This document shows, piece by piece, positions 1 through 42,416 of a stretch of 42,416 bases of DNA (its first letter is position 1; every line of letters begins with the position of its first letter). This DNA is from Bacillota bacterium. Lineage in GTDB: Bacteria > Bacillota_I > Bacilli_A > RF39 > UBA660. A program made the position numbers and the translations under genes. The stretch is taken from assembly GCA_015059425.1 (NCBI GenBank), contig SVAM01000011.1, positions 1 through 42,416 of the forward strand, given 5' to 3'. Below the pieces are notes generated by a model. That model had not been told where the DNA came from. It did no database searches and worked only from the letters and a program-made list of their open reading frames with translations.

Positions 1-399
1 TACAATACAGAATATTATAATTCTATAATAATACAATATGGTAGTTTATTAGCAAAAGCTGGATATGAAATTATGATTGATACAGAACACTTTGATATAA
101 TTGATTATAATTCTTATGAATATGAAAAATATGTTGATGAATTATTAAGTAAACGACCAAAAAATTATAATAAGCTACAAGAAGAAGCTAAATTAACAGC
201 GCTAAAAATAATAAAACTTTATAAAAGTAAAACATATCAAGACAAATCATTTCAAGATTATTTAGATTACACTATACCAAAATCAAAATATAATAAACGC
301 GAAAGATTAATTATTGAAACAAATGCAGTTAGTCAATTAACTTATAAACATTATGATATTGATAATACAAATCCATTAGTTTTATCTAAATTTGCATAA
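1..399 (+). CDS. 3' end of an unknown protein gene (5' truncated by window)
   Basis: The frame is open from base 1 to the TAA at 397-399, so the gene begins before the window; an ATG at 73 has no ribosome binding site and is probably internal. The visible 132 residues are hydrophilic, Lys/Tyr/Asn-rich and mostly helical in character, with no motif I recognise, membrane segment or Cys cluster. A strong intrinsic terminator follows at once, so this is the last gene of its transcription unit. No function can be assigned. Style and composition match the accessory genes downstream, so it may belong to the same block. Confidence 0.6.
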   Translation, partial: YNTEYYNSIIIQYGSLLAKAGYEIMIDTEHFDIIDYNSYEYEKYVDELLSKRPKNYNKLQEEAKLTALKIIKLYKSKTYQDKSFQDYLDYTIPKSKYNKRERLIIETNAVSQLTYKHYDIDNTNPLVLSKFA

Positions 400-404
400 C
401 ATAG

Positions 405-433
405 AACAATCGCTAGTACAGGATTGTTTTTTT
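405..433 (+). terminator. Intrinsic terminator
   Basis: A 7-bp perfect stem AACAATC/GATTGTT with a 10-nt loop is followed by a T-run. It ends the transcription unit of the partial first gene. Confidence 0.8.
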
Positions 434-489
434 GTATACTAATTTTTGACATAAAATATAATCATGCAATACTAAACTATTAAAAACTA

Positions 490-498
490 TGTTATAAT
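490..498 (+). promoter_or_regulatory. Extended -10 promoter for the histidine phosphatase pair
   Basis: TGTTATAAT is a perfect extended -10 element. No good -35 lies 17 bp upstream, so it would rely on the TG extension. Predicted transcription start is near 505, upstream of the ribosome binding site at 511-517. Confidence 0.65.
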
Positions 499-524
499 TA
501 TAAATGAAAGTAAGGAGTGATAAA

Positions 525-1166
525 GTGATTACAACAATTTATTTGATAAGACATTCAGGACCATTTGTTGAAATAGATAATTACAGCAATGGTAATAAAG
601 TTTTATGGTCTGAATTTAACAAAAATATGATTTTATCTCCCAAAGGAGAAGAAAATGCAAAAAGATTATGTAATGTAGAAGAATTAAAAAATATTAGTGA
701 ATTATATTCTTCTAATTCATCAAGAGCTATTGAAACTGCAAAATATCTTGCTGAATTAAATAACTTAAAAATAAAATTAGATGACAGAATAAATGAAAGA
801 GAGTTTGGAGTAAAATTTTTTGATGAAATACCAGAAAATTTTGCAAAAGATTCGCTAGAAAATAAAGAACTAAAAGTTGGTAATGGTGAATCATTAAATG
901 AATTAGATACAAGATTTAAAAATTTTATAAATGAGTTATTAAATAATAAAAAAAATAATATTGTTATTGTATTACACGGAATAATATTATTATCATACCT
1001 TAAAGCAATTTGTACTAATTTTACTTATGACGGAAAAAACTTTGAAATTAAATTTAATAATAATATTGTTTTAAATGGAAAACCAAACAATCCAAGTATT
1101 TATAAAATTCAATATGATGAAAATAAAACTGTAATCAATGTAGAACAAATTGAAATAATTAACTAA
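525..1166 (+). CDS. Histidine phosphatase (phosphoglycerate mutase-like) family protein, copy 1
   Basis: Histidine phosphatase superfamily: the N-terminal RH motif (LIRHS, near residues 7-11) supplies the nucleophilic His, and a second His sits in IVLHGIILLSY near the C-terminal third. The 213-residue length fits the family; substrate cannot be told. The GTG start at 525 is preferred over the in-frame ATG at 504: AAGGAG lies at 512-517, between the two, and the paralogue just downstream starts at the matching residue. The RHG signature reads RHS here, as in the neighbour. The two genes look like a tandem duplication (28-nt gap) and are probably co-transcribed. Confidence 0.8.
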   Translation: MITTIYLIRHSGPFVEIDNYSNGNKVLWSEFNKNMILSPKGEENAKRLCNVEELKNISELYSSNSSRAIETAKYLAELNNLKIKLDDRINEREFGVKFFDEIPENFAKDSLENKELKVGNGESLNELDTRFKNFINELLNNKKNNIVIVLHGIILLSYLKAICTNFTYDGKNFEIKFNNNIVLNGKPNNPSIYKIQYDENKTVINVEQIEIIN

Positions 1167-1193
1167 ATAACTTTTATAATAAGGAGTGAAAAA

Positions 1194-1808
1194 ATGATTA
1201 CTACAATTTATTTAATGAGACATTCAATCCCATTTAAAGAACATAGAGGAACAACAAACACTAATGAAACAATATTAATAGAAAATGAAAAATCGCCATT
1301 AAGTATTGCTGGTGAGAAACTTGCGGAAGAAAAGTCTTTACAAGAAGAATTTAAAAATTTAGATATAGTTTATTCATCAAACTACGTAAGAGCTATGGCA
1401 ACAGCTAAATATTTTGCAGGTGCTAATAATTTAAAAGTAAATATTGATGAAGTTTTTAATGAAAGAATACACGGTGTTGATAGTTGGAGCGATCTACCAC
1501 AAGAATTTGAATTAAAACAATTTGATGATGAAAATTTTAAAGTTGGATATGGCGAAAGTCAAAAAGAAGTTCAAACTAGAATGTTTAACGGATTAATGAA
1601 AGTATTAAATGAAAATAAAGGAAAAAGAATTGCAATTATATCTCATTCTACTGCTATCGCTTTTCTATTAAAAAAATGGTGTGAAGTATTTTATGATAAA
1701 GAATATACATTTAATAATAAGGTTTTCTTTAATGGAAAATGGGAACATTTACAATCTTTTAAATTAGAGTTTAAAGATAATGAATTAATTAATATTGAAG
1801 TTATATAA
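1194..1808 (+). CDS. Histidine phosphatase family protein, copy 2
   Basis: Paralogue of the preceding gene with the same opening (MITTIYLMRHS), the same RHS variant of the catalytic motif, and a second catalytic His in ISHSTAIAFLL. At 204 residues it is a minimal single-domain histidine phosphatase. Between the motifs it keeps the Arg-containing segment (SSNYVRAMATAKYF) that in this superfamily helps bind the phosphate. A clear AAGGAGTG ribosome binding site precedes the ATG. Divergence from copy 1 is large, so the duplication is not recent. Substrate unknown; a nucleotide or sugar phosphate is plausible but is inference. Confidence 0.82.
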   Translation: MITTIYLMRHSIPFKEHRGTTNTNETILIENEKSPLSIAGEKLAEEKSLQEEFKNLDIVYSSNYVRAMATAKYFAGANNLKVNIDEVFNERIHGVDSWSDLPQEFELKQFDDENFKVGYGESQKEVQTRMFNGLMKVLNENKGKRIAIISHSTAIAFLLKKWCEVFYDKEYTFNNKVFFNGKWEHLQSFKLEFKDNELINIEVI

Positions 1809-1831
1809 TTGGTAAAAAGGAAGTGTAGAAA

Positions 1832-2911
1832 ATGAGTAAATATATCAAAGTGATGTTTGGAACTACAAGCGGAGCTGATAAGGATTTAGAATATAAAATT
1901 GGCGAAGTTAATATTGCTAACAACTGGAATCCAACAGCAGAAAAAGGAAGAGATTTTGGTGGATTTAATTATGCAACAGAAGATTGTATATTAAGGTGGC
2001 TACATAGAGGCGATTATGTTTATGATGTAGAAATACCAGAAGACGCAGAAAACATAAAACTTGAAGGCGCTACAACGATATACAGAACTAATAAAATTAT
2101 AATTTCAAATCCTAGAAAAATTACAGATGAAATGGCCTATGATTTTTATAAAAAATCTAATATACCGGAATTATCATATTATAAAGCTTTAGCAGCTGTG
2201 TCTGTAATGGATTATAGAAATACCGCTATTCAGATTTTTAAAGATAAAGTTAATAAAGAAAATATTGATTTAGTCTTAGAAGAATGGAATGACTTTATGA
2301 GTAAAGGTGGTAGAAATGAAGCTAACGATACCGTAAAACTAATTAATGAATATTTATTAGAAGTTAAATCAGATTTATTAATTTCTATCAATACAGATAA
2401 AGATCCTTTTATCAAAGATATAACAGATGACAAAGTTATAAATATAACTGGTGAAAGTGGTAGCGGAAAATCTTATTTTAGTAATAAATATATAAATGAT
2501 GACAATTACATAGTTATTGATACAGACTTAATTTTTGGAAATCGTCCAACTGATGATAAATATAATTTAGAATTAAGAGAATTATTTAAGGATAAAGAAA
2601 AAGATTATTTAATAAAAAACTTTGATGATTGCTATAATGAGATTTTGAATTATTTTAGTAATATTGATAAAACTATTGTAATTGATTCAGCACAATTTAG
2701 AAATATCAAAGACTATTCTATTTTAAAAGGTAAAATTATAGTTATGAGAACTTGTATTGATACTTGCTATAATAGATGCATTAACAGGTGGAAAGATATT
2801 ACTGGAAATTATACAAATGAAGAATTAGAAAAATACTCTAATAAAAAATTAGGTATGTATAGTTGGTACAAATCTTTAAATAATTTTTTAGAAAATATTA
2901 ATAATATATAA
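1832..2911 (+). CDS. Two-domain protein: unknown N-terminal domain plus P-loop kinase-like C-terminus
   Basis: 359 residues. The first ~190 form a conserved-looking unknown domain (opens MSKYIKVMFGTTSGADKD; contains FGGFNYATEDCILRWLHRGDYVYDV). I have an impression of meeting it in gut Bacillota but cannot name it. The C-terminal ~160 residues start with a Walker A, GESGSGKS (~207-214), then VIDTDLIF and TIVIDSAQF as Walker-B-like strands, in the style of small P-loop kinases. It would phosphorylate a small molecule, nucleotide or protein; the substrate is unknown. AAGGAAGTG precedes the ATG. Last gene of the first unit, followed by a terminator. Confidence 0.6.
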   Translation: MSKYIKVMFGTTSGADKDLEYKIGEVNIANNWNPTAEKGRDFGGFNYATEDCILRWLHRGDYVYDVEIPEDAENIKLEGATTIYRTNKIIISNPRKITDEMAYDFYKKSNIPELSYYKALAAVSVMDYRNTAIQIFKDKVNKENIDLVLEEWNDFMSKGGRNEANDTVKLINEYLLEVKSDLLISINTDKDPFIKDITDDKVINITGESGSGKSYFSNKYINDDNYIVIDTDLIFGNRPTDDKYNLELRELFKDKEKDYLIKNFDDCYNEILNYFSNIDKTIVIDSAQFRNIKDYSILKGKIIVMRTCIDTCYNRCINRWKDITGNYTNEELEKYSNKKLGMYSWYKSLNNFLENINNI

Positions 2912-2913
2912 TA

Positions 2914-2948
2914 AAAATGTTTCAAAATGAGACATTTTTTCTTTTTTT
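2914..2948 (+). terminator. Intrinsic terminator
   Basis: A 10-bp stem, AAAATGTTTC with GAGACATTTT (one G-T pair) and a 5-nt loop, is followed by an interrupted T-run. Confidence 0.8.
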
Positions 2949-2989
2949 AGTATCACAAGACTAATACTATATGATTATTTTAATTTTTA

Positions 2990-2998
2990 TGTTATAAT
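2990..2998 (+). promoter_or_regulatory. Extended -10 promoter of the six-gene accessory operon
   Basis: TGTTATAAT, the same extended -10 as at 490-498, lies 38 bp before the HIT-like gene. It sits directly after a terminator, so the six genes 3036-11507 form a separate unit. Confidence 0.65.
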
Positions 2999-3035
2999 TA
3001 TATATGTAAAAGTAGGAATTATAAGGAGAATATTT

Positions 3036-3479
3036 ATGGAATTATATAAAGGAAAAAATTGGGATATAATTTTTGGTGTATGGTGTCAGGATCACCCCGG
3101 ATATTGTATTATTGGAAACGATAAAGAATCTTTAAGTGAACTAACATCTGAAGCTTGGGAAGAATTAGGAAAATTAGAAAAAGAACTAGAAAGAGTTTGT
3201 AAAAAAGTTTTTGGTGCAACTATGTTTAACTTTTGTTGTTTAATGAATAATGCTTATAGAGATAATACTAAACCACAAGTACATTATCATTTTGTACCAA
3301 GATATAAAGAACCTTTAATGTTATTTAATAAAAAATATGTTGATAGACATTTCGGCTATAATTTTTGGAAATGGAATTTAAGCAAATTTAAGTGTCAAAA
3401 AGATCCATATACAAAAGAAGAAAGAAAACAAATCTTTGAAATGATGAAAAATGAATTCAAAGTTGAAAATGTTAAATAA
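3036..3479 (+). CDS. HIT-like (histidine triad) nucleotide hydrolase/transferase
   Basis: 147 residues. The segment QVHYHFVPRY near residues 82-91 matches the histidine-triad signature (HxHxH-like) with the third His replaced by a non-His residue (H-Y-H-F-V). HIT proteins hydrolyse or transfer nucleotidyl groups (AMP-lysine, Ap4A and relatives). The N-terminus (WDIIFGVWCQDHPGYCII) fits the family's first strands, and a C-terminal extension of about 50 residues is rich in aromatic and basic residues. AAGGAG precedes the ATG. First gene of a six-gene operon with gaps of 11-17 nt. Family call fairly sure; substrate unknown. Confidence 0.7.
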   Translation: MELYKGKNWDIIFGVWCQDHPGYCIIGNDKESLSELTSEAWEELGKLEKELERVCKKVFGATMFNFCCLMNNAYRDNTKPQVHYHFVPRYKEPLMLFNKKYVDRHFGYNFWKWNLSKFKCQKDPYTKEERKQIFEMMKNEFKVENVK

Positions 3480-3493
3480 AAGAGGTGTTTGAT

Positions 3494-4171
3494 ATGAGTT
3501 TAAAACAAGAAGATTATATTTATTATTTGCATAAAACTTCAACAGATGATCCAGCTGTTATAGAAGATATATTTAATAATGGATTAAAAAGTTGGTATGG
3601 GTATAGCATGCACTCAACACTTGCTCCAATAGATACAGAAACATTACAAAAAGTTGGATTAGAACAAGTAATTATGAACTATTTAGGCGATAGCGAAGAT
3701 TATAATTCTGTTATAGTTGTTAAAATGCCAAAAGATTATATGACCGCAATAGTTCACAGAGATGGTAAAGTAAATCCGCCAGTACCAGTTTGGAAAAGTA
3801 ATGATGACGGTACTACAAGTTTTACACCACAACTAATACAAGGAATCTATTGTAAAAGAGTTAATAAAAGTTTTTCAAATCCAAACTTCAGCCCTGTATA
3901 TGATCCTACTGGATTAAAATATTCAGACGAACAAATTAATTATATGTGGAGCGGACAATTAGAAAATTGGGTATCTTTTGCAAAATCAAGAACTAATCTG
4001 AATTATCAAACATTATGTAGAACGGATAATCAAAATCAAAATTGGACTAGATTAATCCAACACTATTCTAATAAATTTGGTGTTAGTCCTATTACTACTA
4101 CTGTTTATTCTATGCCAGAAGCAGATGTAGAATTATTAAATTCAGTTAGAAATAGCGGTAAGAAGATTTAA
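3494..4171 (+). CDS. Conserved hypothetical protein, possibly ADP-ribosyltransferase-like
   Basis: 225 residues from the ATG at 3494 (AGAGGTG at 3481-3487); an in-frame GTG at 3485 overlaps that site and is rejected. No catalytic motif I can prove. The opening YYLHKTS followed by IFNNGLKS and a later Ser/Thr-containing MHSTLAP resembles the start of ART-fold proteins, where a strand with His or Arg is followed by an 'xxILxNGL' helix. Later segments (VIVVKMPKDY, FTPQLIQGIYCKR, SPVYDPTGLKY) look like conserved strands of a compact globular domain. ADP-ribosyltransferase-like is a low-confidence inference. Confidence 0.5.
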   Translation: MSLKQEDYIYYLHKTSTDDPAVIEDIFNNGLKSWYGYSMHSTLAPIDTETLQKVGLEQVIMNYLGDSEDYNSVIVVKMPKDYMTAIVHRDGKVNPPVPVWKSNDDGTTSFTPQLIQGIYCKRVNKSFSNPNFSPVYDPTGLKYSDEQINYMWSGQLENWVSFAKSRTNLNYQTLCRTDNQNQNWTRLIQHYSNKFGVSPITTTVYSMPEADVELLNSVRNSGKKI

Positions 4172-4187
4172 AGAAATAGAGGTAAAT

Positions 4188-5039
4188 ATGGATAAGTTGT
4201 TTTTTGAAAAAAGATTAAAAAGTATTTTTAGATATAAAAAAGATAGTTTTAATTTATTTAAAAATCAAATGGAAAATTATTATTTAATAAAAGAAAACTA
4301 TAAGCCTAAAAAACATAATTATAAAATTGGTGATGATGTAATTTTAGAAAAAGGTACGTTTATGCGTGGTGAAGGTGCTTTATTAGAATTAACTGATGAA
4401 AGATTATCTTTTATAGCACAAAATGGTTTTCTTTCGCCAGATATAACTAAAACTTATAATAAAAATCAAAAAACGCCTTTAACAATACCTGTATGGAATT
4501 TACAGGAAAAATATTTGTTAAAAGATTATATTAATTTATATAGCGGAGCAACTATTAAGAAATATAGTTTAAAAGAAAAAAGTTCAAGTACAGAGTTAAT
4601 TTCTTATAAAAATATAGACAATTATGTTAATAATTTAACAGATTGCTGGAATTGGAGTATGGAACAGACAAAAGAAATAAGATTTATGCCAAGTCTAGCA
4701 AGCGATAGAATTCAAATTTCTTTTATTATGGAATTTGATAGAACTAATAAGGATATACAACAATTAATAAGTAATGATATTTTTAATTTAGATTTTAATA
4801 AAAAAGTTTTAAAATCATTTATTGCAAAGTGGTTTAGAAAGAAATTTATTTACGGAAAAAGGGATCACTTCACTACCAACAGAGAAAGTGCTATTATCTT
4901 TGGAATACCAGAATGTTTAATTACAGGTATCCTTGTTGGAAGAAAGTATGAAAATGATAAAGATAAAATAAAAAGTTTAAAAAATCATTTTCCAAATTGT
5001 TATATATGTAATTTAGACGGAAAAGTTATTGAAAAATAA
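4188..5039 (+). CDS. Conserved hypothetical protein of the accessory operon
   Basis: 283 residues, soluble, AGAGG ribosome binding site. The C-terminal third (FTTNRESAIIFGIPEC, then LITGILVGRKYEN and NCYICNLDGKVI) looks like a conserved domain core. The middle holds FMRGEGALLELTDERL followed by FIAQNGFLSPDI, again similar in rhythm to an ART-type N-terminus in which an 'I..NGFLSP' helix follows the first strand. A relationship to the preceding protein is possible but not demonstrable by eye. No signal peptide or membrane segment, no cysteine cluster. Gaps of 16 nt before and 11 nt after support co-transcription. Confidence 0.5.
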   Translation: MDKLFFEKRLKSIFRYKKDSFNLFKNQMENYYLIKENYKPKKHNYKIGDDVILEKGTFMRGEGALLELTDERLSFIAQNGFLSPDITKTYNKNQKTPLTIPVWNLQEKYLLKDYINLYSGATIKKYSLKEKSSSTELISYKNIDNYVNNLTDCWNWSMEQTKEIRFMPSLASDRIQISFIMEFDRTNKDIQQLISNDIFNLDFNKKVLKSFIAKWFRKKFIYGKRDHFTTNRESAIIFGIPECLITGILVGRKYENDKDKIKSLKNHFPNCYICNLDGKVIEK

Positions 5040-5050
5040 GGTGGTGTTAT

Positions 5051-7618
5051 ATGCAAGAACTACAAAATCTTGTAAATCAATTTGAATCTAGTTTTAACTT
5101 TTATATATTAAGAAATAATTACGGATCTAGTAGCGCTTCAAATGAATTTATTGATAGATATTTAGCAATCAAAAATCATATGTGGTGGAATGATGAAACA
5201 AAATATGCAAATTTAAGTGAATTATTAAAAGAAAGTATGGAAGCAACTTTAACTACTACACGTTCTATTGATAAAATAAATAATTTGTGGAAACCAGATT
5301 TTAATAGTATAAAACAAGATACCGAATATTACGAAGCTGATGTATCTTTAAGAAGCAAAACTGTTTGCGAAGCGATACAACAACTTTTTGAAAATCCGGA
5401 AATAAGAAAAAATTTATCAAATGCTGAACTTTATAATTTATATGGAAGTTATTATCAAATTTCAAATCATATAAAAAATAAAACATTAACAGATGCAATC
5501 TTAATTGATATAGAAACAAAACTACGTCCCATAAGTGATAAAATTTGGACTTCATCTATAACTAACCCTGAAAGTTTTAAACCGGGTGAGCCATTTATGT
5601 TTATAGTGCATAATGTATCAAAAACAGATATGGAAACAACCAATATAAATGAACACTCTGCTAGAAGTGGTAGAATATCTGCGTCTTTGATTACTGATAA
5701 AGAAATGGGTGTTTACGGTTCTCATAAGTACGGATTTATATATCCCAACGATTCAAAAATTATAACTTCTGGATATAAAGATTTATATAGTTATGAAACT
5801 CAAAAAGAAGGCAATTATTATCAAAATCATAATAATTCAATGCTAATAACACCACAAGCAATGGAAAGTTATTCAGCAAATTTAAGCGTTCAAGAAAACG
5901 GAAAAAGATTAAATAATGATAATGCAAATATTTATAATGAAGTTTTACTTGATTCTACTACTGGATTAAAACCAGTTGGAATTTATTGTATAACATTTGG
6001 GGAAAAAGAATTAAGTTATGATTATCAATCAGCAAAAAAATTAGCAGAACAATCAGGATTACCATTAATAGATATTGATATTTCACTTTATAGAACAAAA
6101 GGAAATAAAGGAACATATTTAATTGATGAAGAAGCTTTAAGTGTTAAAGAACAAAAGTTATTCGCAGAAAACTTTTTAAAACAATACTATAAAAGTAAAG
6201 GCCACGATTTAGCAACAGCACAAGATTTTACAGAAGCCGATTTAAAATTATATCAAGATGTAATCATAGATATATTTTTAACCCAAAAGAAAGAAAATAA
6301 TGTTAGTCCGGAAAATTTGTTTAAATTATTTGAAGAAGCAAAACAAACAAGAAAAAATAAAGCTGAAAACTATAATACTTATATTAATGAAATGTCTGAT
6401 TTAAAAGAAGCTTTAAGTAATTTCAATCAAGCATTATCTACTTGCGATAATGAAATGATTAGAAACTCTATAATGGAACAAAGTAATGAAATTATCAGAA
6501 GAATGCAAGCTTTAAATAAATTAATTGAAAATACAAATAGCATTGGATTGTCTGCGGATAACTGGATATACCAAAGTAATGTAGTATCAAAAGAGATAAT
6601 TGGCAATTTCACACCATTTAATACTGAAACAATAGAATTTAATGGTGAAAAAATCACTATAATATCAGGTTATAAATCTAAACAAGAATTGGAACAAACA
6701 AAACAAGAAATGTTAAAGCAAGTAGATTTATCACGTGATCCTATGCAAAGAAGATTGGAACACGCCAAACGAGTTATTGAAGTTAAATTTAATGCTTATG
6801 AAACAAACTCTGTAAATATTGCTTTTGCTACTTATAAACAAACTACCCCAGAATTAGAACAATTAAAAACAACTAGCAATTCATTTATTGATATATCTTC
6901 TCTTGATAAAGATATAACTAAATATGATGAATTAGTAGCATTACAACAACAATTAATGACAGAGATACAAAATTTATCAGATAATAGAAAAGTTTATGAT
7001 GGAGCTTCTAGTATAGAATGGTTAGAACAAAATCAAAAAGAAAGTGCAACTAAAATAGAAACTTATAAAAATTCTATTACATCAAACGAGCAAGAGTTAA
7101 TCTCACTACGTCAACGTCAAGATGAATTGTTAAGAGAAAAAGCAGAATTAGATAAAAAAGGATTTTTTGGTAAAATGTTTGCTAATAAAAGAATTAATGA
7201 AAATACAACTAACTTATCAGATTTAAAAAGACAAATTGAAAGATTAGAACACGAAGTTAGCACGACGAAAGATAGTATGGAATATGAAGAAAAATATATT
7301 AAGCAAATTACTGATAACTTCTTATCAAGTTTTGGTTTAAATGGTATGTCATTAGAAGATTATAAAAAAAGATTAGCAACAATCGTACCAAATGCAGAAA
7401 AATTAACAGATCCTTTTATGCAAAAAGAACTGGAAGAAAAGTTAAAAATAGTAGAACAAAAAATATCTGAAATGCAAATAGATAAACAAAAAGAACAACA
7501 AATGAGGCAAGCACTAGAACAAAAGAAAATAGAAGTTGGATTATCAACTCCACAACCAATTATTACTGAAACACCAGAAGAATTTGAAGTTGATAAAAAA
7601 ACAGGTATTTCTAGGTAA
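5051..7618 (+). CDS. Large two-part protein: unknown globular domain plus long coiled coils
   Basis: 855 residues; AAGGTGG ribosome binding site. Roughly the first 370 residues are globular: PFMFIVHNVSKTDMETTN, GSHKYGFIYPND, LITPQAMESY, then YNEVLLD (~295) followed by PVGIYCITFGEKEL and GLPLIDIDISLYR. The YNEVLL strand has a Glu in a position that could be catalytic, but this is a guess. From about 400 onward the protein is Gln/Glu/Lys/Asn-rich and strongly coiled-coil (notably ~640-840), including a Gly-Phe-Phe-Gly break near 700. No transmembrane segment. It could be a scaffold or effector-like protein; function unknown. Confidence 0.55.
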   Translation: MQELQNLVNQFESSFNFYILRNNYGSSSASNEFIDRYLAIKNHMWWNDETKYANLSELLKESMEATLTTTRSIDKINNLWKPDFNSIKQDTEYYEADVSLRSKTVCEAIQQLFENPEIRKNLSNAELYNLYGSYYQISNHIKNKTLTDAILIDIETKLRPISDKIWTSSITNPESFKPGEPFMFIVHNVSKTDMETTNINEHSARSGRISASLITDKEMGVYGSHKYGFIYPNDSKIITSGYKDLYSYETQKEGNYYQNHNNSMLITPQAMESYSANLSVQENGKRLNNDNANIYNEVLLDSTTGLKPVGIYCITFGEKELSYDYQSAKKLAEQSGLPLIDIDISLYRTKGNKGTYLIDEEALSVKEQKLFAENFLKQYYKSKGHDLATAQDFTEADLKLYQDVIIDIFLTQKKENNVSPENLFKLFEEAKQTRKNKAENYNTYINEMSDLKEALSNFNQALSTCDNEMIRNSIMEQSNEIIRRMQALNKLIENTNSIGLSADNWIYQSNVVSKEIIGNFTPFNTETIEFNGEKITIISGYKSKQELEQTKQEMLKQVDLSRDPMQRRLEHAKRVIEVKFNAYETNSVNIAFATYKQTTPELEQLKTTSNSFIDISSLDKDITKYDELVALQQQLMTEIQNLSDNRKVYDGASSIEWLEQNQKESATKIETYKNSITSNEQELISLRQRQDELLREKAELDKKGFFGKMFANKRINENTTNLSDLKRQIERLEHEVSTTKDSMEYEEKYIKQITDNFLSSFGLNGMSLEDYKKRLATIVPNAEKLTDPFMQKELEEKLKIVEQKISEMQIDKQKEQQMRQALEQKKIEVGLSTPQPIITETPEEFEVDKKTGISR

Positions 7619-7629
7619 AGGTGTTTATT

Positions 7630-8361
7630 ATGAATTTATTTAATTTGTTTAAGGTGAAGAAAGAATCAACTGAAAATTATTTTGATTCAATAATTAAGGA
7701 AAAAAAAGAAAACTTATACTCTTTTGATAAAAGATATATGAATCAAGAATCAAAGTTATTAAAAATGTATGGTAATTCAAATACATACAACAAAAAAATT
7801 AAAATGATTGTTATAAGCGATACTCATAATTGTTTAAATGAAGATGATTTTAAAAAATTTGTAGAACAACATAAAGAATATGATGTGTGTTTATTGCTAG
7901 GAGATCATCATTCAAACGATATTTCTATAATCTTAAAATATATTGATAATAATAAGATTTACGGATTGTTAGGAAATCACGATTATGATTATTTAGAAGA
8001 ATTTAATATTAATAATCTTAATGGCAAAACTATCAATATTAATGGAACAACAATTTTAGGAATACAAGGCAGTTTTAAATATAAACCGTCTAATTTCCCG
8101 TCTTTTACTCAAAGAGAAAGTATATTGTTTTTAAATGATAAACCAAATGTAGATATATTAGTAAGTCACGACAATAGCTTTGATAATAATATGATTGGAA
8201 ATCCAGCACATCAGGGATTGTTTGGTATTACGTATTACTTATTTAAAAACAAAGTACCATATCATATACACGGACACATTCATAATCCATATAAAAAAGA
8301 ACTTTTAAATGGTACAAAAGAAATAAGTATTTATATGTATGAATATATAGAATTAAATTAA
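7630..8361 (+). CDS. Calcineurin-like metallophosphoesterase
   Basis: All five metal/catalytic motifs of the family are visible: SDTHN (~63-67), LGDHH (motif II, normally GDxxD), GNHDYDY (motif III), VSHDNS (motif IV) and HGHIHNP (motif V). It should be an active dinuclear-metal phosphoesterase of about 243 residues, cytosolic. The ATG at 7630 is chosen because AAAGGTG (7617-7623) overlaps the previous stop and lies 6 nt upstream; an in-frame GTG at 7621 falls inside that site. A preceding ~60-residue Lys-rich segment is not part of the core fold. Substrate unknown; context suggests nucleotides or nucleotidyl conjugates. Confidence 0.85.
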   Translation: MNLFNLFKVKKESTENYFDSIIKEKKENLYSFDKRYMNQESKLLKMYGNSNTYNKKIKMIVISDTHNCLNEDDFKKFVEQHKEYDVCLLLGDHHSNDISIILKYIDNNKIYGLLGNHDYDYLEEFNINNLNGKTININGTTILGIQGSFKYKPSNFPSFTQRESILFLNDKPNVDILVSHDNSFDNNMIGNPAHQGLFGITYYLFKNKVPYHIHGHIHNPYKKELLNGTKEISIYMYEYIELN

Positions 8362-8378
8362 AAAGGAGTAAGATAAAT

Positions 8379-11300
8379 ATGATGATAAGCCCAGAGGGAT
8401 ATAGAAAAGAACTTGAAAATTTAACACCAGAAGAATTATACGAGAGAAAAAAAGGACTTGAAAAATTTATAAATGATTATGAAAATAATAATCTTCCGCA
8501 ACAGGATTATTTAGTTAAGCCATCTCCACAAACAAGATATGGATTATATAAGGAATATTTAAATGAAGTAATAGATGAAATTGGTATGAGAAGACATCAA
8601 TCAGAATTGAACGGCGTTAAAGTGTCAAAATCGCAATGTGCGGATTGTAAAAATTATCTAGGAGATATAAATTGTAAAATATATGGTGAAATAGCTTCTG
8701 ACATTTTAGGAAATAAAAAAACTTGTCCCGAAAGAAAAGATGGTATTGTAGAAGATGAAAATAGTTTTGAATTTTTAAACAAAAAAATAGAAAAATTAAC
8801 AAAAGAATTAGCAGAAGCTTATAGAAATAACGATCAAGAACAAATAACTAAACTACAAGATAAAATTAAGGAAGCTACTGATAAACAATTAAAAAAAGAT
8901 GTAGATAAATTAGTTAAGGAAGATATAAAAAAAGAAAAAGAATATATAAAACAAAATCTAGATAAAGAAAAAATAAAAGAACAACAAAAAGTTATAGACG
9001 AAATTAACAAAAGAATTGTAGCATATTTAGTAGAAAATTGGACTATGTCAACACCAGAGTTCAAAGCATTAAAGCAAGAATTAAGAGTAGCAATTTCTAG
9101 AATGGAATGTTATAAAAATGCAATATATGATGAAAAAGAAATTGAAAGATTTTATAATGAGGGTATCTTATTAGAAGAAGAAATTTTAGGAAAAGCTTCT
9201 TATATAAATAGAGAAAATTTATTAAATAAATTAGGATATTTATATAATTATAAAGAAAAAAGAAACAATTATTTAACAGAAAAAGATTTTATTCTTGATG
9301 AATTAAAAACAATAAAAAATGAATTAATGTCTAATGACGGTATAGAAATACCTTATACCCCATGCGTAAGAGCACAACATTGTATTAATGAATTTATATA
9401 TTATTTAGAACGAAATCAAGCTAACGATTGTCTTATGGATATATATGAAGTTATAGAATCAGATAAAAATACGATTTACAACGATCATTTTAATAAAGAT
9501 TATAAATATTCAACTTATATTGGAAATGAAGAAAAATCAATTATATTAAATATGGTTAATAGATTGGAAGCTCATTTAAATAATTCTAACAATCAATATT
9601 CAACTGAAAAACTATTTGAAAAAGCTAAATCAGATTTTAATATTTTTGTAGAAAATGAATATGGAAATAATAAATCTTTATCATTACCTTTACCTGTATC
9701 ACATAATAAGTTAAAATCACTAATATTATTATCAGCAGTAGAAGAAAATGCGGAAATATATAATTGTGGATATGTTCTTATTGATACAATTTCAGGAAAT
9801 ATAGAATATGAATTACAACCGGAACATCTTCTTTCAAATGATCCAAATTTAAATTTATTAAACTTTATACCTAAAAAAGAAATATTAATCAATAGTAAAG
9901 AAGAATATGATAGTTTATATAGCAAATACTTTAAATTATTAGACGATTTAATTTTAATGTATTATAGTAAAAAAGAATACATATCAAAAACAGATAAAAT
10001 AGAAGAATTTTTAAATATTTATAGAAATATAGTCTCTGAATCAGAACAAATTGAATATTCGCTAAATAATGAATTTTTATCTTGGTGTTTAATTTCAGTA
10101 CCAAGACAAGAAATTAAAAAACTTAATTTTGAAAAATCAACAGCTATTATTAGAGAAACATATCTTGATGAGAACGGACACGAACGTGATAGAGAAAGAA
10201 CTATTGAAGTGCCTAATTTCTCAAATAATAATTTAATTGATAAAATAGATAATAAATTAAAAGAAATTAATCCTAATTACGAAGTACCCGCACCATTAGA
10301 TATGGATAACTATAATAAAGATGAAAAGCATAATGTTAATGAATTGATAGAAAAAATAGATAAGAAAATAGAAAAAATCAATAATGAAATTGCCATAGAA
10401 ATTAGTAATGAAATAAAAAAATTACCTGATAATTCAGAATTTAATTTTCAACAATTTATGAAAAATTATGATATTACTGACAAAGAAAAATTTTCAATTT
10501 CTAATTTAATAATAGATTATTGTAAAAATAATAATATAGTTATAGTGGAAAAAATGACTGATGCTGATCTAGGGCTACCTTGGAATATTCCTAGAATTAA
10601 AAAAGATAATAAAAATAATAAAGAACTTACTGATATTATAGATGAAAAATTACAAGAATTTGATGATAATACCGCAAATAATTTGAAAAAATATTTATTA
10701 GAAATTACAGAAGCAATTATTAATCTACCAAATGATGTTGAAACAACAATTTCTCAAATAATAAATTATAAACCAGAAATAAATTTTGTAGATCCTTTAA
10801 CACAAGGAATTATATATAATAAAGTTAATGAAATATGCAAAGAAATTAAAATTAATATACAATCAACTTATGATAAATTTGGAGGTTTAGCGTTTCATTA
10901 TACATTTATCAAAATGAAAGAAAATGAAATTTATGTAAAACCAAAACCACAGCAAGTTGATGTTGTAGATAATATAAGCACTATAAATACTAATAAAACT
11001 ACTGATGATAATACACCAGAAATTTATTTTTACGAATTTGTCCCATACAAGCAAATTGGGCCAATTATGTTGAATATTGAGGATAATAAAGATTATACAA
11101 GCGAGAGCGCTCCATATTTAGCCAATACAAGAAAAAATTTTGTAATGTGTAGACCAATAGGATTAGATAATCCTTATGTTCTAAAAAGAAAACTTGAAGA
11201 TCATAAAATCTACATCAAATACAATAATAATGAAATAAAAATCACTTGTTATTTTCAAAAATTTATTGAAGATTTAAAAGTAATTTGTGATGATTTAGTT

Positions 11301-11507
11301 ATAAACGAATCATATTCAGATAACAAAAAACATTTTTATGCTTATTCTGAAAAATTAGGTATTACATTTAGCGGTATAGAAGAATTTAATCAGCTTTTAA
11401 TACACTATTTATGCTTTTATGGAAAAGATACATTTATTAAAGAATTAAATACATATAAAGATTTAACTATAAATAACAAAAAAACCAATCAAGAAGAACA
11501 AAATTAA
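8379..11507 (+). CDS. Large unknown helical protein with a four-Cys site
   Basis: 1042 residues, last gene of the operon, preceded by AAGGAG; starting Met may be either of two adjacent ATG codons. The N-terminus has a helical segment (residues 1-75), then a cysteine cluster at C87, C90, C99 and C116 that could bind zinc. A Lys/Glu-rich coiled coil follows (~125-205), then several helical stretches. Short motifs DKIDNKLKEI, EKIDKKIEKI and DIIDEKLQEF in the middle look like divergent repeats. The last 130 residues seem more globular (EIYFYEFVPYKQIGPIM, FVMCRPIGLDNPYVL). No catalytic motif recognised; no membrane segment. Confidence 0.5.
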   Translation: MMISPEGYRKELENLTPEELYERKKGLEKFINDYENNNLPQQDYLVKPSPQTRYGLYKEYLNEVIDEIGMRRHQSELNGVKVSKSQCADCKNYLGDINCKIYGEIASDILGNKKTCPERKDGIVEDENSFEFLNKKIEKLTKELAEAYRNNDQEQITKLQDKIKEATDKQLKKDVDKLVKEDIKKEKEYIKQNLDKEKIKEQQKVIDEINKRIVAYLVENWTMSTPEFKALKQELRVAISRMECYKNAIYDEKEIERFYNEGILLEEEILGKASYINRENLLNKLGYLYNYKEKRNNYLTEKDFILDELKTIKNELMSNDGIEIPYTPCVRAQHCINEFIYYLERNQANDCLMDIYEVIESDKNTIYNDHFNKDYKYSTYIGNEEKSIILNMVNRLEAHLNNSNNQYSTEKLFEKAKSDFNIFVENEYGNNKSLSLPLPVSHNKLKSLILLSAVEENAEIYNCGYVLIDTISGNIEYELQPEHLLSNDPNLNLLNFIPKKEILINSKEEYDSLYSKYFKLLDDLILMYYSKKEYISKTDKIEEFLNIYRNIVSESEQIEYSLNNEFLSWCLISVPRQEIKKLNFEKSTAIIRETYLDENGHERDRERTIEVPNFSNNNLIDKIDNKLKEINPNYEVPAPLDMDNYNKDEKHNVNELIEKIDKKIEKINNEIAIEISNEIKKLPDNSEFNFQQFMKNYDITDKEKFSISNLIIDYCKNNNIVIVEKMTDADLGLPWNIPRIKKDNKNNKELTDIIDEKLQEFDDNTANNLKKYLLEITEAIINLPNDVETTISQIINYKPEINFVDPLTQGIIYNKVNEICKEIKINIQSTYDKFGGLAFHYTFIKMKENEIYVKPKPQQVDVVDNISTINTNKTTDDNTPEIYFYEFVPYKQIGPIMLNIEDNKDYTSESAPYLANTRKNFVMCRPIGLDNPYVLKRKLEDHKIYIKYNNNEIKITCYFQKFIEDLKVICDDLVINESYSDNKKHFYAYSEKLGITFSGIEEFNQLLIHYLCFYGKDTFIKELNTYKDLTINNKKTNQEEQN

Positions 11508-11534
11508 AAATAACCTAATATGGTTATTTTTTTT
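11507..11534 (+). terminator. Intrinsic terminator of the accessory operon
   Basis: A 9-bp stem AAAATAACC/GGTTATTTT with a 6-nt loop, followed by T8. It begins at the stop codon of the 1042-residue gene and faces the end of the minus-strand collagen-like gene. Confidence 0.85.
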
Positions 11535-11546
11535 ATAAGGAATTAT

Positions 11547-12020
11547 TTAGCTTGAATCTATGATTATACTATTTGAAGATTTAAACAATCGTTCAGTAGG
11601 TCCAGTAGGTCCTTGGGGAATTGTTAAGTTAAGAACAAAGTTAGGCGCTGTACCAGTTATTGATGCAGTAGCTTCAGTTCCAGGGTCTCCTGTTGTAACA
11701 GTTCCAATAGTTAAGGTAGGAGTTTCTGCATCTACTCCAGCAGGTCCAGTAGCTCCAATCGGTCCAGTAGCCCCAGTAGGTCCAGTAGCACCAGTAGGAC
11801 CCGTAGCCCCAATAGCACCGACTTCACCTTGAATACCTTGTAATCCTTGAGGTCCAGTAGGACCAGTTGGCCCAGTAGGCCCAGTAGGTCCAGTTGGCCC
11901 TCCAGCAGGTCCAGTAGGTCCGGTTGCACCTGTAGGCCCGTAACAACAACATCCTCTGTTAGGATGTTCTTTATTGTAACAATCAATAATTTGTTGTGCT
12001 CTTCTTAAATTACTATCCAT
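11547..12020 (-). CDS. Collagen-like Gly-Pro-Thr repeat protein (BclA-like), short
   Basis: 157 residues. The N-terminus [20 protein letters not shown] and a CCC cluster are followed by collagen-type Gly-X-Y triplets dominated by GPT/GAT, an interruption ([18 protein letters not shown]) and a short tail ending in [10 protein letters not shown]. Such proteins form triple helices on spore or cell surfaces and are usually glycosylated on Thr. The GAAAGGAGT site before the ATG is strong. Most relatives I know have a longer globular C-terminal domain; here translation stops soon after the last GPT, so the gene may be C-terminally truncated beside the accessory block. Codons are GC-richer than in neighbours, as the repeats require. 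Confidence 0.8.
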
Positions 12021-12040
12021 TTTTTACTCCTTTCAATAAC

Positions 12041-12080
12041 TAGTATATGATGTGAAAAAAAGTCTGATGATGTGAAAAGA
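12041..12080. promoter_or_regulatory. Divergent intergenic region with a 20-bp-spaced direct repeat and minus-strand -10
   Basis: GATGTGAAAA occurs at 12049-12058 and 12069-12078, two copies exactly 20 bp apart, i.e. two helical turns, as expected for an operator. On the minus strand CATATACTA (12049-12041) fits both a SigA -10 (TATACT) and the CATAnnnTA -10 of mother-cell sporulation sigma factors, placing the start about 15 nt before the collagen-like ATG. No convincing -35 was found. Confidence 0.4.
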
Positions 12081-12138
12081 CTAGAAATAGAGTTCTAATA
12101 AAAAATTATAAAAGATATAATTTTATGAGGGTGAAATA

Positions 12139-13224
12139 ATGAGTAAATATAAAGTTTGTGTATATGCAATATGTAAAAATGAAAGTAAATTTATAGAGCG
12201 TTGGGTTAATTCAATGAAGGAAGCAGATGCAATATATGTTTTAGATACTGGTTCTACAGATAACAGTGTAGAATTACTTAAAAGTTTAGGTGTAAATGTA
12301 AGTGTAGAAGAAATAAAACCATGGAGATTTGATGTTGCTAGAAATAAATCTTTGAATTTAGTACCACTTGATACAGACATATGTGTATGTACTGATATAG
12401 ATGAAGTTTTTGAGGCTGGATGGAGAGAAAAATTAGAAAGTATTTGGAATGAAAATGTTAGTAAAGTAAAATATAATTATAATTGGAGTTTTGATAAATA
12501 CGGAAACCCAGCAACTACTTTTTTTATAGAAAAAATTCATAAAAGAAAAGGGTATAAATGGATACATCCAGTACATGAGGTATTAAATGTAATGGAAAAT
12601 GAGATTTCTGTTTTAGTTCCAGAAATAACAGTTAATCATTACCCTGATAGTGAAAAATCAAGAAGTAGTTATTTGCCACTTTTGGAACTCAGTGTTCAAG
12701 AAGAACCTTTAGACGATAGAAATATGCATTATTTAGGAAGAGAGTATATGTATTATGGAAAGTATAATGAATGTATAGATACTCTTATAAAACATTTAGA
12801 ATTACCAACTGCTAAATGGGATGCTGAAAGGTGTGCATCAATGAGGTTTATTTCTCGTTCATATATAAATCTAGGTAGAAAAAAAGAAGCTGAAATGTGG
12901 CTTAAATTAGCAATAAAAGAAGCTTCATATTTAAGAGAAAGTTATGTGGAATTAGCTGGGTTTTATAAAGATAATGAAAGATATGAAGAGGCTTATGAAT
13001 TATTAAAACAAGCATTTTTAATAAAAGAAAAAGCACCAATTTATATAAATGAAGCTTTTGCTTGGAATGAATATATTTACGAATTAATGGGAATAGTTTG
13101 TTATAATTTGAAATTATATCCTGAGAGTTTGATGTATATGGAGCAAGCGTTAGAAATAGCACCAGATAATGAAGAAATAAAAAATAATTATATTTTAATT
13201 AATAATCAATTAAATAATAAGTAA
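12139..13224 (+). CDS. Family 2 glycosyltransferase with C-terminal TPR-like repeats
   Basis: 361 residues. The N-terminal ~230 residues are a GT-A domain: AICKNESKFIERWVNS, VLDTGSTDNS (nucleotide-binding strand) and TDICVCTDIDEVFEAGW with the metal-binding acidic motif, then WIHPVHEVL. The C-terminal ~130 residues are tetratricopeptide-like helices (YINLGRKKEAEMWLKLAI, ELAGFYKDNERYEEAYEL, LKLYPESLMYMEQALEIAPD). No membrane segment. GAGGGTG precedes the ATG. Divergent from the collagen-like gene, which makes that Thr-rich protein a plausible acceptor; glycosyltransferases often neighbour collagen-like genes. Donor sugar unknown. Confidence 0.85.
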   Translation: MSKYKVCVYAICKNESKFIERWVNSMKEADAIYVLDTGSTDNSVELLKSLGVNVSVEEIKPWRFDVARNKSLNLVPLDTDICVCTDIDEVFEAGWREKLESIWNENVSKVKYNYNWSFDKYGNPATTFFIEKIHKRKGYKWIHPVHEVLNVMENEISVLVPEITVNHYPDSEKSRSSYLPLLELSVQEEPLDDRNMHYLGREYMYYGKYNECIDTLIKHLELPTAKWDAERCASMRFISRSYINLGRKKEAEMWLKLAIKEASYLRESYVELAGFYKDNERYEEAYELLKQAFLIKEKAPIYINEAFAWNEYIYELMGIVCYNLKLYPESLMYMEQALEIAPDNEEIKNNYILINNQLNNK

Positions 13225-13301
13225 ATTAGTTTAAAAAGTATTTATTTTAATTAAAAATTATTGTAAAATTGTATTATATAAGGAAGTTAGGAGTTGGATT
13301 T

Positions 13302-14735
13302 ATGTATTGCGATAAATGTGGTACTAAAAATAAAAAAAATTCTAAATTTTGTGAATCATGTGGAAATAAGCTAAAATTAAACAATAAAAATACTAATTTT
13401 GTAGATAATTTTAAAATGATTCCTAAGAATAAAAAAATAGGCATGGGTATTGCTATAATAATTATAATATTAGCTATAGGAATACTAAGTATACTTTTAA
13501 ATAACCCGCTAAAAATAGTTGAAGATAAACTAGGAGAATACTATGAAAATTATAGTGAAAATAGTAAAAATGAATTAGTGGATATTGGCATAATTTTAAA
13601 AAATAATAAAAATGATAAAAAATTATTAGAAAATATAAAAAATAATACACACAAAGAAATAAAAAAATGGACTAAGAATTTTAATACAGATTATAAAAAT
13701 CAAAATAAATTAAATGAAGCTTATACAAAATTAGTAAATGCATTAGAAGATATATATGATTATTTTGATGGTTTAGAATATATGTTGGATTATGATTTAT
13801 ATACAGAATTATTAAAAGAAGCTAAAGAGTTGTATAACTCTAAAAAATATTATTTAACTGGTAAAGAATATGAAAAGAAAAGTGATGAATACTATGCTTA
13901 TTATAATTATCAGAAAGTTATAGAAGGTGATAGTTATTATAATAAAGCTCAAGAATACGTTAATAATTATTTAAAAGATAAATTAAAGAATTATAAGGAA
14001 AAAGCTGATGAATATATTAAGGATATAGATAAATTAACTACTGATGCAGCATTAGAAGCTTATATATCACATTTAGATTATATTATTTATAATAGTATAA
14101 CTGATAATGCTGATTTAAGTGTAACAGATGATTATAAAAGAATGTATGAAAATGCAATTAATAAAGTTATGTATTATACTAAGAAGTTAGTAGATGAGTT
14201 AGAAGAAAAAAATGAATTTGATGAAGCTATATCAGCCGTAAAGAAATCTTTGGATTGTTTACCAGAAGATATTGATGATTATAAAGAATTAGAAAAATTA
14301 AAAAAAGAATTAGAAAATAAGTTACCGGATAGTTTAATTTCTAAAGATAAAGAATATTTTACTGGCGGAATAAAAGAAATAAATTATAAGAAAGAAATAA
14401 ATGATGTAGAGTATGATGGCACTCTAGGTTTTGTATCTGAAGGAGATACTGTCGGTGTCACATATAAGTTAAATAAAGATTATAAAAAATTTAAAACTTC
14501 TATAGTTCTAAGTAAAGATTGGGATACTAATATAAGTGGTTATTTTGTTATTAAAGGTGATAATAAAGAATTATATAAATCTCCAAATATTAGTTTAAAT
14601 AGTAGTTTTGAAAGGAATATTGAATTAGATGTTTTGGGTATAGATGATTTGAAAATTGAATTTATAACTATAAGTGAATCTAATGAGTTACCTTATTTTT
14701 ATATTTATTTAGTTGAGCCATATTTATATAAATAA
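13302..14735 (+). CDS. Zinc-ribbon, single-pass membrane protein with a large extracytoplasmic region
   Basis: 477 residues from the ATG at 13302 (GGAG site 13291-13294); an in-frame TTG upstream at 13269 has no ribosome binding site. Starts with MYCDKCG...FCESCG, a four-cysteine zinc ribbon, then a transmembrane segment (MGIAIIIIILAIGILSILL, ~46-64). Outside follow ~280 residues of charged helices (Tyr/Lys/Glu-rich, TPR-like rhythm) and a C-terminal beta-rich domain (~365-477) with GYFVIKGDNKELYKSP, reminiscent of NPCBM-like carbohydrate-binding folds. Function unknown; surface sensing or cell-envelope role is inference. Confidence 0.65.
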   Translation: MYCDKCGTKNKKNSKFCESCGNKLKLNNKNTNFVDNFKMIPKNKKIGMGIAIIIIILAIGILSILLNNPLKIVEDKLGEYYENYSENSKNELVDIGIILKNNKNDKKLLENIKNNTHKEIKKWTKNFNTDYKNQNKLNEAYTKLVNALEDIYDYFDGLEYMLDYDLYTELLKEAKELYNSKKYYLTGKEYEKKSDEYYAYYNYQKVIEGDSYYNKAQEYVNNYLKDKLKNYKEKADEYIKDIDKLTTDAALEAYISHLDYIIYNSITDNADLSVTDDYKRMYENAINKVMYYTKKLVDELEEKNEFDEAISAVKKSLDCLPEDIDDYKELEKLKKELENKLPDSLISKDKEYFTGGIKEINYKKEINDVEYDGTLGFVSEGDTVGVTYKLNKDYKKFKTSIVLSKDWDTNISGYFVIKGDNKELYKSPNISLNSSFERNIELDVLGIDDLKIEFITISESNELPYFYIYLVEPYLYK

Positions 14736-14755
14736 AGAAAAGGAGTGTGAGTAAA

Positions 14756-15613
14756 ATGGCTGAAGAAAAGAAAACAGTAAAAAAAACAACAACCAAAAAG
14801 AAAGAGGTATTAGAAGAAATTAAAGTAGAAAAAAAATTCTGTACTAAATGTGGTAAAGAATTAAATTTTGATGAAGAATGTACATGTGATACTAAAAGTG
14901 TTAATGTAAATATTGATTTTAATGAAATACTTTATGTATTAAAAGGATTTTTTAATAAAATAATTAATATGTATAAAAAACCTGCTTCTACATTAAAAGA
15001 AGAAACTAATAACAGTAGTTTAAAATATGCATTAATAATGTTAGCTGTAATTGCCATTACTTATGGTTTATACTTAATGGGTGGATTTAGTTCTATATTA
15101 TCTTCATTATATGATTTTACAGGAATTGGTGTTAATGAATTTTTAGATATTCCGTATTTCAAAATATTTATATACATGACTTTAATATACTTTTTAGTTT
15201 CATTTATACCTATTGGAATTACCTATTTATTTGCTAGATTAACTGGTAATAAAGAACTTGATTTTAAAAAGTCTATAATTTTATATGCTTATAGCAATGC
15301 TCCAGTTATATTCTCTAACTTATTAATGTTAGTATTAACTTTAGTTAACTTGCTTTCTTGGGTTGGTACGATTATTGGATGTGTTGTAAGTGTATTCTGT
15401 TTCTTTAATTATATTTTAGGTTTCTTAGAGTTCGTTAAAGTTGAAGAAGATAAAAAAGCTTATTCTTTAACAGCTGTTATTATTTCTTGGATTGTTTCAA
15501 CTGTTCTTATAATTGCATTGTTAGGCGGAAGTTTTATTAAAGATGTTACTGCAGATTTCGGAATTAAAGATACTAATGGTTATAATGACATATACAATTC
15601 ATTTAATTGGTAA
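14756..15613 (+). CDS. Zinc-ribbon multi-pass membrane protein (Yip1-like)
   Basis: 285 residues from the ATG at 14756 (AGGAG at 14741-14745); an in-frame GTG at 14747 is only 1 nt from that site and is rejected. Lys-rich N-terminus, then FCTKCGKEL...ECTCD, a small zinc ribbon (~residues 28-42), then about five hydrophobic helices between residues ~90 and 270 with loops such as FARLTGNKELDFKKS. The arrangement (zinc ribbon followed by a Yip1/DUF-type membrane domain) is common in Bacillota. Just 20 nt after the preceding zinc-ribbon membrane protein, so probably one operon. Function unknown. Confidence 0.65.
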   Translation: MAEEKKTVKKTTTKKKEVLEEIKVEKKFCTKCGKELNFDEECTCDTKSVNVNIDFNEILYVLKGFFNKIINMYKKPASTLKEETNNSSLKYALIMLAVIAITYGLYLMGGFSSILSSLYDFTGIGVNEFLDIPYFKIFIYMTLIYFLVSFIPIGITYLFARLTGNKELDFKKSIILYAYSNAPVIFSNLLMLVLTLVNLLSWVGTIIGCVVSVFCFFNYILGFLEFVKVEEDKKAYSLTAVIISWIVSTVLIIALLGGSFIKDVTADFGIKDTNGYNDIYNSFNW

Positions 15614-15641
15614 AAAAATAAAAAAACATAAGTTAAGTATA

Positions 15642-15670
15642 TTGTATATTTGAAAATGTTGTGTTAAAAT
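15642..15670 (+). promoter_or_regulatory. Promoter of a small RNA candidate
   Basis: TTGTAT (15642-15647), 17-bp spacer, TAAAAT (15665-15670) with a TG extension. Start predicted near 15677. Confidence 0.6.
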
Positions 15671-15676
15671 ATAGAA

Positions 15677-15740
15677 GTAGATATAATTAATATCTACTTT
15701 TCCATACCAGGCTATGTTTATTTATTAAACATAGTTTTTT
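15677..15740 (+). ncRNA. Candidate ~64-nt small RNA: 5' hairpin plus terminator
   Basis: Downstream of a good promoter come a perfect 10-bp hairpin (AAGTAGATAT/ATATCTACTT, 5-nt loop, 15675-15699), a 12-nt unpaired linker around CCATACCAGG, and a terminator (CTATGTTT/AAACATAG, 7-nt loop, then T6). No reading frame of any size. The ZIP gene downstream has its own TATAAT at 15767-15772, so this is more likely an independent RNA than a leader, although an attenuator for the metal transporter is not excluded. I recognise no known RNA class. Compare the unit at 25101-25176. Confidence 0.5.
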
Positions 15741-15793
15741 CATTTGCTTAATATAGAAAATAAGGTTATAATTATAATGGAGTGTGTTTATAA

Positions 15794-16546
15794 ATGGATA
15801 AAACATATGGAATTGTATTAACTATCATAGCAGGTTTGTTTTTTCTGTTAGGCGGGTTAATATCTTTAAAAACAAAAGATAAAGATAAATTAAATAGATT
15901 TAGTGTATCTTTAGCATTTATTATAATGTTAAATTTAATAATAGTTGATTTATTACCAGAAATAATAGAAAGTTTAGAAAATTATAAAATGATTTCTAAA
16001 ATAGGAATTATAATATTATTTATAATATTAGGAATTTTATTATTAAAAATATTAGATTTTTTTATACCAGACCATCATCATGACCATCATGATAATGAAA
16101 AAAATATAGAAGAACATAATTCACATAGAAAACATATTGGTATTTTAACTTTATTTAGTTTAGTTTTACATAATGTTATTGAAGGATTTGCAATATTTGG
16201 TTTAGCTATTAATGATTTAAAAGCAGGGTTATTAATATGCTTGTCAGTAGCGCTGCATAATATACCTTTAGGTACTCATATTTTTAGTTCTATTGATATT
16301 AAGAAAAATAAGTTGTTAGTAGTTATATTAACATTATCAAGTTTATTTGGAGGATTATTATTCTTAATTATTGGTGATGTAAGCTCATTAATATTGAGTA
16401 TTATTTTATGTATAACATTAGGCATGATAATATATATAGCTTTTCTAGAACTATTACCAGAAATAATTAATAATAAATCTAAGAAAGAAACAAAATTAGG
16501 ATTATTAATAGGTATTATTATAGCAATATTATCAATATTTGTATAA
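15794..16546 (+). CDS. ZIP family divalent metal transporter
   Basis: 250 residues, about eight hydrophobic helices. Diagnostic ZIP motifs: a His-rich cytoplasmic loop (DHHHDHHD, ~97-104), HNVIEGFAIF in helix IV and HNIPLGTHIF in helix V, which form the transport site, and LELLPEI near the end. It imports zinc, iron or manganese across the membrane (ZupT/ZIP group). The HNIPLG core with a following His rather than Glu is a small deviation. GGAGTG precedes the ATG, with TATAAT at 15767-15772. The next gene starts 12 nt after its stop, so 15794-18536 may be one operon. Confidence 0.9.
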   Translation: MDKTYGIVLTIIAGLFFLLGGLISLKTKDKDKLNRFSVSLAFIIMLNLIIVDLLPEIIESLENYKMISKIGIIILFIILGILLLKILDFFIPDHHHDHHDNEKNIEEHNSHRKHIGILTLFSLVLHNVIEGFAIFGLAINDLKAGLLICLSVALHNIPLGTHIFSSIDIKKNKLLVVILTLSSLFGGLLFLIIGDVSSLILSIILCITLGMIIYIAFLELLPEIINNKSKKETKLGLLIGIIIAILSIFV

Positions 16547-16558
16547 GGAAGTGAAAAT

Positions 16559-17488
16559 TTGAAAAAAGTATTAGTGACAGGAGCTTCAGGGACAATCGGC
16601 TCTTTAGTAATCAAGTATTTATTAAGTGAAGGCAAATATGAAATTACAGCTTTAGATTTAAGAACAAAAAATAGTCAAAAAGTTTTAAGAAAATATAGAA
16701 GAAGAATTAATATTATATATGGAGACATAAATGATAACGTCTTAATGGAAGCATTAGTAAAAGACCATGATTATATCATTCATTTAGCAGGTGTAATGCC
16801 ACCTTTAGCAGACATAAAAAAAGGTTTAAGTGATAAAGTTGAATATAATGGAACTAAAAATATTATAAAAGCTATAAATTTTTATAATCCTAAGTGTTTT
16901 TTAATTTATGCCTCATCCACAACTTTATATGGTAATGTTGAAGTTGCTTCTATAAAAAGTAAAACTAAAATAACAGATTTAGACTACTATAGTAATACTA
17001 AATTAAAAGTAGAAAAGTTAATTAAAGAAAAATTAAAAAATTATACAATTATAAGATTACCTTTAGTATTATGCAATCCTAAAAGTAGTTCTTTTATTTA
17101 TAATGTAAAATTAAATTGTAATGTTGAAGCTATAACAGACAATGATGCGGCATATTTATTTGTTAATGCCTTAACTAAAGAAAAAGAACTTAACAAAAAA
17201 ATGTTTAATGCCGGTGGAGGAGTATACATGACTTCATCGTATAAAGATATATTAATTAACACTTTAGATATATATGGTCTAAGTTTAAAATATTTATTAA
17301 CATTATTATTTTTAGACAAAAATTTTTATACTCATATTTATGAAGATAGTAATAAATTAGATGAAATATTAGAATTTCAAAGTGATTCTCTAGAATCTTA
17401 TTATATGCGATTAAAAAGAAGCAGTAAAAAAAGAAAAATAGCTAGAATTTTAGCTAAACCAATAATATTTGTATTGAGGAAAATATAA
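16559..17488 (+). CDS. NAD(P)-dependent epimerase/dehydratase (extended SDR)
   Basis: 309 residues. Rossmann motif TGASGTIG (~6-13), acidic ALDLR at the end of strand 2, IYGDIND, HLAGVMPP, and the catalytic YxxxK in DYYSNTKLKVE. Extended SDR proteins of this type act on nucleotide sugars or similar substrates; the exact one cannot be told. The start is TTG at 16559: AAGGAAGTG lies 6 nt upstream and the Rossmann strand begins right after it. The C-terminus is basic (LKRSSKKRKIARILAK) and slightly hydrophobic, possibly a membrane-contact tail. Ends 1 nt before the patatin gene, so translation may be coupled. Confidence 0.8.
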   Translation: MKKVLVTGASGTIGSLVIKYLLSEGKYEITALDLRTKNSQKVLRKYRRRINIIYGDINDNVLMEALVKDHDYIIHLAGVMPPLADIKKGLSDKVEYNGTKNIIKAINFYNPKCFLIYASSTTLYGNVEVASIKSKTKITDLDYYSNTKLKVEKLIKEKLKNYTIIRLPLVLCNPKSSSFIYNVKLNCNVEAITDNDAAYLFVNALTKEKELNKKMFNAGGGVYMTSSYKDILINTLDIYGLSLKYLLTLLFLDKNFYTHIYEDSNKLDEILEFQSDSLESYYMRLKRSSKKRKIARILAKPIIFVLRKI

Positions 17489-17489
17489 T

Positions 17490-18536
17490 ATGATAGGGCT
17501 TGCTTTAGAAGGCGGGGGAGTTAAAGGTTCATATCAAGCTGGTGTTTATATTGCAATGTTAGAGTGTGATATAAAAATAGATGGAGTATGTGGCACAAGT
17601 ATTGGCGCTTTAAATGGTGCTTATATTGCCTCTGGTAAAGGAGAAAATTTACCTAATGTATGGAGAAGTTTAAATGTTGGTAAAGTGTTTGGATTTTCTA
17701 AGAAGTTTGTTAATGTAATAAATAAAAAAGAAGTTAAATTAAGTACATTAGATATAATATTTAAAGAAATAGCTAAAATATTATTAAATAAAGGTATTGA
17801 AATAGAAGGCCTAAAAGAATTTGTTGACAAGCATTTAGATGTTGATGCTCTGATGAATAGTAATATTGATTTTGGGATGGTTACCGTAAAAGCCAAAGAT
17901 TTTAAACCGGTTTATTTATGGAAAGAAGATATGAATAAAAATAAAATTAAAGAATACGTAATAGCAAGTTCTTTTTTACCATTTTTTAAAACTGAAAAAT
18001 TAATTGATGATAATTATTATTTAGATGGCGGCTTTTATGATTTAGGGCCGGTCAATATGCTACTTGAAAAAGGTTATAAAAAAATATATCTAGTTAAATT
18101 ACATGGTATTGGGATATCTAGAAAATATAGTGAAGATGCAGATGTAATAGTGATTGAACCTAAAAGAAGTCTAGGTAGTATGTTAGATTTAGATCCTAAT
18201 CAAATTGAAGAAAATATGAAAATGGGATATTATGATGCCATAAAAGTTTTAAAAAAATATGATGGATTTAAATATGTTTTTAAACCTAAAAGTGAAAGAT
18301 TTTATAAATTTTTAAATCGTAAAGTTAGTGATAGATGTTACCGTCGAGTTAAAAACTTCTTTAACTCTAAAAGTTATAAAGAAACTACTATAAAAGCTAT
18401 GGAATATGTTATGGAAAAAGAAAATATAAATTATTATGATATATATAAATCATCAAAAATGTTAAGATATTTAAAAAAATATAAAAATAAACTTTTTGTT
18501 TATGATTATTTAAGAAAATTAAAATATTTTATTTAA
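17490..18536 (+). CDS. Patatin-like phospholipase
   Basis: 348 residues. Oxyanion-hole motif EGGGVKGSYQAGV (~7-19), nucleophile GTSIG (~35-39, Ser in G-x-S-x-G) and the catalytic Asp in LDGGFYD (~177-183) define an intact Ser-Asp dyad. It is expected to hydrolyse acyl esters of membrane lipids in the cytosol. The C-terminal ~70 residues are Lys/Tyr-rich helices outside the core. It starts 1 nt after the SDR stop codon with no strong ribosome binding site of its own beyond GAGGAAAA, consistent with translational coupling. Confidence 0.88.
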   Translation: MIGLALEGGGVKGSYQAGVYIAMLECDIKIDGVCGTSIGALNGAYIASGKGENLPNVWRSLNVGKVFGFSKKFVNVINKKEVKLSTLDIIFKEIAKILLNKGIEIEGLKEFVDKHLDVDALMNSNIDFGMVTVKAKDFKPVYLWKEDMNKNKIKEYVIASSFLPFFKTEKLIDDNYYLDGGFYDLGPVNMLLEKGYKKIYLVKLHGIGISRKYSEDADVIVIEPKRSLGSMLDLDPNQIEENMKMGYYDAIKVLKKYDGFKYVFKPKSERFYKFLNRKVSDRCYRRVKNFFNSKSYKETTIKAMEYVMEKENINYYDIYKSSKMLRYLKKYKNKLFVYDYLRKLKYFI

Positions 18537-18542
18537 TAAATA

Positions 18543-18572
18543 TAGACAAATAAATAAAATAAGTGATATAAT
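18543..18572 (+). promoter_or_regulatory. Promoter of the YebC-family gene
   Basis: TAGACA (18543-18548), 18-bp spacer, TATAAT (18567-18572) with TG extension. Confidence 0.6.
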
Positions 18573-18602
18573 CTAAACGATTTTTAGAAAAGAGGTTATT
18601 TT

Positions 18603-19325
18603 ATGGGAAGAGCCTATGAAGTTAGAAAAGCAAGTATCCAAAAAACTGGAGCGATAAAAGCTAAAACATATTCTACTTTTGCAAAAGAGATATATTTAGC
18701 TGCTAAAAAAGGAACTCCAGAAATAGAAAGTAATGTAGCTTTAAAAAGAATAGTAGAAAAAGCTAAAAAGTCACAAGTCCCTAGTGATATTATTAATAGA
18801 GCAATAGAAAAAGCTAAAGGTGTAGGTGGCGAAGATTATCACGAAGTTATTTATGAAGGTTTTGGGCCAGGAGCATCTACTTTAATTATTAAAACTTTAA
18901 CAGACAATGTTAATCGTACAGTTGGTATGGTAAGAGCAGCTTTTAATAAGGTTAATAAAAGTTTAGGTGTTACTAATAGTGTTGCTTATAACTATGACTA
19001 TTTAGCAGTTATATCTTTTAAAACTGATAAAGAAGAAAGTATTTTTGAAGGATTATTAGAAGCTGGAATTGAACCAATAGAATTTGAAACTATTGATGGA
19101 GAATTAACTATAAGTGTATCTCCAAATGATATAAATAATACTAAAGATGTTATTGAAAATATTCTTGGTAATGTAGAATATGAAGTTGATGAAGTTGGAA
19201 TGTATGCGCGAGTTATGTGTGATTTAAATCCTGAAGATTTGGAATTATTTGATAAATTATATAAATTACTAGATGATGTAGAAGATGTAACAGAAATATA
19301 TCATAATGTAAATGGTAGAGATTAG
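18603..19325 (+). CDS. YebC/PmpR family DNA- or ribosome-associated regulator
   Basis: 240 residues, the family's usual length. Typical opening MGRAYEVRKASIQKTGAIKAK, followed by the helical segment with VPSDIINRAIEKAKG, then YEGFGPGASTLIIKTLTDN, a hallmark of the family. YebC proteins were described as transcription regulators; more recent work on some members links them to relief of ribosome stalling at prolines. This form (MGRA rather than MAGHSKWA) resembles the YeeN/YebC-II subgroup. Single-gene unit with its own promoter and terminator; AGAGG ribosome binding site. Stop codon TAG. Confidence 0.88.
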   Translation: MGRAYEVRKASIQKTGAIKAKTYSTFAKEIYLAAKKGTPEIESNVALKRIVEKAKKSQVPSDIINRAIEKAKGVGGEDYHEVIYEGFGPGASTLIIKTLTDNVNRTVGMVRAAFNKVNKSLGVTNSVAYNYDYLAVISFKTDKEESIFEGLLEAGIEPIEFETIDGELTISVSPNDINNTKDVIENILGNVEYEVDEVGMYARVMCDLNPEDLELFDKLYKLLDDVEDVTEIYHNVNGRD

Positions 19326-19347
19326 AATAGAGAAATCTATTCTTTTT
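19324..19347 (+). terminator. Intrinsic terminator
   Basis: An 8-bp stem AGAATAGA/TCTATTCT with a GAAA loop and T5. It overlaps the TAG stop of the YebC gene. Confidence 0.85.
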
Positions 19348-19445
19348 ATGTAAAATAAATGTAAATTTTTTTTTTTATTATATAAAAAGTAATTTATTAT
19401 AAATTTTGGTTAATGGTATAATCTAGTTAAGAAAGAGGTTGGATT

Positions 19446-20279
19446 ATGAAAAAAATAGAAAAGTATATTTATGTAGTGATAGCATTAATTATAGGTGCGG
19501 TGCTTGCTAGTACTGTTACTTATATAGTAATGGATAAAAAATATGATAATCATAACAATAATGAACAAAACGAAAATAATAGTAACAATGAACAAATTTC
19601 TTTAAGTGATGAAGAATTACATGAATATTTAAGTTATATACCAACTAGAAATATTAAAGGAATGTCTTTATACGAAAAAAAATACACTAATGTAAAAACT
19701 ATTAGTGAAGTCGAATTAATAGAACAAGTATTATCTAATTCTTTATGTTGGGATAATAATAGTTGTCCTTTTGACACTAGTATAAAAGAAATGCCTATAG
19801 ATAATTTTAGTTATCCAGCAACTGTTTATTTTCCTTTAACTTATATTAAATCAGAATTATTAAAAATGTATAATTATGATTTGAAAAGTATTAAAGATGG
19901 AGTTAGTATTAAGGATTCATATGATGCTAATGGATTAGGATATATTTATCAAAATGGGTATTTTAAATGTACAGGTGGTGGAGATAATTCAGGCAATCAT
20001 ATAAATTATATAGAAAAATATGATATTTCTAACGAAAGTTTAATTATTTATGAATATGCAGCATATTATGATTATTTTAGAACAGAAAATTTTTATGATT
20101 ATTATACTGATTACTATCATTATATATCTATAGAAGAAACAAAATCATATAGTAGTTATTTAGATTATTTAGCAAATTATTTAAAAAATAATAAAAATGA
20201 TTTTACACAATATAAACATACATTTAAAAATAATGATACCGGTTATTATTGGTACAGTACTGAAGTAATAGAAAGATAA
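19446..20279 (+). CDS. Membrane-anchored extracytoplasmic protein, unknown
   Basis: 277 residues. One N-terminal hydrophobic helix (YIYVVIALIIGAVLASTVTYI, split at residue 20 of the segment) acts as an uncleaved anchor, followed by an Asn/Glu-rich low-complexity linker (~35-55). The outer domain contains a cysteine pair (SLCWDNNSCPFD) and is Tyr/Asp-rich; no catalytic motif seen. The anchor-linker layout matches the protein encoded at 22703, suggesting that both belong to one family or share an exported module around the metallopeptidase. Extended -10 (TGGTATAAT) at 19414-19422, AGAGG ribosome binding site. Confidence 0.6.
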   Translation: MKKIEKYIYVVIALIIGAVLASTVTYIVMDKKYDNHNNNEQNENNSNNEQISLSDEELHEYLSYIPTRNIKGMSLYEKKYTNVKTISEVELIEQVLSNSLCWDNNSCPFDTSIKEMPIDNFSYPATVYFPLTYIKSELLKMYNYDLKSIKDGVSIKDSYDANGLGYIYQNGYFKCTGGGDNSGNHINYIEKYDISNESLIIYEYAAYYDYFRTENFYDYYTDYYHYISIEETKSYSSYLDYLANYLKNNKNDFTQYKHTFKNNDTGYYWYSTEVIER

Positions 20280-20335
20280 TTGCAATTTTTCTATTATATA
20301 TTTTGGATATAATAGAAGTATCAAGGAGTAGAGAA

Positions 20336-22702
20336 ATGAAGAAATTAATTGAGTTTAAATATGATAATAAAAGATTTTTAATTGCTTTAAAAAATAATAA
20401 AATAGAAAAATATGTTATTGAAAATAATAAATATAAAAATAAATTATCTAATGATGAGCAAAATATATTAAATTATGTAATTAGTCAACTTTTACCATCT
20501 AACGATTTAATCAAGATTAAAGATATTAATTTAGGTAGTCAAAATTATGAAGTATATGTGGATAAAAAGAGTAATATAAAAGTTTTTAATCCATTCCCAA
20601 ATATACATGATTTAAAAACTTTAAATATATTATTTAATAATCAAAATGAATGTGTAGCAATTGGTAATTTTAAAAATAAAGATTTTTATAAAAGAATTGT
20701 AAAAGTTGGCAACAAACTTGTAGTAGTTATAGTATCCTTAAGTGTTTGCTTAACTCTAACTAGCAAATTAAATAATAGTAACATAGTTAATGTATCTCAA
20801 AATTCAACTTATTCTATTAGTGACATATCTGTAGAAATAAAAAATGAACCTTTACAAAATGAAGTAGGAATTGTTGATGAAGAAGATAATTTAATTGAAA
20901 TTATTGAAAATACTGATTTATTTAATGAATTTACTGGAGCTGGTAAATTAGATAAAGATGGAAATTTTATTCCGTATGATGAAATATATGATAGTACAAC
21001 AGGTAATAAAATAGTAGAAGATTCAGAAATAATTGAAACAAATAATGAATTTACTGGAGCTGGCAAAATAGATAAAGATGGGAATTTTATTCCATATGAT
21101 GAAATATATGATGCTGTAACAGGTGAAAGATTAAACGGAGATACAGAAGTAGTTGAAGAGAATGTTGAAATTGTAGAAAGTGAAGAAGTTAATTCATCAA
21201 TTAAAGATAAATTATTACAGGCATTAGAAAAAAATACTAAACTTAGTGCTGAGGAAAAAGAATGGTTTTTAATGCTTGAACCAGTTATTGTTGATAATAT
21301 AGAATATATTGATTTAGATACATATTTAAAAAAATTAGAAAATATATATTTTGTTTATGATACTAAAGCTGAAAAGTATTGTGGCCTATATAATTATGTA
21401 GATAATTATATAGAATTTAGTCCTGAAAAAAATAGTGTTCCAAAATCTATTTTAACCCATGAATTATTACATACTTTAAGCAGTTTTAATGGCAATCGTA
21501 ATGAATTTTTAACTGAAAGTATAAATGTTATGTTTAATAATGAATATTTTTCTTTTGATAATAATTATGATGAATCTTATAGTTTAAATATGAAATATAT
21601 ATATTTTCTTAGAGAAATAATAGGTACCGAACCTTTAATAGCATATCAATTTGATAATAACTTTAATTACATTTTATCAGCTTTGTATAATATAATACCA
21701 GATGAAAATAAATGTTATAAACTATTAGAAGAATTAGCTTTTTATCATAATGATAATACAAATAGGTACGAATGGAATTATAATGCTGATGAAATATTAA
21801 TTAATCAGTATTTAAATGACTACTATGTTGCTAAATATGGGAAGGGAATTGAAGATAATATTTTTTTAAACTACATATTAGGGAATGTTGATTATTTAGA
21901 TTTATGTAAAAAATATAATGTAGTTCCTGCTGAAACAATTTTTGAACAATACATAGTTCGTCCACCTTATTTTATAAATCCTAGAAGAAATAATAATGAA
22001 AATTATATTGGAATACTTCATTATGTTGAAGAAGTGGGTAATGTTTTTGAACATTTTTCCATTGATTATGAAGTTGAACCAAAAATAGAGATAGATACTG
22101 TTAAAATTTATAATAATGGTAATTTTATTATAGAATGTGGATTTAACAGTATTAATGTTAGTGTAGGATTAAATAATCAGAATAAAATAGGATATATTTT
22201 AAAAGATAATAATAACAATATTATTTATGAAAGTGATAGTAATTTAAGATATATTACAAATTCCATTGCATTGTGTGAATATATATTCCCTGATTTTCAA
22301 AATTCAGATAATTTAGAATTAAATGATTATTTAAATGAAGATTATCTTATTAAATATACTAATCTTACTAGAGGGTTCACTAATTTGATTGTAGAAAATG
22401 ACATGATTAGGCTTGAACCAAATTATGTTATAGAGATTAAAAATGATCTGGAACGAGGACAATATACTAATAATTTAAATGAATGCTATGTTGTTAATAT
22501 TGAAGGTAAATTATCAATTTTCCCTTTGTTTATTAATTTAAATATAGATTATGATGTTAAAGGAATGATATCATTGAACACGATTTTAAAACATTATAAT
22601 ATTATTAATGAAGAAAAATTAAACTATTCATTTACAATTGAAGAATTAAGGGAAATATGCAATAATTATATTGAAGAAAATTTAATAGAAAGAGGAAGAT
22701 AA
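20336..22702 (+). CDS. Membrane-bound HELLH zinc metallopeptidase with tandem 40-residue repeats
   Basis: 788 residues from the ATG at 20336 (AAGGAG at 20323-20328); an upstream TTG at 20303 is rejected. Layout: a cytosolic domain of ~115 residues, one transmembrane helix (LVVVIVSLSVCLTL, ~125-138), an acidic linker with two near-identical 40-residue repeats beginning NEFTGAGK, then a peptidase-like domain with THELLHTL (HExxH at ~375-379) and a downstream Glu in FLTESINVMF that could be the third zinc ligand. The last ~250 residues are Asn/Tyr/Glu-rich with no motif recognised. A surface protease processing envelope proteins is inferred. Confidence 0.7.
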   Translation: MKKLIEFKYDNKRFLIALKNNKIEKYVIENNKYKNKLSNDEQNILNYVISQLLPSNDLIKIKDINLGSQNYEVYVDKKSNIKVFNPFPNIHDLKTLNILFNNQNECVAIGNFKNKDFYKRIVKVGNKLVVVIVSLSVCLTLTSKLNNSNIVNVSQNSTYSISDISVEIKNEPLQNEVGIVDEEDNLIEIIENTDLFNEFTGAGKLDKDGNFIPYDEIYDSTTGNKIVEDSEIIETNNEFTGAGKIDKDGNFIPYDEIYDAVTGERLNGDTEVVEENVEIVESEEVNSSIKDKLLQALEKNTKLSAEEKEWFLMLEPVIVDNIEYIDLDTYLKKLENIYFVYDTKAEKYCGLYNYVDNYIEFSPEKNSVPKSILTHELLHTLSSFNGNRNEFLTESINVMFNNEYFSFDNNYDESYSLNMKYIYFLREIIGTEPLIAYQFDNNFNYILSALYNIIPDENKCYKLLEELAFYHNDNTNRYEWNYNADEILINQYLNDYYVAKYGKGIEDNIFLNYILGNVDYLDLCKKYNVVPAETIFEQYIVRPPYFINPRRNNNENYIGILHYVEEVGNVFEHFSIDYEVEPKIEIDTVKIYNNGNFIIECGFNSINVSVGLNNQNKIGYILKDNNNNIIYESDSNLRYITNSIALCEYIFPDFQNSDNLELNDYLNEDYLIKYTNLTRGFTNLIVENDMIRLEPNYVIEIKNDLERGQYTNNLNECYVVNIEGKLSIFPLFINLNIDYDVKGMISLNTILKHYNIINEEKLNYSFTIEELREICNNYIEENLIERGR
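20924..21163 (+). repeat. Two 120-bp in-frame tandem repeats
   Basis: Units 20924-21043 and 21044-21163, period 120 bp. They encode NEFTGAGK(L/I)DKDGNF followed by IPYDEIYD in both copies; the first ~75 bp are nearly identical and the rest has diverged. Acidic, Gly/Asp-rich, and located just outside the membrane in the metallopeptidase. Confidence 0.9.
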
Positions 22703-23605
22703 ATGAAAAAAACAATTTTATATATTATAATACTTATATTAGCATGTGCTTTAACAGGAGCAATTACTTATATTTTAGTAGATAAAAATAATACAAATGA
22801 AAAAATAAATGAAACCAATAAAGAAAACTTTGATAATTCTAGTAATAATGAACAAGAAGAAAATGATAATAATGAGCTAAACAATAATGATAATATAGCA
22901 GAAAGTGGTATTAAATCTATAGACTTCAAAGAGGAAAATGACATAATTATTGCTGAAATATCAATGTTACTAAATGGGACTAAAAAAGTAATGAATTTGC
23001 AATTCGATTATGAATATATTGTTGATACAGGAGAACATAGAGTATTTAATAATTATAATGGGGTTAATTTATTTGATGTTTCTGTAAGAGATGCATATAA
23101 AAAAGAAGATATATATAATATAAATAATATTAAAAAAGATTTTTCTTTGGATAACTTTAAAATTATAAAAGGTTATGATAATAAAGATTATTTAATAATA
23201 ATAACAAACAAAGATAATGATTACAAAACTTATATTTATAATGATAATTATGAGTTAATAAGCAAAAATATGATTGATAATGATTATTATTCAATGAGTG
23301 GTTTTGGTAATAATAAATTTGATTATTTTAACCTTAATAATTATTACATTAATGTTGTTATGAATGCTGAAGGTTTAAATTGGTATGATAATATTTATTG
23401 TGATGTAAATGAATATCAACCCTGCCATACTGTGTTTAAAATAGAAAATAATAAAATATATTATTTGGCTTTAAAAATGAAAGATAATTATAGTATGGGG
23501 GATTATGGGGTTTTAGAAGAAAGAGTTTATACTATTAATAATAATAAATTAACTTATGAAGTAATAAATACTTATAAAGTTACTGAAATAGGGAATATGA
23601 TTTAG
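22703..23605 (+). CDS. Membrane-anchored extracytoplasmic protein, unknown
   Basis: 300 residues. The N-terminal anchor (ILYIIILILACALTGAITYI) has a Cys inside but no proper lipobox. An Asn/Glu linker (~35-70) and a domain rich in Asp/Tyr/Asn with two closely spaced cysteines (IYCDVNEYQPCHTVF) follow. The anchor and linker resemble those of the protein at 19446, with 'TYI' then 'DKK/DKN' after the helix. The ATG directly abuts the metallopeptidase stop codon and an AGAGGAAG site lies inside that gene's end, so the two are translationally linked. Function unknown. Confidence 0.6.
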   Translation: MKKTILYIIILILACALTGAITYILVDKNNTNEKINETNKENFDNSSNNEQEENDNNELNNNDNIAESGIKSIDFKEENDIIIAEISMLLNGTKKVMNLQFDYEYIVDTGEHRVFNNYNGVNLFDVSVRDAYKKEDIYNINNIKKDFSLDNFKIIKGYDNKDYLIIITNKDNDYKTYIYNDNYELISKNMIDNDYYSMSGFGNNKFDYFNLNNYYINVVMNAEGLNWYDNIYCDVNEYQPCHTVFKIENNKIYYLALKMKDNYSMGDYGVLEERVYTINNNKLTYEVINTYKVTEIGNMI

Positions 23606-23634
23606 AACTTACCTAACAAAAAGGTAAGTTTTTT
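23606..23634 (+). terminator. Intrinsic terminator
   Basis: An 8-bp perfect stem AACTTACC/GGTAAGTT with a 9-nt loop and T6, right after the TAG stop. Confidence 0.85.
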
Positions 23635-23657
23635 CATATAATACATTGGTGAATTAT

Positions 23658-24152
23658 ATGATTAAATTTTTAAAAAACTTATATAAAACTATTAAAGGGA
23701 AAGATCCTGCTATCCATTCTAAATTAGAAGTAATATTATATCCTTTTTTTAAAGCTTATATATTTTATAAAATTAGTAATTTCTTTTATAGACATAAGTT
23801 ATATTTTTTAGCTAGATTATTTAGTGAAATCGCTAAAAAAAGAACTAGTATAGAAATACATCCGGGAGCTACTATTGGTAAAAATTTCTTTATTGATCAT
23901 GGTTGTGGAGTAGTTATTGGTGAAACTACTATAATTAAAGACAATGTAACGTTATATCATGGGGTTACTTTGGGTGGAACAGGTAAAGATAAAGATAAAA
24001 GACATCCTACTATTGAAGATAATGTAACTATTGGAGCAGGCTCTATAATACTTGGAAATATAACTATTGGAAGTAATTCTGTAATAGGGGCAGGTTCAAT
24101 AGTTTTAAAGGATGTAGAACCTAATAGTACTATTACAGGTATATATAAATAA
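23658..24152 (+). CDS. cysE: Serine O-acetyltransferase
   Basis: 164 residues. Left-handed beta-helix acyltransferase of the CysE type: [41 protein letters not shown] and the catalytic-loop [14 protein letters not shown]. His and Asp of DHGCG and HGVTLGG are present. It makes O-acetylserine from serine and acetyl-CoA for cysteine synthesis. The start is the ATG at 23658 (GGTGA 6 nt upstream). TATAAT at 23637-23642 would give a very short leader. It ends early, at TITGIYK, without the usual ~20-residue C-terminal tail that carries the cysteine-feedback and CysK-binding residues. Confidence 0.88.
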
Positions 24153-24262
24153 AAGTAAAATAAGTAGCTATGATTAGGCAGACATTAGCCCTAACGCTCA
24201 AGTTATTATTTTAAAAATAAAATTTATAAATATCAAGAAAAAGCGTATGATAAAATTTGACA
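24153..24262 (+). repeat. Intergenic repeat, copy A (upstream of ADP-ribosylglycohydrolase gene)
   Basis: About 110 bp nearly identical to 25260-25370. Components: small hairpin TTAGG/CCTAA, the stretch CCTAACGCTCAAG, an AT-rich palindrome, an ACGCT/AGCGT outer pairing, and TTTGACA (24256-24262) at the end. The first 0A-like box is degenerate here (TATGATA). A 14-codon frame, MIRQTLALTLKLLF, lies at 24170-24214. The downstream promoter TGTTATAAT (24266-24274) follows at once. Confidence 0.75.
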
Positions 24263-24294
24263 TTATGTTATAATTTATATTAGGAGTGATATTA

Positions 24295-25074
24295 ATGTGG
24301 GGAGCAATTATTGGAGATTTAGCAGGCTCAATATATGAATTTGAACAATATAAAAAAGTTACTAAAATTAATATAAATAATTTAATAGAAGAAAATAGTT
24401 TTTTTAGTGATGATACTATTTTAACTGTTGCGGTATTAGATGCTATATTAAATGATTGTGATTACGAGCAATATTTAAAAGAATATGCTACAAAATATAT
24501 GATTTATAAACCAGACTTTAATCCATATTTTAAAACACCTTTTTCTCCGGGTTTTACAAAATGGGTTAATAGTGATGAAATAGGTTATAGTACTGGTAAT
24601 GGAGCAATGATGAGAGTATCAGCAGTAGGATATTTATTTGACAATGAAGAAGATATTATTAAACATGCTAAATTAGCAACAATATCATCTCACAATACAG
24701 AAGAAGCAATAAATTGTGCTACGATTGTAGCAATGGTTATTTATCTGGCACGTAAAGGGTTAAGTAAAGAACAAATAATAGAAAAGTTAAATTTAAAAAT
24801 TATTTATCAAGGGTTTATCAAATTTAATAGTACTTGTAATGAAACTATAAATAATTGTTTATATGCTTTATTTACTTCTAATAGTTTTAATGAAGCTTTA
24901 ACTAAAGTAATTTCATATGGTTGAGATACTGATACTAATGCCTGTATAGTAGGAGCTATGGCAGAAGCTTTATATGGTATAGATAATATATTAATAGAAG
25001 AAGCAAAAAGGAGAATACCTGAAGAATTTATTAGAAAATTAGAACTTGGGTATTCAAAAATTGAATTGTATTAA
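24295..25074 (+). CDS. ADP-ribosylglycohydrolase, interrupted by an in-frame TGA
   Basis: Family member by MWGAIIGDLAGSIYEFEQ, FSDDTILTVAV (metal-binding Asp pair), NGAMMRVSAVG and SHNTEEA; it removes ADP-ribose from proteins or small molecules. The ATG at 24295 follows AGGAGTG. Translation meets TGA at 24922-24924, after 209 codons, exactly inside the second metal motif: the frame reads G-TGA-DTDTNACIVGAMAEALYG and stays open for 49 more codons to a TAA at 25072. In relatives I remember Gly before DTDT (GGDTDT), so GGA to TGA is the simplest change. It may be a nonsense mutation, a sequence error or a recoded codon; if TGA stops, the product lacks ligand Asp residues and should be inactive. 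Confidence 0.8.
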
Positions 25075-25084
25075 AAACATAAAT

Positions 25085-25094
25085 ATGTTAAAAT
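25085..25094 (+). promoter_or_regulatory. Extended -10 promoter of the small RNA at 25101
   Basis: ATGTTAAAAT holds TGTTAAAAT (extended -10, 25086-25094). The same ten bases begin the related locus at 39631-39640. Confidence 0.5.
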
Positions 25095-25100
25095 TAAATA

Positions 25101-25176
25101 GGTAGAGCGTTAGGCTCCAATCTAATGCCTACTTTCTTTTGGAAGAGACACTAATTGTTATAACTAGTGTCTTTTT
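25101..25176 (+). ncRNA. Candidate ~76-nt small RNA antisense to a 29-residue peptide frame
   Basis: It starts about 7 nt after an extended -10. A 5' hairpin pairs GTAG with CTAC and GTTAG with CTAAT (loop GCTCCAAT). A linker and a strong terminator follow (AGACACTA/TAGTGTCT, 11-nt loop, 25146-25172, then T5). The layout is the same as the unit at 15677-15740. Its 3' half is complementary to the coding part of the minus-strand peptide frame at 25129-25218. It may equally serve as the terminator region for the preceding gene. Confidence 0.45.
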
Positions 25177-25218
25177 AAATATTCTAGGTAAAATTACTTT
25201 TACTTGAACCTTCATCAT
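25129..25218 (-). CDS. Candidate 29-residue basic/hydrophobic peptide (type I toxin-like), tentative
   Basis: Minus-strand frame with a very good ribosome binding site (AAAGGAGTG, 9 nt before two adjacent ATG codons). The peptide begins MMKVQVKVILPRIFKK, continues TLVITISVS and ends SKRK before a TAG. A short hydrophobic core flanked by Lys/Arg is typical of type I toxins. The + strand carries a promoter-hairpin-terminator unit overlapping its 3' part, as an antitoxin RNA would. No clear promoter for the peptide was found, and the frame lies within a repeat-type locus, so expression is uncertain. Confidence 0.3.
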   Translation of the reverse strand: MMKVQVKVILPRIFKKTLVITISVSSKRK

Positions 25219-25259
25219 ATCACACTCCTTTAACTTAACCAAAACCCTAAGGAGTAAAG

Positions 25260-25370
25260 GAAGTAAAACAAGTAGTTATGATTAGGCAGACATTAGCCCT
25301 AACGCTCAAGATAATATTTTAAAAATAAAATTTTAAAATATCAAGAAAAAGCGTTCGACAAAATTTGACA
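25260..25370 (+). repeat. Intergenic repeat, copy B, with tandem Spo0A-box-like heptamers
   Basis: Best-preserved copy of the family. Hairpin TTAGG/CCTAA, then an outer pairing AACGCT/AGCGTT enclosing a palindrome (GATAATATTTTAAAA against TTTTAAAATATC). It ends in TTCGACA (25354-25360) and TTTGACA (25364-25370), heptamers starting 10 bp apart. TTCGACA is the reverse complement of the Spo0A box TGTCGAA. A 14-codon frame MIRQTLALTLKIIF lies at 25278-25322. Immediately upstream of the PFOR promoter. Confidence 0.75.
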
Positions 25371-25379
25371 TTTAAATAA

Positions 25380-25408
25380 ATGACATCTAAATTTATACGT
25401 GTTATAAT
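25380..25408 (+). promoter_or_regulatory. Promoter of the PFOR gene
   Basis: ATGACA (25380-25385), 17-bp spacer, TATAAT (25403-25408). The ATG of the -35 is in frame with the gene but precedes the transcription start, so it cannot be the start codon. Confidence 0.7.
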
Positions 25409-25427
25409 TATAATAGGTGATTTTATT

Positions 25428-28400
25428 ATGAAGATTTGTGATGGAAATAAAGCTTGTAGTGATATAGCTTATTATTTTAGTGAAGTAAGTTCAATATATC
25501 CAATTACACCATCAAGTCCAATGGCGTCAAATATAGATTCTTTAAGTAAAGATAAATTAAATTTATATGGTGATAATGTTAAAGTTTTAGAAATGCAAAG
25601 TGAAGCAGGTGCAGCAGGAGCTTTTCATGGTGCTTTAATGACTGGTTCTTTAGCTTCTACTTATACAGCTAGCCAAGGCTTACTTTTGATGCTTCCAAAT
25701 ATGTATAAGATAGCAGGTGAAATGCTTCCAGGAGTTATTCATGTTGCAGCACGTACTATTGCAACTAATGCTTTATCAATATTTGGAGATCATAGTGATA
25801 TTTATGCAGCTCGTCCAACTGGATTTGCAATTTTAGCTTCTTCAAATGTACAAGAAGCTCAAGATATGGCCGCAGTAGCGCATTTATCTGCGATTAAATC
25901 TAGTTTGCCTTTTTTACATTTTTTCGATGGTTTTAGAACTAGTCATGAAATAAGCTCGATAAAAGAATTAGAAATTAATGAACTTGAAAAATTAGTTCCA
26001 TGGCAAGAATTAGAAGATTTTAAAAATAAAGCTTTAAATGTTAATTCTGGTATTCAAAAAGGTCTTGCGATGAATGAAGATATTTTCTTTCAAACAAATG
26101 AAGCAAGAAATATAGATTATAATAATTTACCAGATATAGTAAATTATTATATGCATAAAATAAATGAAATAATGGGAACTAATTATAAACCGTTTGAGTA
26201 TTATGGTGCTAGTGATGCCGAAAATATTATTGTTGCTATGGGTAGTGTTACTGATACTATTAAACTAGTAGTAGATAATGAAATTAAAAATGGTAATAAA
26301 GTTGGAGTAATAATAGTGCATTTATATAGACCATTTAGTACTAAATATTTATTAAATATAATGCCTTCAGCTGTTAAAAATATTGCTGTTTTAGATAGAA
26401 CTAAAGAAGCTGGTTCGAATGGAGAACCTTTATATTTAGATATAGTTAATGCTTTAAAAGATAAAAAATTTAATATAGTTGGTGGACGATATGGTTTATC
26501 TAGTAAAAATACAACACCTAGTGATATTAAAGCAGTTTATAACATGTTAGAGAGTAATTTAAAAAATAATTTTACGATAGGTATTATAGATGATGTAACA
26601 AAAACCAGTTTGGATAAAGTTGATTATGCAATAGATTTAAATGCTTTAGAGTTTTTAATATATGGATTTGGTTCTGACGGATGTGTAAGTGCTTCTAAAG
26701 ATATATTGAAAATATTAGGAAAAGATTATTTTGTTAATGGTTATTTTTCATATGATTCTAAAAAAAGTGGTGGGGTTACAGTAAGTAATTTAAGATTAAG
26801 TAAAAATAAAATAAATGCTCCATATTATGTAACTAGTCCAACTTTAATTGTTGTAACTAAAGATGAATATTTTAAGAAATTTAATATGTTAGATAATATT
26901 AAAGAAAACGGAACATTAATAATTAATACATCTAAAACAGAAGTAGAAATAAATGAATTTTTAACAAGTAGAGATTTAGAAATTATAAACAATAAAAATA
27001 TTAATGTTTATTTAATAGATGCTGGTGCTATAGCTAGTGAATGTGGTATTAAAGGTAAAATAAGTAAAATAATAGAAATGATTATTTTAAATAGTTTAAA
27101 TATTGAAAACGCTTATGAAATTTTAAGTGAAAGTATTACTAATAATTTTAAAACTAAGGGCGAAAATATAATTAACAGTAATATTGAAGCGATTAAAAAA
27201 GCTACAACTAATTTAAAGAAAGTAAACCTTAAAACAAAAGATGATGATGATAGTTTAGAAAATTTAGATGTTATTAGCAAAATAAATAGAAGAATGGGGG
27301 ATACATTAACTGTAAGTGAAGTATCTACTTATAAAGATGGAACTTTCCCGAATGGGTTAAGTAAATTTGAAAAAAGACAAGCTAATATTGTAGCACCTAA
27401 ATGGATAAAAGAAAATTGTACAGAGTGTGGCAGATGTAGTATAGTTTGTCCTCATGCTGTTATAAGAGCATTTGTTGATAAAACTGATGAGGGTATTCCA
27501 TATTTAATGAACAAAGAATATAATTACCAAATTATGGTAAGTGAAGTTGATTGTACAGAATGTGGTTTATGTATAGAAGAGTGTCCTGGAAAGGCTGGTA
27601 ATAAAGCTTTAGAATTTGGACCTGTTGATAAAGAATTACAAAAATATGCTAATAATTATTTTTTAAGTCATGAAAACCCAGAAAGTTTAAATAAATTTAC
27701 TATTCCGGGGGCATCTTTATGTAAACCTAAATTTGAATTTAGCGGAGCTTGTGCTGGGTGTGGTGAAACTCCTTACATAAATTTAATTACAAGATTATTT
27801 GGTGAGGAGTTAGTTATTGCAAATGCTACGGGGTGTTCAAGTATATATGGTGGTTCAGCCCCATCTACACCTTATTCAATTCCTTGGGCAAATTCTTTAT
27901 TTGAAGATAATGCTGAATTTGCATTAGGTATGCATATATCTTATAAATCAAAAAGAAATTTAATTAAAAAAATTATGTTGGATGAAATTAATAATGTTAG
28001 TGATAATATTAAAGAATTATTTAATTTATATATCAATAATATTAATGATTTTAAAATAACGACTGATGTAAGAAACAAATTAAGTGTATTAGAAATACCA
28101 GAAAAGTTAAAGAGTTTATTAAATTATATTCCTGCTAGAACTGTACTTGCAATAGGTGGCGATGGTTGGGCTTATGATATTGGATTTGGTGGTCTTGATC
28201 ATGTGTTATCTAGTGATGAAAACATTAAAGTATTAGTACTAGACACTGAAGTATATTCCAATACTGGTGGGCAAGCTAGTAAATCTAGTAGGTTAGGAGC
28301 AGTTTGTGAATTTGCAGATTTTGGTAAGAAAACTACTAAAAAAGATTTATTTAGAATTGCTATGTCATACCCAAATTGTTATGTTGCAAGTATTTCTTTA

Positions 28401-28769
28401 GGTGCTAATATGATGCATTCAATAAAAGTTATGAAAGAAGCTATGGAACATAATGGACCAGCAATTATAATCGCGTATTCTCCTTGTATAGAGCATGGCA
28501 TTAAAACAGGTATGTCTCATACTATGGAAGAAGAAAAATTAGCTAGTGAAGTTGGTTATACTTTACTCATGAGATATAATCCGATCGAAGAAAGATTATA
28601 TATGGATAATAAAGAACCTAATTTTAATGATTATGAAAAATTCTTAGATAATGAAACAAGATATAATGCATTAAAAATTAAAGATAATGAGTTAGCTAAA
28701 GTGCTTCTTGATAAGCAAATTAATAATGCTAAAAAAAGATATGATTATTATAAAAAAATTAGTAACTAA
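25428..28769 (+). CDS. nifJ: Pyruvate:ferredoxin (flavodoxin) oxidoreductase
   Basis: 1113 residues, a single-chain PFOR. Order: pyrimidine-binding domain with YPITPSSPMA, transketolase-C-like region (VGVIIVHLYRPFS), gamma-like domain (YGFGSDGCVSASKDI), a bacterial ferredoxin pair CTECGRCSIVCPH (~664) and CTECGLCIEECPG (~708), SGACAGCGETPY binding the proximal cluster, and the thiamine diphosphate motif GDGWAYDIGFGG (~910) with SNTGGQ. It oxidises pyruvate to acetyl-CoA and CO2, reducing ferredoxin or flavodoxin, which points to an anaerobe. Slightly shorter than the usual ~1170. Start at 25428 chosen for AGGTGA and because the -35 covers the earlier in-frame ATG. Repeat copy B with 0A-like boxes lies just upstream. 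Confidence 0.95.
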   Translation: MKICDGNKACSDIAYYFSEVSSIYPITPSSPMASNIDSLSKDKLNLYGDNVKVLEMQSEAGAAGAFHGALMTGSLASTYTASQGLLLMLPNMYKIAGEMLPGVIHVAARTIATNALSIFGDHSDIYAARPTGFAILASSNVQEAQDMAAVAHLSAIKSSLPFLHFFDGFRTSHEISSIKELEINELEKLVPWQELEDFKNKALNVNSGIQKGLAMNEDIFFQTNEARNIDYNNLPDIVNYYMHKINEIMGTNYKPFEYYGASDAENIIVAMGSVTDTIKLVVDNEIKNGNKVGVIIVHLYRPFSTKYLLNIMPSAVKNIAVLDRTKEAGSNGEPLYLDIVNALKDKKFNIVGGRYGLSSKNTTPSDIKAVYNMLESNLKNNFTIGIIDDVTKTSLDKVDYAIDLNALEFLIYGFGSDGCVSASKDILKILGKDYFVNGYFSYDSKKSGGVTVSNLRLSKNKINAPYYVTSPTLIVVTKDEYFKKFNMLDNIKENGTLIINTSKTEVEINEFLTSRDLEIINNKNINVYLIDAGAIASECGIKGKISKIIEMIILNSLNIENAYEILSESITNNFKTKGENIINSNIEAIKKATTNLKKVNLKTKDDDDSLENLDVISKINRRMGDTLTVSEVSTYKDGTFPNGLSKFEKRQANIVAPKWIKENCTECGRCSIVCPHAVIRAFVDKTDEGIPYLMNKEYNYQIMVSEVDCTECGLCIEECPGKAGNKALEFGPVDKELQKYANNYFLSHENPESLNKFTIPGASLCKPKFEFSGACAGCGETPYINLITRLFGEELVIANATGCSSIYGGSAPSTPYSIPWANSLFEDNAEFALGMHISYKSKRNLIKKIMLDEINNVSDNIKELFNLYINNINDFKITTDVRNKLSVLEIPEKLKSLLNYIPARTVLAIGGDGWAYDIGFGGLDHVLSSDENIKVLVLDTEVYSNTGGQASKSSRLGAVCEFADFGKKTTKKDLFRIAMSYPNCYVASISLGANMMHSIKVMKEAMEHNGPAIIIAYSPCIEHGIKTGMSHTMEEEKLASEVGYTLLMRYNPIEERLYMDNKEPNFNDYEKFLDNETRYNALKIKDNELAKVLLDKQINNAKKRYDYYKKISN

Positions 28770-28775
28770 AAAATA

Positions 28776-28812
28776 AAAAATTCAGGAGAATAATTTTTCC
28801 CTGAATTTTTAA
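28776..28812 (+). terminator. Bidirectional intrinsic terminator
   Basis: An 11-bp stem AAAAATTCAGG/CCTGAATTTTT with a 13-nt loop; A- and T-runs on either side allow use by PFOR transcripts and as a backup for the convergent minus-strand RNA. Confidence 0.85.
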
Positions 28813-28827
28813 AATGTGTTTTTAAGC

Positions 28828-28930
28828 AAAAAAATCGAAGCTGCCCCCTGAAGACAGCTTCTTTAAAAGAATAAAAAGGGGTTGACTAGTGTGATACTAG
28901 CACCAATTCGCCTTGTTAAGTGAATTGGTA
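28828..28930 (-). ncRNA. Candidate ~103-nt structured RNA with predicted pseudoknot
   Basis: Transcribed leftwards from a near-consensus promoter. Reading 5' to 3': hairpin ACCAATTC/GAATTGGT (12-nt loop), hairpin CTAGT/ACTAG, a CAACCCC segment, an A/U-rich linker, then terminator hairpin GAAGCTG/CAGCTTC whose loop contains CAGGGGG, then U7. The CCCC and GGGG segments can pair, giving a pseudoknot between linker and terminator loop. No reading frame of note. It is not next to a same-strand downstream gene, so it is an independent RNA rather than a leader. It lacks the conserved cores of SRP RNA, tmRNA and RNase P RNA. Confidence 0.6.
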
Positions 28931-28936
28931 ATTGTT

Positions 28937-28965
28937 ATATTAAATGATAAATGTTTTTTTGTCAA
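28937..28965 (-). promoter_or_regulatory. Strong minus-strand promoter of the structured RNA
   Basis: On the minus strand: TTGACA (28965-28960), exactly 17 bp, TAATAT (28942-28937). The best consensus match in the window. Confidence 0.8.
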
Positions 28966-28992
28966 CACTTTTTAAGAAAAAATTAAAAAAAA

Positions 28993-29021
28993 TTTACAAA
29001 CGTTATTTAGTCTGTTAAAAT
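28993..29021 (+). promoter_or_regulatory. Promoter of the membrane protein gene
   Basis: TTTACA (28993-28998), 17-bp spacer, TAAAAT (29016-29021) with TG extension. Confidence 0.7.
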
Positions 29022-29041
29022 TAATATGATAGGTGATAAAA

Positions 29042-30655
29042 ATGATAGTAAGAAAACCATATGCTTTTATTATTAAATACATTAAATTATTACATTTAGT
29101 ATTATTAATTCCGGCTATATATTTAATTGTTAAAACTAGTAGTATTGTGCAATTTTTTAGTGATTATGTTTCAAATGGATATTTAATTCTTAATAATTTA
29201 ATGCTATCAAATATAGCAAATAATTATATAAATATTTTTATGTTTGTATGTATTGTATTTATTATTTTAATGTTAATAATTTTTATGAATATTTTGAAAA
29301 GAAAAAATAAACCTATTAATTTTTATAAAGTAAATATTATATATTATTTAGTATTATTTATTTTATTAATGTCTAGTTTAAGTATTTTTGGAAAAATAGA
29401 AACAGATACTTTAGAATCAGGCTTAGCTAATATAATAAAAGATGTTATTTCTATTATATATTATAGTGAATATGTTTTTGCTTTTTTACTTTTGTTAAGA
29501 AGTATTGGTTTTAATATTAAAAAATTTAATTTTAAAAATGATATATTTGATTTAAAAATTGAAGCTGAAGATTATGAAGAATACGAAATATTTAGAAGTA
29601 AAGATAATTATGAAAAGAAAAGAACGTTTAAAAGGTTAGTGAGAGAATCAAAATATTATTTTAAAGAAAATAAATTTATGTTTTTGGTATTATTTATAAT
29701 ATTGATTATAGGTGGGAGTTTATTTTTGTTTTTAAAAAAAGAAGTTATTGAAAGAGAATATAGAGAAAATGAAATTGTATCTTTTGGATATTTAAATTTT
29801 AATATTAAAGAAAGTTTTGTTTCTAGTTTAACTTATAATGGAAATGTAATAAATAAAGACAAAAGTTATGTAATAGTAGCATTAGAAATTAATAATAGGT
29901 ACCGTGAAGTAAAAGATTTTAATTATACTGATTTACAATTAGTTATTAATAATAAATATTTTACTCCTGATATATCACTTGCTAATTATTTTAAAGATAT
30001 TGGTAATCCTTATAATGGTTCTAAGATCGTTGGTAATTCAAATAATAAATATATATTAGTATATGAAATTGATAAATATTTAATTAGTAGTAAATATAAA
30101 CTTTCTATATATTCAAGATATGATACAGAACAAAAAAATATTGTAAGTAAAAATGTAGTTATTAAGCCAAAAATATTAAATAATAATATAATTGAAAATA
30201 AAGTAAATATGGGAACAAATATTGATTTAAAAAATACTAATTTAAAGAATACTACTGGTACATTATTAAATTATAATTTTACAAACAGATATGAATATAC
30301 ATATAAAAAGTGTCTAAAAAACAATGATTGTTATGATTATAAGGATGCTATTACCCTAAATTATAATACTAATGGTAGTAAAAATACTTTGTTAGTATTA
30401 GATTATATATTGAATTTAGATAACGAGTCATCATATATGTATTCTAATAAAACTTATAAGAACTTTTTTGAAGATTTTATGAAAATAAAGTATGTATTAA
30501 ATGGTAAAGAATTTATAATTGATACACATGTGAGGAATAATATAAATTATAATGAAAAATTAATAATTGAGGTCCCAAAAGAAGTTAAAGAAGCTGAAAT
30601 TATCGAAGCTTTAATTACTGTAAGAAATGTATCTTATAGCATTAAGTTGAAATAG
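29042..30655 (+). CDS. Multi-pass membrane protein with extracytoplasmic C-terminal domain, unknown
   Basis: 537 residues from the ATG at 29042 (AGGTGAT ribosome binding site; an in-frame GTG at 29033 lies inside it). Four hydrophobic helices in the first ~150 residues, a basic/acidic cytoplasmic stretch (~155-210) and a fifth helix (FLVLFIILIIGGSLFLFL). The outer ~300 residues contain beta-type segments, including KSYVIVALEINNRYREVKDF, which resembles DUF4352-like immunoglobulin folds of surface proteins, and a cysteine pair (KKCLKNNDCYD). Monocistronic with its own promoter and terminator. Function unknown. Confidence 0.6.
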   Translation: MIVRKPYAFIIKYIKLLHLVLLIPAIYLIVKTSSIVQFFSDYVSNGYLILNNLMLSNIANNYINIFMFVCIVFIILMLIIFMNILKRKNKPINFYKVNIIYYLVLFILLMSSLSIFGKIETDTLESGLANIIKDVISIIYYSEYVFAFLLLLRSIGFNIKKFNFKNDIFDLKIEAEDYEEYEIFRSKDNYEKKRTFKRLVRESKYYFKENKFMFLVLFIILIIGGSLFLFLKKEVIEREYRENEIVSFGYLNFNIKESFVSSLTYNGNVINKDKSYVIVALEINNRYREVKDFNYTDLQLVINNKYFTPDISLANYFKDIGNPYNGSKIVGNSNNKYILVYEIDKYLISSKYKLSIYSRYDTEQKNIVSKNVVIKPKILNNNIIENKVNMGTNIDLKNTNLKNTTGTLLNYNFTNRYEYTYKKCLKNNDCYDYKDAITLNYNTNGSKNTLLVLDYILNLDNESSYMYSNKTYKNFFEDFMKIKYVLNGKEFIIDTHVRNNINYNEKLIIEVPKEVKEAEIIEALITVRNVSYSIKLK

Positions 30656-30660
30656 ATTTA

Positions 30661-30690
30661 AAAAGTTATTTTGTTTTAAATAACTTTTTA
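30661..30690 (+). terminator. Intrinsic terminator
   Basis: An 11-bp stem AAAAGTTATTT/AAATAACTTTT with a 6-nt loop, followed by Ts. Confidence 0.8.
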
Positions 30691-30696
30691 TAATGC

Positions 30697-30725
30697 TTGA
30701 AAAACACTTTAAGATAAAGTATAAT
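30697..30725 (+). promoter_or_regulatory. Promoter of ftsA-ftsZ
   Basis: TTGAAA (30697-30702), 17-bp spacer, TATAAT (30720-30725), then AGGAGG just before the ATG of ftsA. Confidence 0.8.
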
Positions 30726-30750
30726 TAACTTATAAAAATAGGAGGAAACT

Positions 30751-31992
30751 ATGAGGAAGATAATAGCTAGTTTAGATATAGGAACAAGCACTATTAAATT
30801 AGTGGTTGGCGAATTTATCAAAAATAATTTAAATATACTTTGTGTTTCCGAAGTTCCTAGTAAAGGAATTAAAAAAGGGTTAATAGAAAATAAAGATGAA
30901 TTAATTCCTGTATTAAAAGAAACTTTTCATAAAGCAGAGGAAATGCTTGGAGTACCAATAAATGAAGTAATATTATCAATACCTAGTTATTATACTGAAA
31001 GTTTTATGTCTGAAGGTGGTAGTACAATAACCAATGAAGATAAAGTTATAAATAATCAAGATTTAATAAGAGCAATGCATGCAGCAATTTATAATAAAAT
31101 ACCAGAAGATAAAGAATTAATAAGTATAATTCCTACTAGATATAAAGTTGATGAAGAAATTGTTAAAAATCCTATAAATATGATTGGGAATAAATTAATT
31201 ATAAAAGCTGTTATAGTTATTTCTCCTAAAAATAACGTTAATAAATATCTAAAAGTAATGGATTCTATAGGAATTAAAGTTGTAGATATAGTAAGTAGTT
31301 GTTTGGGAGATTTTGAAGCTAATAAAACAAAAGCAGTAAATAATAAAATTGGAGCAGTAATAAATATAGGCGAAGAAACAACAACAGTTGGTATTTTTAA
31401 TAAAGGAATATTAACTAAAGCAGAAGTAATTGAATTAGGTGGAGCTAATATCGATAATGATATAGCATATATTTACAAAATAACTAAGAAAGATGCTAGA
31501 GATTTAAAAGAAAATTTAGGATTAGCTTGTTCTAATATGGCTGATGCTTTAGAAAAAGTTAGTTTAACTGATCGTTTAGGTGAAGAAATTACAATAAATC
31601 AACCGGATTTAAGTGAAATTATTGAAAGTAGATTAGTAGAAATTTTAGAACTATCAAAAAAACAAATAAATTTATTAACTAAGAAAAATATTGATTATAT
31701 TTTAGTAACTGGTGGTACTTCAGAAATGGGAGATTTTAATATTTTACTCGATAAAGTCTTTACTAAACAACATATTCTTGGTAAAATAGATAGTGTTGGA
31801 GTAAGAAACAATAAGTTTAGTACTGCAGTTGGTATTATAAAATATTATAATATTAGATTAAAATTAAAAAATAAAAATTATTGTGTATTTAATTCTGATG
31901 AATTAGAAATGCTAAGTGGTAATCACAAAAAAATTAATATAAATGAAAATTCCATCTTAGGTAAATTATTTGGATATTTTTTTGATAGTTAA
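30751..31992 (+). CDS. ftsA: Cell division protein FtsA
   Basis: 413 residues. Actin-like ATPase fold: phosphate-1 motif [15 protein letters not shown] (~7-21), the 1C subdomain after [13 protein letters not shown], phosphate-2 region [14 protein letters not shown], and adenosine motif [14 protein letters not shown]. The C-terminal [12 protein letters not shown] is the amphipathic membrane-targeting helix expected in FtsA. It tethers FtsZ filaments to the membrane and recruits the divisome. AGGAGG ribosome binding site; ftsZ follows after 11 nt. Sequence is divergent for the family, but the order of motifs and the ftsZ context make the call firm. Confidence 0.92.
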
Positions 31993-32003
31993 GGAGAGTG
32001 CAT

Positions 32004-33083
32004 ATGAACGGTTTACAAATGGATCAAATAGCTAAAATCAAAGTTATTGGTGTAGGCGGTGGGGGAAATAATGCCGTTAACCGCATGATTGAAGAAGGAG
32101 TTAAAGGTGTAGAATTTATAGTTGTAAATACTGATTTACAAGTATTAAATGCATCAAAGTGTGAAAATAAAATCCAAATTGGTTCTACAATTACTGAAGG
32201 TTTAGGGGCTGGAGCTAATCCTGAAATTGGACGTGCTGCTGCTATAGAATCTAAAAATGATTTAGAAGAAGCAATTAAAGGTGCTGATATGGTATTTGTT
32301 GCTTGTGGAATGGGTGGCGGAACTGGTACAGGAGCTGCTCCTGTTATTGCAGAAATAGCTCAAGAATCTGGAGCTTTAACCGTAGGTATTGTTACAAAAC
32401 CCTTTAGATTTGAAGGTAAACGAAGAATGGAAAATGCCTTATTAGGTTTAGAAGAGTTAAAGAAAAATGTTGATACTTTAATTGTTATACCTAATGATAA
32501 ATTAAGAGATATAATAGATCGTAATACATCATTTAAAGATGCTTTTAAAGAAGTTGATAATGTTCTACATCGTGGTGTTCAATCTATTTCTGATTTAATT
32601 GCTGTTACAGGTATAATAAACCTTGACTTTGCTGATGTTAAAACAGTTATGCAAAAAAGTGGTACAGCTATTATTGGTATCGGATGTAATGCTGGTGAAA
32701 ATAGAGCTATTGAAGCTGCACGTCAAGCTGTTGCTAATTCTTTACTTGAAGCAACAATTGATGGGGCTACAAATGCAATTGTTAATGTTACAGGTGGTTC
32801 GAATTTAACATTATTTGAAATTGAAGATGCTGTTGAAACTGTTAGAGCAGCTGCTAATAATGATGTTAATATTATATTTGGTGCTATACAAAATGATAAT
32901 TTAACTGATGAAGTTATAGTAACTGTTATTGCTACTGGTTTTGAAAATGAAGGAGAAGCTAACGAGATGTTATTCTCAAATGAAGCAACTATTCCAAGAC
33001 GTAGACCACAAGTGGAACGTACTCAAACTATAGATAATGAATATGATATTCCACCATTTTTAAGAAATAATGATAGATTTTAA
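32004..33083 (+). CDS. ftsZ: Cell division protein FtsZ
   Basis: 359 residues. Tubulin-like GTPase: [14 protein letters not shown] at the N-terminus, the GTP-binding signature [24 protein letters not shown], and T7 loop [10 protein letters not shown]. The C-terminal peptide [12 protein letters not shown] is the conserved tail that binds FtsA, after a short linker. It polymerises into the Z-ring. The start is the ATG at 32004 with AAGGAG at 31991-31996; an in-frame GTG at 31998 is too close to that site. Codon use is richer in GCT/GGT/CGT than in neighbours, as in highly expressed genes. Confidence 0.97.
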
Positions 33084-33106
33084 GGGATAGCAATATCCTT
33101 TTTTAT
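33082..33106 (+). terminator. Intrinsic terminator of ftsAZ
   Basis: An 8-bp stem AAGGGATA/TATCCTTT (one G-T pair) with a GCAA loop and T-run; it overlaps the ftsZ stop codon. Confidence 0.8.
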
Positions 33107-33126
33107 TTTAGAAAGTGAGATTGATT

Positions 33127-34266
33127 ATGAATATATTAGTAATACCAAGTTGGTATCCTAACGGCACTGATAAATTAATGGGTATTTACCATAAAGAGTT
33201 TAGTGCTGCTTTAGCAAACAGAAAAGACATAAATGTGAATATGTTATATATTGATAGGCAAAGATTAAATGCTCCTATTAAATATTTATTTATGAAAAAG
33301 AATGAAATAATAGAAGAAACGGGTTATAAAACTTATATAAAAAAAATGTTAGATGTTCATAAAATAAATTTTGATTGGCAAATGAAAAGATATTATAAAG
33401 TATTAGAGAAAGCTTTTAAATTATATTTAAAAGATAATCCTAAACCTGATGTTTTGCATGCACATGTAACACTTCCGGCGGGGTATGCAGTAGCTAAGTT
33501 AGGTAAAAAATATAATATTCCAGTAGTAGTAACTGAACATGCAAGTTATTTTAAAAGATTTTTTGAAGGAAAAAACAAAAAATATGGAGATTATGTTCTT
33601 GGAAATAGTTATTTTACAACAGTTAGCAATTTTATGGCTAAAGAAATAAATAAATTAGGATATAAATGTGATATTATTCCAAATTTAGTAGATACAGATA
33701 TTTTTGTTAAAGATAGAAAAAAAGTGAAAGAACTTAGAATCGTTACAGTTTCTGCTTTGCGTGATGGAAAAAGAATTGATGATATAATAAAGGCTTTAAA
33801 AATAATTGTGGAACAAGGGAAAATTAAAGATATTGAATTAACTATTATTGGTGATGGCTTTTTAGAAAATTATTATAAACAAACATGTAAAGAATTAAAT
33901 ATGGATAAATATGTAACTTTTGTTGGTAGAAAAACAAAGGAAGAAATATCAGATATATTATTTCAAAATAATGTTTTTGTTATTGCTAGTGAAATGGAGA
34001 CTTTTTGTATTCCGGGTGTAGAAGCACTAGCTAGTGGTATTCCAGTTGTTGCTACTAGATGTTTAGGGCCAGAAGAATATATTAATGATAGATGTGGGAT
34101 TTTAGTAGATGTTGGCGATTATAAAGCTATGGCAGATGCAATTGTCCAAGTATACAATAATTCTGATAAATACGATATTTCTTACATGAGAGGGGTAGCA
34201 TCTAATTATGCTAGTAAGTCTGTAACTGATAAAGCAATAAAGATTTATAAAAAAATAAATAAATAA
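33127..34266 (+). CDS. GT-B fold glycosyltransferase (family 4-like)
   Basis: 379 residues. N-terminal domain opens ILVIPSWYPNGTDKLMGIYHKEF and contains HAHVTLPAGYAVAKL; the C-terminal donor-binding domain has IVTVSALRDGKRIDDIIKAL, IIGDGFLENYY, VTFVGRKTKEEISDIL and the ExxxxxxxE-like CIPGVEALASGIPVVATRCLG. It transfers a sugar from a nucleotide donor to a surface polysaccharide or lipid acceptor, probably at the inner face of the membrane. Start at 33127 rather than the GTG at 33115, because the strand ILVIPS starts directly after it; the ribosome binding site (AAGTGAG) is moderate. No other polysaccharide genes adjoin it. Confidence 0.88.
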   Translation: MNILVIPSWYPNGTDKLMGIYHKEFSAALANRKDINVNMLYIDRQRLNAPIKYLFMKKNEIIEETGYKTYIKKMLDVHKINFDWQMKRYYKVLEKAFKLYLKDNPKPDVLHAHVTLPAGYAVAKLGKKYNIPVVVTEHASYFKRFFEGKNKKYGDYVLGNSYFTTVSNFMAKEINKLGYKCDIIPNLVDTDIFVKDRKKVKELRIVTVSALRDGKRIDDIIKALKIIVEQGKIKDIELTIIGDGFLENYYKQTCKELNMDKYVTFVGRKTKEEISDILFQNNVFVIASEMETFCIPGVEALASGIPVVATRCLGPEEYINDRCGILVDVGDYKAMADAIVQVYNNSDKYDISYMRGVASNYASKSVTDKAIKIYKKINK

Positions 34267-34275
34267 TTTAGACAT

Positions 34276-34304
34276 TTGCTAATAAGAATCTGTTGTGTTA
34301 TAAT
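34276..34304 (+). promoter_or_regulatory. Promoter of the lipoprotein gene
   Basis: TTGCTA (34276-34281), 17-bp spacer, TATAAT (34299-34304) with TG extension. Confidence 0.65.
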
Positions 34305-34332
34305 ATGAAAGCAATTTATTTCAGGAGGAAAT

Positions 34333-35040
34333 ATGAAAAAGAAAAAGATATTAAAAAGAGTATTACCATTCACTCTTGCTTGTGTTTCAACGATAATGTT
34401 AAGCAGTGGATGTCAAAATAAAATTAATAATGATGATCCAAAATTTTATTCTGTTGTTTTATATTCAGATAGTGAAAAAATAGTAGATGGTCTTATTTAT
34501 TTAGATAGTAAAGAATTAAAAGTATTAGAGATTTATGATCAAATAAATAATAAAACTAATTATTATTTAGTAAAACCTACACTTAAATATTCATTAGATA
34601 GTAGAGAAGCAAAAAATATTGCTTCATTGCGTTTTAATGATACAGATATAAAATCTTATATAGCCAATAGTAGTTCAAGTTATACTGAAAATAGTTTCGA
34701 ATCCATTTTTAAAGATGGGATTTATTTATGGATAGATAGTTTATCATCTAACAATACACCTTATTATGGTGAACATACATATATAAATATTAAAGGTAAT
34801 AATTTTTATCATATAGAAATAAATTATTTAATTAAAAATGGCGATACTGAATTGCAAAATGAGAAGCAAGTATATACTAGATTAAATGATGTTTTATATA
34901 GCTTAGAAAATGAAGTGTTTAAAATAAAAGTTTTTGATTTTGAAGATATTTATGAAAAAGGTTTATATTCTTATGAAGAACTTGAAGTTTTTATTGCTCA
35001 ATTAAATAATGATAATTCTAGAAAGTTAACTAATAATTAA
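34333..35040 (+). CDS. Lipoprotein of unknown function
   Basis: 235 residues with a classic lipoprotein signal: Lys-rich n-region, hydrophobic LPFTLACVSTIML, lipobox SSGC with Cys at residue 27. The mature part is small and globular with strands such as FYSVVLYSDSEKIVDGLIYL and NYYLVKPTLKY; Asp/Asn/Ser-rich, no catalytic motif seen. It would sit on the outer face of the membrane. AGGAGG ribosome binding site, own promoter and terminator, so expressed alone. I do not recognise the family. Confidence 0.65.
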   Translation: MKKKKILKRVLPFTLACVSTIMLSSGCQNKINNDDPKFYSVVLYSDSEKIVDGLIYLDSKELKVLEIYDQINNKTNYYLVKPTLKYSLDSREAKNIASLRFNDTDIKSYIANSSSSYTENSFESIFKDGIYLWIDSLSSNNTPYYGEHTYINIKGNNFYHIEINYLIKNGDTELQNEKQVYTRLNDVLYSLENEVFKIKVFDFEDIYEKGLYSYEELEVFIAQLNNDNSRKLTNN

Positions 35041-35056
35041 ATTTATTAGTTTTTTT
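35028..35056 (+). terminator. Intrinsic terminator
   Basis: A 9-bp perfect stem AACTAATAA/TTATTAGTT with a 6-nt loop and T-run; the left arm lies within the last codons of the lipoprotein gene. Confidence 0.8.
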
Positions 35057-35122
35057 CTTTTATATGAAGTTTTAGTAGAATATAATAAAATTTTTTTGTA
35101 TAATAAGATTAGGTGACAAGTG

Positions 35123-36259
35123 ATGATTTATTTAGATTATAGTGCTACAACTCCGGTAGGATTTGAAGTATTAGATACATATAATAGAACAAGTAAAGAT
35201 TTTTTTGGGAATCCTAATTCTTTGCATGAGTTAGGTGTTAAAGCAAAAAATTTAATGAATAGTGCAACTAAACAAATAGCAGAAATATTTAATGTACAAG
35301 ATAGTGAAATAACTTATACAAGTGGAGCTACACAGTCAAATAATTTGGCACTACTTGGAGTTGCATTACAAAATTACAAAAAAGGAAAACATATAATTGT
35401 TTCAAAGTTAGAACATCCAAGCATTTATGCTATATGTGATTATTTAGCTAGTATTGGTTATGAAATAAGTTATGTAAAAAATGATAATGAAGGTTTAATA
35501 GATTTTGAAGATTTAAAAAGTTTAATTAGACCAGATACAATATTAGTTAGTTTTTGTGCTGTAAATAGTGAAACTGGTGTGAGACAACCACTAAAAATGA
35601 TTAGACAAATTATTAAAAAGGAAAACCCTAATACTATAATACATTCTGATATGACACAAGCAGTAGGTAAAGTAAGTGTTAATTTACACGATGTTGATTT
35701 AGCTACATTTACTGGACATAAGATTTACGGCCCAAAAGGTATTGGTGTTTTATATAAAAGTTGTAGTATAAATGTTATACCGATTTTATATGGATCAGGA
35801 AAAAGTAATATGTTAAATCCAGGAACTCCAGCATTACCTTTAATTGTTTCATTATCTAAAGCAGTAAGACTTGCAACAACAGATTTAGAAAAAAGAGAAA
35901 GGTTTATTGAAAGATTAAATTTAAAAATTGTAGATGCATTAAGTAAATATGAAGGAATAATGATTAATAAAACTAAGTATTCTATTCCTCATATATTAAA
36001 TATAAGTTTAAGAAATATAAAAGCAGAGACATTCTTACACGCTTTAGAAGAATATGAAATTTATGTGAGTTCAAATACAGCTTGTTCAAGTGGTGATTTA
36101 TCATCCAGTGTACTTGCGATATATGATGATAAAGTAAGAGCATCTTCAACATTAAGAATAAGTTTATCGCATCTAACTACTACAGATGAAGTTAATAAAT
36201 TTATAGAATACTTTATTCAAGTATATAAAAGACTTAGTGGTTTAAATAGTAATATATAA
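35123..36259 (+). CDS. Cysteine desulfurase (NifS/IscS-like)
   Basis: 378 residues. PLP enzyme of aminotransferase class V: MIYLDYSATTPV, the SGATQSNNLAL motif, HSDMTQAVGK, Schiff-base lysine in TGHKIYGPKGIG, and the catalytic loop SSNTACSSGD with its Cys. It takes sulfur from cysteine as a persulfide for Fe-S clusters and tRNA thiolation. The next gene is thiI, so sulfur delivery for 4-thiouridine is the likely main role, as in the nifZ-thiI pair of Bacillus. Start at 35123 (AGGTGA 6 nt upstream). A terminator separates it from thiI, but both may be expressed together. Confidence 0.93.
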   Translation: MIYLDYSATTPVGFEVLDTYNRTSKDFFGNPNSLHELGVKAKNLMNSATKQIAEIFNVQDSEITYTSGATQSNNLALLGVALQNYKKGKHIIVSKLEHPSIYAICDYLASIGYEISYVKNDNEGLIDFEDLKSLIRPDTILVSFCAVNSETGVRQPLKMIRQIIKKENPNTIIHSDMTQAVGKVSVNLHDVDLATFTGHKIYGPKGIGVLYKSCSINVIPILYGSGKSNMLNPGTPALPLIVSLSKAVRLATTDLEKRERFIERLNLKIVDALSKYEGIMINKTKYSIPHILNISLRNIKAETFLHALEEYEIYVSSNTACSSGDLSSSVLAIYDDKVRASSTLRISLSHLTTTDEVNKFIEYFIQVYKRLSGLNSNI

Positions 36260-36286
36260 AATACACTTTTAAATAAGTGTATTTTT
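36258..36286 (+). terminator. Intrinsic terminator
   Basis: An 11-bp stem AAAATACACTT/AAGTGTATTTT with a 6-nt loop, T-run in the right arm and after it. Confidence 0.8.
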
Positions 36287-36332
36287 AATTTACAAATAAT
36301 TAAATATTAAGTATAATACATTTGTGATTTAT

Positions 36333-37520
36333 ATGAAAAAAGTTGTTTTAATTAAATATGGTGAATTATCTACAAAAAAAGATAATATTAATTTCTTTTT
36401 AACTAAATTAAAAGAAAATGTTTTGTATGCTTTAAAAGATTTAGATGTTACTGTTGATTATGATTTAGGTAGAATGTTTATAAATACAAATGATAATCAT
36501 GAAGAGGTAGTAAGTAGAGTTACTAAAATTTTTGGTATACATGAAATAAATATCTGTTATATAATTGATTCAATAGATTTTGATGATGTATCAAAGGAAG
36601 TTTTAAAATTACTTAAAGATAAAGAATTTAAAACTTTTAAAATAGAAACTAAAAGAAGTAATAAAAAAATAAATAGTACTAGTATTGAATTAAGCAGAAA
36701 AATGGGTGGAGTTATTTTAAAAAATATTTCTGATATAAAAGTTGATGTAAATAATCCTGAAATACTTGTAAACATTGAATATCGTAATAACAATACTTTA
36801 GTTTATTTTGAAAAAATTAAAGGTTTAGGTGGCTATCCTGTGGGTACTTTAGGTAAAGGTTTGTTAATGCTTAGTGGGGGAATAGATTCACCTGTAGCGG
36901 GTTATTTAGCGTGCAAAAGAGGAGTAAAATTGGAAGCTATATATTTTGAAAGCCCTCCTCATACAAGTATAGAGGCTAAAAATAAAGTTATAGCTTTAGC
37001 AAGAAAATTAACTTCATATAATGGAGAAATTAACTTACATATAATTAATTTTACAGAAATTCAAGAAGCAATATATAAAAATATACCTCATGAATATTTA
37101 ATAACTATCATGAGAAGAATGATGTATCGAATAAGTGCAATAATTGCAAGTAATAGAAATTCAAAAATATTAATTAATGGTGAATCAATTGGACAAGTAG
37201 CTAGTCAAACATTAACTAGTATGTCCGCTATAAATGAAGTTGTTAAAATACCAGTAATAAGACCTCTAGCATGTTTTGATAAATTAGATATTATTGATAT
37301 AGCTAAAAATATAGATACATATGAAACTAGTATTTTACCATTTGAAGATTGTTGTACAATATTTGTGCCTAAACATCCTGTAATTAATCCAGATAAAAAA
37401 AGATGTAGTGAATATGAAACATTAATACCATACGAGGAATTAATATATCAAGCTATAAAAAATCATGAAATATTAAAAATTAATACTAAAGAAAAACATG
37501 AATTTGAGGATTTACTATAA
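36333..37520 (+). CDS. thiI: tRNA 4-thiouridine synthetase ThiI
   Basis: 395 residues. N-terminal ferredoxin-like and THUMP domains (VVLIKYGELSTKKDN, then RVTKIFGIHEI), then the PP-loop ATPase motif LMLSGGIDSPVAGYL (~174-188), FESPPHTS, GESIGQVASQTL and the family's LPFEDCCTIFVPKHP with its cysteine. It adenylates U8 of tRNA and inserts sulfur supplied by the desulfurase next door. It lacks a C-terminal rhodanese domain, as in Gram-positive ThiI. Start at 36333: TATAAT at 36312-36317 leaves a leader of only ~8 nt, with a weak ribosome binding site (TGTGAT). Confidence 0.95.
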   Translation: MKKVVLIKYGELSTKKDNINFFLTKLKENVLYALKDLDVTVDYDLGRMFINTNDNHEEVVSRVTKIFGIHEINICYIIDSIDFDDVSKEVLKLLKDKEFKTFKIETKRSNKKINSTSIELSRKMGGVILKNISDIKVDVNNPEILVNIEYRNNNTLVYFEKIKGLGGYPVGTLGKGLLMLSGGIDSPVAGYLACKRGVKLEAIYFESPPHTSIEAKNKVIALARKLTSYNGEINLHIINFTEIQEAIYKNIPHEYLITIMRRMMYRISAIIASNRNSKILINGESIGQVASQTLTSMSAINEVVKIPVIRPLACFDKLDIIDIAKNIDTYETSILPFEDCCTIFVPKHPVINPDKKRCSEYETLIPYEELIYQAIKNHEILKINTKEKHEFEDLL

Positions 37521-37693
37521 TGGGAACTTGTGTTATATGTAATATTGCTTATGATCCTTGTTGGGATGAATATGGTAATGAACTATTAGACCCTTTTACA
37601 GGGATATGTTATAAATGCAAAAAAAAAATAGAAAATGGCGAAATAGTTTTAGAAGATTCTGATGAAAATGCTCTAAAAAATGAAAGGAATTAA
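37520..37693 (+). CDS. 57-residue zinc-ribbon-like protein
   Basis: The ATG overlaps the thiI stop by one base (TAATG), a classic coupled arrangement, and the stop is 2 nt before the NUDIX ATG. Two CxxC pairs (CVIC at 4-7 and CYKC at 30-33) separated by a 22-residue loop with Cys14 and Trp15 form a likely zinc ribbon; an acidic C-terminus follows (EIVLEDSDENALKNERN). The frame is free of stops and has genuine protein composition, so I regard it as a real gene. Function unknown; position suggests a link to tRNA thiolation or plain co-expression. Confidence 0.65.
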   Translation: MGTCVICNIAYDPCWDEYGNELLDPFTGICYKCKKKIENGEIVLEDSDENALKNERN

Positions 37694-37695
37694 GA

Positions 37696-38163
37696 ATGGA
37701 AAAATTAGGAATTGGTGTAGGAATTATTTTATTAAATGAAAATCAAGAAGTCCTATTATTATTAAGAAATGACGATGCGCTTTTAGCTGATAGTGATATG
37801 CGACTTGAAGGAACATATACTTTACCAAGTGGTAAGGTAAAATACGGAGAAACATTTGAAGAAGCAGCAGTAAGAAAAACTAAAGATGAAAGTAACATTG
37901 ATATAGATATAAAAGATTTACAAGTTGTATCTTTATCAAATGATATAAACGAGTATGCACATTATGCAACAATAGGATTAATAGCAACAAAATATACTGG
38001 TGAATTTAAATTAAAAAACAGTGGCGAATTTAGTGGCTACGGTTGGTTTAAATTAGATGAATTACCTAGTAATTTATGTGTTCCCAGTATTAAAATAATT
38101 AATAATTATTTTAATAACGTAATATATAGTGATGATATAAATGTTAGAAAACTAATAAAATAA
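37696..38163 (+). CDS. NUDIX hydrolase with a degenerate catalytic box
   Basis: 155 residues with the NUDIX fold: IGVGIILLNENQEVLLLLRN, then the box region GKVKYGETFEEAAVRKTKDE. Against the consensus GX5EX7REUXEEXGU, Gly46, Glu52, Arg60 and Glu65 are kept, while the RE glutamate is Lys61, the first Glu of EE is Asp64, and the Gly is Asn67. Glu at the RE position normally helps bind the metal, so activity may be reduced or altered. Ribosome binding site AAAGG; third gene of the thiI unit. It ends 1 nt before the convergent helicase gene. Confidence 0.8.
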   Translation: MEKLGIGVGIILLNENQEVLLLLRNDDALLADSDMRLEGTYTLPSGKVKYGETFEEAAVRKTKDESNIDIDIKDLQVVSLSNDINEYAHYATIGLIATKYTGEFKLKNSGEFSGYGWFKLDELPSNLCVPSIKIINNYFNNVIYSDDINVRKLIK

Positions 38164-38164
38164 A

Positions 38165-39604
38165 CTATAAATGAACAAAAGATATATACTTTTTAAAATC
38201 CTTAACTAACTCTTCTATAAAAATAGAAGGGTTATTTTTATCTACAAATAAATAGCAGTAGTTTTTAGTACGAGTTAGCGCTACATAAAATAATCTTCGT
38301 TCTTCTTCATAAGGATAATATTCTTTGTGTAATAAAATATAATTAAGTATTTTTTCATCTTTAATTTTGGAAGGTAGAGAATTAACATTGTTAGTTAAAT
38401 TAATTATTAACACATTTTCTTCTTCTAATCCTTTTGCTTTATGAATTGTTTTATAATATATATTTTTATCTTTAATATTTAATGTGTTATTAATAATATA
38501 TTTTTTATCTATACAATAATATAAATCATTATTATTTCTTCCTAAAATCATTAAGTTATTAGAATCTATATAATTAATAGCTTTTGTAAAATCCTTTTTT
38601 ATGTCTTTATAATAAAGAATAATTATAGGCTTTATTAAATGTTTATTTGATTTTAAAAGCTTTTTAATTTGTCTATTATTTTTCATTATAAATGAACCTG
38701 CTACGTTAATTAGTTCTTTACTATTACGATAAGTATTTGTTAAATATAATTTTTTTACATGTTTAAAATTTTTAGAAAAATTTAAAAAATTCTTAATATC
38801 ACACCCTGAAAAACGATAAATAGACTGAAAATCATCACCTACTACAGTTATAAATGCATTAGTCTTTTTCATAATTTCTTTTACTAAATTTTCTCTAATT
38901 TTAGATGTATCTTGATATTCATCAATAATTATATATTTGTAATTTTTATTAATTCCATTGTTTTTTACTAATCTAGTGGCAATATAAATCATATCATCAA
39001 AATCCATCTCTTTAGATGACTTTTTCTCTAATAAATATATTTCATAAATCTTTTTAATAATTAATAATGTTGGTTTATCCCTCTGCTTTGCTTTATTGAT
39101 TATTTTGTCAAAATAAGTTATATCATAATAATTTGCTATAAATAATTTGATAAATTTAATAATAGTATTTTTGTAATTAATAAATTCATTAGAATCTAGA
39201 TAGTTCTTATTTAATAATAATTTTTCAAAATATTTACTTTTTATTGAATAAAATATTTCATGTACTAAATATTCTAATAAATCATCATTACAAATATTAT
39301 AATTTTTTTTATTGTCTTTAATTATTTCTAAAGCAAGTTTGTGAAATGTATACACTTTATTATCCTTTTTTAATTCATTTTTTATTTTTTCTTGTAAACT
39401 TATGGCGGCATTATTAGTAAATGTAATGCAAAGTATTTCATCTAATTTTATATTTTTGTATTTTACTAAATATTTGATTTTTCCTACCATAGTTAAACTC
39501 TTTCCGGATCCTGCTCCCGCGATAATTATGGTATTTTTGTTGTTAGTTAAGGCTGCTTTTGTTTGTTCTTTATCTAAAATATTATTATGTACTTTTATTT
39601 CCAT
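38165..39604 (-). CDS. Short UvrD/Rep-type superfamily 1 DNA helicase
   Basis: 479 residues against ~650-750 for PcrA/UvrD. Motifs in order: Q-type LDKEQTKAAL, Walker A IIAGAGSGKSLT, Ia CITFTNNAA, Walker B IIIDEYQDTS, motif III VGDDFQSIYRFSG, motif IV TNTYRNS, motif V YKTIHKAKGLEEENV and motif VI RRLFYVALTRTKN. All catalytic residues are intact; the 1B and 2B accessory domains are shortened, and the C-terminal tail is absent. It should unwind DNA 3' to 5' using ATP. The only large gene on this strand in the last 30 kb; ribosome binding site weak (AGAAAG). Confidence 0.88.
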   Translation of the reverse strand: MEIKVHNNILDKEQTKAALTNNKNTIIIAGAGSGKSLTMVGKIKYLVKYKNIKLDEILCITFTNNAAISLQEKIKNELKKDNKVYTFHKLALEIIKDNKKNYNICNDDLLEYLVHEIFYSIKSKYFEKLLLNKNYLDSNEFINYKNTIIKFIKLFIANYYDITYFDKIINKAKQRDKPTLLIIKKIYEIYLLEKKSSKEMDFDDMIYIATRLVKNNGINKNYKYIIIDEYQDTSKIRENLVKEIMKKTNAFITVVGDDFQSIYRFSGCDIKNFLNFSKNFKHVKKLYLTNTYRNSKELINVAGSFIMKNNRQIKKLLKSNKHLIKPIIILYYKDIKKDFTKAINYIDSNNLMILGRNNNDLYYCIDKKYIINNTLNIKDKNIYYKTIHKAKGLEEENVLIINLTNNVNSLPSKIKDEKILNYILLHKEYYPYEEERRLFYVALTRTKNYCYLFVDKNNPSIFIEELVKDFKKYISFVHL

Positions 39605-39630
39605 ATTTTTCTTTCTATAAATAGTTGTTT

Positions 39631-39778
39631 ATGTTAAAATAAATTTGAGCGTTAGGTATAGGTAAAATATTAAGTTTTAGGAGTTAGTATTGAAATGAAA
39701 TTTGTCCTAACGCTCAAGATAATATTTTAAAAATAATAATTTAAAATATCAAGAAAAACCGTTCGACAAAGTTCGACA
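39631..39778 (+). repeat. Intergenic repeat, copy C: 12-bp inverted repeat, palindrome and two perfect 0A-like boxes
   Basis: Begins with the same ATGTTAAAAT as 25085-25094, then TTGAGCGTTAGG (39645-39656), which pairs perfectly with CCTAACGCTCAA (39706-39717) across 49 nt. The AT-rich palindrome follows, then TTCGACA at 39762-39768 and again at 39772-39778, exactly 10 bp apart. It matches 25085-25370 with ~134 internal bases missing. An 11-codon frame MKFVLTLKIIF at 39695-39730 has AGGAG upstream and shares its last seven codons' sense (LTLKIIF) with copy B. Confidence 0.75.
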
Positions 39779-39806
39779 CTTAGTTTGATAAAGTTATTTT
39801 ATAGAG

Positions 39807-39835
39807 TTGATTTATTTTTAAAAATATTTTAAAAT
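39807..39835 (+). promoter_or_regulatory. Promoter of the ZnuA-like lipoprotein gene
   Basis: TTGATT (39807-39812), 17-bp spacer, TAAAAT (39830-39835); the 0A-like boxes end 28 bp upstream of the -35. Confidence 0.65.
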
Positions 39836-39862
39836 AATTATATTGAAAGTAGGAATTAATTA

Positions 39863-40726
39863 ATGAAAAAAATTATTAAAATATGTTCTTTTATAATATT
39901 TATGTTATGTATGTCTGGATGTTTTAAAGAAGATAAATTAAGCAATGATAATGTATATACTACAATATATCCAATTAAATATTTAACTAATTATATGTAT
40001 GGTGAAAATAAAGTAGTTGCTAGTATATATCCAAATGGTGCTGATGTTACAAATTATGAACTTACTAACAAACAAAAAGAAACTTATAGTAGTGGAGCAC
40101 TTTTTGTATATAATGGTTTAACTACTGAAAAAGAGCTTGCAAGAGAATTTTTAAATGATAATAAAGATATGCTTTTAATTGATGTTTCTTATGGTTTAAA
40201 TTATGAAAATAATATTGAAGAACTATGGTTAAGTCCTAATAATTATTTAATGCTAGCTAAAAATATAAAAAACAATTTAATTGATTATACAACAAGTAGA
40301 GTAATTAAAGATTCTATAGAAACTAAATATAAAGAATTAGAAGAAACATTATCCTATATGGATGCTGAATTAAGAAGTATTGCAAGTACTGCTAAAACTG
40401 ATGGAAATCCAGTATTAGTTGTTTCATCTAATAAATTAAAATTTTTAGAGAATTATGGTTTTGAAGTAATGGTTTTAGATAATGAAAATATTAGTTCATC
40501 TACTATTAAAAGTAATTTTAAAAATGAAAAATATAAAAATATATTTTTATGTAGTACTGATATTAAAAATGATTTAATATCAGAATTAGAAAAAAGTTAT
40601 AAAGCTAATGTAATAAATGTAAACATGCTTTATACGCTAACTGATACTGAAGCAATTAATAATGAAAATTATGAAACAATAATGAATATTTTTATAGATA
40701 ATATAAGAAATACTGCACTAAGTTAA
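39863..40726 (+). CDS. ZnuA-like lipoprotein lacking the metal-binding histidines
   Basis: 287 residues. Lipoprotein signal with lipobox MSGC (Cys20). The order of strands follows the cluster A-I zinc/manganese-binding proteins: VYTTIYPIKYLTNYMYGEN, then SIYPNGADVTNYELT where relatives have P-H-D-x-E, EELWLSPNN where they have D-P-H-x-W, VLVVSSNKLKFLENYGFEV where they have F-H-D-A-F, and VINVNML where an Asp ligand is usual. All four ligand positions lack His/Asp. No permease or ATPase genes adjoin. It probably kept the fold for another ligand or for protein contacts. Confidence 0.75.
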   Translation: MKKIIKICSFIIFMLCMSGCFKEDKLSNDNVYTTIYPIKYLTNYMYGENKVVASIYPNGADVTNYELTNKQKETYSSGALFVYNGLTTEKELAREFLNDNKDMLLIDVSYGLNYENNIEELWLSPNNYLMLAKNIKNNLIDYTTSRVIKDSIETKYKELEETLSYMDAELRSIASTAKTDGNPVLVVSSNKLKFLENYGFEVMVLDNENISSSTIKSNFKNEKYKNIFLCSTDIKNDLISELEKSYKANVINVNMLYTLTDTEAINNENYETIMNIFIDNIRNTALS

Positions 40727-40745
40727 TTGTGTTAGTATTTTTTTT
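40709..40745 (+). terminator. Intrinsic terminator
   Basis: Stem AATACT/AGTATT extended by GCAC/GTGT (one bulged T, one G-T pair), then T8. The left arm lies in the end of the lipoprotein gene. Confidence 0.75.
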
Positions 40746-40746
40746 G

Positions 40747-40755
40747 TGTTAAAAT
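40747..40755 (+). promoter_or_regulatory. Extended -10 promoter of ffh
   Basis: TGTTAAAAT, directly after the terminator T-run; GGAGAG ribosome binding site and ATG follow within 25 bp. Confidence 0.6.
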
Positions 40756-40777
40756 AGTTTTGCTGGAGAGTGATAAA

Positions 40778-42085
40778 ATGTTTGAATATATGGGAGATAG
40801 ATTAAGTAAAGCAATAAAGAATATTAGAGGTATGGGTACTATTACTGAAGAAAATATTAGTGAAGCTATGCGTGAGATTAGACTTGCTTTACTTGAAGCC
40901 GATGTAAATTATCAGGTAGTTAAAGAGTTTATTTCAAATGTAAAAGAAAAAGCTTTAGGGTTAGATGTTTCTAAAAGCTTAAAGCCAGATGAAGTTTTTA
41001 TTAAATTAGTTAAAGAAGAGTTAATTTCTTTATTAGGAGGAGATTATGTCCCATTAAAAGTAGAAAAAGGTACTAATATATTGATGTTATGTGGACTTCA
41101 AGGTAGTGGTAAAACTACTACAGCTGGAAAACTTGCTAATCATTTACGTAAGAAATACAATAGAAAACCTTTATTAGTTGCTTGCGATATTTATCGCCCA
41201 GCAGCTATAGAACAATTAATGGAAGTTGTAAAAAGTTTAAATATACCAGTATTTACAAAAGGAAAAGTTAATCCAGTAGAAATAATTACAGATGCTTTAG
41301 AATATGCTAAAGAAAATAGTTTAGATTATATAATTATAGATACTGCAGGTCGTTTGCAAATTGATGAAGCTTTAATGCAAGAATTAAAAGATATTTCTAG
41401 TAATTTTAAAATAGATGAAACTATACTTGTAATAGATGCAATGATGGGTCAAGATGCTATAAATGTTATTACAGGTTTTAATAATGCTTTAAATTTAACT
41501 GGTACAATACTTACTAAACTTGATGGTAATACAAAAGGTGGAGTAGCACTATCAGTTCGTCACTTAACCAATATACCCATTAAATTTGTAGGTGATTCTG
41601 AAAAAATGGATGGGTTACGAGAATTTTATCCAGAAGTAATGGCAAATAGGATTCTTGATATGGGTGATATTTTAGGTATTGCAGAAAAAGTAGAAAATTT
41701 AATTAGTGAAGATGATGCTAAAGAACAAATGACTAAAATGAAAAAAGGAAATTATGATTTAGATGACTTTTTAAATAATTTAAGACAAATAAAAAAATTA
41801 GGGCCTTTAGAAAATATTTTGAAAATGCTACCAGGCGCTAGAAAAATGGGCTTAAATAATATAAGCATAGATCCTAAAGATTTAGCTCATATTGAAGCTA
41901 TTGTAAGTTCTATGACACCATATGAGCGAAGACATCCAGATATACTTAAAGCTAGTCGTAAACAAAGAATAGCTAAAGGCAGTGGAAGAAGTGTTGAAGA
42001 AGTAAATCGTTTATTGAAACAATTTGAACAAATGAAAGTTATGATGAAGCAATTTAGTAATGGAAATATGAAGTTACCTTTTTAA
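40778..42085 (+). CDS. ffh: Signal recognition particle protein Ffh (SRP54)
   Basis: 435 residues. N domain (MFEYMGDRLSKAIKNIRG), then the G domain with GLQGSGKTTTAGKLA (P-loop), CDIYRPAAIEQL, IIDTAGRLQID, and TKLDGNTKGG. The M domain is methionine-rich and includes ASRKQRIAKGSGRSVEEVN (the SRP RNA-binding helix-turn-helix). It binds signal sequences at the ribosome and delivers them to FtsY. The start is the ATG at 40778 after GGAGAG; an upstream in-frame TTG at 40760 is rejected. Slightly short at the C-terminus, otherwise typical. ylxM, which often precedes ffh in Bacillota, is absent. Confidence 0.96.
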   Translation: MFEYMGDRLSKAIKNIRGMGTITEENISEAMREIRLALLEADVNYQVVKEFISNVKEKALGLDVSKSLKPDEVFIKLVKEELISLLGGDYVPLKVEKGTNILMLCGLQGSGKTTTAGKLANHLRKKYNRKPLLVACDIYRPAAIEQLMEVVKSLNIPVFTKGKVNPVEIITDALEYAKENSLDYIIIDTAGRLQIDEALMQELKDISSNFKIDETILVIDAMMGQDAINVITGFNNALNLTGTILTKLDGNTKGGVALSVRHLTNIPIKFVGDSEKMDGLREFYPEVMANRILDMGDILGIAEKVENLISEDDAKEQMTKMKKGNYDLDDFLNNLRQIKKLGPLENILKMLPGARKMGLNNISIDPKDLAHIEAIVSSMTPYERRHPDILKASRKQRIAKGSGRSVEEVNRLLKQFEQMKVMMKQFSNGNMKLPF

Positions 42086-42107
42086 TAAAAATAGGTTATT
42101 TACCCAA

Positions 42108-42134
42108 ACATAGAAATTTATTAAACATAAAATA
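42108..42134 (+). promoter_or_regulatory. Candidate mother-cell sigma (SigK/SigE-like) promoter of the CotD-like gene
   Basis: AC at 42108-42109, 16-bp spacer, CATAAAATA (42126-42134), which fits the CATAnnnTA -10 of SigK and nearly fits SigE. Such AT-rich matches can be chance, but coat genes are the expected targets. Confidence 0.4.
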
Positions 42135-42157
42135 CACTAGAAAGGAAAGTGTATTTT
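42129..42157 (+). promoter_or_regulatory. Hairpin with the ribosome binding site in its loop
   Basis: A 10-bp perfect stem AAAATACACT/AGTGTATTTT encloses loop AGAAAGGAA, which is the ribosome binding site of the gene starting at 42161. It could modulate translation or stabilise the mRNA 5' end. Confidence 0.55.
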
Positions 42158-42160
42158 ATT

Positions 42161-42416
42161 ATGAAAATAAATAATCGTAATTGTGAAAATGTGCAAGCAG
42201 AAGATTATATGAATGCTCAATATACTACTAAAGATATGTCATATAATATGGGATATGGGTATGATATGAATTGTTGTTGTCCAAATCAAATGATGGGAGA
42301 GACTATGCCAGGAGTAGTATGCCCACCAGTTTATGAATGTCCAAGAGAAACTGTTTGTCATAGATATATTTGTCATGAAGTTCCACATATTATGCCTTGC
42401 AATAAGAATAATAAAT
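42161..42416 (+). CDS. CotD-like spore coat protein (3' end outside window)
   Basis: First 85 codons; no stop before the window ends. Met/Tyr/Asn-rich N-terminus with YNMGYGYDMNCCCPNQMM, then VCPPVYECPRETVCHRYICH and EVPHIMPCNK. The 'CPP.....R..V.H....HEVPHI.P' pattern is that of CotD-type inner coat proteins and their relatives, which are Cys/His-rich and become cross-linked in the coat. The AGAAAGGA ribosome binding site lies in a hairpin loop just upstream. Points to spore formation, or its remains, in this lineage. Family call is from pattern only. Confidence 0.65.
   Translation, partial: MKINNRNCENVQAEDYMNAQYTTKDMSYNMGYGYDMNCCCPNQMMGETMPGVVCPPVYECPRETVCHRYICHEVPHIMPCNKNNK

Follow-up and report, generated by a model that had tools for sequence, protein, structure and literature searches.

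A probable recent nonsense mutation in the metal motif of an ADP-ribosylglycohydrolase gene from an uncultured gut Bacilli genome

Results

An ADP-ribosylglycohydrolase gene interrupted by TGA

The window, by which we mean the whole 42,416-nucleotide stretch that was analysed, carries an ADP-ribosylglycohydrolase gene whose frame is cut once, by a TGA within the metal-binding motif. The features of this gene are the following:

24295..25074, + strand: ADP-ribosylglycohydrolase gene cut by a single in-frame TGA (259 codons, with the TGA counted, and a final TAA)
24922..24924, + strand: premature TGA at codon 210, in place of the second Gly of GGDTDT; the orthologues have GGN (Gly)
24925..25071, + strand: the 49 codons 3′ of the TGA, which remain conserved by identity to two congeneric orthologues and include the metal ligands DTDT

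The TGA is present in the sequence and shares its frame with the ATG at 24295. Beyond it the frame runs on for 49 codons and closes with a TAA at 25072-25074. The sequence around codon 210 reads ...VISYG, TGA, DTDTNACIVGAMAEALYG, and the DNA 3′ of the TGA still codes for DTDT. When read through the TGA, the frame matched the Pfam family ADP_ribosyl_GH (PF03747) with 114 bits (cut-off 26.2), which places it within this family. Under the standard code, in turn, translation halts at the second position of the motif, and the product does not contain GxDTDT. No lesion besides the TGA was detected in the gene. These observations bear out the initial annotation, which had described a TGA in the metal motif of an otherwise intact ADP-ribosylglycohydrolase, followed by an open frame of 49 codons that completes the motif and shows no other damage.

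Conservation of codon 210 and of the downstream codons

Glycine occupies position 210 in 29 of 32 homologues, encoded by GGA, GGC, GGT or GGG, and the remaining three have Asp, Gln and Glu (one each); neither a stop nor Trp occurs at this codon in any of the 32. The two closest points of reference are the congeneric orthologues G012 and G015 (68% and 65% identity), which have no stop and display GGC and GGT at codon 210, respectively, within GGDTDTNACIVGS. Across 296 genomes of the class, one of 35 family matches had an internal stop, namely the interrupted gene itself, and the other 34 had none. The ancestral codon was presumably GGA, from which a single G-to-T change yields TGA.

The codons after the TGA are as well preserved as those before it. 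Identity to the two congeneric orthologues was 76% and 63% after the TGA versus 67% and 66% before, and dN/dS was low on either side (about 0.18-0.26), a comparison of little power for the short downstream segment, in which 46 codons were compared. Where four other close sequences are invariant, the interrupted gene deviated at 6 of 82 sites before the TGA and at 1 of 16 after it, no more than its relatives do.

The distribution of this gene is patchy, with an orthologue in only two of the 24 congeners searched. A distant family member is encoded in the same genome (C5:82985), and displays GQDTDT without a stop. Meanwhile, a degenerate-pattern search of wider collections of genome contigs and viral contigs found no relatives of the interrupted gene.

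Release factors and the prfB frameshift site

The genome is a draft of 1.148 Mb in 18 contigs, 95.7% complete and 2.7% contaminated. It encodes two class I release factors:

C7:26451-27452: RF1
C17:101785-102780: RF2 (prfB), 458 bits against a prfB model cut-off of 370

The RF2 translation contains the SPF and GGQ motifs and is undamaged. Its start region reads GGGAGGTCTCTTTGACATT, in which the upstream frame VDKGIIDGLTNIKGRVIDIGRSL closes at a TGA, and a +1 shift at CTT-TGA-C leads into the 331-codon body of RF2. This arrangement is the well-known autoregulatory frameshift of prfB. Such a frameshift requires that UGA be a stop for which RF2 competes. The identical site was found in four congeneric prfB genes, and across the genus, 31 genomes out of 36, this one among them, had a prfB above the cut-off. 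Thus, the intact prfB and its retained frameshift site give no sign of loss of RF2 or of its recognition of UGA, as recoding would entail.

Stop codon use and transfer RNAs

We analysed stop codon use in the window plus fifteen further stretches, which together make up 341 kb or about 30% of the genome. Among 311 non-overlapping open reading frames of at least 100 amino acids, 234 ended in TAA, 62 in TAG and 15 in TGA; the latter comprise 14 other genes and the interrupted gene itself. Several TGA-ending genes match known families almost to the last position: a FabG-like reductase to 235 of 236 of PF13561, RimM to 165 of 166 of TIGR02273, GerA to 464 of 466, and the Ger(x)C protein (GerAC) to 370 of 371. 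Judged by the extent of these matches, the TGA codons of all four are genuine gene ends. TGA is read as an ordinary stop in this organism.

The spore germination genes GerA and GerAC lie at L058:16357-18866 (minus strand) of this 1.15 Mb genome. Their occurrence in an uncultured Bacilli lineage suggests that it can form spores.

The initial annotation had counted 31 TAA, 4 TAG and no TGA stops in the window, a tally that is right in substance, as the other 33 called open reading frames of at least 100 amino acids end in TAA (29) or TAG (4) and never in TGA. The weight that it gave to this absence does not hold at the scale of the genome. TGA ends about 5% of the genes outside the window, so none in 35 has a chance of about 0.16 and is unremarkable: a small-sample effect.

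A search with RF00005 retrieved 33 tRNA matches in the genome. ARAGORN identified one tRNA-Trp, with the anticodon CCA, and among the 33 matches from this draft it identified none with a UCA anticodon. The best match to tRNA-Sec (selC) reached 39.8 bits, below the gathering score of 47, and corresponds to a tRNA-Ser(UGA) gene; thus the search provided no selenocysteine tRNA. As no tRNA-Tyr was seen either, the draft probably misses at least one tRNA gene, and arguments from absent tRNAs are weak on their own for this reason. The evidence from RF2 and from TGA stops is independent of them.

A scan for other interrupted genes

As a control, the 341 kb were scanned, with the aid of codon usage, for stops with coding sequence on both sides in a single frame. 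This produced seven TGA cases, one of which is the ADP-ribosylglycohydrolase gene. The case at L050:2518-2520 resembled a second in-frame TGA, and reads as a gene end, with the putative GTG start of the next gene (VGQYYKFINL...) directly behind it in the same frame; the protein of this next gene has no Pfam match. The five further cases are shadows of genes on the opposite strand. Most look-alikes with TAA or TAG were pairs of neighbouring genes, the second of which starts shortly behind the stop of the first, as judged by eye and without confirmation of each. The ADP-ribosylglycohydrolase gene was the only conserved gene found to be cut by an in-frame stop in the 341 kb. Recoding would leave in-frame TGAs throughout the genome, and the scan therefore counts against it. 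A recoded TGA would be missing at gene ends and occupy conserved internal sites; here it terminates 14 other genes and is internal to a single conserved one.

Dispersed repeats and other features of the window

The interrupted gene is flanked by two copies of a dispersed intergenic repeat, of which these copies were located:

24153..24264, + strand: copy upstream of the interrupted gene
25261..25372, + strand: copy downstream of the interrupted gene, 92% identical to the upstream copy
39669-39780 of the window, L062:5229-5348 and L057:8738-8810: further copies

The repeat spans about 75-110 bases (CCTAACGCTCAAG...ATCAAGAAAAAGCGTTCGACAAA-TTTGACA), and occurs in about ten copies in this genome. 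Matches to it were found in 30 genomes of the genus out of 36, a count that includes this one; Rfam contains none at the gathering score. At its end lie TTCGACA-like motifs spaced by about ten bases, which in our reading resemble Spo0A boxes. A larger unit occurs at positions 25086-25372 of the window and at L062:5229-5524 (minus strand), in which GAGCGTTAGGCT...AATGCCTAC lies about 175 bases ahead of the repeat, in the same order at both places. The unit has inverted ends (GAGCGTTAGG / CCTAACGCTC), like those of a small mobile element that encodes no protein.

Elsewhere in the window, positions 11547-12020 (minus strand) encode a collagen-like repeat protein whose DNA repeats with a period of 9 bases, and positions 33115-34266 a glycosyltransferase with relatives in uncultured gut Bacilli, including Candidatus Caccenecus avistercoris.

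Discussion

Based on these findings, we propose that the Gly codon of GGDTDT was recently converted into TGA by a nonsense mutation, a reading to which we assign a probability of roughly 0.74. One G-to-T change would have turned Gly codon 210 into TGA, and RF2 would terminate translation there, as suggested by the RF2 gene and the use of TGA stops in this genome. The result would be a 209-residue protein that lacks DTDT. In this family (ARH3, DraG), DTDT carries ligands of two Mg2+ ions. Because these metal ligands are missing, the truncated product is most likely inactive, and the gene would be non-functional. Since the gene is otherwise undamaged, the change must be recent on the evolutionary scale, if it is not an error. 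The interrupted gene is thus a probable young pseudogene.

A very young mutation and an error would both account for a gene with no other lesion at all, and this is where the main competing explanation lies. The TGA might be a consensus error, or a polymorphism of a minor strain fixed into the metagenome-assembled sequence, with the gene intact in the living population. The draft state of the genome, with its 18 contigs and its measured contamination, is compatible with this, as are the undiminished conservation after the TGA and the single-base step from GGA. However, substitution errors are rare in polished assemblies, and such an error would have to hit a codon that one substitution can turn into a stop. 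We consider this explanation rather unlikely, though worth keeping in view, and infer that the base at 24922 is real in the population.

The two ways of decoding the TGA as an amino acid fare far worse. Ribosomes might pass UGA 210 with the help of a local signal or of the near-cognate tRNA-Trp(CCA), or insert selenocysteine there, and so make a full-length enzyme; read-through frequent enough to yield some active enzyme would amount to a kind of regulated switch. The open and conserved frame past the TGA would agree with this, but no tRNA-Sec rose above the Rfam threshold, the relatives have Gly rather than Cys at the site and TGA in none, and a bulky residue within the metal motif would be unusual; local decoding is very improbable. 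As for a genome-wide reassignment of TGA to Trp or Gly, the lack of TGA stops among the genes of the window is what speaks for it, and we regard it as next to impossible. The initial annotation had offered it beside a nonsense mutation or a sequence error, and had named prfB, UCA-anticodon tRNAs and TGA counts as the places where recoding would show. There, the genome instead displays an intact RF2 with its own UGA-dependent frameshift site, a CCA tRNA-Trp with no UCA tRNA found, and TGA at the ends of about one gene in twenty with one conserved internal TGA in 341 kb. Of the options it had listed, recoding falls, and a nonsense mutation from a Gly codon agrees with the GGN codons of the orthologues.

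A recent nonsense mutation in the ADP-ribosylglycohydrolase gene is ordinary biology and involves no altered genetic code. That the genome of an uncultured gut Bacilli lineage has one probable young pseudogene is in itself of little consequence. The case illustrates that, in an AT-rich genome, the lack of one stop codon from a single window counts for little as evidence of recoding, a question which RF2 and its frameshift site settle quickly.

This genome is reminiscent of bacteria that read TGA as Trp (code 4) or as Gly (code 25), being likewise small and AT-rich with few TGA stops. Unlike in those bacteria, RF2 is present, TGA is a stop, CCA is the only tRNA-Trp anticodon, and the 341 kb sample has no other in-frame TGA. 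The encoded protein itself conforms to the ADP-ribosylglycohydrolase family (PF03747; ARH3, DraG), as also indicated by PDB sequence matches to ARH3 and DraG obtained with an intact congeneric orthologue as query: the N-terminal SDDT, GNGAMMR and the C-terminal GxDTDT follow each other in the order kept by the family. It differs in its own frame, which a TGA cuts where intact congeners have the second Gly of GGDTDT.
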